40,262 nucleotides of DNA from assembly GCA_001899235.1 (NCBI GenBank), contig MKVR01000052.1, forward strand, positions 58,682 to 98,943. The letters run 5' to 3'. Origin of the DNA: Nitrosospira sp. 56-18 (GTDB lineage Bacteria > Pseudomonadota > Gammaproteobacteria > Burkholderiales > Nitrosomonadaceae). Every line of letters starts with the position of its first letter. Position 1 is the stretch's first letter. The notes beneath the pieces are model-generated. The model saw only the letters and a program-made list of their open reading frames with translations. It ran no database searches and was not told the DNA's origin. Both the position numbers and the translations under genes were made by a program. Positions 1 to 40,262 of the stretch are shown here, piece after piece.

Positions 1-1
1 C

Positions 2-1339
2 AGCACCGCGACCAAGGCCCTGGCCCGCCTCGCATCGAACAGGCTTTTCTGGCTGGGTCTGGCCGCTGCTGCGGCTGTTTCGTATGGCCTGCTCGGCTGG
101 TTGAGAAAATCGCTGCCTGATGCGGCCGCCGAACCGATGACCCTGACGGAAGGCATCAGCGCATGGCCGACAGCGGCGATCCGCCTGCTCGCACTGGCGG
201 CGGCACTGATTTTACTGGCCTATTCGTGGTGGAAATTGAAGAAAAACGAAAATGCGCTGGAGCGCGATTTCAATCTCGGTCCAGGCCCTGCCGCCAGCGC
301 TACGGCGGAAACAGGCAGGCCGGACAGACTGGATTGCCCGGCTCCTGATTCCAGTCCTTCCTCCGCTCCCAAGCACGAATCCCCCGGCCTGCCTTTCAGG
401 GGGCATGGCTTCTTCCAGCGCATTGCCGAGCTCCACTTCTGGCCTTTGCCCGTGCCGGGCACCGTGCATGCAGGCAGCAGTGCAAGGGCAGGCGCCAAGG
501 CCGCGGCGGGCATGGATGCCGCCCGCCTATGGCATGAATACAAGGCGCTGGGAGCCTTGCCCGGCGTTGCCATGCGCTGCCTGCCGCAGGCCGCGCTGGG
601 GCTGCTCTTCGCATTCCTGGCCATGGCGCTGCTCGGCTTTCCCCATACGCCCTGCCGGGGCGAAGCCTGTTTCGAGATCAATCATGTGGTTGTCATGCTT
701 GGCGTTGCCGCGATGACCTTGCTGGTATTCTATGTGATCGACACTACCCGGCTCTGCCGCAGGTGGGTGAACTGCATTGCCGCCGGCGACGTCGCATGGC
801 CGGAAAAAACCGTCGCGGAAATGGCCGCCGAACATGGCCGGCCCGTGGAAACCCGCACGCACTACCTGGAGGAATGGCTGGGCATCGAGCTCATTGGCCG
901 GCGCACCGGGATAATCGGCAACCTCATCTACTTTCCGTTCGCGATCATGTTCCTCCTGGCCATCGCGCGCCACACCTATTTCGACAACTGGGATTTCCCT
1001 ACGGCGCTGGTCATTGTCTTTACCGTCGAGGCGACACTGATCGTCATCGCCGCGCTTATCTTGCGGCGCGCCGCCGCCGTGGCGAAAAGGGAGGCGCTCT
1101 CGCGATTGCAGAAACGGCTGGAAATGCAGCGGAACCGGTTGTCCGGCGATTCCGGCGAAACACCGGATGAAACAAGGCAGCAACGCCAGATCGAATGGGC
1201 GATCGAAGTCATCAGGAACAACCAGACCGGCGCATTCCTCCCTTTTACCAGGCACCCGGTGTTCGGGGCTTCCGTTGCCATGCCCTCCGGCGCGTATGGC
1301 ATCGTGCTGCTGATCGAATATCTGGCAACGACTTTCTGA
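2..1339 (+). CDS. Multi-pass membrane protein, 5' truncated
   Basis: The reading frame is open from the first bases of the window, so the start lies upstream; a TTG at 101 is only an internal codon. About 446 residues are visible. Hydrophobic segments suggest at least six or seven membrane spans: two before residue 75, two around the middle (beginning near LGLLFAFLAMALLGF and VVVMLGVAAMTLLVF), two more after a charged loop, and one at the C-terminus. A proline- and serine-rich soluble stretch separates the second and third spans. An Arg/Glu-rich, probably helical cytoplasmic segment lies near KREALSRLQKRLEMQR. I do not recognise the family and assign no function. Confidence 0.8.
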   Translation, partial: STATKALARLASNRLFWLGLAAAAAVSYGLLGWLRKSLPDAAAEPMTLTEGISAWPTAAIRLLALAAALILLAYSWWKLKKNENALERDFNLGPGPAASATAETGRPDRLDCPAPDSSPSSAPKHESPGLPFRGHGFFQRIAELHFWPLPVPGTVHAGSSARAGAKAAAGMDAARLWHEYKALGALPGVAMRCLPQAALGLLFAFLAMALLGFPHTPCRGEACFEINHVVVMLGVAAMTLLVFYVIDTTRLCRRWVNCIAAGDVAWPEKTVAEMAAEHGRPVETRTHYLEEWLGIELIGRRTGIIGNLIYFPFAIMFLLAIARHTYFDNWDFPTALVIVFTVEATLIVIAALILRRAAAVAKREALSRLQKRLEMQRNRLSGDSGETPDETRQQRQIEWAIEVIRNNQTGAFLPFTRHPVFGASVAMPSGAYGIVLLIEYLATTF

Positions 1340-1401
1340 TCGCCGGCCCATCATATCCGTGAAAGCCAGATGCGACGGAGCGGACAAGAAGCGGGAGCCT
1401 G

Positions 1402-2133
1402 CTATCGCTCCCTGCCGATCGCCCGGCACTGGAGCGCGATTCCCGTGAGATTGTTGGGAGACGGGCCGGAGTCGAAATGTGCGGTAAGCGCCATGGCAAT
1501 CTGGCCCGGCGGACACTCCACCCATTCCTTCCACACACTGCAGTTGAGGCGCAAGTCACTGGGCGCGTTGAGATCGAGCAAATCCTCCAGTGCGGCCGAG
1601 CTTGGCTGTTCCGCATAGCGCGGAGGAAGATCGCTGAGCCTGCCATCGCGTACGAATTGGCGTCCACGGAGTTGGATACCCTTGACCTTCGAGTCGTTTT
1701 TAGTCATGCATACACGCACTGCCCGCACGAAAGTGCGTCTCGCAAATTTTATATCGCCGAATTTGACCTGCATCTCGGCCCCACCCGGGTTTTTGCCGCA
1801 GAGATTCTTGCCAAAACCCGAATCCTTGCCGTAGTTATTCACTTCCTCCGTCACCGATGCAACATAGCAGGGCTTATCATCGCGCTCCAGCGAACGAATT
1901 CCATAGACGCCCTGGGTGCCTTCCGGCGTGCCCAGCACAACGGGCGTGCCGGCAACGCCCGAAACCCCGGTGGTGGTGACTTTGCCCGTCAGCGATACCC
2001 TGATCTCGCTTGCGTCGGCTACAGACAATGGCGATGCGAGAGTAAGAGCAACTCCGGCGAGCACGGCCCGCAGCGCCAAGGCGCCGCGGCCACCGCGACT
2101 GTTGCGACGGCTGCCTGATAATTTGGGCATCAT
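1402..2133 (-). CDS. Exported protein of unknown function
   Basis: A 243-residue protein with a basic N-terminus (residues 1-22), a hydrophobic core (ALRAVLAGVALTLASPLS) and a likely signal-peptidase cut near ADA-SE, so it should reach the periplasm or cell surface. The mature part has six or more cysteines, including pairs that could form disulfides (KPCYVAS, GKNLCGKN, LNCSVWKEWVECPPG), and no membrane span. Two adjacent ATG codons (2133 and 2130) follow a GGGAAGG purine tract; the second has the better spacing. The 3' end converges on the membrane protein ending at 1339. I do not recognise the family. Confidence 0.8.
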   Translation of the reverse strand: MMPKLSGSRRNSRGGRGALALRAVLAGVALTLASPLSVADASEIRVSLTGKVTTTGVSGVAGTPVVLGTPEGTQGVYGIRSLERDDKPCYVASVTEEVNNYGKDSGFGKNLCGKNPGGAEMQVKFGDIKFARRTFVRAVRVCMTKNDSKVKGIQLRGRQFVRDGRLSDLPPRYAEQPSSAALEDLLDLNAPSDLRLNCSVWKEWVECPPGQIAMALTAHFDSGPSPNNLTGIALQCRAIGRER

Positions 2134-2354
2134 CCTTCCCTGCCTTGCTTATGATTATATGGCCGCAACCCGTGCAGGATGCAGGGTGGCAAAGTGTTGC
2201 AATCCACCGATTGTATCGGCACATCGGTGCATCGGGCCATGAGCGCAGTTCCCTGCTGCTGCAGCATGACGGGGCGTGGAGGCGCGCCGGTTCGCCGCAT
2301 GCGGGCATTATAATCCAATCCCGCGATTCTGGTCCCTGATGCGAAATATCGCGA

Positions 2355-2897
2355 TCAGCGCACATGCCGCAGCGCGCAACGGCCCATGTCGAAAGTCAGC
2401 CGATTGCTGCCATAACCCCATACGGCGGTAAAACGGCTTTCACTCCCTTTATCTCCTTTTCCGCTTTCATCCTCTTTCGCACCTCCCCGCCCTTCCATGC
2501 CAGCATCATCCACCGTCAACGAAACCGTGATCGGCTCATTTCCCGGATGGGCTGCCGGCTTCAGCCGGGCAATGGCGGTTGTCGTGCCGGATACCGCATC
2601 CTTGAACAGCGTGGCCGCACCCGCATAACAATTCGTCCACAGGCAGGCGGAGATTTTTCCAGTGCGCGTGTCATAAATGAAAGATTCCACATCCTGAAAC
2701 CCATGGGCAGTCTTTTCGCACCGCTCCACGCTGCACTCATGCTTGACCTCCGGCGTGCACCGGTATTCCCGGTGCGCCCCCGCCACGTCTTTATCCACGT
2801 CCGCGCCCACGGCCGGGCGCGACGCCAATGACAAAAACAGGATCAGGGAAGCCCCGCCGGCCCATCGCCCGCGCCGCCTCCGGGAATGTCCCCTCAT
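2355..2897 (-). CDS. Exported cysteine-containing protein of unknown function
   Basis: A 180-residue protein with a very basic start (RRRRGR) followed by a hydrophobic stretch (ASLILFLSLASRPAVGA), read as a signal peptide cleaved near VGA-D. The mature part contains several cysteines (YRCTPEVKHECSVERC, ACLWTNCYAG, GRCALRH) typical of a disulfide-bonded periplasmic protein. Its start lies 4 bp after the stop of the deacetylase gene on the same strand, so the two are probably translated from one mRNA. The shadow frames on the other strand carry no recognisable domain. No family was recognised. Confidence 0.75.
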   Translation of the reverse strand: MRGHSRRRRGRWAGGASLILFLSLASRPAVGADVDKDVAGAHREYRCTPEVKHECSVERCEKTAHGFQDVESFIYDTRTGKISACLWTNCYAGAATLFKDAVSGTTTAIARLKPAAHPGNEPITVSLTVDDAGMEGRGGAKEDESGKGDKGSESRFTAVWGYGSNRLTFDMGRCALRHVR

Positions 2898-2901
2898 GCT
2901 C

Positions 2902-3498
2902 TCATGGTACCGCGATGGTGAAACCCCATTCCTTCAACTGGGCAATGAATGATGGCAGGTCCCGCGCCGTACCTGGCTGCACGTGCATCAGGATGTTGAA
3001 GGAAGTCTTGCGCGATTGCTGCGCGAACTGGCTCTCGATATTGCGTATCTTTTCAGGCCCCAACCCCTGGGGAGCCTTCCAGTCTTCCGTATCGATATCC
3101 CAGGTGACGATCTCCAGCGACAATTCACGCGCCGCCTCGACCAGATCCGCATCGAGGTGGCCGCGAAAGCCGCCGGCGCCGTATGGCGGGCGGATTTTCG
3201 TGGGAATAAACCCGGTGGTATCTTCGATCACGTTCTGGGTTTCTTCGAGCTCCGAGCGCACGTCCTCCGCTTGCGCCGCCGCCAGATCCGCATGGCTCCA
3301 GGAATGGTTCTGGATGTCGTGTCCGTCGCGCACGATCTTCCTCGCCGCATCGGGGTACAGTTCCACCTCGTTGCCGAGAACATAAAACTCCGCCTTGATT
3401 TGATTGTCCCGCAGCGTTTGCAGTATGCTTTCGAGCGCACCGACCGGTGCGGGTCCGTCATCAAACGACAGCACAACGGATTTTCCATCGCCGAGCAT
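2902..3498 (-). CDS. Polysaccharide deacetylase (NodB homology domain)
   Basis: This 198-residue protein is essentially a single carbohydrate esterase 4 domain, which removes N- or O-acetyl groups from polysaccharides using a divalent metal. All five motifs are visible: SFDDGP at 11-16 (catalytic base and metal Asp), HSWSH at 65-69 (two metal histidines), RPPYG at 103-107, the WDIDTEDW region at 133-140, and MHV at 171-173 with the last catalytic His. The start is supported by AGGAG just upstream. No signal peptide is visible, unusual for an enzyme acting on cell-surface glycans, so either it works in the cytoplasm or it exits another way. The exported protein gene at 2355 follows directly. 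Confidence 0.92.
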   Translation of the reverse strand: MLGDGKSVVLSFDDGPAPVGALESILQTLRDNQIKAEFYVLGNEVELYPDAARKIVRDGHDIQNHSWSHADLAAAQAEDVRSELEETQNVIEDTTGFIPTKIRPPYGAGGFRGHLDADLVEAARELSLEIVTWDIDTEDWKAPQGLGPEKIRNIESQFAQQSRKTSFNILMHVQPGTARDLPSFIAQLKEWGFTIAVP

Positions 3499-3634
3499 TT
3501 TTATTCTCCTGAAAAGTGGGAGGGAGAAACAAGACAGGCTATTGCCTCATCATTTACTCTTTTATTTATAGCATTATTTTCCTGATCGGGCATTTGCCGC
3601 CCAACTTCGATACGACCCTCATGCGGATGAAAAC

Positions 3635-3958
3635 ATGGAACACAAGCCCATAACCAATACTCAAAACGTAATCAATTCCAAGGAACTATTGACGCGCATC
3701 AACTGGCTGGAGCAGCAATTGAATTACCGCTGCTCGGATGATTATTCGGAAGAACTGAAAGCGCTGAACGCATTTGCGAGAAATATCGAAGCCGCCGCGT
3801 CCGTTTCCACCTATGACAGCGGGGTGAACCTGATCCGCGACAGCACGTTCGAAAATCATGCAAATGGCAAGATTGCGGAAGGAACGGGCAAGGCGCTTTG
3901 CAGGAAGGATTGCCGCCCCGTCGATTTCGGCGGCGTAACCTACTGGCTCCCCGGTTAG
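3635..3958 (+). CDS. Phage-type conserved protein with an internal deletion
   Basis: A 107-residue product resembling a family common in phages and prophages, whose members have a coiled N-terminal half followed by an LIRDSYFxxYA motif, a WPxxCIDW segment and a VDFDGVTYW ending. Here the N-terminal half (SKELLTRINWLEQ), the middle motif (SGVNLIRDSTFENHA, about 66-80) and the end (PVDFGGVTYW, about 95-104) are present, but the WP-CIDW segment is missing, leaving about 20 fewer residues than usual. It may be a decayed gene. The family assignment is from memory of its motifs; function is unknown. It is divergent from the deacetylase. Confidence 0.55.
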   Translation: MEHKPITNTQNVINSKELLTRINWLEQQLNYRCSDDYSEELKALNAFARNIEAAASVSTYDSGVNLIRDSTFENHANGKIAEGTGKALCRKDCRPVDFGGVTYWLPG

Positions 3959-4121
3959 GCGGATAGTCGAATAGGCGGATGGGCGGAGCGCTTCGCAACA
4001 TGCGCCACCTGTTTCCGCGGCATGCTGGATGGAATTCCCGGCACAACATGGAGAAACAAGCTATCCTGTAAATATCCGGACCCCTTTATCCCCTATTATC
4101 CCTTATCGAAGGAGCAACGCC

Positions 4122-4505
4122 ATGGATGCCAATCCCGTTGGATGGTTTGAAATCTACGTGCAGGATATGGAGCGCGCCAAAGCTTTCTACGAAACGGTCT
4201 TCCAGGGCAAGCTCGAGCCCCTGCCTGCTCCCGCCTCCGGCACGGAACTGGAAATGTGGGCCTTCCCCATGTCGCACGAAGGCTATGGCGCAGCCGGCGC
4301 GCTGGCGAAAATGGAAGGAGGTCCATCCGGCGGAAATACCACGCTGGTCTACTTCAAGTGCGAAGATTGCGCCGTGGAAGCCGCACGTGCCGCCGGACAC
4401 GGCGGGCGCCTTGTCAAGGAAAAAATGTCCATCGGCCAATATGGCTATATCGCGCTCGTTTCCGATCCCGAAGGCAACATGATCGGATTGCATTCCATGC
4501 ATTAA
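4122..4505 (+). CDS. VOC family protein (glyoxalase-like)
   Basis: A 127-residue single vicinal-oxygen-chelate unit. The N-terminal half has the typical WFEIYVQDMERAKAFYETVF pattern (about 6-25) and the C-terminal half ends with YIALVSDPEGNMIGLHS, the usual last strand with a metal-ligand region. Such proteins are metal-dependent lyases, dioxygenases or binding proteins, and the substrate cannot be read here. The ATG at 4122 is chosen because GGAG lies 7 nt upstream; an in-frame start at 4029 would add 31 residues that do not fit the family. It stands alone between the phage-type gene and a MITE. Confidence 0.88.
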   Translation: MDANPVGWFEIYVQDMERAKAFYETVFQGKLEPLPAPASGTELEMWAFPMSHEGYGAAGALAKMEGGPSGGNTTLVYFKCEDCAVEAARAAGHGGRLVKEKMSIGQYGYIALVSDPEGNMIGLHSMH

Positions 4506-4515
4506 GGTCTGTTAA

Positions 4516-4751
4516 CCTAAATCCGGCAGCTGGACGGGGTGGAGTATGCGGTTTTTGAGGTGCAGGGCAAGGTGCTGCGACGCGGAATGGTTATTCCATT
4601 CCAAGGAGTTGCAACGCAGCCGTGTGCCGCAAAAATTGCACAATCTGCGCTGTAGCGAACTCACTCTTATAGATGAACGCCGAGTACCGCGGAAAGTCTC
4701 GGTGAATCATGGTTCTAAACTAAAAGTGAGCGGCCGACTGCCGGATTTAGG
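4516..4751. repeat. MITE copy A, full length
   Basis: This 236-bp element has inverted ends: CCTAAATCCGGCAG at the left and its reverse complement at the right. It matches the element at 19139-19373 along its whole length. No transposase is encoded. A short frame reading VLRRGMVIPFQGVATQ is open in the middle and is also readable in copies B and D. It fills nearly all of the gap between the VOC gene and the gene at 4805. Confidence 0.85.
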
Positions 4752-4804
4752 TTCGACACTTGTTTGGTTCCGATTCTTGATTCTTTGAATTTAAGGAGGT
4801 TCAC

Positions 4805-5311
4805 ATGGAAATCGACCCCAAAATGTCGGCAGCGCTCGGCGACTTCAAGACGCAACTCGAGAAGATCTCAGGTACGCAAATCGAGGCGAGCGCGGACCAG
4901 TTGGCTTTTTTCTCTTTTCCCGTCGGATCGGCATTCTATGAAGAAAATAGCCAGATCACCTCAAGATTTGTCATATTTCCAGGAAAATTCTGCACGAGTC
5001 CGCGCACTCTTCTGGATGCAACCGGCCGCACTACGACCGGAACCGATGGAAAACGCGTCTTCCGCCTGAGCGATTTCATTTGCAGCAATCTCAATTCTTT
5101 TTCCGAACCGGTGTTCCTGCTTGCAACGCCGAAGACGGCGAACCCATGCTTCATCACCTTGACGCACCAGTTGATCAAGGACCCCAACAATCCGAATTTC
5201 TTCAATGACGTCGAAATTACGGCTTTTACCTGGAAACCCGGCGGAGACGCTGACCCGAACATTGCCTTCGATTGGCGATGCCGGGTCGTCTCGAACCCGA
5301 TCATCCTTTAA
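4805..5311 (+). CDS. Protein of unknown function
   Basis: A 168-residue protein with a clear AAGGAGG ribosome binding site 5 nt before the ATG. It has no signal peptide or membrane span and appears soluble. Aromatic- and Asp/Asn-rich beta-type segments dominate the second half (for example ITAFTWKPGGDADPNIAFDW), with three or four cysteines in between. The upstream 50 bp after MITE copy A must hold its promoter, unless the MITE provides it. I do not recognise a family, and no neighbour gives a functional hint. Confidence 0.75.
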   Translation: MEIDPKMSAALGDFKTQLEKISGTQIEASADQLAFFSFPVGSAFYEENSQITSRFVIFPGKFCTSPRTLLDATGRTTTGTDGKRVFRLSDFICSNLNSFSEPVFLLATPKTANPCFITLTHQLIKDPNNPNFFNDVEITAFTWKPGGDADPNIAFDWRCRVVSNPIIL

Positions 5312-5374
5312 GGAAACGTTAGATCACGGCCGTGCCTTCGTTTTATGGCGCGGCACATTAACACGGCCCTCGCC

Positions 5375-5407
5375 ATTCCGGACGCCGCGCCAGCGGCGAG
5401 CCGGAAT
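5375..5407. repeat. REP-like hairpin
   Basis: ATTCCGG and CCGGAAT enclose a second perfect stem CGCCGC/GCGGCG, giving one long hairpin without a following T run. This matches short intergenic palindromes common in proteobacteria rather than a terminator. It lies between the convergent ends of the gene at 4805 and the GH13 gene. Confidence 0.55.
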
Positions 5408-5522
5408 CCAGCTTGCGTAGAAGAATGGATGGAGCAAAGTGTAACCCATCATATTTCCGGTTCAGGGTACCGGATCGGGAGCACAACGCGATGGTGTCCC
5501 GCAGCATGCCTCCGGCATCCCG

Positions 5523-7325
5523 TCATTGCGACAGGATAAGGACGCTGTAAGGCCCGATCCCGATATTCCCGGAGCAAGGCATGGCGTCTCTCCCCCCCGG
5601 CCCGGCGACGGTGTCGTACCCCCGCCGGTTGCCGAAATCCGGGCTGTACCCGGCGTAGTCGCTATTGAAGCGGACCCACCACAGGCCTTCGCGCGGAAAC
5701 CCTATCGAATACGAATCGTAGCTCCTGTTGGCAAAGTTCGCGACAACCACCACGTCGTCCCCCGGCCCCCCCTGGTCCCAGCGGTGAAACGCGATCAGCT
5801 TGTCCGCATCATTGCGATGATGGAGATGCATCCCCTGGCCGCGCAGGCCGCGCGTGTTGTTGAACCAGTTGCGGCGCAGGCGGATCAGGTCGCGGTATAA
5901 ATCGACGATGCCCGCGTTGCGCACCGCCTTGCTCCAGTCGAGCTCCACGTCGTCGCGGAAATAGCGGTCTTCGAGAAATTCCTGTCCCTGGAAGATCATG
6001 GGAATGCCCGGTGCCGTAAAAACGAGCGCCGCGCCCAGGGTGGAGCGCTTCCGGGAAAAATAGCTGTCCGCATTGCCGGGCCAGATTTCTTCCGGCACCC
6101 GCGCGCTGCCGTTTGCGTCTTCGTCATGCGATTCGGTGTAGATCACGCGCCGGAATGCGTCGCCGTTATAGCGCAGCTCCAGCGCCCGCTGCATTGTGCC
6201 CATGTCGCGGCCGTCATCATATCCTGGCACGATGACCGCGCGCACCGGATGCACGAAGCCCGCATCCCATTGGGCGGTGAAACCGGCGCCACCCGCATCC
6301 GTATCCCGCGTCAGCCATTCGTTCTGCTGCATGTCCTCCGCGATGCTGAACTTCCAGGGCTGCCGCCCGCGGATTTCATTATTGATATACTGCATCAGGC
6401 TCCAGCCATCGGGAATGTCGTTGGGAGGATAATCGTTGCTCCCGAAGATATTCCGTATCCAGCCGGTTCCATCCCAGCGCAGGCCGTCCACGAACCGCTG
6501 TTCGGTCCAGCGCAACGCATTATCGCGAAGATATTGCCGCACCTCGTTACGGCCATAGTCCGGCCGGTTCATCCCCCAGGGAGTCTGGTTGCGGTTGTCA
6601 TTGTAGAAGTAGATCCCGCCCTGGTTGTTCTCATTCCAGCCGTCGAATTGCCAGAGGTCGCAATCCTCCGGCCCGATATGGTTGTAGACCACGTCGAAGA
6701 GCACCGCGATGCCGCGCTTGTGGGCCTCCCTCACCAGGTCGCGAAAACCGTTGGGGCCTCCGTAGGCATGCTCGATGGCGAACATGTAAGCCTGGTTGTA
6801 GCCCCACGAGAAATCGGTGGCGAATTCTCCCGCCGCCATGATTTCGATCACGTTGATGCCCAGGTCCCGCAGATAGTCGAGCCGGGTTATCAGCGTGGCG
6901 AAAGTGCCGTGCGGGTCCGGGAACGTCCTGTCGAAAAGAAACGAACCGACATGAAGCTCGTAAATCACCGCCTCGTTCCACGACGGCGTGCCGTAGCCCG
7001 GCACATCCCCGACCGTATCGGTCGCCGCGATGATGCTGTTCCCGTTGGACTGGGTCAACTCCCGCGCATACGGGTCGTTTTTCCACAATTCCGCCCCGCT
7101 GTCCCGGTTGACGACGACAAACTTATACTGCTGCCCGGGTTTTGCGGTGGTTTCATCCGTGGACCAATAGCCGTTGTCCTCGCTGGAAAGCGGCGATGCG
7201 GTCTTGCTCCACTGGTTGAACTCTCCCGCGACGCAGACCGCGCGCGCATTGGGCGCCCAGGCACGGAAAGTGACGCCGCCGTCGAACGCGGTAGCGCCCA
7301 TGTAGGGTCTTGTTGAGACGGGCAT
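5523..7325 (-). CDS. GH13 branching-enzyme-like protein with N-terminal CBM48
   Basis: A 600-residue alpha-amylase-superfamily protein that should act on alpha-1,4/1,6-glucans. Residues 8-100 form a CBM48-type sandwich (VTFRAWAPNARAVCVAGEFN, later GQQYKFVV). The barrel follows with DVVYNH (211-216), the nucleophile Asp in GLRWDGTGW (D285), the acid/base Glu in SIAEDM (E330) and the transition-state pair HD (400-401), then GIPMIFQGQEF. A C-terminal beta domain ends at residue 600. Order and motifs are closest to glycogen branching enzyme or maltooligosyltrehalose trehalohydrolase types, but the exact reaction cannot be fixed. AGGAGGGAG precedes the ATG. It is the last gene of the five-gene cluster. 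Confidence 0.9.
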   Translation of the reverse strand: MPVSTRPYMGATAFDGGVTFRAWAPNARAVCVAGEFNQWSKTASPLSSEDNGYWSTDETTAKPGQQYKFVVVNRDSGAELWKNDPYARELTQSNGNSIIAATDTVGDVPGYGTPSWNEAVIYELHVGSFLFDRTFPDPHGTFATLITRLDYLRDLGINVIEIMAAGEFATDFSWGYNQAYMFAIEHAYGGPNGFRDLVREAHKRGIAVLFDVVYNHIGPEDCDLWQFDGWNENNQGGIYFYNDNRNQTPWGMNRPDYGRNEVRQYLRDNALRWTEQRFVDGLRWDGTGWIRNIFGSNDYPPNDIPDGWSLMQYINNEIRGRQPWKFSIAEDMQQNEWLTRDTDAGGAGFTAQWDAGFVHPVRAVIVPGYDDGRDMGTMQRALELRYNGDAFRRVIYTESHDEDANGSARVPEEIWPGNADSYFSRKRSTLGAALVFTAPGIPMIFQGQEFLEDRYFRDDVELDWSKAVRNAGIVDLYRDLIRLRRNWFNNTRGLRGQGMHLHHRNDADKLIAFHRWDQGGPGDDVVVVANFANRSYDSYSIGFPREGLWWVRFNSDYAGYSPDFGNRRGYDTVAGPGGRDAMPCSGNIGIGPYSVLILSQ

Positions 7326-7344
7326 GATTTTCTCCCTCCTTTAT

Positions 7345-7372
7345 CCTAAATCCGGCAGTTGGACAGGGTGGA
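7345..7372. repeat. MITE end fragment (copy C)
   Basis: A 28-bp piece starting CCTAAATCCGGCAGTTGG matches the left ends of MITE copies A and B; the rest of the element is absent. It sits in the 61-bp gap between the cupin gene and the GH13 gene, 19 bp before the GH13 start and just upstream of its ribosome binding site. Confidence 0.75.
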
Positions 7373-7386
7373 TTCAGATTCAATGC

Positions 7387-8637
7387 TCAGTCGTAGCCGC
7401 CGAACATCGAAAGAAAAGCGTCCTCGTCGGTCGGGTTCATGAGCCCGTGCAGGTTGCCCCCGCGCAGCATCACCATGTCCCCGGAGCGCATGATCCTGAC
7501 TTCGAAGCAGCGCTCGCGGTCCGGCATCTTGCACCAGTCGCCCACCACCATCCACCCCCGCCCCCGCATCATCAGGAAAATTTCCGAATTATCGCGATGC
7601 CGGTGCAGGCCGATGCCGCAATCGCCTTTCATGATATGCAGATCGACATAGTTGACCGCCATGAAAGGCTCCACCGCCTGCGCGTGCTGCTTGCCGTTGA
7701 ACGCATCGAACATCCACGGTTCCAGCGCCCGGGCAAGTTCATTCATTCCCGCATACCGACCATAGTTGGAAAGAAGATTGCGGTATTCCAGAAAACCGAC
7801 GCCGCCATGTGGATTGGGGCTCGCGCCCACGCCGAGATAATTGTCCCAGCCGCGTCGGATCATGTTGAATGCATAGCGGTAATTGGCCCCGCCTTGCGAA
7901 TCCCACGCCTTGCCGTCCGCCGTGGCCCAGGCCACCTCGATGGCGAGCGGCAATACCGGATGCATGGCGTCGGTGGGCGCAACGCCGGTCACCAGCCGGC
8001 CTTCGAGGGCTGCACGCGAAAAATTGGCCACGTCGCCATGGACCAGATCCAGATTCACCGCCAGCTCGCCGCTATCCAGCGCCGCCTGCCCTCTCGCATC
8101 GAGCCGGGAACGAAGATCGTCCGCCGGATATCCCCACAATTCGATTTCATAGCGGTGCGACCGCGGGTTATAGGGAACAGGCAGCATGCCCGCCGTCGCG
8201 GCATCGCCGACCTTGAGCCACAGGCCGATCCGTTCGCCCAGCGGGTAGCCGCCCGCCGCCGCAAGCGCGGAATCCGGACCCCCGGCATAGGAAAGCCGCA
8301 GGAACGGGCCGCTCCAGTCCCCGGCGGCGGCGATGCCCCGTACCAGGAATGCATCCATGACGACGAAATCCCGCACATTCTGCTTCTGGAAATCAGTCTT
8401 GTTATCCTGCCGGGTGGGGTCCAGCACATCCGCATCCTGGCCCTGCGGCCCATAGAGTTCGAGCGAACGGATGGGAAAGAGATATTGAAGCTGATCCGCA
8501 TTGTAGTATTCCCGGCTTTCCGCCAATGCCACCGTTTCCACCAGGCCCATCAGCTTGACCAGCGAGTTTCCCGCGTCGTAATTCGGCGACGTGCCAGGCT
8601 CGACGCGAAAACAGGCGTCCCCATGCACAATTTCCAT
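7387..8637 (-). CDS. Cupin-domain protein, GMC cluster (second cupin)
   Basis: A 416-residue protein whose last ~74 residues form a cupin fold: LHRHRDNSEIF supplies the HxH and Glu metal ligands, and GNLHGLMN supplies the last His. The first ~340 residues are probably beta-rich and resemble nothing I can name. Cupins of this kind are metal enzymes (isomerases, dioxygenases) or sugar-binding proteins. The start at 8637 is preferred over the in-frame ATG at 8643 because GGGAG lies 7 nt before it but only 1 nt before the other. It follows the first cupin gene by 81 bp on the same strand, and the two are similar in length. Confidence 0.8.
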   Translation of the reverse strand: MEIVHGDACFRVEPGTSPNYDAGNSLVKLMGLVETVALAESREYYNADQLQYLFPIRSLELYGPQGQDADVLDPTRQDNKTDFQKQNVRDFVVMDAFLVRGIAAAGDWSGPFLRLSYAGGPDSALAAAGGYPLGERIGLWLKVGDAATAGMLPVPYNPRSHRYEIELWGYPADDLRSRLDARGQAALDSGELAVNLDLVHGDVANFSRAALEGRLVTGVAPTDAMHPVLPLAIEVAWATADGKAWDSQGGANYRYAFNMIRRGWDNYLGVGASPNPHGGVGFLEYRNLLSNYGRYAGMNELARALEPWMFDAFNGKQHAQAVEPFMAVNYVDLHIMKGDCGIGLHRHRDNSEIFLMMRGRGWMVVGDWCKMPDRERCFEVRIMRSGDMVMLRGGNLHGLMNPTDEDAFLSMFGGYD

Positions 8638-8718
8638 TGCCATTCTCCCTTATTTCGGTTCCTGAACCGGCACGGCGCAGTGCCGGATGGGACCACACCC
8701 TGCCAGGGCGTCTTCTCT

Positions 8719-9969
8719 TCAGGTACTGTGATACAGAAAAGCGACGAACTTCAGGTCGGCGCTCCCGGTATTGCGTATCCCGTGCATCCCGCCGCTCTTG
8801 GTGAAAATGACGCTGCCCGGCTTCACCGGCAGGCGGCGGTAGTCGTAATACCCCAGGCCCATGGTCATCCGGCTTTCGATGGGATACACGTCTTCTCCTT
8901 GCGGCGTCTTCGCGTCCGTCGCGGGGTCGTCCCCTACCCGGAGATAGGCGATTCCCTCCCCTTCGACGATGTAATACAGCTCTTCCGATCCGATGTGCTG
9001 GTGGTTGCCCTCGACATGCCCGGGCGGAATCGTGACATGGTGGAAGAAGATCATCGAGCCGCCAAACTCCCGCTGGAAAATCCAGCGCATGTCGATGATG
9101 TTATCGGGCTTCGCATCCGGATTGCCGGAACTGTCCATCATGGCGTTCAGGTAGCGCACCGGCACGATTTCCGGTACCTGCACGTACCAGCCGCGCTGGA
9201 AATCGAGCAGGTAGCTCTGGTCGAGGATCGTATTGCGCGGACTGCTCGGGTCGGAAGTCACCGGTTCCTGGTGGGACCGCAGGAATGCGTTGTCCCAGGC
9301 GGCATCCTCATCCGTGATCGGAAACCCGAACGGCAGGTCGCGGGTGTCCTCGCGGAAGGCGAGCTGCATGCTGTTGAGCGAGCCAAGCTGCGCCATCACG
9401 CCATCGAATTGCGGCACGCGCGTGATCGGGGCGTTGCGGCCCATCTGGTCCAGCACAGGAAAGGCATGGCTGGTCCCTTCCGGCGCCTCCAGCGTTTCCC
9501 AGATCTCCACCTGGAAAGTATGGGTCCAGATGTCGTATGCCAGCCTCACCCTGGCCTGCGGCGGGTTGGGAACCCCATCGGGAAGCGGCTGTATCCACAT
9601 GACCAGCCCGTCCTGGAGGAAACGCTGCTTCTCCCGGATCTGCTCCACCAGCCGGCTTGCCCCATATTCGATGCGGAGCACATTGCCGATGAGCTTGCCG
9701 TCGAGATACACTTGGCTCTTCATCGCGGTGATATCCAGGTAACTGCGTACCTCGCGCACATTGTAGCGGTAGCGCGGGCTGCGCGTCGCGTTCAGGTAGC
9801 GTTCATGGTAGATGCGGTCGGGAAAAAAGACGACCTTGAAGATTTCGTTATAGACATCCGTAAATGCCGACGAGAACGATCCGGCGTGCGGCGTCGCCTT
9901 TTCCGCGGTCGCGATCGCGCCCGGTCCCCCGGCCTGGCCTCCCAGGCTGCCTGGCATGCCGTTGCTCAT
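8719..9969 (-). CDS. Cupin-domain protein, GMC cluster (first cupin)
   Basis: A 416-residue protein with a C-terminal cupin from about residue 314: GNHQHIGSEELYYIVEGEG holds the two histidines and the glutamate, and SGGMHGIRN the final histidine. The N-terminal ~300 residues contain a probable second beta domain of unknown family; the first 35 residues are Gly/Ala-rich and likely disordered. Its ATG overlaps the GMC oxidoreductase stop by 4 bp (ATGA) with GGAGGG upstream, so translation is coupled. Co-translation with a sugar-type oxidoreductase suggests it handles the substrate or product, but that is inference. Confidence 0.85.
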   Translation of the reverse strand: MSNGMPGSLGGQAGGPGAIATAEKATPHAGSFSSAFTDVYNEIFKVVFFPDRIYHERYLNATRSPRYRYNVREVRSYLDITAMKSQVYLDGKLIGNVLRIEYGASRLVEQIREKQRFLQDGLVMWIQPLPDGVPNPPQARVRLAYDIWTHTFQVEIWETLEAPEGTSHAFPVLDQMGRNAPITRVPQFDGVMAQLGSLNSMQLAFREDTRDLPFGFPITDEDAAWDNAFLRSHQEPVTSDPSSPRNTILDQSYLLDFQRGWYVQVPEIVPVRYLNAMMDSSGNPDAKPDNIIDMRWIFQREFGGSMIFFHHVTIPPGHVEGNHQHIGSEELYYIVEGEGIAYLRVGDDPATDAKTPQGEDVYPIESRMTMGLGYYDYRRLPVKPGSVIFTKSGGMHGIRNTGSADLKFVAFLYHST

Positions 9970-11819
9970 AAGCGCCCTCCTATCTTGTCCGCCACGCGGA
10001 ACGAATTGGCTTCGATCGTGAGCGTGGGATTCGCCCCGCCGGAAGTCGGCATGAAGGCGCCGTCGGTAACGTACAAATTATCGAAGCCCCATACGCGGCA
10101 ATCCGGGTCGAGCACGGAATCGCGCGGGTCCGAGCCGAAGCGCGCGCCGCCCAGGATGTGATTGGCAATGCGCGCGATGCCGTTTTCGCCGTTGTACACC
10201 CCGCCGAATCCGCGGATCGGATAGTCATGCGTGGCGTTGCCGCCGGCACGCAGGATATTGGCGCATTCCCGGGCAAGCGTATCCATCAGGTATTTATCAT
10301 GGCTGTGCCAGTTCTTGATGATGTAGGCGGCGGGCCGGTTCCATTTGTCCCTTACCGTGGGGTGCAGTTCGATGCGGTTATCCTTCTGCGGCACCTGGTT
10401 CGCCATGAAGCTCACCGAGAGCCCGCGCCCCATATCGTTGTCGATGAAATCGACCATGCCCTGCCCGATGAGGCCGAAATCGTTCGCGAACCCATGCCAT
10501 AGCGTATCGAGGTCCGTCGCCGAATGCGTGCGCCCCAGCGATAGCGGCAGCGCCTCATCCGACGTATTGTTGTAGACCGCGCCGCCCGCCCAGAGATGGC
10601 TGGCTTTCAGGAAATCGTCGGTGGAACAGTAGTCTGTCGCCCAGTCGGCATCCAGCGAGCGCGTCTTGTCCGAACGTTCCGGCATGATCGAACTGGCGCC
10701 GCCGAAGGCATGGGTAAGAAAATATTTTCCCAGCAGGTCATTCTGCTGTTCCAGAATGCGGCCAAAGCCGGTGGGATCGAGCCCGGCGGAGAGCTTGAGC
10801 AACCGGATCGACTCGATGGCGGAGCAGGCCACCACCACGACTTTTCCGCGCGCGATCCGCTCGCTGCCCGAAGGGTCGATATAGCGCACCTCGCTCACGC
10901 GGGCGCCATCGCTCACGAGATGGGTCACGACGCAGTTGGTGCGGATGCTGAGGCCGGGTTCGTTCCGCAGCGGGGCAAGCAGCGCGTTCCAGGTGCTCGA
11001 CTTGAAACCGAGCGGGTCGCCGAAACGGTTGAGATAGCTGGTCTTGAGGTCGTCCGGCGCCGCGATCATCTTGCGCCCGCTGGGAGCATGGTCTTCGGTA
11101 ATGACGGCAAGCGGCGTGCGGTAAGGCAGCACATCCGCCCCGCCGGGTCCTTTTCCCCTGCCCACATACACCATGCCGTCATGGGCGTAGCGGCTGATCG
11201 CATTGGGCGCAAGGGGCGTCTGGTAGGTATCCTTCTCAGTGAAGGGCTTGAGCTGGTTGCCCTGCTCGCCGTTGATTCCCACCAGCTTTTCCGCCTTGCA
11301 ATAATATTTCTCCAGCTCGGCATAGGGAACCGGCCAGTCGCGGGCTTCGCGCTCGATATCCCCGGCCGGATCGGTGGCGGCCAGATCCGTCCGCCCGGCA
11401 TTGAAGGTCTGGAGCGCGAGGTCGCGCTGGGTGAAGCGCAGCGACACGCCGCCGTAGATCTGCGTCCCGCCGCCGATCACCTGCGCGGTATAGCCCTCGA
11501 TGGTGGCCCGGTCCCTGCCGTTCCCATCGCGGTAGATATGCGGCTCGTCGTTGATATCCGGTTCTACGTGGCTGGAGAAAAAAGCCGCCTGGTTGTTGTT
11601 CACCGCCGCGTGGGTAAGCCGCTTCTCCGCCCCATAGGCATAAAGCTCGTCGCGCTTGAAATCGCTCAACCCATTCGCGGCTTGCGCCTGGGAAAGGAAA
11701 AGCGGCCCTTTCTCCAGGACGAGCACCGATTTTTGCTGTCGGGCAAGCTCGTGCGCTATCGGCGCGCCGCCGGCGCCGCTGCCGATGATCACCACGTCGA
11801 AGTCGGTCTGCAAAGCCAT
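9966..11819 (-). CDS. GMC family FAD-dependent oxidoreductase
   Basis: A 617-residue flavoenzyme of the glucose-methanol-choline class, which oxidises alcohol groups of sugars or related molecules. The FAD dinucleotide motif GSGAGG is at 13-18 with the ribose-binding Glu at 36; GGGTQIYGGVSLRF at 116-129 matches the second FAD signature; the catalytic His is likely H554 in NHILGGARFG; and GGANPTLTI holds the second active-site residue near N597. The product resembles the large subunit of gluconate 2-dehydrogenase, and a subunit-3-like gene lies 3 bp upstream. There is no Tat or Sec signal and no cytochrome subunit nearby, so the electron acceptor is unknown and the enzyme may be cytoplasmic. 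Confidence 0.9.
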   Translation of the reverse strand: MALQTDFDVVIIGSGAGGAPIAHELARQQKSVLVLEKGPLFLSQAQAANGLSDFKRDELYAYGAEKRLTHAAVNNNQAAFFSSHVEPDINDEPHIYRDGNGRDRATIEGYTAQVIGGGTQIYGGVSLRFTQRDLALQTFNAGRTDLAATDPAGDIEREARDWPVPYAELEKYYCKAEKLVGINGEQGNQLKPFTEKDTYQTPLAPNAISRYAHDGMVYVGRGKGPGGADVLPYRTPLAVITEDHAPSGRKMIAAPDDLKTSYLNRFGDPLGFKSSTWNALLAPLRNEPGLSIRTNCVVTHLVSDGARVSEVRYIDPSGSERIARGKVVVVACSAIESIRLLKLSAGLDPTGFGRILEQQNDLLGKYFLTHAFGGASSIMPERSDKTRSLDADWATDYCSTDDFLKASHLWAGGAVYNNTSDEALPLSLGRTHSATDLDTLWHGFANDFGLIGQGMVDFIDNDMGRGLSVSFMANQVPQKDNRIELHPTVRDKWNRPAAYIIKNWHSHDKYLMDTLARECANILRAGGNATHDYPIRGFGGVYNGENGIARIANHILGGARFGSDPRDSVLDPDCRVWGFDNLYVTDGAFMPTSGGANPTLTIEANSFRVADKIGGRL

Positions 11820-11822
11820 GGA

Positions 11823-12938
11823 TTATCCGTGATAGTCGGCATTGGTTCCCAGGGGTTGCTCGATGGCGCGCTCCCAGTCGAAGAGCGTCTCCCCGCCCGC
11901 ATTCCTGAAGCGATCGGCAAGGTAGCGCCATCCGAGCGCGCTGGCATTGCCGCCGTATTTCGGGTGGGAAAAAGCGCCGGTGAACGCGTGGCGCCGCAGC
12001 ATCTGCAGGAAATAGGTGGGGTCGTTGTAGCGGGAAGTATCCCAGCCCGCCACCTGTCCGGATGCCATTTCCCCGTACAGGCCAATGAATATCTCCTTGG
12101 GAGCCTTCGCGGGCTCGATATCCGTTGCCCGCTGGCGAACGATATCCGCGATCAGCTCCAGGCAGATCTTGTAGTCGATGAGATGATGCCGCTCCTCGCG
12201 CGCCACGAGATTGTCCATGAAATTGACGATCCCGACCGACTGGTCGAGGCGGTAAGAAAACAGGTACTGCCGCTTTTTTTGCTGCGCGTCGAGCTGGTTG
12301 TAGAAAAACTGCAGAAAATCCTGGCCATCCTTGGTGCGAAAGGGCATGATGTGATCGACCAGCCGCTCGAGTATCGCCAGTTCCCAGCTCTCGAACGACA
12401 GCGGCTGGGTGCAGAGATGGGTGAAGAACCGGGACCATGTATGACCGTTGGGCTCGCGGATCTGCTGGGGGTTGACCGGATCGAGCATGGCCTTGCCATC
12501 CACCATGAACTTGTAGCGGTAGGCCTGGCCCTTGGGAACCCTGAGGGCTACCGCGAAGTAGCCGGTCGGTTCGCCGAGAAAGCGAACCGGCGAAAGCGCA
12601 ATGGGCTCGTACAGTTTCGCGAAGGTACCGATTACACCGACCTGGCCTGGCGTCCCGCCCGCCCCGGCGACACCGGATGAGCCGGGTTCGCCCGCGCGAT
12701 AGACAAACGTGACCCTGTTGAACGCGTAATTGCCCCCATCGTCCCCGCCATCCGCGCCATCCGTTTCGGCATGGCTGTCGATGATGGGAAAGCGCCATGC
12801 TTCGCAAATGCGGGCACGCGGATCGGAAGGATCGTACTGGCCGAAATTGTGGCGCGCATCCGTATTCCGGCGGGTCAGGAACCGCGTGCAGTGGTTCAGA
12901 ATGTATTGGTCGTCGTTCGCGATAACCTGCACCGCCAT
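11823..12938 (-). CDS. Gluconate 2-dehydrogenase subunit 3-like protein with glycogen-binding-like domain
   Basis: A 371-residue protein with two recognisable parts. Residues ~73-172 look like an AMPK/CBM48-type beta-sandwich (FAVALRVPKGQAYRYKFMVD, then a DPxNP turn and NGHTWS). Residues ~184-345 are helical and end in HAFTGAFSHPKYGGN (317-331), the hallmark of gluconate 2-dehydrogenase subunit 3, a small partner of GMC enzymes. A collagen-like Gly-rich linker (84-103) precedes the sandwich. Normal subunit 3 proteins are exported by Tat; this one has no signal. GGGGAGG supports the start at 12938. It is the first gene of the cluster and 3 bp from the GMC gene. The domain fusion is unusual. 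Confidence 0.8.
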   Translation of the reverse strand: MAVQVIANDDQYILNHCTRFLTRRNTDARHNFGQYDPSDPRARICEAWRFPIIDSHAETDGADGGDDGGNYAFNRVTFVYRAGEPGSSGVAGAGGTPGQVGVIGTFAKLYEPIALSPVRFLGEPTGYFAVALRVPKGQAYRYKFMVDGKAMLDPVNPQQIREPNGHTWSRFFTHLCTQPLSFESWELAILERLVDHIMPFRTKDGQDFLQFFYNQLDAQQKKRQYLFSYRLDQSVGIVNFMDNLVAREERHHLIDYKICLELIADIVRQRATDIEPAKAPKEIFIGLYGEMASGQVAGWDTSRYNDPTYFLQMLRRHAFTGAFSHPKYGGNASALGWRYLADRFRNAGGETLFDWERAIEQPLGTNADYHG

Positions 12939-13005
12939 TGCGCGATCCTCCCCGAACTTCGTGAGGCGGCCCATGCCCTGCCAAAAAGCTGCCTGCCGTC
13001 GATCC

Positions 13006-13033
13006 AGTTTAGCCGAGCTTTTTTGGAAATCAA
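13006..13033 (-). promoter_or_regulatory. Possible sigma-70 promoter of the GMC cluster
   Basis: TTGATT (13033-13028) and TAAACT (13011-13006) are separated by 16 nt on the minus strand and lie about 70 nt before the first gene of the cluster. The match is moderate and no other candidate was seen. Confidence 0.35.
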
Positions 13034-13108
13034 GTGAAACTTTAATGAAGCGCTGGATAGCGCATTGGCTCCATCCTTGAATTTCAGGCCATACCTGCTA
13101 TTTTTTTA

Positions 13109-13137
13109 TTGACCCGAGCTATTTATACATTTATACA
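13109..13137 (+). promoter_or_regulatory. Sigma-70 promoter of the S8 peptidase gene
   Basis: TTGACC (13109-13114) and TATACA (13132-13137) are separated by exactly 17 nt. The predicted transcript would start near 13144, leaving a leader of about 20 nt that contains AGGGAGA. This rules out translation from the in-frame codon at 13109 and fixes the start at 13166. Confidence 0.65.
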
Positions 13138-13165
13138 GAATCGGAGAATCATCAGGGAGATCTTC

Positions 13166-15523
13166 ATGACAGAGAACGAAAGCAGCAACCCTTCCGATGC
13201 GCACCGGCAACCTGTTGCAGGCTACCGCCGCCGCGTCGTCATCAAATTCAAGGATCATATCCGGCTGCCGCGGGAGAATGCCGCCCGGGTGGCGGAAAGC
13301 CTCGGCGCCGGCCCATGGAGCGAACTGGCGGCGCAATTTCCGGGCATCACGCTGGCGCCGCTCTTCTCCGTGAAGCAGCCCGATCAGCTTCGCATTCTCG
13401 CCGAGCGCGCGCAGGCATTCGATGCCGCAGCACGCGCGCCCAACCTGAACGTTTATTTCGTCGTCGATCCTCCCAGGGGAACGGATGTCGAGGCGCTGGC
13501 CGCGACACTTTCCCGATGGGATTCGGTTGCCACCGCCTATGTCGAGCCGCCGCCGGTCGAGCCCCCGCTCGTCAATGCCGCGGATGACCCTCGCAGCGGC
13601 AACCAGGGCTATCTGGACCCCGCCCCCGATGGCATCGATGCCGAGTATGCCTGGAATTTTCCCGGAGGCGATGGCGCCGGGCAGGCGCTCGTGGATATGG
13701 AATGGGGGTGGACCTTCAATCATGAAGATCTCGCAGCGCACGGCATCACCCTTATTTCGGGCCTGAACCATTCCTACTTCTTTCACGGAAGCGGCGTTCT
13801 GGGAGAAATTGCGGCGGTGGACAACACTGTCGGCTGCGTTGGCATTACGCCTGCGCTGGCTTCTGTCCGCTGCGTTGGCCAGCACCAGCCGGGCGGCGGC
13901 TACAGTACCGCGCAGCCCATTCTCGACGCCATCGCCGTGATGAATTTCGGCGACGTGCTGCTGCTGGAAGCGCAAACCACCCTGTTCGGCTACAGCCTGG
14001 TTCCGGTGGAGATCGAGCCCGCGGTTTACGATGCGATCCGCCTGGCGACGTCGCTGGGCATCGTGGTGGTGGAGGCGGCGGGCAATGGCGGCGTCGATCT
14101 GGATACCGTTGTCAACCCCGCCGGCCAGCAGATATTCAACCGCGCCAGCCCGGATTTCCTGGATTCCGGCGCCATCATCGTGGGCGCGGCCAGCTCCACC
14201 GCGCCGCATGCGCGGCTGGGCTTCTCATGCCATGGCAGCCGCGTCGACTGCTACGGCTGGGGCGAAAACGTCGACACCCTTTCTTCCGACTCCACCAATA
14301 CCGCGACCAATCTCTATACGACCGGGTTCAACGGCACCTCCAGCGCCACGCCGATCGTCGCCGGGGCCGCGCTCGCCGTCCAGGGCCTGATGGAAGCCGC
14401 AACCGGCAACCGCCTTGCTCCCTGGCAGATGCGGATGATCCTGGGCGAGCCTTCGTACGGAACTTCATCCCAGGATCCGGCCACCGACCGCATAGGCGTC
14501 ATGCCCAACCTGCGCCTGATCATCGACAGCACCGTGCTCAACCTGTCCCCCGACATTTATCTCCGGGATTTCGTCGGCGATAACGGCGATCCGCATTTCG
14601 GCTCCATCTCCTCAAGCCCGGATATCATCCTGCGGCCGGCCGCCGTGCCTGACCCCCAGGGCGCTTTCGGCGCCGGCAGCGGCACCGAAAACGACATGGC
14701 CCTCGGTTACGAGGCGGAAGCGGGACAGGATAACTTCATCTACGTGCGGGTGCTCAACCGGGGCGGCTCGTCGGCTGCCAACGTGCTCGCCACCCTATAC
14801 TGGGCGCCTCCCTCGACCCTGATCACACCCGATCTCTGGACCCTGGCAGGTTCGATCAATCTGCCCAGCGTGCCGAACGGCAACCTGCTGACCGTCTCGG
14901 ACAGGATAACCTGGGGAGCCGCGGCCATACCGGCGCCAGGGCATTATTGCTTCATCAGCATACTCAACACCCCGCGTGATCCCGGCCCCTCTCCAGGCGA
15001 CCTGATGGATTGGAACAACTTCATCACCTACATCCGCAACAACAATAATGTCACCTGGCGCAATTTCAACGTGGTCGATAACATGCCGCCGCCGGATGCC
15101 GAGCCGATGGGCTACGTTGCGCTGCCTTTCATGGCGGCGGGCGCGCCCGACAGGGCGCGGCGCATGCGCCTGGAAATCGTGTCCCGCCTCCCGGCGGGTT
15201 CCGGGATCGTGCTCGAACTGACCCCCGAATTCGCGGAACTCCTGCGGGCGCACCCCCGCCCCATGCCACTGGAATTCAAGACCGGGAACCATGGATGCCG
15301 GGTGGTCCACATACCGGTCAATTACTGCGGCTCGGTGCTATTTCCCGAGGTGGTGTTTCCGGCGAAGGCGCGCATACCGCTGCGATTGCTGGCAAGAATA
15401 CCCGAAGCCATGCGCCACCACGAATTCGAGCTTTATGCGCGCCAGCTCTACGAGGATGAGGAAGTCGGACGGGTTACCTGGCGCCTGGCGCCGAACAGGA
15501 AATCCGATAAAAAGAATCGCTGA
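13166..15523 (+). CDS. S8 family (subtilisin-like) serine peptidase with C-terminal beta domain
   Basis: A 785-residue protein. The catalytic triad is readable: Asp177 in ALVDMEWGW, His207 in FFHGSGVLGEIAA, Ser392 in GTSSATPIVAG, with the oxyanion Asn307 in AAGNGG. The catalytic domain spans ~145-430. A C-terminal region of ~350 residues contains a CARDB-like beta segment (DNFIYVRVLNRGGSSAANV) and a more variable end. The first 130 residues are neither a signal peptide nor a typical inhibitor propeptide, so an intracellular role or non-classical export is possible. It is divergent from the GMC cluster, sharing a ~225-bp promoter region. The substrate is unknown. Confidence 0.9.
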   Translation: MTENESSNPSDAHRQPVAGYRRRVVIKFKDHIRLPRENAARVAESLGAGPWSELAAQFPGITLAPLFSVKQPDQLRILAERAQAFDAAARAPNLNVYFVVDPPRGTDVEALAATLSRWDSVATAYVEPPPVEPPLVNAADDPRSGNQGYLDPAPDGIDAEYAWNFPGGDGAGQALVDMEWGWTFNHEDLAAHGITLISGLNHSYFFHGSGVLGEIAAVDNTVGCVGITPALASVRCVGQHQPGGGYSTAQPILDAIAVMNFGDVLLLEAQTTLFGYSLVPVEIEPAVYDAIRLATSLGIVVVEAAGNGGVDLDTVVNPAGQQIFNRASPDFLDSGAIIVGAASSTAPHARLGFSCHGSRVDCYGWGENVDTLSSDSTNTATNLYTTGFNGTSSATPIVAGAALAVQGLMEAATGNRLAPWQMRMILGEPSYGTSSQDPATDRIGVMPNLRLIIDSTVLNLSPDIYLRDFVGDNGDPHFGSISSSPDIILRPAAVPDPQGAFGAGSGTENDMALGYEAEAGQDNFIYVRVLNRGGSSAANVLATLYWAPPSTLITPDLWTLAGSINLPSVPNGNLLTVSDRITWGAAAIPAPGHYCFISILNTPRDPGPSPGDLMDWNNFITYIRNNNNVTWRNFNVVDNMPPPDAEPMGYVALPFMAAGAPDRARRMRLEIVSRLPAGSGIVLELTPEFAELLRAHPRPMPLEFKTGNHGCRVVHIPVNYCGSVLFPEVVFPAKARIPLRLLARIPEAMRHHEFELYARQLYEDEEVGRVTWRLAPNRKSDKKNR

Positions 15524-15687
15524 TAAGGCCTCCTCCGGCAAGAACGCAATCACGGGCGCATTATCTCCGGCGCACCGTAATGCGGGCACTCAATATCCAT
15601 CCGCCAAACTCCATGCGAATGTGCCTCAACGCACAGACCATCCCGCTCTTCACGGTCTAGGATGCGAACCCGGCCTTTTCCAGGAAT

Positions 15688-16152
15688 ATGAAAATGACGA
15701 ACGATGAAATTGTCAGTACGTTGAATGGACTGATCGAGATTTCCCGCGACGGCGCCGACGGATTCGAAACCTGCGCGGCTGACATCGATGACGAAGCGCT
15801 GAAGCTTTATTTCCGCAATCGCGCCGAAAGCTGCAGGAGAGCGGTACGCGAATTGAACGCCGAAGTGAGGCGGCACGGCGGCAACCCCGATACCAGCGGC
15901 ACCATCACGGGTTCGATGCATCGGGCCTGGGTGGACCTCAAGGCCGCAGTTACCAGCCGCGACAATCGGGTCGTGCTGGAAGAATGCGAACGCGGGGAGG
16001 CCGCAGCCGTGGTGGCTTATGAAAATGCCCTGCGGGAGGAACTGCCGGGGGAACTGCGCGCACTGCTCGAGCAGCAGTGCGACGGCGCAAAAAGAAACCA
16101 CGATCGCGTACGCCAGCTGCGCGATTCCGCACGGCACGCCAGGTCAGCCTGA
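15688..16152 (+). CDS. PA2169-type four-helix bundle protein (DUF2383)
   Basis: A 154-residue all-helical protein with the ferritin-like DUF2383 pattern: NDEIVSTLNGLIEISRDGAD at the start, a central CRRAVRELNAEVRRHGGNP, and GTITGSMHRAWVDLKAAVTS, followed by two more long helices. Family members are small cytoplasmic bundles often linked to stress; no enzymatic activity is established. A second in-frame ATG at 15694 fits the weak AGGAA site about as well. It ends 60 bp before the convergent lipoprotein gene. Confidence 0.88.
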   Translation: MKMTNDEIVSTLNGLIEISRDGADGFETCAADIDDEALKLYFRNRAESCRRAVRELNAEVRRHGGNPDTSGTITGSMHRAWVDLKAAVTSRDNRVVLEECERGEAAAVVAYENALREELPGELRALLEQQCDGAKRNHDRVRQLRDSARHARSA

Positions 16153-16214
16153 GGCGGCAGGCCACCGTCGATGCGCCGGGGAGAGGCTGGCCGCAGGACC
16201 CCGCCGCAGGTCCG

Positions 16215-17648
16215 CTATTTCGATACCCGGTAAAGCGTGACCGTGCCTTTCCCGCTCTTGTTTTTTGTCTCCACCGTCGCGGTATTGCCATCGGCGCTCA
16301 TATTGAGCGAAACCGGTTCGTTTTCAGAAAACCCGGCGCAGCCGTTAGTATCGTAAGTAAATGATTTGATGCCGAATGCGTTGCTGCCCGCATCATAGGT
16401 GTACGAAGCGAATTCGACCCCGGGCCCACCGCAGCTTTCATGCCCTTCGCGCGCGGGATCGCCGATGGGATCGACCAGCATGAATTTCCCGTTGGAAAAG
16501 AAAAAGTAGGTCGGGGTCTTGATCGCGGCCGGATCGGCTCCCCATGCCCCCACCAGGCCCTTGGGATCGTTCTCCAGCGGCTCGAAACGGACTTCCCGGA
16601 CCTCTGTCTTGATGGGTTCCTTCGACGAACTGATCTCCAGCGTGCCGGCGATATGGAAGAGCTCGCCGAAGAGACTTTTCTGCTCGCGCTTTCTCTGGAC
16701 AGTGAAAATGTCCGAGGTAATCAGGTCCGAGCCATCGGTGCGCACTCGCCAGTTGGGCCGGGGATGCGACAGTCCCGCATGGAGATTGGTATCGATCGCG
16801 GGTTCCACCGCAACCTTGAAACCCCTGCCGTCCACCGCCGACAGGCGCGCAATGCCATATTCCACGCCAGCCTTGCTGACCAGGCTGCCACCGCAGACCC
16901 GGTTGGTGTCGCACGAATCGTCCGGCGTCGCCTCCCCCTCCAGATATTCACCGGAACCATCCCGGGACAGGCGTATGACGGAAGCCGTGCCGTCGTGCTG
17001 CTTTATCCATATATGGGTGCCGAGCATGCCGATACCCTGCGAAAGAAAATTGGCCTTTGCCTGCGCGGCCGTTTTTACCGGCCCGGAGACGCCGCCCGCC
17101 TCTCTCGCTTTCTGCAAATCCGGGGAAGCGGCAAATGCAGCAGGATCGCCATCGAGATTGAGCGAGGCCGTGATGGCGGATGCCGCGCTGGCGGGGATGG
17201 AAATGCCGTTTGCCGGATCGCCATCCGCATCCAGGGATTGCAGCAGAATGAGCAGGTTTTGCAGCCTGTTTTCGTTATCTGCCCCCGCCAGATCGATCGG
17301 TGTGACGATAGCGGCGCCTTTTGCCTTCCCCAGGCTGAGACCGCCGAGCTTGAATTCCACCGCATCGCCGTGGTTATATTTGAAAATGCCTTTTTCATCC
17401 GTGACGCCGGATCCGGAAGGCGCAGCGTAAGCCAGCCCGCTTACCGCCGCATCCAGAAACCTTCCCGTCGCGGGCCCTGTCCGGGTTTTTCCGCTGCCGC
17501 TGCTGCTGCCCGTGCTGCTTGCCGCGGGTTTATCGCCGCCATCGCCGCAGCCAGCAAGGCCAAGCACGCATACCAGGGGCGCCCAGGCAAATACTGGCGC
17601 CCAGGAAAAATCTGTCTTCTTCTGATTCAATTTCATCAGCTGATCCAT
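16215..17648 (-). CDS. Outer-membrane-type lipoprotein of unknown function
   Basis: A 477-residue protein with a lipobox LAGC at 31-34, so Cys34 would be lipidated. A Ser/Gly linker follows. Residues ~60-165 match a widespread surface-protein module (GRFLDAAVSGLAYAAPSGSG, then GIFKYNHGDAVEF and a LLQSLDADGDPANGI stretch) found in many proteobacterial lipoproteins. The rest is beta-rich with four or more cysteines (SCDTNRVCGG, ESCGGPG, TNGCAG) and ends in a strand-type segment. The start could also be the in-frame ATG at 17636. No binding partner or enzyme motif is visible. Confidence 0.82.
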   Translation of the reverse strand: MDQLMKLNQKKTDFSWAPVFAWAPLVCVLGLAGCGDGGDKPAASSTGSSSGSGKTRTGPATGRFLDAAVSGLAYAAPSGSGVTDEKGIFKYNHGDAVEFKLGGLSLGKAKGAAIVTPIDLAGADNENRLQNLLILLQSLDADGDPANGISIPASAASAITASLNLDGDPAAFAASPDLQKAREAGGVSGPVKTAAQAKANFLSQGIGMLGTHIWIKQHDGTASVIRLSRDGSGEYLEGEATPDDSCDTNRVCGGSLVSKAGVEYGIARLSAVDGRGFKVAVEPAIDTNLHAGLSHPRPNWRVRTDGSDLITSDIFTVQRKREQKSLFGELFHIAGTLEISSSKEPIKTEVREVRFEPLENDPKGLVGAWGADPAAIKTPTYFFFSNGKFMLVDPIGDPAREGHESCGGPGVEFASYTYDAGSNAFGIKSFTYDTNGCAGFSENEPVSLNMSADGNTATVETKNKSGKGTVTLYRVSK

Positions 17649-18040
17649 TCCATATTTTAACGACGCGCTATGATATCAAACATAGCAAGCCATAACGCTA
17701 CAATATGGAAAACATCCGGGGGAAGCCCGGTAAATCCTACCGGGCGCGTAACGGCGCTTGCGTTCGATTGCCTGTTTGCCTGTTTACCTGGGCAACCCAG
17801 GGAATCGCCGATTCTGTAGCTCGATATTGCGGCGCTTTCCGCGGCAGATTCGGCTCTGCCCCGCGCTATCCGGACCACGGCCTTTCGCCTGCCCCTTCTT
17901 CCACCGCCAAGCCCGAATCGTCGCAGAAATTTACTCACGCGGCGCATATTGTCGAGAAGCGTTACATATCCGGGAACGATATCTCCGCATGATTGCCGTT
18001 GCCATGATTAACTTGCTGTTTATAAGCTAATTATATAACC
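17649..18040. other. Intergenic region, divergent promoters presumed
   Basis: About 390 bp with no convincing gene. The frames here lack codon bias and any domain. A hairpin CCCGGTA-N5-TACCGGG lies at 17728-17746 next to GGGGGAAG; it is noted under findings because its sequence recalls part of a cobalamin-type leader, but other conserved parts were not seen. Confidence 0.5.
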
Positions 18041-18056
18041 TGGCATGGAACATGCT
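18041..18056 (+). promoter_or_regulatory. Sigma-54 promoter of the PEP-CTERM gene
   Basis: TGGCATGGAACATGCT matches the -24/-12 consensus TGGCACG-N4-TTGCW, with the invariant GG and GC at the correct spacing. It lies 57 nt before the start of the PEP-CTERM gene. Sigma-54 control of PEP-CTERM genes by the PrsK/PrsR system is known in other bacteria; no such regulator is in this window. Confidence 0.75.
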
Positions 18057-18112
18057 TAAAGAAGAGTGTCGGAACGAAAGACACCTTATTCACATACTTT
18101 AGGAAGAGGCAA

Positions 18113-19066
18113 ATGAACCCAAAACAATTTAAGCATTTAACAATAGGGACGCTTTCCGCAGCACTGGCTATGCCGCTGGTAGCCCAGGCGGATCTTTTCA
18201 CGTTTGATCCCACCGGGGGCGGCGGGGGAACAACCAACGTCGCGCTTATCGATCAGGCTCCCGGCAGCGCCCTGGCACAGGGCGGCGTAACGGCCATCAA
18301 TAATTTCCTGGCCGGTTCGGGCAGCACCAACTTCACCCTGCACTACCAGGCGAACCTTTCCTCCATGCAGTTCGCGGATACCTCGATTGCATTTGCCAAC
18401 GGATCCGGCGGCAACTACTTCACCTACGTGGCGGGTTTCGGCGAAACGGTCGTGGGCGCGAATCCTTATCCTGGCACAGCCACCTTTGCATTTGATGCAA
18501 GCAATCCGGTCAATTTCTTCAACATGTATGCGTCCAACGCAATCGGGAACAATCTGACCGGCGTTGGCTTCATGAATGGCTCGCCGATTTTGTCAGCGCA
18601 TATCGTCGGCATACCGACGAGCAATTTCCAGGTTACCGACACTACCGGAACCACTCTGGATCATTCTCCCAATGGAGACCAGTGGGGAGGACAGCAAACC
18701 GTTACCGGCGGCGGCGTATCGGATATCACGCTGGTGATCGACTCGGTCAACTCGGGATACTTTCCTTCGCTGCAACCGGGAAGCGCGATCACGATCTCGT
18801 TTTTCAACAGCTCCCAGGTCGACCCATTCAGGCAAGTGGATCCTTCGCAATGCGTTAATACCTTGGGAAGCGATTGCAGCGCAGGCGGAGGCATCAACAC
18901 GCTGGGTACGCTTGGTGCAGTGAATGGCACAAGCGGTCCCGACTTCATCATGCAGGCTGATGGAAATCAATCTTTCACAGTGCCGGAACCCGCATCGCTG
19001 GCGCTGATCGGCCTGGGACTTTCCTTCATGGGCTTCTTCGGCAAATCCCGCAAACGCACGGGGTAA
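18113..19066 (+). CDS. PEP-CTERM sorting-domain protein
   Basis: A 317-residue exported protein. A Sec signal peptide ends at AQA-D near residue 27, and the C-terminal 28 residues are a complete PEP-CTERM tail: VPEP (290-293), a hydrophobic span and a basic end (KSRKR). Exosortase is expected to cut or anchor such proteins during exopolysaccharide-linked surface display. The mature part is a Gly/Ser/Asn-rich beta-type domain without known catalytic motifs; one DPSQCVNTLGSDC pair could form a disulfide. AGGAAGAGG precedes the start. A sigma-54 promoter lies upstream and a strong terminator downstream, so it is monocistronic. Confidence 0.92.
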   Translation: MNPKQFKHLTIGTLSAALAMPLVAQADLFTFDPTGGGGGTTNVALIDQAPGSALAQGGVTAINNFLAGSGSTNFTLHYQANLSSMQFADTSIAFANGSGGNYFTYVAGFGETVVGANPYPGTATFAFDASNPVNFFNMYASNAIGNNLTGVGFMNGSPILSAHIVGIPTSNFQVTDTTGTTLDHSPNGDQWGGQQTVTGGGVSDITLVIDSVNSGYFPSLQPGSAITISFFNSSQVDPFRQVDPSQCVNTLGSDCSAGGGINTLGTLGAVNGTSGPDFIMQADGNQSFTVPEPASLALIGLGLSFMGFFGKSRKRTG

Positions 19067-19105
19067 GCGGAACGGAAAAATAGAAAATATTAGTTGTCAG
19101 ATCTC

Positions 19106-19136
19106 AAAAGCCGCGAGTTTATCGCGGCTTTTTTTT
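19106..19136 (+). terminator. Rho-independent terminator of the PEP-CTERM gene
   Basis: An 11-bp perfect stem (AAAAGCCGCGA / TCGCGGCTTTT) with a 5-nt loop runs into a T tract, 40 bp after the stop codon. Confidence 0.9.
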
Positions 19137-19138
19137 AT

Positions 19139-19373
19139 CCTGAATCCGGCAGTTGGATGGGGTGGAGTGTGCGGTTTTCGGCGTGCAGGACAAGGTGCTG
19201 CGACGCGCAATGGCCATTCCATTCCAGGGAGTTGCAACGCAGGCATGTGCCGCAAAAATCGTACAATCCGCCCTGTAGCGGACTCACCATGTAGGCGAAC
19301 GTCGAATACCGCGAAAAATCTTTTTAGATCATGGCTCTAAACTGGAAATGAGCGGTCAACTGCCGGATTTAGG
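19139..19373. repeat. MITE copy B, full length
   Basis: A 235-bp element with inverted ends (CCTGAATCCGGCAGTTG and, on the right, the reverse complement of CCTAAATCCGGCAGTTG) and clear similarity to copy A over its whole length. It is inserted just after the T tract of the terminator. It carries no transposase gene. Confidence 0.85.
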
Positions 19374-19510
19374 TTTATACACACGTGGCGCAGCAGTTAG
19401 CAGTACCCCAGTAACAATTCCGTGACAATCCGGAGCAGCGAGTTCGTTTGCAGCAAGGCATTCGAATACGAAGGCACCTTTACATTTTTATATTTGGCGA
19501 TACCACCCCA

Positions 19511-20080
19511 TCAACAGCAGGCCCGCAGCCGGGATCGGTATTGCATGGGTATCCAGCCAAGGGATGGCGAGTATTGGGCCACGGCAAAAGTAGTGCCAGC
19601 GCGGGGATCGAATAGGCTTATGCCTAACGTGGTGTCGGCCGAGTTGCCCGGTGCGGGATTTCCGGTCAGATCGAGATTCTGTAGACTGCTTGCGTTGAGA
19701 TCATCGGACGCAAAATCCTCAAATGTTGCATCCGTGTCGAGTTGCGTCAATACGACCTCTTGACCCTGGTCTGGCTCGATAATGCCATGATGAAAATCTG
19801 TTCCCACTCGCCGGGTATCGCTGATCGCGTTCTCGCTGGACGAAAATGAGTTTTCCCCCATGCCATTCTCGAGGACAACTGTGAAGGTCAACGGGGTGGG
19901 ATTGCTGCTGCTGAAAGTCCTGTCATGATCGCTATCATGGCCGTTGATGACACCTGAATCGAAGGTTCCTTCGGGCGGGTCTGTGGCGGTGATGGCAGTC
20001 ATAACATCCGCAGCACTCGCAGCAAAAACAGAACCACCCAAAATGAAAGCAGCGATGATGGCTTTGGATAATGTCCTCAT
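19511..20080 (-). CDS. Exported protein, sigma-54 dependent
   Basis: A 189-residue protein with a clear signal peptide (MRTLSKAIIAAFILGGSVFA, cut near ASA-A). The mature part is Asp/Ser/Thr-rich and beta-type (for example TPLTFTVVLENGMGENSFS), with no known domain. CAGGAG supports the start. The last residues (GWIPMQYRSRLRACC) do not look like the rest, and another frame of the same bases reads AIPIPAAGLLLMG, which recalls a VPxPAA sorting signal; a frameshift may have removed a C-terminal anchor. Its promoter is nearly identical to that of the PEP-CTERM gene 2 kb away, suggesting the same surface-protein regulon. Confidence 0.78.
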   Translation of the reverse strand: MRTLSKAIIAAFILGGSVFAASAADVMTAITATDPPEGTFDSGVINGHDSDHDRTFSSSNPTPLTFTVVLENGMGENSFSSSENAISDTRRVGTDFHHGIIEPDQGQEVVLTQLDTDATFEDFASDDLNASSLQNLDLTGNPAPGNSADTTLGISLFDPRAGTTFAVAQYSPSLGWIPMQYRSRLRACC

Positions 20081-20162
20081 TTTTTCTCCTGGGCACTTGC
20101 GGGTGGATAAACGGAGTCCTGTAATTTCCTTATTTCCCGGCTTACTTTATCCAATACTTGCA

Positions 20163-20178
20163 AGCATCTTTCATGCCA
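20163..20178 (-). promoter_or_regulatory. Sigma-54 promoter of the exported-protein gene
   Basis: On the minus strand TGGCATGAAAGATGCT has the GG and GC of the -24/-12 elements at the correct distance and differs from the PEP-CTERM promoter at only three positions inside the spacer. It lies 83 nt before the start codon. Confidence 0.75.
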
Positions 20179-20399
20179 GAAAAATAATACGTTAAAACAT
20201 GAGTTTAATCCAACTCTCCCCTGGCCGCACTGTCGTTGAAAAACGACACTATTTTTAATGTAAAGAGAAAAGGCTTTGCTTGAACGGGAAGAACAGAAAA
20301 ACCAGGCCAGCGCCGAATCAATGGAAAATGCGCAGAAATACCCGAAACCTGGGCCGCCCTGGCAGGCGGCTTGGGGAAGCCAACAAGAATTTGGGGCCT

Positions 20400-20499
20400 G
20401 TTAACACTTGTTTCGCACCCGGATTGCTACGCGGATCGCGTCTCGTTCCGGCTGAAACCAGCAACCATCCTGGGTCATGGGTGCGAAACAAGTGTTAAC
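20400..20499. mobile_element. 100-bp element with perfect 21-bp inverted ends
   Basis: The left end 20400-20420 (GTTAACACTTGTTTCGCACC plus one C) and the right end 20479-20499 are exact reverse complements and enclose 58 bp. It abuts the broken side of MITE copy D and probably inserted into or next to it. No coding capacity; mechanism unknown. Confidence 0.7.
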
Positions 20500-20633
20500 C
20501 GCCCCAGCGCAGCACTTTGGGGCACATGGCTGCGTCGGAACTCCCTGGAATGGAATGGCCATACCGCGTCGCAGCACCTTGCCCCGCAAGCTAAAAACCG
20601 CCCACTCTATCCTGTCCAACTGCCGGATTCCGG
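20500..20633. repeat. MITE copy D, truncated and inverted
   Basis: Read on the minus strand this matches the left ~130 bp of copies A and B, including the VLRRGMAIPFQGV frame, then stops at the 100-bp element. Its outer end (CCGGAATCCGGCAGTTGG) touches the stop codon of the DUF1579 gene at 20635. Confidence 0.8.
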
Positions 20634-20634
20634 A

Positions 20635-21123
20635 TCATTTCTCCTTTTTCCGCCGATAGGTCACGGTCATCATGGGACGCCATTCCCCATCGTCGCCCAG
20701 CATGTGGGGTGTGAGCAACCGGTGATCGCGGTCTTTTATCTCGATCACATCCCGGTATTTTCCCATCTTCCCCTCTTCCATGCAGTTCGGGCCTTCGGCG
20801 CTCAGCGTCAGCACCCGCTCTCCCGCATCCATGGATCCCTCGTATATCCATAGATGAGCCATCATCGATCCCACCCAGGTGCCCACGTACTGCTTCTTCG
20901 CGGTATCATAACCCAGGGTCATCAATGTGGTGGCTTCACCTCCGCCGGGCATCTGGCCCCGGCCCTCGCATAATACCCAGAGGTCTCCAAGCGGGCGCAC
21001 GGTCTCCACGCCAGAGAATCTTTCCGCTGGCTTGCCCGGCTCCATCGAGCATTCGGTTTCATAAACCCATTCGCCTACCAGTTGCTGCAGCCAGGCATGT
21101 TCTTTCTGCGGTTCCGTCTTCAT
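20635..21123 (-). CDS. DUF1579 family protein
   Basis: A 162-residue lipocalin-like protein with the DUF1579 pattern: HAWLQQLVGEWVYETECSME near the start, RPLGDLWVLCEGRGQM, TLGYDTAKKQYVGTWVGSM and a C-terminal RPMMTVTYRRK strand. Family members are often encoded next to YciI and VOC proteins; no activity is established. GAGGAGG lies before the start, 37 bp after the DGPF gene, making it the last gene of the sigma-factor-controlled unit. Its stop codon directly abuts MITE copy D. Confidence 0.9.
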   Translation of the reverse strand: MKTEPQKEHAWLQQLVGEWVYETECSMEPGKPAERFSGVETVRPLGDLWVLCEGRGQMPGGGEATTLMTLGYDTAKKQYVGTWVGSMMAHLWIYEGSMDAGERVLTLSAEGPNCMEEGKMGKYRDVIEIKDRDHRLLTPHMLGDDGEWRPMMTVTYRRKKEK

Positions 21124-21160
21124 ATGGCCTCCTCGAATTAAAATCTTTTAGTCATAAACA

Positions 21161-21553
21161 TCATCTTGCGATGCTTTCTGCTCTCTGTTTCAGGGCTTCG
21201 TCACCCGGCAGGCCCGCGATTTCCATCACCGGCCGGATCTCGACCACGCCCTTGCGCGCCATGGGGATACGGGCGGCAATGCCGATTGCCTCATCGAGAT
21301 CGGGAGCGTCGATCAGGAAATAGCCACCCAGTTGTTCGCGGGTTTCCGCGAACGGACCATCCGTCACCAGCCGCCTGCCTTCCCGCACCCGCACGCTGGT
21401 CGCCATCGCTGTCGGATGTAGTGGATTGGCGGCAATATACTGCCCTTTCGACTGAATCGCGTATGCGAGCTGGGTGGATTCCACATAGCACGCCTCCCTT
21501 TCAGCCTCATTCAGCGCGGTCTCATCGCCGTAAATCAGCAACATGTATTTCAT
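21161..21553 (-). CDS. DGPF/YciI family protein (first)
   Basis: A 130-residue dimeric ferredoxin-like-fold protein of the YCII-related family with the name-giving DGPF at 65-68 (LVTDGPFAETREQLGGYFL) and an N-terminal MKYMLLIYGDE strand. Such proteins accompany ECF42 sigma factors; their reaction is unknown. The in-frame GTG and ATG at 21559 and 21556 sit too close to GGGAGG (21564-21559), whereas the ATG at 21553 has 5-nt spacing, so that start is chosen. It follows the VOC gene by about 55 bp and precedes the DUF1579 gene. Confidence 0.92.
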   Translation of the reverse strand: MKYMLLIYGDETALNEAEREACYVESTQLAYAIQSKGQYIAANPLHPTAMATSVRVREGRRLVTDGPFAETREQLGGYFLIDAPDLDEAIGIAARIPMARKGVVEIRPVMEIAGLPGDEALKQRAESIAR

Positions 21554-21608
21554 CATCACCTCCCAATATGACCACCATGAATTTCCTGGCCCAATTCGTC
21601 ATGACTGG

Positions 21609-22094
21609 TCACGGCCGGTCACGGCTTGTTCCCCCACAAAAAGCATCCATCCTGCTTTGAAGCTCCGAGGAGGCGACATCCTCCACATGCGTCGCGATGA
21701 GCCAACGATGCCCGAACGGGTCGACCACCTTGCCCATGCGATCACCCCAGAACTGGTTTGCGACCGGCATCGCTTCGCGGGCTCCCGCCTTGACGGCATC
21801 GGCGAAGGTGCGGTCCGCATCCTCGACATAAAGATGCAGTGTCACCGGGGAGCCGCCCAGCTTTTGGGGAGAGGCCGAATCCCATTCGGGATTCTCATCC
21901 GAAATCATGAAAATCGAATCGCCGATCCTGAATTCGCCATGGGCTATTTTCCCGTCCGGCATGGCGAGGCGGAACAGTTCGGTCGCGCCAAAGGCTTTTT
22001 TGTAAAAATCGATAGCTTCCGCCGCGCCGCGGACAGTCAGGTATGCGGTAAGCGTGTGATACCCATCTGGGATAGGCCTGGTTTTGGTATTCAT
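21609..22094 (-). CDS. VOC family protein, PhnB-like
   Basis: A 161-residue VOC protein starting with GYHTLTAYLTVRGAAEAIDF (11-30) and YKKAFGATELFRL, followed by KIAHGEFRIGDSIFMISDE and a C-terminal VVDPFGHRWLIATH. The pattern matches the PhnB subgroup, mostly uncharacterised metal-fold proteins. It is the first gene after an ECF42-type promoter (22236-22261) with a ~135-nt leader, and the DGPF and DUF1579 genes follow on the same strand. AGGAG precedes the start. Confidence 0.92.
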   Translation of the reverse strand: MNTKTRPIPDGYHTLTAYLTVRGAAEAIDFYKKAFGATELFRLAMPDGKIAHGEFRIGDSIFMISDENPEWDSASPQKLGGSPVTLHLYVEDADRTFADAVKAGAREAMPVANQFWGDRMGKVVDPFGHRWLIATHVEDVASSELQSRMDAFCGGTSRDRP

Positions 22095-22235
22095 GGCATT
22101 CTCCTGTCAAAGATAAAAAGTCATAACGGTTCAAGGCAGGCCGCCGGGCGGCTTGAATCAAAGGAATACGAAACACTCCCTTCACGCAATGTCGCCAGCC
22201 ACGTAACCGCACAATCAGCAATTGCTGACCGATAA

Positions 22236-22261
22236 TCGAACCAAGGGGGCTCGAATCGACA
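22236..22261 (-). promoter_or_regulatory. Putative ECF42 promoter of the VOC-DGPF-DUF1579 unit
   Basis: On the minus strand TGTCGA (22261-22256), 17 nt, then CGA (22238-22236) followed by TT. The motif agrees with the TGTCGA / CGA(T/C) promoter reported for ECF42 in Streptomyces. It lies between the second DGPF gene and the VOC gene. Confidence 0.65.
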
Positions 22262-22427
22262 AACCGGGCAAAATTTCTTTGATAAAAATCAGGATCACGC
22301 AAGGCGGCCCCCCTCCCCCTCCACTTCGATCTCATTCAGGAGCAGCGCACCCTTCCCATCATTGGCGCGCACGTCCTGCGCCTCGCCGGATCATTGCGGC
22401 CACGCTTGAACGGACAGAGGAAACGCC

Positions 22428-22805
22428 TCATCGGTCAAAGCCGAGCGCGCGGATAGTGCGTTCGTCCTCCGCCACGGGACGCACCTCCACGCAGCCCATC
22501 CGGGCGCCGGGAATGCGCGAGGCCACCTGTATCGCCTCGTTCAAATCCCTGGCTTCGATGAGGTAATACCCGCCGAATTGCTCCTTGGTCTCCGCAAAAG
22601 GCCCATCCGTAGTGGCAATTTTGCCGTTGCGCACCCGGACGGTGACCGCCGTGGCGGGAGGCTGCAGCCGGTTGCATCCGAGAAAGTGCCCGCTTTCCCT
22701 GATATCTCCCGTAAATTCCGCATATTCCTCGTAATGCTGCTCCGCGGCCGCCGCACTCATCTGTTCCATCACCTTTTCGGCACAGATCAGGCAAAGGTAC
22801 TTCAT
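22428..22805 (-). CDS. DGPF/YciI family protein (second)
   Basis: A 125-residue YCII-related protein with MKYLCLICAEKVMEQ at the start and TTDGPFAETKEQFGGYYLIE around the DGPF motif (67-70), then a VASRIPGARMGCVEVRPV strand. It is about 45 percent alike by eye to the first DGPF protein. GGAGG lies 6 nt before the ATG. Its own ECF42-type promoter is 46-71 nt upstream. Role unknown; the genetic link to the sigma factor suggests a target or modulator of the same response. Confidence 0.92.
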   Translation of the reverse strand: MKYLCLICAEKVMEQMSAAAAEQHYEEYAEFTGDIRESGHFLGCNRLQPPATAVTVRVRNGKIATTDGPFAETKEQFGGYYLIEARDLNEAIQVASRIPGARMGCVEVRPVAEDERTIRALGFDR

Positions 22806-22850
22806 GTCGAATCCTCCGCTTCGGTTTTAAAAAATGGTGGATATTACTGG

Positions 22851-22876
22851 TCGTTCGGAGGAAGCGGAATTCGACA
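22851..22876 (-). promoter_or_regulatory. Putative ECF42 promoter of the second DGPF gene
   Basis: On the minus strand TGTCGA (22876-22871), 17 nt, CGA (22853-22851) followed by CC. The predicted leader is about 40 nt. The -35 half is part of an inverted repeat with the translation start region. Confidence 0.7.
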
Positions 22877-23039
22877 TGAGATAGATTCAAGGAACATTTT
22901 TTTATTTCCTTTATCCCGCAAGAACCGTTTTATCCAGAGGAAAAATTTCGTGGATGAACGTCATTCCGGGCTCAGACCCGGAAACCGGTATCGCCTTGCC
23001 ATCCGACAGGCGCGATAATGCCTCCAGCAGGAAGCCCTC

Positions 23040-24311
23040 TCAACCACCCAGCTCGCTCAGCCTTCGCTCCAGGAAGCGGCACTCCGGCTCCTGCCGGGCG
23101 AGCGTATAAGCGCGCTTGTATGCAGCGCGCGCTTCCGTTGTTCGTCCCAGCCGCCGGCACAGATCGGCGCGCGCCGAATGCGCCAGATGATAGCCATCGA
23201 GTTCACCCCTTGCGAGGATCGCATCCACGAGATCGAGTCCTGCTTCCGGGCCATCCCGCATCGCCACCGCCACCGCGCGGTTCAACTCCACCACGGGCGA
23301 TGGCTCGATGCGCAGCAGGATATCGTAGATCACGACAATCTCCGCCCAGTCCGTCGCCGAGGCCGTGGCGGCATGGGCGTGAACCGCAGCTATCGCCGCC
23401 TGCAAGGTGTAAGAACCGAAACGGCGCGACAGCAATGCCCGCTCCACCAGCGCCGCCCCTTCGGCAATATGCTCCGCATTCCAGAGCGAGCGGTCCTGGT
23501 CTTCGAGCAGGATGAGATCGCCTTCCGCGGAACTGCGCGCCGCGTGCCGCGATTCCTGCAGCAGCATCAGCGCAAGCAGTCCCAGCGCCTCGGGCTCCGG
23601 CAGCAATTCGACCAGCAGCCTGCCCAGGCGAATCGCCTCGCCGGAAAGGCTGGCGCGCGTGAGCGATTCTCCGGACGATGCCGAATAGCCCTCGTTGAAA
23701 ACCAGATAAATCACCCGCAGCACGCTCTCCACCCGATCCGGCAGTTCAGGCGCCGAAGGCACCTGGTAAGGGATGCGGGCATCCCGGATTTTTGCTTTGG
23801 CCCGGACGATACGCTGGGCAAGCGTGGGTGCAGCGGTAAGGAATGCCCGGGCGATCTCCTCGGTTGTCAGCCCGCATACTTCGCGCAAGGTAAGCGCCAC
23901 CTGGGCATCGGGAGGGAGAGCGGGATGACAGCAGGTAAAGATAAGCCTGAGGCGGTCGTCCTCGACCCCCTCGCCATCCGGGTCATCCTCCTCGGCGGCG
24001 AGATGCTCTTCGATGTCTTCAGGCAAAGGCTGGAATCGTGCCCGGCGCCGCAGGCCGTCGATAGCCTTGAAGCGCCCGGTCGAAACGAGCCACGCACGCG
24101 GATTCTCCGGAACTCCGTCGCGCGGCCATTGCTCCAGCGCTGCCCTGAAGGCGTCATGCAACGCTTCTTCCGCCACATCGAAATCCCCGAGCAGGCGAAT
24201 GAGGGTGGCGAAGACATGGCGCGAATGCATGCAATAGATGGCATCTATCGCCTCCCTGGCATCCGTCATGCCGGACACCGCCTGATCATTGTTCTGCGGA
24301 GCAATCGGCAT
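23040..24311 (-). CDS. ECF42-type RNA polymerase sigma factor with TPR extension
   Basis: A 423-residue sigma-70-family factor. Region 2 lies at about 25-95 (FATLIRLLGDFDVAEEALHD, then NPRAWLVSTGRFKAIDGLRR), region 4 at about 125-185 (ALTLREVCGLTTEEIARAF, LAQRIVRAKAKI), and a long C-terminal helical part from ~195 (ESVLRVIYLVFNEGYSASSG) ends in TPR-like helices (ADLCRRLGRTTEARAAYKRA). This long extension and the DGPF neighbours define ECF42; such factors lack a classical anti-sigma, and the extension is thought to control activity. Translation may begin at 24311 or at the in-frame ATG 24269. No ECF42 motif precedes the gene itself, so it may not be autoregulated. Confidence 0.93.
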   Translation of the reverse strand: MPIAPQNNDQAVSGMTDAREAIDAIYCMHSRHVFATLIRLLGDFDVAEEALHDAFRAALEQWPRDGVPENPRAWLVSTGRFKAIDGLRRRARFQPLPEDIEEHLAAEEDDPDGEGVEDDRLRLIFTCCHPALPPDAQVALTLREVCGLTTEEIARAFLTAAPTLAQRIVRAKAKIRDARIPYQVPSAPELPDRVESVLRVIYLVFNEGYSASSGESLTRASLSGEAIRLGRLLVELLPEPEALGLLALMLLQESRHAARSSAEGDLILLEDQDRSLWNAEHIAEGAALVERALLSRRFGSYTLQAAIAAVHAHAATASATDWAEIVVIYDILLRIEPSPVVELNRAVAVAMRDGPEAGLDLVDAILARGELDGYHLAHSARADLCRRLGRTTEARAAYKRAYTLARQEPECRFLERRLSELGG

Positions 24312-24416
24312 TTGTCAGTGAGAGTGCGGTTTGCCCGCAAGAAGCCACGGCACAAGGTGATATCATTCTGAATGATACCGGATCCGCGCCGGCAGATCCG
24401 GATTGGCGGTAGCCGG

Positions 24417-24446
24417 TAGGTCAGATTAGCGTAGCGTAATCTGACA
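24417..24446. repeat. REP-like palindrome, single copy
   Basis: GTAGGTCAGATTA followed by GCGTAGCG and TAATCTGAC forms a dyad of the type seen twice near 35.0 kb. It lies in the divergent gap between the sigma factor and the VOC gene at 24505. Confidence 0.7.
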
Positions 24447-24504
24447 GTGGGCTAAAAAAATCCGGTGGAAAGCTGTTTCCGCTATAAAGATTACAGGAGG
24501 AGGC

Positions 24505-24951
24505 ATGAACGAGCAAACCAGACCGCACCTGGTCGGCGTCAACCACATCGCGCTGGAGGTGGGAAGCATCGACGAGGCGCTGGAATTTTACGGGCGCATC
24601 TTCACTTTCACGCTGCGGGGCCGCGGCCAGCATTCCGCATTCATCGACATGGGCGATCAGTTCATCGCGCTGATGGAAGGACGAAAGCAGAGCACGGACG
24701 ACGGCCGGCATTTTGGCCTCGTGGTGGACGACCGTTCCCGCGTGCGGGAACTCGCCGAGGCAGCCGGGGCGACCATGCTGGAGGGCAGCCGGATGGATTT
24801 TCTCGATCCCTGGGGCAATCGAATCCAGGTGGTGGAATATCGCGACCTGCAATTCACCAAAACGCCCGCCGTACTGAAATTCATGGGACTGGATCTGGAA
24901 AAAAGCGAGGAAGCGAAGGCTGAACTGCGCAAGAAGGGCATCGAATATTGA
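24505..24951 (+). CDS. VOC family protein
   Basis: A 148-residue glyoxalase-fold protein: VNHIALEVGSIDEALEFYGR (12-31) supplies the first metal-ligand strand, GRHFGLVVDDRSRVRELAE the second half, and DPWGNRIQVVEYRDLQF the last strand with a Glu ligand. It resembles stand-alone VOC proteins of unknown substrate. ACAGGAGG lies before the ATG. It is divergent from the sigma factor gene and has no ECF42-type promoter in the 190-bp gap, so it is probably outside that regulon. Confidence 0.9.
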   Translation: MNEQTRPHLVGVNHIALEVGSIDEALEFYGRIFTFTLRGRGQHSAFIDMGDQFIALMEGRKQSTDDGRHFGLVVDDRSRVRELAEAAGATMLEGSRMDFLDPWGNRIQVVEYRDLQFTKTPAVLKFMGLDLEKSEEAKAELRKKGIEY

Positions 24952-25031
24952 ACGCGGCTCGTCCGCAGTAACCCGATAAGGCGCAGTAAAAGCTCTACCC
25001 TGACTCCAGATGGCGGATCACGCCACGCAGT

Positions 25032-25394
25032 TTATTTCGACCGCTCGCAAAACCGGAGTCGATTTCCGAATGGGTCGGTAATTTCCATGATCTGACCCCA
25101 CGGCATTGCCTCGACTCCAGGCTTTGCATAACGATAAGATTTCGCCTGGAGTTCAGCTTGAAACACACCAATTTCCTGTATCGGCACAAAAATTGTCGAG
25201 CCTGGAGTAGCATCCCCATAATGCTCGCTTAAGTGGAGGATCAAGTCAGACCGCTTTATCTGTGTATATAAAGGGAAGTCATCCCCAAACCGATGCTCCC
25301 ATTCCAGACTGAAACCCAAGAAATCAAGATAAAACTCCCTCGCTTTTTCTTCAGAAAAGATACGCAGGATGGGAATGCCGGCCGACAGGTGCAT
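25032..25394 (-). CDS. Glyoxalase/bleomycin-resistance-like protein
   Basis: A 120-residue VOC-fold protein with the layout of bleomycin-binding proteins: IPILRIFSEEKAREFYLDFL (7-26) and GFSLEWEHRF, then SDLILHLSEHYGDATPG, and a C-terminal MEITDPFGNRLRFCE. Many such proteins are general members rather than true resistance factors, so resistance is not claimed. GC content is lower than in neighbours. It converges with the VOC gene at 24951. Upstream, the minus strand has two TGTCGAT units and a TATAAT, but the TGTCGA spacing to a CGA does not fit ECF42. Confidence 0.88.
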   Translation of the reverse strand: MHLSAGIPILRIFSEEKAREFYLDFLGFSLEWEHRFGDDFPLYTQIKRSDLILHLSEHYGDATPGSTIFVPIQEIGVFQAELQAKSYRYAKPGVEAMPWGQIMEITDPFGNRLRFCERSK

Positions 25395-25635
25395 AAGTTT
25401 TTGGGAGAATGAAGACGGGTGCGATTATATACCTCCATGGATCGACACCGATATCGACATCGGCATTGCCTTCCGCATGCCGTTTTCCTGCTGGAAATAC
25501 GGATAAAAACGAATGTGCGACGACACATAAAGCCTGAATTTTATGAGAAAATCGCCTTTGCAAAAAACCGGATAAAACGAAGTAATTCTGGATGGATTTG
25601 CCTCCCCGCCCCTCCACTTTTTTGGACCGGAATTT

Positions 25636-26829
25636 ATGAAGATGACGCGAATCGCGCTGTTTGCTCTTCTGGCATTTCATGTGGCCTATCCAGTCCACGC
25701 CGAGGACTCGAAATGGCAAATGATCAGCAAGGAAGCTATTTCGCTTTACGACAAGGGGCAATACGATCAGGCGGTGGCAACCGTAAAGAAATCGCTTGCG
25801 CTGGCGGAAAAAAAACTGGGGGCTGACCACCCCAACGTAGCGACCAGTCTGAACAATCTCGCGGAGCTCTACCGCGACCAGAAGCAGTACGCCCAGGCCG
25901 AACCATTTTACAAACGCGCCCTCGCAATTCGCGAGAAGGCTCTTGGCTCCAGCCATCTCCTCGTCGCCACCAGCCTGAACGGCCTTGCGGAGCTTTACCG
26001 TGCCGACGGACGCGCAGCCGAAGCCGAATCGCGCTACAAGCGCGCATTGGAGATCCGCGAGAAAAACCTGCGGCCCAACCATGCGGACGTGGCCCAGACC
26101 CTGAACAACCTCGCGGAGCTCTACTGCACCCAGGGACGGTATGCGCTGGCCAGGCCGCTGTACGAGCGCTCGCTCGCGATACGCGAGAAAGCCCTCGGCG
26201 CCAGCCATCCCGAGATAGCCACCGGCCTCAACAATCTCGCATTGATCTACCATACCGCAAACCAGTATGCGCAGGCCGAGCCGTATTACCGCCGCGCCCT
26301 GGGAATCTACGAGGCGAACCTGGCGCCTGACCATCCCCACGTGGGAACCAGCCTGAACAATCTTGCAGCGGTCTATCACGACCAGGGGCAGTACGCGCAA
26401 GCCGAGCCGCTGTACCGGCGGGTGCTTGCCTTACGGGAAAAGGCGCTTGGCCTTCACCATCCCGATCTCGCGAGAGCCCTGAGCAATCTCGCCGAGGTCT
26501 ACCGCGCACAGGGGCAATATGCACAGGCCGAACCGCTGTATGAACGCTCACTGGCCATCCTGGAGAAAACAGCCCGCCCCGATCATTCGAACATGGCGAC
26601 CAGCCTCAACAACCTGGCCCTGATCTATCACACGCGCGGTCAATATGCCCAGGCGGAACCATTCTACAAGCGGGCGTTGGAGGCCTTCGAGAAAAGCCTG
26701 GGGCCTGATCACCCAAACGTAAAAACCAGCAGGGACAATCTTGCAAAGCTTTATGAGGCGATAGAACTGGCCAGGGCCGACGATGCGGCAGACAGGCCAG
26801 TAACGCTCACGCGGGCGAGCCAGCAGTAA
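25636..26829 (+). CDS. Exported tetratricopeptide (kinesin-light-chain-like) protein
   Basis: A 397-residue protein with a signal peptide (IALFALLAFHVAYPVHA, cut before EDS) and then eight 42-residue TPR units of the kinesin-light-chain type, from about residue 35 to 370, with the recurring pattern SLNNLAELYxxQGQYAQAEP and a KALGxxHPxVAT link. A partial ninth unit closes the array. Such arrays bind other proteins; export places this one in the periplasm or on the outer membrane. The repeats are nearly identical at the DNA level in places, so copy number may vary by recombination. No enzymatic domain is attached. Confidence 0.92.
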   Translation: MKMTRIALFALLAFHVAYPVHAEDSKWQMISKEAISLYDKGQYDQAVATVKKSLALAEKKLGADHPNVATSLNNLAELYRDQKQYAQAEPFYKRALAIREKALGSSHLLVATSLNGLAELYRADGRAAEAESRYKRALEIREKNLRPNHADVAQTLNNLAELYCTQGRYALARPLYERSLAIREKALGASHPEIATGLNNLALIYHTANQYAQAEPYYRRALGIYEANLAPDHPHVGTSLNNLAAVYHDQGQYAQAEPLYRRVLALREKALGLHHPDLARALSNLAEVYRAQGQYAQAEPLYERSLAILEKTARPDHSNMATSLNNLALIYHTRGQYAQAEPFYKRALEAFEKSLGPDHPNVKTSRDNLAKLYEAIELARADDAADRPVTLTRASQQ

Positions 26830-26913
26830 GCTTCATGGCCGTGTTGCTTATGCGGCAGCAGGGAACGGAATAAAGGAATGGGAGGCAGAAAGGGAAGCAA
26901 CTGTAACAACTGT

Positions 26914-26997
26914 GGATGGGTGGAGTGAAACGCAACCCATCAAAAAATATCCATCCAGCACCAGGAAAATGATGGGTTACGCTTTGCCCACCCATCC
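26914..26997. repeat. Inverted repeat GGGTGGAGTGAAACGCAACCC, copy 1
   Basis: An ~84-bp element whose left arm (GATGGGTGGAGTGAAACG, then CAACCCATC) is nearly complementary to its right arm (GATGGGTTACGC, then CCCACCCATC). A second copy lies at 36253-36331 and a half copy near 5430-5452. It lies between the TPR gene and the exported helical protein gene. Confidence 0.75.
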
Positions 26998-27092
26998 TGC
27001 GCAAGATAAAACTGACCGGCTAAAACCGGTAGTTTTAACCTTGGGTCCAGTGGAGCATGGAGAACCACATCGTTCGCATATTGCCGTACATG

Positions 27093-27128
27093 TAAAACGG
27101 GCCTGGAACGGCAATCGCCCCAGGCCCG
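27093..27128 (-). terminator. Terminator of the exported helical protein gene
   Basis: On the minus strand a 9-bp stem (CGGGCCTGG / CCAGGCCCG) with a 13-nt loop is followed by TTTTAC, 42 bp after the stop codon at 27170. Confidence 0.6.
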
Positions 27129-27169
27129 CTAACGCCACTCAAGCCACTCAAACCAGATTCAAATTCCGA

Positions 27170-27607
27170 TCAGTACTGCCCCACATGCTCACTGGCAGCG
27201 GTCATGTTTTGCGTATCTGGCACAGGCCCGTCTTCAGGTAGTTGCACAGCCAGTTTCCGATACAGAGCCGCTTCCCGTATGTTCGCCTTGGCAGTCTGGT
27301 CATACTTGCGAACCAGCGCCTGGGCATGCGACTGCAGATCCTGGGCCTGTCTGCCATACAGGTAGCTTTTATCCTGGTAATGCTCCAGCAGTTCCTTCTT
27401 TTCCTTCAATTTTGCTTGCAGCTCGATCGCTGCATCTTCATAATGTTTTGCCACGGCCTCGTGATCGCCACGGGTTACGGCGCTTTGAATGGCTGAGCGG
27501 ATTTGAGGCGTATCGGTAGGATCGGCAGCGGATGCCATCGGGCTTGCCGAAACCAGGAGAGCGAACATCGACAGTGTGGCAAGGATGTTTGCTGATTTAG
27601 TTTTCAT
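27170..27607 (-). CDS. Exported helical protein, paralogue 1
   Basis: A 145-residue exported protein: signal peptide with hydrophobic core ATLSMFALLVSASPM (cut near ASA-A), then a helical mature part. It is clearly paralogous to the gene at 36563, sharing the TPxIRxAxxxAVTxGDH start, the KSYxYGRQAQDLQSHAxALxRKY block and a Lys/Glu-rich coiled middle. The short helices suggest a periplasmic coiled protein; function unknown. A 44-bp element 61 nt before the start is shared with the paralogue at the same distance, so both are likely controlled together. Confidence 0.85.
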   Translation of the reverse strand: MKTKSANILATLSMFALLVSASPMASAADPTDTPQIRSAIQSAVTRGDHEAVAKHYEDAAIELQAKLKEKKELLEHYQDKSYLYGRQAQDLQSHAQALVRKYDQTAKANIREAALYRKLAVQLPEDGPVPDTQNMTAASEHVGQY

Positions 27608-27667
27608 GGCAGTAGTAAAGCCGGATTGATTTAAGATGGCTCTATCCTACTTTAGGCATAAAAATAT

Positions 27668-27711
27668 GTATATTGGGGAAACCTTGGTTTTATACTAAGG
27701 AAAACCCTTAG
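27668..27711 (-). promoter_or_regulatory. Shared upstream element, paralogue 1
   Basis: On the minus strand CTAAGG-N5-CCTTAG, 3 nt, and a 24-nt block (AAAACCAAGGTTTCCCCA followed by ATATAC). The same arrangement, with the block identical, is found at 37073-37116. It starts exactly 61 nt before the ATG in both cases. Confidence 0.75.
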
Positions 27712-27768
27712 AGAACCCTTAAGGAAGCACTGAATCCCATCAACGCCTTCCGCGTGCGCAAATCGCGC

Positions 27769-28602
27769 TCAACAGCCCGGTTCTCCCAGCTCCACCCAGG
27801 CCAGTTCGGCGACAGCCAGATCACCTTTTGCCGACTCCGCATCACCGTCCTCCAGAAACCAGGCGGCGGACAAGCCCGCATACGCCACTATCCATTGCAA
27901 CAGCCGCTTGCGCTCCAGTCCGGCCGCCTCTGCCACCACTTCCAGTTGCCGCGTCAGCCGGCCAGGCGCCCTGACCGTCGCCAGCTCCGGATTACAGAAA
28001 AGATTGGCATAATCGAAACCGCGTTCGCCGATCACGCGCTTGGGATCGATCGCCAGCCAGCCGCGTGCCCCGAAATCGAGAATATTGCGGTGGTGGATGT
28101 CGCCATGCAGCACCACCACATCCCGCGGCGATTCCAGCAGCCTGGCAGCCATTGCGGCGCATAGCGAGAAAATATTGCCGGAACTTCCATGGTGTTCGCC
28201 ACTGCCGCTGGCGGCTGCCAGCGGCAGCGCCTGAAACCACTGCGCCAGTGGAACCAGGGCCGGGGGTGGATGCAACCTGGGTGCATGAAGCCGGGCCGCC
28301 ACGTCGCAGACGATCCGGCTAGCCTCGTCATCCCGTCCGGCCAACGCCATATCCAGCAACGAGGACGGGCCTTCCGCCCGCTCCATGAGCAGCGCATCTT
28401 CTTCATGCGCGAATACGCGCGCGGCTCCCTGCCCACCCCACCATGCCATCAGCGCGCCGCCGAATTTTTCCTCCGCATCCAGCGCTATTTTGAGCATCGC
28501 GGGCACACCCGCCATTCTTACCGGCAGAAGCCTGCTGCCGCGAGTGATGATCGGATCGCCATCAGGCGTCAGCTGCCATTGTTCCAGGTATTTTTCAAAC
28601 AT
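27769..28602 (-). CDS. APH(6)/hydroxyurea-type small-molecule kinase
   Basis: A 277-residue kinase of the aminoglycoside/hydroxyurea resistance family (PF04655 type), which phosphorylates an OH group of the substrate using ATP. The catalytic loop VVLHGDIHHRNIL (about 163-175) has the Asp (D168) and Asn (N173); the metal-binding IDPK is at 185-188, followed by RGFDYANLFCNP. The N-terminal lobe has RGSRLLPVRM and a Lys in MLKIALD. Streptomycin kinase activity is possible but not implied, since housekeeping members exist. The ATG at 28602 is chosen over 28647 because the family begins with a MFEKYLEQWQL-like segment. It is divergent from a hydrolase pseudogene that starts within 10 bp. Confidence 0.85.
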   Translation of the reverse strand: MFEKYLEQWQLTPDGDPIITRGSRLLPVRMAGVPAMLKIALDAEEKFGGALMAWWGGQGAARVFAHEEDALLMERAEGPSSLLDMALAGRDDEASRIVCDVAARLHAPRLHPPPALVPLAQWFQALPLAAASGSGEHHGSSGNIFSLCAAMAARLLESPRDVVVLHGDIHHRNILDFGARGWLAIDPKRVIGERGFDYANLFCNPELATVRAPGRLTRQLEVVAEAAGLERKRLLQWIVAYAGLSAAWFLEDGDAESAKGDLAVAELAWVELGEPGC

Positions 28603-28611
28603 GCGCAATAT

Positions 28612-29040
28612 ATGACACTCGCAAACAATGCCGAACAGGCAAACCATTGGCAGAATGCATCCGCTGCGATGATTGCTGCAAGTGGAAAGCTGATCCGGGG
28701 GGCGCCCGGCACCGAAGAGGCCAACCTGGCGGATCTCGTCAAATTCGGCCAGGGCAACCGCTTTTCCCTGGTGCAGCTGGAAGATGAAATTTTCCGGCTC
28801 AGCCTGAGGGCAAATTATCGATCATCCCAGGCACCGATACCGATTTTTTTCTGCTCGGGCGGTATGGCATGAACACTCCTGCGGCACTGGCCGAGCAGTA
28901 ACTCGAAACGATTGAGGGCGCCGCGCAAGCACCTCATCTGGTTCGAAGAATCGGCCCACAACCCACCCTTTGAAGAGCCGGAGAAGTTCGATCGGGCGTT
29001 AATCAAAAAGGTGTTGTCGTTGCCACGCTTTTCACGCTGA
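28612..29040 (+). pseudogene. Alpha/beta hydrolase (proline-iminopeptidase-like) remnant
   Basis: Only the C-terminal third of the enzyme remains. Reading across frames gives a coherent tail: NRFSLVQLEDEIFRLSLRA, IPIFF-LLGRYGMNTPAALAEQ, LETIE-APRKHLIWFEES and AHNPPFEEPEKFDRAL. The frame breaks at a run of seven T (28844-28850, one base short), at an in-frame TAA (28899) where a Tyr codon is expected, and at GGG near 28916-28918 (one base extra). The catalytic Ser and the N-terminal half are absent, and the kinase gene occupies the upstream side. The domain call rests on the conserved LLGRxDxxTPA and WFExSAHNPPFEEP pattern. Confidence 0.75.
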
Positions 29041-29130
29041 CCCAGCCCGGAGTCCTTGGTTGCTGACGCTTGATGCCAGCATGCTGGCGTAATCCAGGAG
29101 ATTGCGTTCATAGGCGATCCGCCATTCACG

Positions 29131-29697
29131 TTACCCATCAACCGGATTCTCTGGCGTATCGAGTATCAGTTGGTAAAAACTGAGGTCAAGCCAACGGCCA
29201 AATTTGAAGCCGGCATGTTTGATGGTTCCTGCATGGACGAAACCAAGACTGGTATGCATGCAGATACTTGCGATGTTTGACTCGTCGATTCCCCCAATGA
29301 GAACATGATAGCCCTGAGCCCTTGCATTCTGGATTAAGTCACTCATTATGACGCGGCCCAGGCCTTTCCCGCGCTGATCCTTGCACACGTAGACAGAATG
29401 CTCCACGGAATATTTATATGCTGGCCATGCTCGAAAGGTTCCGTAGCTTCCGAATCCTAACAGGCTGCCTCTCTCGTCCTCCAGGCCTATTACGGGAAAA
29501 TTTCCCTCCTGTTTCGCCCTGAACCAGGAAATCATGTCTTCAGGCGTGCGCGGCTTATACTCGTAGAGTGCCGTTGAATTAAGAATTACATCGTTGAATA
29601 TATCCAGAATTTTATTCCCATGTTTCTGGTAGCTGCACGAAATGATCTTGATAATCTTTTCTCCCAGGAACAGCGGCCTTCTCAGGCTTCCCTGCAC
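29131..29697 (-). CDS. GNAT family N-acetyltransferase (phosphinothricin-acetyltransferase-like)
   Basis: A 188-residue acetyl-CoA-dependent acetyltransferase. The acetyl-CoA loop QRGKGLG is at 108-114, preceded by VEHSVYVCKD and followed by a helix. GFGSYGTFRAWPAYKYSVEH (81-100) and LGFVHAGTIKHAGFKFGRWL match the phosphinothricin acetyltransferase subgroup; the true substrate of such chromosomal homologues is often an amino acid derivative. The family usually starts near SCSYQKHGNKI, about 19 residues into this frame, so the start (GTG at 29697) is uncertain. It is 62 bp downstream of the DUF4105 gene on the same strand. Confidence 0.85.
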   Translation of the reverse strand: MQGSLRRPLFLGEKIIKIISCSYQKHGNKILDIFNDVILNSTALYEYKPRTPEDMISWFRAKQEGNFPVIGLEDERGSLLGFGSYGTFRAWPAYKYSVEHSVYVCKDQRGKGLGRVIMSDLIQNARAQGYHVLIGGIDESNIASICMHTSLGFVHAGTIKHAGFKFGRWLDLSFYQLILDTPENPVDG

Positions 29698-29759
29698 CCG
29701 CGCTTGCCCTTGCGTTTTTTCGCGCAGCGGCCGATGCGCGAAACAGGTATCAGCAGGCC

Positions 29760-31688
29760 CTAAAAAAAATAATTGACCGAAAAAACGCCTTCATTGTTGT
29801 GGTCGTAGCGATTCAGCTCCACCCGCACATCGAGATCCTGCGAGAGGGCGTAGCGGGTGATGAACTGGGAAGTAAAAAAACGCTTGCTGTCGCCCAGGAG
29901 AAAAACCTGGTAACTGCCTGCAAGCTTGATTCTCAAATTCTCGCTTATGTCATAGTACAAACCCACCTCGGCATCGCCGCCAAGGCGAAAATCCTGCTTC
30001 AGGTGGCCTGAAAATTCGGTTTTCAGGTCGATGAACGAAAACAGCAGCAACGGCGAAAAAAATTCCGGGCGATAGGAAGCGCCCCGGCCATAGCTGGCAT
30101 TGAAGGAGTTGCAATAACCGCATTTGCGGTCTCTCAGCGTGTCGATTTTCACTTCTGCCCGCCATGAAGGCTTGGCAAACAGGGAATCGTAAGGATTCAG
30201 CGCCGTGATCGAGAGGAATTTTGCCTGATCCAGCCTCAGCCTTTCGGATTCAAGGTAATAACGCAGCTTGAAATCCATGAAAATGATTTCCGAGTTCTTG
30301 TCGTATCCCACATCGCGCGCCATCAGATCATGGTAGGCCGGGCGATAGGCGAATTCCATGAAAGGCTCGTGGGCATTGTGTCCTACTCCCACCCGGAAGC
30401 GATCAGTACCATGACCATGGTCCGGACGGCTGGAAAAATGCGTGATGGCGCCCCTCAGCTCATCCTCGGCGCTATCGATCGCATTGGGCAGGCGGCTTCT
30501 TGCCCGCAAGACCGAAAGCGGGATCTTTATTTCCTTGTCGCTCTTTTCCTGCATGCTTTGATACTGCAGGTAATCCATGTATGCATTCAGCACGAGCGCT
30601 TGCGATCGGACCGAAAGTTCCTTGAAAGCCGCGCTTTCCGGCGAAATATCCTTCCTGATCATGCCTTGCAGCATGCGCTTTTCATCGTCGGCCATCTTGA
30701 GTCGCTTATGGTTCATCTGGCTGAGTACCGCAGGCCGGTAGACGATATCTTTCACCAGCCCTTTCTGCGCCATCACGATTTTTACGGTATCGGTCGGAAT
30801 CACGCTGAAAAAAAACGAGTCCTTCAGCCGCAAATCGGGGTTGGCGACTTCCAGCAGCGAAAGCACGTGGTATGAGCAGTTTTCCTGGAAATAATAATAA
30901 TCAAAATAGGTGCCGCCTAATTCCCACAAGTGCAGCAGCATCATGGTCAACTGGTCTTCGGTGAACTTGAGCTCATACTCCCAGAGATCGCGGCTCTCCC
31001 AGTTGTTGTACTCCTGCACCTTCGTGTAATACGGAAATATCGCGAAGCGCCCCTGGAACGAGCCTATCAGGCCCCTCAAGGCATAGAGAAATGCATTGTC
31101 CGTATCGGGATTCGCCGCGTAGTTCGCGCCATAATTCATCAGGTTATTACCGCTGCCCGTTCTCCGGCTATCGATGCGCAGCAGCGTATGCCCAAACATG
31201 GACGCCGGGTTGTTCATGAAATAGGATGCAAATACCAGCGTCGCCCCGGTTGGATCCAGAGACTCCATCCAGCGGTCGAGCCGCTCGCAGGTCTGCACTT
31301 TCAGGCGGGAATCGAACGCCAGCCGCTGGTTCAGCCATCTGAACCGGGCGGGAAAATTGCACTGCGGATGCTCCTTTCCCTCCGGAATACTGGCTAAGGG
31401 AACGAAGAAACTGGCCAGCGTGGCCGCCAGCTCTGCTTCCGGATCGACTTTTCCCTGGGGAGAATTGAAAAATTCCATCCCGTCGGCTTCGCTGATCACG
31501 CCGGCCAGGGGCCTTTTGTCGTATTTTAAAAGCAGGTGCCAGACGCGTTCGTGGGCAAGCTTCTGTTTCCTGGCTTGCTGTTGCAATTCAGCAAGGTAAT
31601 CAGCGGTGGAATCAGGTTGGGAATGGGCGGTTGCAGGAAAAAAGGAAAACCAGAAAAGCAAGCCAGCTACAAGACAAGCAGACCGCAC
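29760..31688 (-). CDS. DUF4105 family envelope protein
   Basis: A 642-residue exported protein. The signal peptide (LVAGLLFWFSFFPATAHS) is followed by an N-terminal helical region. The DUF4105 core at about 150-285 has the pattern FGHTLLRIDSRR, NYGANYAA, GRFAIFPYYTKVQEYNNWES and ENCSYHVLSLLE, with the Cys-containing NCSYH signature. The last ~230 residues look like membrane beta-strands ending in an aromatic Phe (SVNYFF), typical of an outer-membrane barrel. Function is unknown. The DUF3015 gene lies just upstream on the same strand, with a hairpin in the 92-bp gap. Confidence 0.88.
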   Translation of the reverse strand: MRSACLVAGLLFWFSFFPATAHSQPDSTADYLAELQQQARKQKLAHERVWHLLLKYDKRPLAGVISEADGMEFFNSPQGKVDPEAELAATLASFFVPLASIPEGKEHPQCNFPARFRWLNQRLAFDSRLKVQTCERLDRWMESLDPTGATLVFASYFMNNPASMFGHTLLRIDSRRTGSGNNLMNYGANYAANPDTDNAFLYALRGLIGSFQGRFAIFPYYTKVQEYNNWESRDLWEYELKFTEDQLTMMLLHLWELGGTYFDYYYFQENCSYHVLSLLEVANPDLRLKDSFFFSVIPTDTVKIVMAQKGLVKDIVYRPAVLSQMNHKRLKMADDEKRMLQGMIRKDISPESAAFKELSVRSQALVLNAYMDYLQYQSMQEKSDKEIKIPLSVLRARSRLPNAIDSAEDELRGAITHFSSRPDHGHGTDRFRVGVGHNAHEPFMEFAYRPAYHDLMARDVGYDKNSEIIFMDFKLRYYLESERLRLDQAKFLSITALNPYDSLFAKPSWRAEVKIDTLRDRKCGYCNSFNASYGRGASYRPEFFSPLLLFSFIDLKTEFSGHLKQDFRLGGDAEVGLYYDISENLRIKLAGSYQVFLLGDSKRFFTSQFITRYALSQDLDVRVELNRYDHNNEGVFSVNYFF

Positions 31689-31739
31689 GTTGTAACCATG
31701 GGAATAAGGGGAATAAGGGGGATAGGGATAGCGATACGG

Positions 31740-31782
31740 AAACGGATACAGGCTTTCGCCCGTATCCGTTTATCTTTTTTTT
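31740..31782 (+). terminator. Terminator-like hairpin facing the plus strand
   Basis: A 10-bp stem AAACGGATAC / GTATCCGTTT with an inner GGC/GCC pair precedes a run of eight T on the plus strand; on the minus strand the T run is at the wrong side. The two neighbouring genes are both on the minus strand, so it does not terminate either one in its own direction. It overlaps the DUF3015 stop codon. Confidence 0.55.
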
Positions 31783-32290
31783 AGTTTAATGCCGATACCT
31801 GCACATTACAGGATTTCGCCAGCGTGGGATGACTGCCCAACTGATTTTCAAGACGGCCGAGCAACTCAGTCGAGGTTGTCTGCTCGTTCACGACCAGATC
31901 ATCGAATTTCGCCTGGACCAGGGCCCCGAATTCCTTGTGGCTTGCCGTGGAGCACTGATACAGGCTGGCCAGGGTATTCAGGCTTTCACCTTCGCCCTGG
32001 GCCATTTCCTTGACCAGGCTGGTGTAATTCTCCTGCGCAAAGACTTCCCGCTCCTTGCTCAGCTTTATCAGTCCATTATCTCCGCAATTGGAAGTGCCGA
32101 ACGTAATCCCGAAAGTTTGAGACCCGAATGTTCCATTCGTCGTTGCGGCGAAGATTTGCTCGCCACCTGGCTTCGACCCCACAACTATGGAACCTAGTCC
32201 GCAACCTGCCGGACCATATCCGGCGGCAAAAACAGAAACAGGAAGCAAAAACAGAGAAGCTGCTACGGCAATCCGACCAAATCGTCCCAT
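31781..32290 (-). CDS. DUF3015 family exported protein
   Basis: A 169-residue protein with a signal peptide (FGRIAVAASLFLLPVSVFA, cut before AGYG). The mature part has the DUF3015 pattern GPAGCGLGSIVVG, a FGITFGTSNCG segment, and helices around REVFAQENYTSLVKEMAQGE and FDDLVVNEQT, with conserved cysteines. Function is unknown. The ATG at 32290 has GGAGAG 5 nt upstream and is preferred over the in-frame start at 32314. The gene probably shares its mRNA with the DUF4105 gene downstream. Confidence 0.9.
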   Translation of the reverse strand: MGRFGRIAVAASLFLLPVSVFAAGYGPAGCGLGSIVVGSKPGGEQIFAATTNGTFGSQTFGITFGTSNCGDNGLIKLSKEREVFAQENYTSLVKEMAQGEGESLNTLASLYQCSTASHKEFGALVQAKFDDLVVNEQTTSTELLGRLENQLGSHPTLAKSCNVQVSALN

Positions 32291-32427
32291 AATTCTCTCC
32301 CTAGAAAAAACCATCGCCGCAAATCCGGATAGACGATCCGATGACTCGTCGATAGTTTCAAAGCATTTAAAATTTAATCAATCAACGGAATCCAGAAAGA
32401 ATAAACAATTTCTTCTGGATGAAGTTG

Positions 32428-32456
32428 AATTTACTGAAGCCCTCCTAGGTTGTCAA
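32428..32456 (-). promoter_or_regulatory. Sigma-70-like promoter of the DUF3015 gene
   Basis: On the minus strand a perfect TTGACA (32456-32451), 17 nt, and TAAATT (32433-32428). The leader would be about 130 nt. Confidence 0.45.
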
Positions 32457-32640
32457 ATGAATATTTAACGCCGTTCGACGGTGGCGGCTCTCCTGGAAAG
32501 GCGCCCTATTCCTGCTTATTGTTCCGACTCATCCCCGTTCCGCGTAAATTATAGGAAAAATAGCGTATATTTTCATAATCTCCAGCCTCGATTTCTTGCC
32601 CGATGCACAGCATCCCTCCCCACCGGTGCAGGTTAGGAGC

Positions 32641-32680
32641 TCTGGACAAATCTCCGCTGGCGCGACGGCGGCTTTGCGGG
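32641..32680. repeat. Repeat CTGGCGCG-CGGCGGCTTTGC, copy 1
   Basis: A ~40-bp segment similar to 36400-36438 (AAATCTCCGCTGGCGCG against AAATCTCGGCTGGCGCG, then GGCTTTGCG in both). The rest of the 516-bp gap before the SnoaL-like gene shows no convincing gene. Confidence 0.5.
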
Positions 32681-32807
32681 GTGGGATGCACGAAAGGCGA
32701 CGATGCGAATGGTGTGACCGCGTAAGGCGGAGCGGTCTCTTCCGAAGAAAGATGCGACCTCGCCGGCATCCGCTCCATCATAGGAATGGCAGGAACAAAG
32801 GACCGAT

Positions 32808-33221
32808 ATGAAAAATGACGAACAGGAAATCCGGAAGCTCGTTTCCACCTGGCTGGCGGCAAGCAAGGCGGGCGATATCGAGACGGTCCTGTCATTGATG
32901 TCGGATGACGTCGTCTTTCTCGTTCCGGGCCAGCTTGTCATGGATAAGGCCGATTTCGCTGCCGCTGCGGGAGCGCAGGCTGGCCACGGTAGCCATGACG
33001 CGGCGCAATTCGACGGCAGCAGCGAAATTCAGGAGATCAGGATACTCGGGGACTGGGCTTACATGTGGACCAAGCTCACTGTCGTCATCACACCACCCAA
33101 TGATTCCCCGCCTGTGACGCGAGCCGGCCATACGCTGTCCATTCTCAGGAAGCAGGATGGAAAATGGCTGCTGGCGCGTGACGCCAACATGCTGGCGCCG
33201 GTGGACGGCGTGCCTTCATAA
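32808..33221 (+). CDS. SgcJ/EcaC-type SnoaL-like protein
   Basis: A 137-residue NTF2-fold protein of the SgcJ/EcaC family: DEQEIRKLVSTWLAASKAGD (4-23) with the following DDVVFLVPGQ, and the closing TLSILRKQDGKWLLARDANM. Members are small proteins of unknown activity, despite database labels of oxidoreductase. AAAGGA lies upstream of the ATG. The Old Yellow Enzyme gene follows 110 bp later on the same strand, so co-transcription is plausible. Confidence 0.9.
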   Translation: MKNDEQEIRKLVSTWLAASKAGDIETVLSLMSDDVVFLVPGQLVMDKADFAAAAGAQAGHGSHDAAQFDGSSEIQEIRILGDWAYMWTKLTVVITPPNDSPPVTRAGHTLSILRKQDGKWLLARDANMLAPVDGVPS

Positions 33222-33330
33222 CCCATGCGCTGCTCATATCCGTCGCCCTTCCGGCCCCGCTGGAAAACCGCATACCCGTGGCCGCCTGTCCGGCAGACTC
33301 CAGCCCCGCTATTTTTCCAAGGAGAAAACC

Positions 33331-34542
33331 ATGTCCCAATACGACCCCAACAGGATCAACCACCTTTCCCTTGATTCTGCAAGCGGCCCGGCCGCCGATG
33401 AAAGTACAAACCCCGCTTCCTTCCAGACGCAATGCCAGAGCGACCACGACCGCGAAATTCCGGAAGTGGACTTGTTGTCTCCCTTAACGCTGCGCGGCGT
33501 TACCTTTCGCAGCCGCATCGCGATGTCGCCGATGTGCATGTATTCTTCCGAGGATGGCTTTGCCAATGATTTCCACCTGGTTCATCTGGGAAGCCGGGCA
33601 ATCGGGGGAACGGGCCTTGTCATCGTCGAGGCGACGGCAGTTACGGCTGAGGGGCGCATCTCGCCCGCCGACATGGGAATCTGGAAGGACGAGCATATCG
33701 AGCCGCTGGCGCGGATCGCGCGCTTCCTGGAATCGCAGGGAGCCGTTCCGGGCATCCAGCTTGCGCACGCCGGGCGCAAGGCCAGTTGCGACAGGCCATG
33801 GAATGGTGGACGCAGCCTCAAAAACGCTGCCGAAGGCGGCTGGCCCGTCGTCGGCCCCAGTCCTTTGCCCTTCGATATGGGCGACCCGGTGCCCCAACCG
33901 CTATCCGCGGAGGATATCGAACGCTGCATCGCGGCCTGGGAAGCAGCCACCCGGCGGGCGCTTGGAGCGGGCTTCAAAGTCATCGAGCTTCATGCCGCTC
34001 ACGGTTACCTCATGCACGAATTCCTGTCCCCCATCAGCAACCAGCGCACAGACGAATACGGCGGCAGCCTGGAAAACCGCATGCGCCTGTTGCTGCGCCT
34101 GGCTGGGCGGATGCGGCAAATCATCCCCCAGGAGCTGCCCCTTTTCGTGCGCATTTCAGCAACCGACTGGGTGAAGGGCGGCTGGGATATCGAGCAATCC
34201 ATCGTGCTTTGCCGCGAACTCCAGTCGCGGGGAGTGGACTTGATCGACGTATCTTCCGGCGGAGCAACACCGGATGCGAAAATTCCGGTATCGAAAGGCT
34301 ACCAGATTCCCTTTGCCCGGCGCATCCGTGAAGAAGCCCAGATCCGCACCGGCGGCCTGGGGTTGATCACAGATCCCCAACAGGCAGACGAAATCATCAC
34401 CAGCGGCGAAGCGGACCTGGTCTTTATCGGCCGGGAACTGCTGCGCGAACCGTACTGGGCCATCAAGGCACAGCACGCTCTCGGTGAGGAGCCTGCGTGG
34501 CCCATCCAGTATGGCTATGCGGTGAAGCGGAGGGCAAAGTAA
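33331..34542 (+). CDS. Old Yellow Enzyme family NADH:flavin oxidoreductase (YqjM-like)
   Basis: A 403-residue FMN enzyme that reduces activated C=C bonds with NAD(P)H. After an N-terminal extension of ~45 residues the barrel starts at LLSPLTLRGVTFRSRIAMSP. The redox-tuning Cys of the YqjM class is at C69 in SPMCMY, the FMN-binding Gln in GIQLAHAGRK (about 143), and the substrate-binding pair in HAAHGYL (H221 and H224). The C-terminal FMN-phosphate site is ADLVFIGRELL. The extension has no signal-peptide character. AAGGAG lies 6 nt before the ATG, excluding the longer in-frame start at 33157. Confidence 0.92.
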   Translation: MSQYDPNRINHLSLDSASGPAADESTNPASFQTQCQSDHDREIPEVDLLSPLTLRGVTFRSRIAMSPMCMYSSEDGFANDFHLVHLGSRAIGGTGLVIVEATAVTAEGRISPADMGIWKDEHIEPLARIARFLESQGAVPGIQLAHAGRKASCDRPWNGGRSLKNAAEGGWPVVGPSPLPFDMGDPVPQPLSAEDIERCIAAWEAATRRALGAGFKVIELHAAHGYLMHEFLSPISNQRTDEYGGSLENRMRLLLRLAGRMRQIIPQELPLFVRISATDWVKGGWDIEQSIVLCRELQSRGVDLIDVSSGGATPDAKIPVSKGYQIPFARRIREEAQIRTGGLGLITDPQQADEIITSGEADLVFIGRELLREPYWAIKAQHALGEEPAWPIQYGYAVKRRAK

Positions 34543-34629
34543 CGCTCATTACAGAAGGTCACGAGTCGTGATGATATAAAATATTAGGCATTATATCAAT
34601 CACATTAAAAACCTGTCAGGAGCCAACTC

Positions 34630-34938
34630 GTGCCGTCTATTCATTTAATCGAACGACAAGATAATATCAGCCCTGTTACCAACGCGTCAGGAGAATGGGA
34701 GAGTGGCTACTGGGCCGTTAGCAAAGATACAGCCGAACGACTCGTGGGCGGCGATATCTATCTTCATAAAGCTCAAGACAAGCCTTCGCACTTTGGGGGG
34801 AAAATCGTTTCTTTTCGCCTTGAGCAGGATGGGGAATTTAACGGAAGAATTATTTTCCGTTTTAGGGCGTCGATGGAGCACAAGGGCATGCGAACGGGCC
34901 CTGAAAAATGGGGAAATGAAAAGAAAATTAACTGGTAA
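34630..34938 (+). CDS. Small conserved protein of unknown function
   Basis: A 102-residue protein starting at GTG with AGGAG 8 nt upstream. The core pattern ESGYWAVSKDTAERLVGGDI (24-43) followed by YLHKAQDKPSHFGGKI and a C-terminal GRIIFRFRAS plus GWG-like (KWGNE) end recalls a family of small stand-alone proteins I have seen in scattered proteobacteria, but I cannot name a function. GC content is clearly lower than in neighbouring genes, which suggests recent acquisition. A paired REP-like element follows. Confidence 0.75.
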   Translation: MPSIHLIERQDNISPVTNASGEWESGYWAVSKDTAERLVGGDIYLHKAQDKPSHFGGKIVSFRLEQDGEFNGRIIFRFRASMEHKGMRTGPEKWGNEKKINW

Positions 34939-34978
34939 TCCTGTTTAGTCGAGGCCCAATAATTCATAAGCTTGTAGC

Positions 34979-35147
34979 TTGTAGGTCGGATTAGTGAAAC
35001 GTAATCCGACGAACCATGCAAGATAACGACGGCTTACGTTTTTCGGTATTGCCATTGCATGAGATAAAAACCTTCTACGATCGGCCTACCCGCATTCACT
35101 TGCCTTCTGTTGTCGGATTACACTTCGTTAATCCGACCTACAAAACT
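34979..35147. repeat. Paired REP-like element (REPIN type)
   Basis: Two palindromes in inverted orientation: GTAGGTCGGATTA-N-TAATCCGAC at 34981-35010 and its counterpart at 35113-35142, with the outer TTGTAGGTCGGATTA and TAATCCGACCTACAA as the ends. The ~100 bp between them is not conserved elsewhere in the window. Confidence 0.75.
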
Positions 35148-35159
35148 TGGAATGAAAAA

Positions 35160-35588
35160 TCAAGCCTTGGGCTCGACATAAATCATCCAGGAAACCCCAA
35201 ACTTATCTGCGACCATGCCGAAGCGCGGAGAGAAAAATGTGGCGATCAAGGGCATCTGCACCTGCCCGTTCTCGGACAATGCAGCGAACAAGCGATCCGC
35301 CTCCGCCGCGTTAGGCACGGTGAGGGATAGTGAAAAACCCTGGAAAGCAGCCTGCCCCTTGCATTCGCCATCGGAAACCATGATAGTGCTATCGCCGATG
35401 CGAAAGCTCGCATGCATCACCTTGTCCTCGGTGCCAGGCGCGGGTTTGCAGGAATCATCGGGTCCGGGAGGCTCGGGGCTGTCCTTGAAGCGCATAAGCA
35501 TGATCACTTCGGCGCCCAGCGTATTTTTATAGAACTCGATCGCTTCCTCGCAACGGCCATCGAAGAACAGATAAGGCTGGATTTGCAT
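35160..35588 (-). CDS. VOC family protein of the DGPF pair
   Basis: A 142-residue PhnB-type VOC protein: MQIQPYLFFDGRCEEAIEFY (1-20) followed by KNTLGAEVIMLMRF, a MHASFRIGDSTIMVSDG strand and FGMVADKFGVSWMIY at the end. The ATG at 35588 is chosen because AGGAG lies 7 nt upstream. It is 60 bp downstream of the DGPF gene and probably shares its ECF42-type promoter, about 490 bp upstream of its own start. Confidence 0.9.
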   Translation of the reverse strand: MQIQPYLFFDGRCEEAIEFYKNTLGAEVIMLMRFKDSPEPPGPDDSCKPAPGTEDKVMHASFRIGDSTIMVSDGECKGQAAFQGFSLSLTVPNAAEADRLFAALSENGQVQMPLIATFFSPRFGMVADKFGVSWMIYVEPKA

Positions 35589-35648
35589 ATTGTTTCTCCT
35601 TTTCGGTTTCAAGAGAATAAAGATAGGGATGCGTGCCTGGGTCTATTT

Positions 35649-36077
35649 CTACCGTTTCCGCGTAGCGATCTGTTCGCGCATCCGTTCCTCCGCCTCGCGA
35701 AGCTCAGGAGTGAATTCGACGCCGAAATCCGCCGCCTCAAACACCTGACGGATCTCGATTTCGCAGTCTCCTTCCAATGGATTGGGGCAGCGCTTGACCC
35801 ATTCGATCGCCTCCTCCTTCGATTTGACCTGGAATATCCAGAACCCCGCGATCAACTCCTTGGTTTCGGTAAAAGGCCCATCGACGACGGTGCGTTTCTT
35901 CCCCGAGAATTTCACTCGCGCGCCCTTGGAGCTTGGTTGCAACCCCTCGCCGGCAAGCATCACCCCGGCTTTCACCAGTTCGTCGTTATACTGCCCCATT
36001 TCTGTCAGCAGCTTTTCGCTGGGCATCACGCCCGCCTCGGTATTTTTGTCCGCCTTGATCATCACCATGAAACGCAT
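35649..36077 (-). CDS. DGPF/YciI family protein (third)
   Basis: A 142-residue YCII-related protein with MRFMVMIKADKNTEAG at the start and VVDGPFTETKELIAGFWIF around DGPF (66-69); its C-terminal extension (EFTPELREAEERMREQ) is typical of the longer PA3319-like subgroup. The ATG at 36077 follows AGGAG; the longer frame from 36119 lacks one. The next gene on the strand is a VOC protein 60 bp away. A TGTCGA-N16-CGA site lies 124-148 nt upstream, linking it to the sigma factor gene 12 kb away. Confidence 0.92.
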   Translation of the reverse strand: MRFMVMIKADKNTEAGVMPSEKLLTEMGQYNDELVKAGVMLAGEGLQPSSKGARVKFSGKKRTVVDGPFTETKELIAGFWIFQVKSKEEAIEWVKRCPNPLEGDCEIEIRQVFEAADFGVEFTPELREAEERMREQIATRKR

Positions 36078-36200
36078 TATCGTATCTCCTTGAGTTTTAA
36101 ACTTTCCAGACAGATTCAATTGCCAGGAGGTGGATTTCGAGAAATCTCCGGATCATCCGGCCCAGAAGCCGGTGGCTGCTCAGAGATTCCCTGATCATAA

Positions 36201-36225
36201 TCGAATGAGCGAAGGAAAATCGACA
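36201..36225 (-). promoter_or_regulatory. Putative ECF42 promoter of the distant DGPF-VOC pair
   Basis: On the minus strand TGTCGA (36225-36220), 16 nt, CGA (36203-36201) followed by TT. It resembles the two sites at 22.2 and 22.9 kb. Confidence 0.6.
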
Positions 36226-36252
36226 CGCGGAACAAATTTAAATCATAAAAGA

Positions 36253-36331
36253 GTGGGTGGAGTGAAACGCAACTCATCAAAAAACATCTGCCCGACAGGA
36301 AAATGATGGGTTACACCCTGCTCCGCCCAAC
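36253..36331. repeat. Inverted repeat GGGTGGAGTGAAACGCAACCC, copy 2
   Basis: Similar to 26914-26997: GTGGGTGGAGTGAAACGCAA, the same CATCAAAAAA, and GGAAAATGATGGGTTAC on the right. It lies downstream of exported paralogue 2, as copy 1 lies downstream of paralogue 1. Confidence 0.7.
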
Positions 36332-36399
36332 CTGCTCAAGCTCACCATACAGGTCAGGTGAATGTCGGGTATTGAGAAAGCCTTTGTGGATTAGGGAAG

Positions 36400-36438
36400 C
36401 GCTGAATAAATCTCGGCTGGCGCGGCGGTGGCTTTGCG
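36400..36438. repeat. Repeat CTGGCGCG-CGGCGGCTTTGC, copy 2
   Basis: Similar to 32641-32680. It directly abuts a MITE right end, so the two may have been joined by insertion or deletion. Confidence 0.5.
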
Positions 36439-36461
36439 AGCGGTCAACCGCCGGATTCAGT
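36439..36461. repeat. MITE right-end fragment (copy E)
   Basis: GAGCGGTCAACCGCCGGATT matches the last ~22 bp of copies A and B (TGAGCGGTCAACTGCCGGATT). Nothing else of the element remains. Confidence 0.6.
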
Positions 36462-36499
36462 TGAATCCGGCCCAGGCCAAGAGGTTTTCGAGAGACGTA

Positions 36500-36534
36500 T
36501 AAAAAAGCCCCAACCGGCTGTGCCGGATGGGGCT
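36500..36534 (-). terminator. Terminator of paralogue 2
   Basis: On the minus strand AGCCCCA-TCCGGCACAGCCGG-TTGGGGCT folds into a two-part stem followed by TTTTTT, 30 bp after the stop at 36563. Confidence 0.85.
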
Positions 36535-36562
36535 CACTGCAGAGTCAGCCTTTAGGTGCGGG

Positions 36563-37012
36563 TCAGCGTATCGTGGTATTGCTCTGATACGAGCCGCTGA
36601 CGATGTTGAGCTTCTGTGCGTCGGAAACAACAGGGTTGCTTTCGAGCTTGCCAGCTATCTGCCGGTGCAAGGCAGCTTCTTTCATGGTTGCGCTGGCAGT
36701 CGCCTCGTATTTCCGGGCCAGCGCTTCCGCGTGTGACTGCAAATCCTGCGCCTGCCTGCCGTACATGTAGCTCTTGTTCTGATATTGCTCCAGCAGGGCT
36801 TGCTGTTCCTGCGCCTTTGCCTGCAATTGCGTGGCCATATCCTCGTAGGATTTGGCTACGGCGAGGTGATCCCCAGAGGTTACCGCGTTTTGTGCTGCCG
36901 CACGAATTTCCGGGGTATCCGCAGGTTGCGCGGCGTTGACGGAAACCGTGGCGGAAGCCAGTAAACCCGCTACCGATATCGCTGACAGAAGATTCCCAAA
37001 TTGTTTTTTCAT
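36563..37012 (-). CDS. Exported helical protein, paralogue 2
   Basis: A 149-residue paralogue of the gene at 27170, with a signal peptide (LLSAISVAGLLASATVSVNA, cut before AQP) and the same mature layout: TPEIRAAAQNAVTSGDHLAV, a Gln-rich helical middle and the KSYMYGRQAQDLQSHAEALA block (identical in most positions). The mature part is about 55 percent alike to paralogue 1 by eye. The ATG at 37012 has no strong ribosome site, but the family pattern begins there. The 44-bp upstream element lies 61 nt before it. Confidence 0.85.
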   Translation of the reverse strand: MKKQFGNLLSAISVAGLLASATVSVNAAQPADTPEIRAAAQNAVTSGDHLAVAKSYEDMATQLQAKAQEQQALLEQYQNKSYMYGRQAQDLQSHAEALARKYEATASATMKEAALHRQIAGKLESNPVVSDAQKLNIVSGSYQSNTTIR

Positions 37013-37072
37013 GATGGCGATTAATACCATTAGGATGAAAGTGATGACATCCTATCGCAGTCAACGCCATGA

Positions 37073-37116
37073 GTATATTGGGGAAACCTTGGTTTTTCCC
37101 TAAGGGTTTCCCTTAG
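37073..37116 (-). promoter_or_regulatory. Shared upstream element, paralogue 2
   Basis: On the minus strand CTAAGG-N5-CCTTAG (within the longer dyad CCCTAAGGGAAACCCTTAGGG read from both sides), 3 nt, then the identical 24-nt block beginning AAAACCAAGGTTTCCCC. Same distance to the ATG as in paralogue 1. Confidence 0.75.
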
Positions 37117-37194
37117 GGAAAAACCTCTGGCAAGAGGGTTATTTGCGGGGTATGAGATACGCCCAGGGCCGGTGCATCCAGAGCCGCGGAGTGG

Positions 37195-38652
37195 CTAACC
37201 TCTCTGCCTGGCACGCACGCGATAGGTCAGCGTGGCTTCTCCATCGGCTGGTACGCGTATTTTCCATTCGGCGATGCCCGAAGCCGCCTTCGTGTGTGGC
37301 TGCGATTCCGATACCATGGTCCAGTCACCCGGTACCGGCTCCCGCACCACGACATCCACCGCTTCTTTCTTGGCATTCTTCAACACCAGTTTATACGCCG
37401 TTTCGAATACCGCGGCATGGCGGCTTTCCGGCGCCAGTCGCTGGAAATCCGTCTGCTTCCTGTCGGCGGTCACATCAAACGCATTTCCCAGCCTCAGGCG
37501 AACGGTTTCGTTCCTCGGAGTATGATCGATCCGGTCTTCTCCCACGAACTGCGCATTGCCCTGGGAATCCTTCTTATACACTCGCACCACCCCCTTGGGC
37601 AGCGGAATCCCCAACCCTTCCCCCTTATTCCGGAATTCGACAAATACCGCGACTTTCAGCTTCTGGCCGATGTCTCCGTACTGGCCGAAGTAGTAATGGC
37701 TTGCGCCTGCCAGCAGGAATTCCTTGCGGACGGAAACACCCGTCGTCGAGAGCAAGGCGACCTGCTTGGTCTGGTTCTCCGACAAGGTAGTAGGACGCTG
37801 CAGCGTGTAAAGATGATATTCGAACAGCGATTCCTGCCTCAAATCTTCCGCCTCCGCCATTTTTGCCGCCATGGCCATCGGCTCGCGCGGTCCGTAAGGC
37901 TGCCTGCGCACGCGATTCAGATCGCCCGCCACCAGCTGCAATCTCGCGTTCGGGTAGGCCGCGCCGCTCTGATTGGTCAATGTAACCCACCCGCTGAAGT
38001 CGAGGCGGTCGTCGCGCTCGTTCAGTTCCGCCACATAATCCGCATGCCAGGACATTCCCCCTGTCAGATAGGAAAGTTCCAGGTCCTGTTCACCCGCAAC
38101 CGCATTGACAAGCGAAACCACCAATGTCGGCTTGTCGCGAAGATTTTCCGGCACGCCGGAAAATGCCAGGCGGCCGGGTACGCCGGTTTCAATGCGATCG
38201 GCAAATTTGAGCACGGTCCCGCCGCTGGTTGCCAGCACCGTGGCCGCCTCCCTGGTCTCCGCGCCCGTGGCCGGGTTGGTTCGAATCACCGTCACCGTCT
38301 TGTTCAAATTCTTCTCGAGCAGCTTCTCCGGCGTGAGCAGATCGAAATCGAAATTCTGTTCCTGCAGGCGAAATCCGCCTGGGTGGCTGACATTACGCAA
38401 CAGCGCCGTCTCCGGCCGCATCTGCGCTGAAACCCCCCGCCAGGCCAGCCTGTTGAAGTCGCGCTCCAGCCCGACCCGGCGCGCATCCTTCACCAGGGCA
38501 AGATCATCGTTATAAATCGTGACTGCCACCTCCTTCTGGTCCATGGCGGTGGTAATAGTTTCGCCCTTCGGGTCGGCAGGCGCTGCGGCAAGATGGGAAC
38601 AGAAGATTGCCATTCCCACCGCTGACATACCCAATAATCCTGTTCCAGTCAT
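37195..38652 (-). CDS. DUF4139 family exported protein
   Basis: A 485-residue protein with a signal peptide (MTGTGLLGMSAVGMAIFCSH, cut near AAA-P). The family hallmarks are EVAVTIYNDDLALVKDAR near residue 42, a middle domain with SYLTGGMSWHADYVAELN, and a C-terminal beta domain with NRGE-like PRNETVRLRLGNAFDVTADR and EWKIRVPADGEATLTYRVRA. Members are periplasmic or outer-membrane proteins of unknown role. It stands alone on the minus strand; 180 bp separate its stop from paralogue 2. Confidence 0.9.
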   Translation of the reverse strand: MTGTGLLGMSAVGMAIFCSHLAAAPADPKGETITTAMDQKEVAVTIYNDDLALVKDARRVGLERDFNRLAWRGVSAQMRPETALLRNVSHPGGFRLQEQNFDFDLLTPEKLLEKNLNKTVTVIRTNPATGAETREAATVLATSGGTVLKFADRIETGVPGRLAFSGVPENLRDKPTLVVSLVNAVAGEQDLELSYLTGGMSWHADYVAELNERDDRLDFSGWVTLTNQSGAAYPNARLQLVAGDLNRVRRQPYGPREPMAMAAKMAEAEDLRQESLFEYHLYTLQRPTTLSENQTKQVALLSTTGVSVRKEFLLAGASHYYFGQYGDIGQKLKVAVFVEFRNKGEGLGIPLPKGVVRVYKKDSQGNAQFVGEDRIDHTPRNETVRLRLGNAFDVTADRKQTDFQRLAPESRHAAVFETAYKLVLKNAKKEAVDVVVREPVPGDWTMVSESQPHTKAASGIAEWKIRVPADGEATLTYRVRARQRG

Positions 38653-38843
38653 TTGTTTTGCGTCAATCCAATAGGAGTAAGAAGAGAGCTACAAAGAATA
38701 AAACGCCTGCTCCGTGATGCAAGACAAGCTATGAACATGGAATGATATGGCTGGGAAGAATTATGGAAGAAACACCAGACAGGATTGGAGAAAAATGCGT
38801 TTGTCCATCACGGGTGCTCATCGCTGTTGTCAACCAAAGGCAC

Positions 38844-39590
38844 TCAGGCATTGAATCCCCCGTCGATCGTCAGGCTGGCGCCGGTGACAAAACCCGCTTC
38901 GGGTCCGGCAAGATACGCGACCATTGCAGCAATCTCATCCACTGTGCCGTAACGTGGAAGCGCCATCACCTGGGTTCGCAGCATCTCCCCAAAGGCGCTG
39001 TCCGCAGGGTTCATGTCCGTATCGACCGGCCCCGGCTGGACATTGTTGATGGTGATGCCGCGCGTTCCAAGATCGCGGGCCAGCCCCTTCACCAGCCCTA
39101 CAAGCGCGGCCTTGCTCATAGCGTACACTGCGCCCCCCGCAAAAGGCATGCGTTCGGCATTGCAGCTGCCGATATTGATGATGCGGCCGCCGGTCTGCAT
39201 GTGCCGCAGGACCGCCTGCGTGGCAACGAACACCGCCCGCACATTCACTGCCCACGTACGATCGAAATCTTCAAGGCGATAGCTGTCGATAGGCCCCATC
39301 ACCGCGATACCGGCATTGTTCACCAGGATATCGATGCCTCCCAGCTCCCCGTCGGCCTGCTCCACGGCGGCCACCGTTGCGTCCGCATCCGTGCTGTCGG
39401 CCTGGATTGCTACTGCCTTCACGCCAAACGCCTGTGCCGCCTTGACCGTTTCCGCCGCAAGGTCAGGCTTGCTGACATAGGTCAGCGCGACATCAGCGCC
39501 TTCGCTCGCGAGGCGCCTGACAATAGCGGCGCCAATGCCGCGGCTGCCGCCCGTGATCAATGCATGCTTATTCTGAAGTGTAAGGCTCAT
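38844..39590 (-). CDS. SDR family oxidoreductase
   Basis: A 248-residue short-chain dehydrogenase: TGGSRGIG (13-20) binds the NAD(P)H, NNAG lies at 91-94, and the catalytic Ser142-Tyr156-Lys160 set is in NIGSCNAERM and VYAMSKAA. The C-terminal GPEAGFVTGASLTIDGGF is typical of the classical 3-oxoacyl-ACP-reductase-like group, though the substrate cannot be told; the Arg in GGSRG suggests NADP preference. AGAGGA lies before the ATG. No operon partner is adjacent. Confidence 0.93.
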   Translation of the reverse strand: MSLTLQNKHALITGGSRGIGAAIVRRLASEGADVALTYVSKPDLAAETVKAAQAFGVKAVAIQADSTDADATVAAVEQADGELGGIDILVNNAGIAVMGPIDSYRLEDFDRTWAVNVRAVFVATQAVLRHMQTGGRIINIGSCNAERMPFAGGAVYAMSKAALVGLVKGLARDLGTRGITINNVQPGPVDTDMNPADSAFGEMLRTQVMALPRYGTVDEIAAMVAYLAGPEAGFVTGASLTIDGGFNA

Positions 39591-39761
39591 GAATTTCCTC
39601 TGTCGATTGCTTGTTTAAGGAAGACTGGACAATTCCTCGTTAACATGGAATAGAAGGCACAGCAGCAATTCCACAATTACCGCTTGCTAAATGAAACCGC
39701 AAGCAACGTTGAGTCCGGCTGCGCCTCGATCTCAGCAGAAATCCTATTTCTATCGCCGGTC

Positions 39762-40262
39762 TCAGAGCCCAAGGAATTTGAAAGGTTTGGTTTCCTTGAA
39801 CTGATCGTTGACCAGGCTGGAGTATATATGCGTCTGGTCGGGACCGAGATCGAGTTTCATCACCTTGCCAGTCTCTTCCGAGAAATCCAATTTCATCAAA
39901 TCGACCCAGAAAATGTTCGGTGTAAGTGCCGACTCGAAGAAGTAGAGCTTGCGCTTTTGATCGGATACAGTGCGCCAGCGCGTTGAGGAGATATTGGGCT
40001 CATCGGGCGTGGTGATACCGTAAGGAACGGAGACATTGCGGATGACGCTGAAAACGCTCGCGATTGCCTCAGCCGGGATCTCGCTCTTAGGAATTGCGTT
40101 CACATAGAAGGAAGCACGCGCAAACCGGTCAGAGGCGCGGTTCGTGCCGGGCAGCATGACAGTGCCGCCTATCTGTTTCCAATATTCGTTCAATGCGAGC
40201 TGCTTTTCGAAGATCGGGGAATTGGTCATCACCTGATAGCCGCGGCTATGGTGAATGACCTG
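39762..40262 (-). CDS. Choloylglycine hydrolase family protein (C-terminal part)
   Basis: The frame is open to the last base of the window, so the N-terminal nucleophile half lies outside. The visible 166 residues match the C-terminal half of penicillin-V-acylase/choloylglycine hydrolases: HHSRGYQVMTNSPIFEKQLA with the conserved TNSP Asn, then LPGTNRASDRFARASFY with the conserved Arg, and the closing FWVDLMKLDFSE strand. Such Ntn hydrolases cleave linear amides; in non-intestinal bacteria they often act on N-acyl homoserine lactones or unknown amides. Confidence 0.88.
   Translation of the reverse strand, partial: QVIHHSRGYQVMTNSPIFEKQLALNEYWKQIGGTVMLPGTNRASDRFARASFYVNAIPKSEIPAEAIASVFSVIRNVSVPYGITTPDEPNISSTRWRTVSDQKRKLYFFESALTPNIFWVDLMKLDFSEETGKVMKLDLGPDQTHIYSSLVNDQFKETKPFKFLGL

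Follow-up and report, generated by a model that had tools for sequence, protein, structure and literature searches.

A conserved gene cluster of nitrifiers, cyanobacteria and a few other bacteria that probably encodes an undescribed sugar-oxidizing enzyme complex working inside the cell

Within the window, the whole stretch of 40,262 nucleotides from a Nitrosospira-like genome that was analysed here, we uncovered a cluster that probably specifies an undescribed sugar-oxidizing enzyme complex working inside the cell. The parts of this cluster belong to known families, and our literature search found no paper naming the subunit 3, GMC and cupin parts together, with most subscription journals outside its coverage. 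The cluster is real and conserved and is probably mobile. In our estimate, the chances are evenly balanced that its first four genes (g1 to g4) form one functional unit, consisting of a sugar oxidoreductase that uses FAD in the cytoplasm, a small subunit of its own and a pair of metal cupins. We read this unit as a relative of the glucose and fructose dehydrogenase complexes that stays in the cytoplasm, is no longer coupled to export or to cytochromes and acts on a sugar derived from alpha-glucan.

Consistent with the preliminary description of this DNA, the five genes g1 to g5 follow one another head to tail along the minus strand from 12938 to 5523, with all five frames open (Table 1). The spacings it gave stood for g1/g2 (gap of 3 bp), g2/g3 (overlap of 4 bp) and g4/g5 (61 bp), whilst the 81 bp given for g3/g4 applies only if g4 starts at its second methionine (8637), the start used by most aligned homologues, and is otherwise 75 bp. 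The host genome is 3.29 Mb in size and the nearest named match of g1, at 79% identity, is in a Nitrosospira MAG. A recent foreign origin was not indicated by base composition, as the GC content of three 2-kb segments from 5523 on (0.61-0.63) was equalled by 14, 11 and 7 of 122 background segments of the same genome and is no clear outlier. Directly upstream of g1 and divergent from it is a gene for an S8 (subtilase) peptidase (13169-15523, plus strand), which we place outside the unit because a comparison at E 1e-10 did not match it in the stretches available for the other 21 loci, among them approximately 1.7 kb of sequence preceding g1 of the Nitrosospira MAG. The window also encodes a protein with a PEP-CTERM sorting signal (18113-19066, plus strand).

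Table 1. Genes of the cluster, with positions in the window and the evidence for each assignment
Gene	Position	Strand	Product	Basis
g1	11823..12938	-	371 aa; AMPK/CBM48-type sandwich and Gluconate_2-dehydrogenase subunit-3-like domain	Pfam, model, fold matches
g2	9966..11819	-	GMC flavoprotein, 617 aa	Pfam, PDB profile matches, residue table
g3	8719..9969	-	Cupin A, C-terminal metal-type cupin	Pfam Cupin_2, residue table
g4	7387..8643 (or 8637)	-	Cupin B, C-terminal metal-type cupin	Pfam, residue table
g5	5523..7325	-	CBM48-GH13-alpha-amylase_C protein, GlgB/TreZ group	Pfam, residue table

Pfam recognized both GMC_oxred_N and GMC_oxred_C in g2, and its best PDB profile matches were to FAD-glucose dehydrogenase (E 2.4e-39) and fructose dehydrogenase (E 1.8e-31). 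Matches to the pyranose oxidase group of GMC enzymes (9fl2, 8qve) were weaker (E 1.6e-17 and 9.1e-14), placing that group at a greater distance from g2 than glucose dehydrogenase. Pyranose oxidases resemble the proposed enzyme by analogy in oxidizing sugars inside the cell, and are not known to have a subunit-3 partner. Residues His554 and Asn597 of g2, kept in all 21 copies with this segment aligned, correspond to the His476/Asn519 pair of the B. cepacia glucose dehydrogenase (PMC6719666). The earlier reading of g2 as a sugar-type GMC enzyme is thus supported. The 3Fe-4S cluster cysteines of the B. cepacia enzyme (Cys212, 218 and 222; PMC6719666) are missing as a set from g2, where the region aligns to KTSYVNRF-GD in the profile alignment; of the three places, that of Cys222 alone (position 268 in the window's g2) holds a Cys, in 13 of 21 copies but not in the window's own. 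Because the cysteine set is absent, electrons would have no exit via a 3Fe-4S cluster and cytochrome.

The putative partner of this flavoenzyme, g1, combines a sandwich (about residues 73-172) with a helical subunit-3-like domain (187-339). In the window's copy, Gluconate_2-dh3 was matched at E 8e-6 (26.7 bits, cut-off 23.4) and AMPK1_CBM at E 3.4e-5 (24.4 bits, just below the cut-off of 26.8). Of the 11 aligned g1 proteins scanned, all matched Gluconate_2-dh3 and nine matched AMPK1_CBM at E 0.01 (best 3.9e-9), and g1 is the sole Gluconate_2-dh3 match at E 0.01 in the host genome. The preliminary description had named the folding of residues 73-172 as a test of its proposal, and when this was run the segment modelled as an AMPK/CBM48 sandwich, with low confidence in the loop at 84-95; mean pLDDT was 61 for the whole model and 74-88 in blocks within 101-170. 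Comparison with CBM48/AMPK domains (PF16561, PF02922) gave a best Foldseek E of 3e-5 and target-normalised TM values of up to 0.85 for isolated domains. The top structural matches by Z were the CBM48 domains of feruloyl esterases (12.3-12.6), with the enterobactin esterase Fes at 10.9 and AMPK-beta at up to 10.8; Fes is not known to act on glucan. Pfam, model and fold matches together uphold the unusual placement of such a sandwich in front of a subunit-3-like domain, the helical part resting on Pfam, with no fold match, because the structural match list (VIA) spans residues 41-178 only.

Glucan binding by this sandwich is a different matter. In AMPK, W100 and W133 form a two-tryptophan platform that holds glycogen (PMC2642990). 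By a HMMER alignment that is itself a weak match (E 0.11-0.14), Leu occupies the place of Trp100 in all 22 g1 copies, a Trp stands at the Trp133 position in 2 of 22, and the Lys126 equivalent is kept in 21 of 22. g1 has in common with the glycogen-binding CBM48 and AMPK-beta domains the fold and the Lys126 equivalent, but the tryptophan platform is without counterpart among the 22 copies of the family. Because this pair is missing, glucan binding by g1 appears doubtful, and the earlier claim that it binds a polyglucan was not sustained.

Export of the enzyme was not indicated. In a simple hydropathy test, used in place of a dedicated predictor, no signal peptide was seen at the N-terminus of g1 (best 19-residue mean 0.07) or g2 (1.04, at the FAD-binding strand). 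Inspection of the N-termini of 11 g1 proteins, with hydropathy for the window's copy, likewise revealed no Tat signal; an RR pair at g1 residues 23-24, which occurs in 2 of the 11, has no hydrophobic stretch behind it. The earlier statement that no cytochrome and no transporter were seen was checked against the window ORFs given to Pfam; cytochrome genes were detected neither among these nor among the flank proteins given to Pfam, a subset of ORFs. Since no signal peptide was seen on g1 or g2, the g1-g4 unit is most likely cytoplasmic, as first proposed and now borne out as probable, and, judged from its sequences, is most likely not feeding a cytochrome by the known route.

Functionally, the glucose/fructose dehydrogenase complex offers the closest model for the cluster, which differs from it in two of the defining features that were tested. 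Glucose and fructose dehydrogenases work with a small subunit. The B. cepacia direct-electron-transfer FAD glucose dehydrogenase (6a2u, 8grj, 8hdd) and fructose dehydrogenase (7w2j) share with g2 a GMC catalytic subunit and the His/Asn pair, and the cluster encodes a Gluconate_2-dh3-type protein beside its GMC gene. Unlike these dehydrogenases, the cluster shows no Tat signal and no 3Fe-4S cysteine set, carries a CBM48-like sandwich on its small subunit and has two cupins instead, with no cytochrome gene seen among the scanned neighbours.

Both cupins have long N-terminal parts without a Pfam family. Metal-dependent cupins are marked by three His and one Glu in two cupin motifs, and the corresponding residues are H323, H325, E329/E330 and H396 in g3, a Pfam Cupin_2 protein, and H347, H349, E354 and H399 in g4, in which Cupin_2 scored below the cut-off (24.0 vs 27.2 bits). 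These residues are kept in 19 of 19 g3 and 21 of 21 g4 copies aligned there. The two proteins are homologous (hhalign probability 87%, E 4e-6, 265 aligned columns); the g4 profile found no PDB match below E 0.19 and its AlphaFold model has a mean pLDDT of 43. The reaction of the cupins cannot be read from the metal motif. Two related cyanobacteria carry a short g3 comprising the N-terminal part only (L042 9858-10349 and L043 6425-7030), suggesting that the cupin half of g3 is not always needed.

Beyond the window, the order and strand of g1-g2-g3-g4 are kept in 21 of 22 loci compared, spanning Nitrosospira, Nitrosomonas, cyanobacteria, Brevibacillus, a Mycobacterium MAG and a Microvirga plasmid. 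The twenty-second is the Nitrosospira MAG, in which one contig ends inside g3 and another carries the g3 end, g4 and g5. Conservation of these neighbours, which had been offered as a further test, was thus found across unrelated genomes for g1-g4, whilst g5 did not prove to be a fixed member (see below). The 21 ordered loci include the two short g3 genes, one GMC gene with an internal loss and one g3 with a stop; these last two are decaying copies (L065 8313-9194, a large internal loss; L068 8678-9805, one stop). Left out of the count were L044 (genome G185), where roughly the final 100 residues of g4 are all that remains, and L003, a weak match (E 4e-4) to g1 residues 85-153; L004 and L045 were taken as one contig, and L005/L067 and L009/L068, being the same places, were each counted once.

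The unit is rare. Scanning the genome collection with g1 returned nine loci, and 3 of 61 nearby genomes matched (the host genome itself, the Nitrosospira MAG and one weak partial match). Searches of cyanobacteria and other groups with the g4 alignment at E 1e-20 matched 6 of 388 genomes of the cyanobacterial class and 15 of 211 of the Nostoc family, counts that include seed genomes and the G185 remnant and come from overlapping samples. The same alignment recovered no more than the seed or own genome from each of four further samples, namely 394 genomes of the class of the Mycobacterium MAG, 348 of the Brevibacillus class, 369 of the window's class and 200 of its phylum. As the samples were drawn from larger groups, they bound the frequency only roughly. 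Among 72,556 plasmid records, g4 had a single match, the Microvirga plasmid first reached by the g2 plasmid search. There the cluster lies beside a DUF6538 gene with a weak phage-integrase match (L013 12038-13294, minus strand).

A GMC tree of 21 sequences, midpoint-rooted for drawing only, placed Nitrosomonas in a group of 13 with cyanobacteria (support 96/93) that excluded Nitrosospira, the two Nitrosospira sequences pairing together (100/100). The inner branch joining Nitrosomonas to the Nostoc set was weaker (81/77), and the Microvirga branch was long and its placement unsure. Because Nitrosomonas groups with cyanobacteria and apart from Nitrosospira, the tree suggests separate gains within one bacterial family, and the g1-g4 unit has probably spread horizontally.

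The fifth gene, g5, gives the cluster a genomic link to alpha-glucan genes. Pfam detected CBM_48, confirming the CBM48 domain described earlier, together with Alpha-amylase and Alpha-amylase_C, and the GH13 catalytic triad (D285/E330/D401) is kept in 9 of 9 copies aligned there. The protein shares this architecture and triad with the GlgB branching enzyme and TreZ trehalohydrolase, but its NCBIfam scores are far below the equivalog cut-offs (251 vs 577 and 221 vs 539 bits, respectively). The host genome holds eight GH13 matches. Within about 3 kb of the core, an intact GH13 gene was found at 10 of 22 loci (the window, the Nitrosospira MAG, Nostoc CHAB 5836, N. desertorum, G1734, G1664 with its start cut by the contig end, G1728, G260, Nitrosomonas Nm34 and Microvirga) and relics at two (N. 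indistinguendum, 94 residues; Nostoc NMS8, a weak match of 28 residues, E 5.5e-4). None was seen at nine loci that had at least about 2.4 kb of flanking sequence on both sides (Sphaerospermopsis, Brevibacillus, G274, G1698, G1705, G1578, G1615, G102 and G141), and the Mycobacterium contig was too short for a call. GH13 is therefore accessory and stands outside the invariant core.

These adjoining GH13 genes span four lineages (Nitrosospira, Nitrosomonas, Microvirga and cyanobacteria) and comprise two types, 31-35% identical, upstream or downstream of the core; in the window, L014, L041 and L013, g4 is immediately followed by GH13. By density, only about 0.006-0.015 GH13 genes per genome would be expected within 3 kb, an estimate from counts taken by eye in four of nine genomes. 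A gene for a glycogen-debranching enzyme lies approximately 1.9 kb downstream on the other strand in L042, with a 90% identical copy in L043, both loci without GH13, and a 42% match to part of it occurs further off in L062. Upstream of the core and on the same strand, five of the 22 loci, all Nostoc-type, carry a GT4 gene, the best NCBIfam match of which was a glycogen synthase model (139.5 bits, cut-off 302.4; one protein scanned); being close Nostoc relatives, these loci are not independent. The genomic link to alpha-glucan genes first proposed from the window is supported by genome context, not by the binding residues of g1. As no GH13 was seen at 9 of 22 loci, alpha-glucan need not be the substrate. 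Genes of other kinds also occur near the core, including a cyanophycinase-like S51 peptidase, scoring below the cyanophycinase cut-off, after g4 in Nostoc loci (L005 13716-14759, L008, L060, L062 and L068) and, close to the cluster of Nitrosomonas Nm34, a tyrosinase that weakly matches a Tat signal (L010 14817-16295, minus strand).

Taken as a cytoplasmic sugar oxidoreductase, the unit could work as follows. In glucose dehydrogenase, the subunit-3-like domain packs on the GMC subunit, and by analogy we infer a g1-g2 complex in which g1 would partner g2 through this domain, its sandwich serving for docking rather than as a standard glycogen site. With its His/Asn pair and FAD, g2 would oxidize a sugar hydroxyl and pass the electrons to O2 or a soluble acceptor. 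The homologous cupins, with their metal sites, may then act on the oxidized product, for example by isomerizing or cleaving a keto-sugar. Genomic association would point to a substrate from an alpha-glucan made or reshaped by the GH13 enzyme and, in Nostoc, also by the glycogen-synthase-like GT4.

Other readings account for parts of these data. The core may make a small sugar-bearing specialized metabolite or osmolyte, with the GMC enzyme oxidizing the sugar, the cupins tailoring it, GH13 and GT4 adding glucose, and alpha-glucan as glucose donor only. The rare and patchy distribution would fit such accessory chemistry, as would the loss of the glucan-binding Trp in g1 and the AraC and Crp regulators found beside the core in L042 and again in L043, but no PKS, NRPS or terpene enzyme occurred among the flank proteins given to Pfam (four sets of 10) and CBM48-GH13 enzymes of two types stand beside the core in several lineages, so that we consider this somewhat unlikely. 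It is unlikely, too, that the four genes are independent of glucan altogether, GH13 and GT4 being chance or regional neighbours and the sandwich a general protein-interaction domain; the nine cores without a visible GH13 and the two with relics, the invariant Leu at the W100 position and the prominence of feruloyl esterase domains and Fes alongside AMPK-beta among the Z matches agree with this, yet GH13 adjoins the core in four lineages, far above the density estimate.

A conventional periplasmic glucose, gluconate or fructose dehydrogenase complex, its signal and cytochrome overlooked, would explain why a subunit-3 family protein is paired with a GMC protein; it is nevertheless highly improbable against the lack of a hydrophobic N-terminus, an RR pair without a hydrophobic stretch, the absent 3Fe-4S cysteine set and the lack of a cytochrome among the scanned neighbours. 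Decidedly unlikely, in our view, is a cytoplasmic system for building or recycling oxidized alpha-glucan, with branched glucan produced by GT4 and GH13, carbonyl or acid groups added to it by the GMC enzyme with g1, and the product finished by the twin cupins. If true, this would mean a previously undescribed bacterial polymer for storage or protection, one handed on between cyanobacteria and ammonia oxidizers.

GMC enzymes that have subunit-3 partners are familiar as exported dehydrogenases of the electron-transfer type and find use in glucose sensors. Read as an intracellular relative of these enzymes, the cluster has apparently kept the GMC and subunit-3 pair without export or the iron-sulphur relay and gained a CBM48-like domain, and the pair travels with two uncharacterized cupins. 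Ultimately, this offers a delimited group of genes with which intracellular oxidation of sugars can be tested in a nitrifier, cyanobacteria and a handful of other bacteria.
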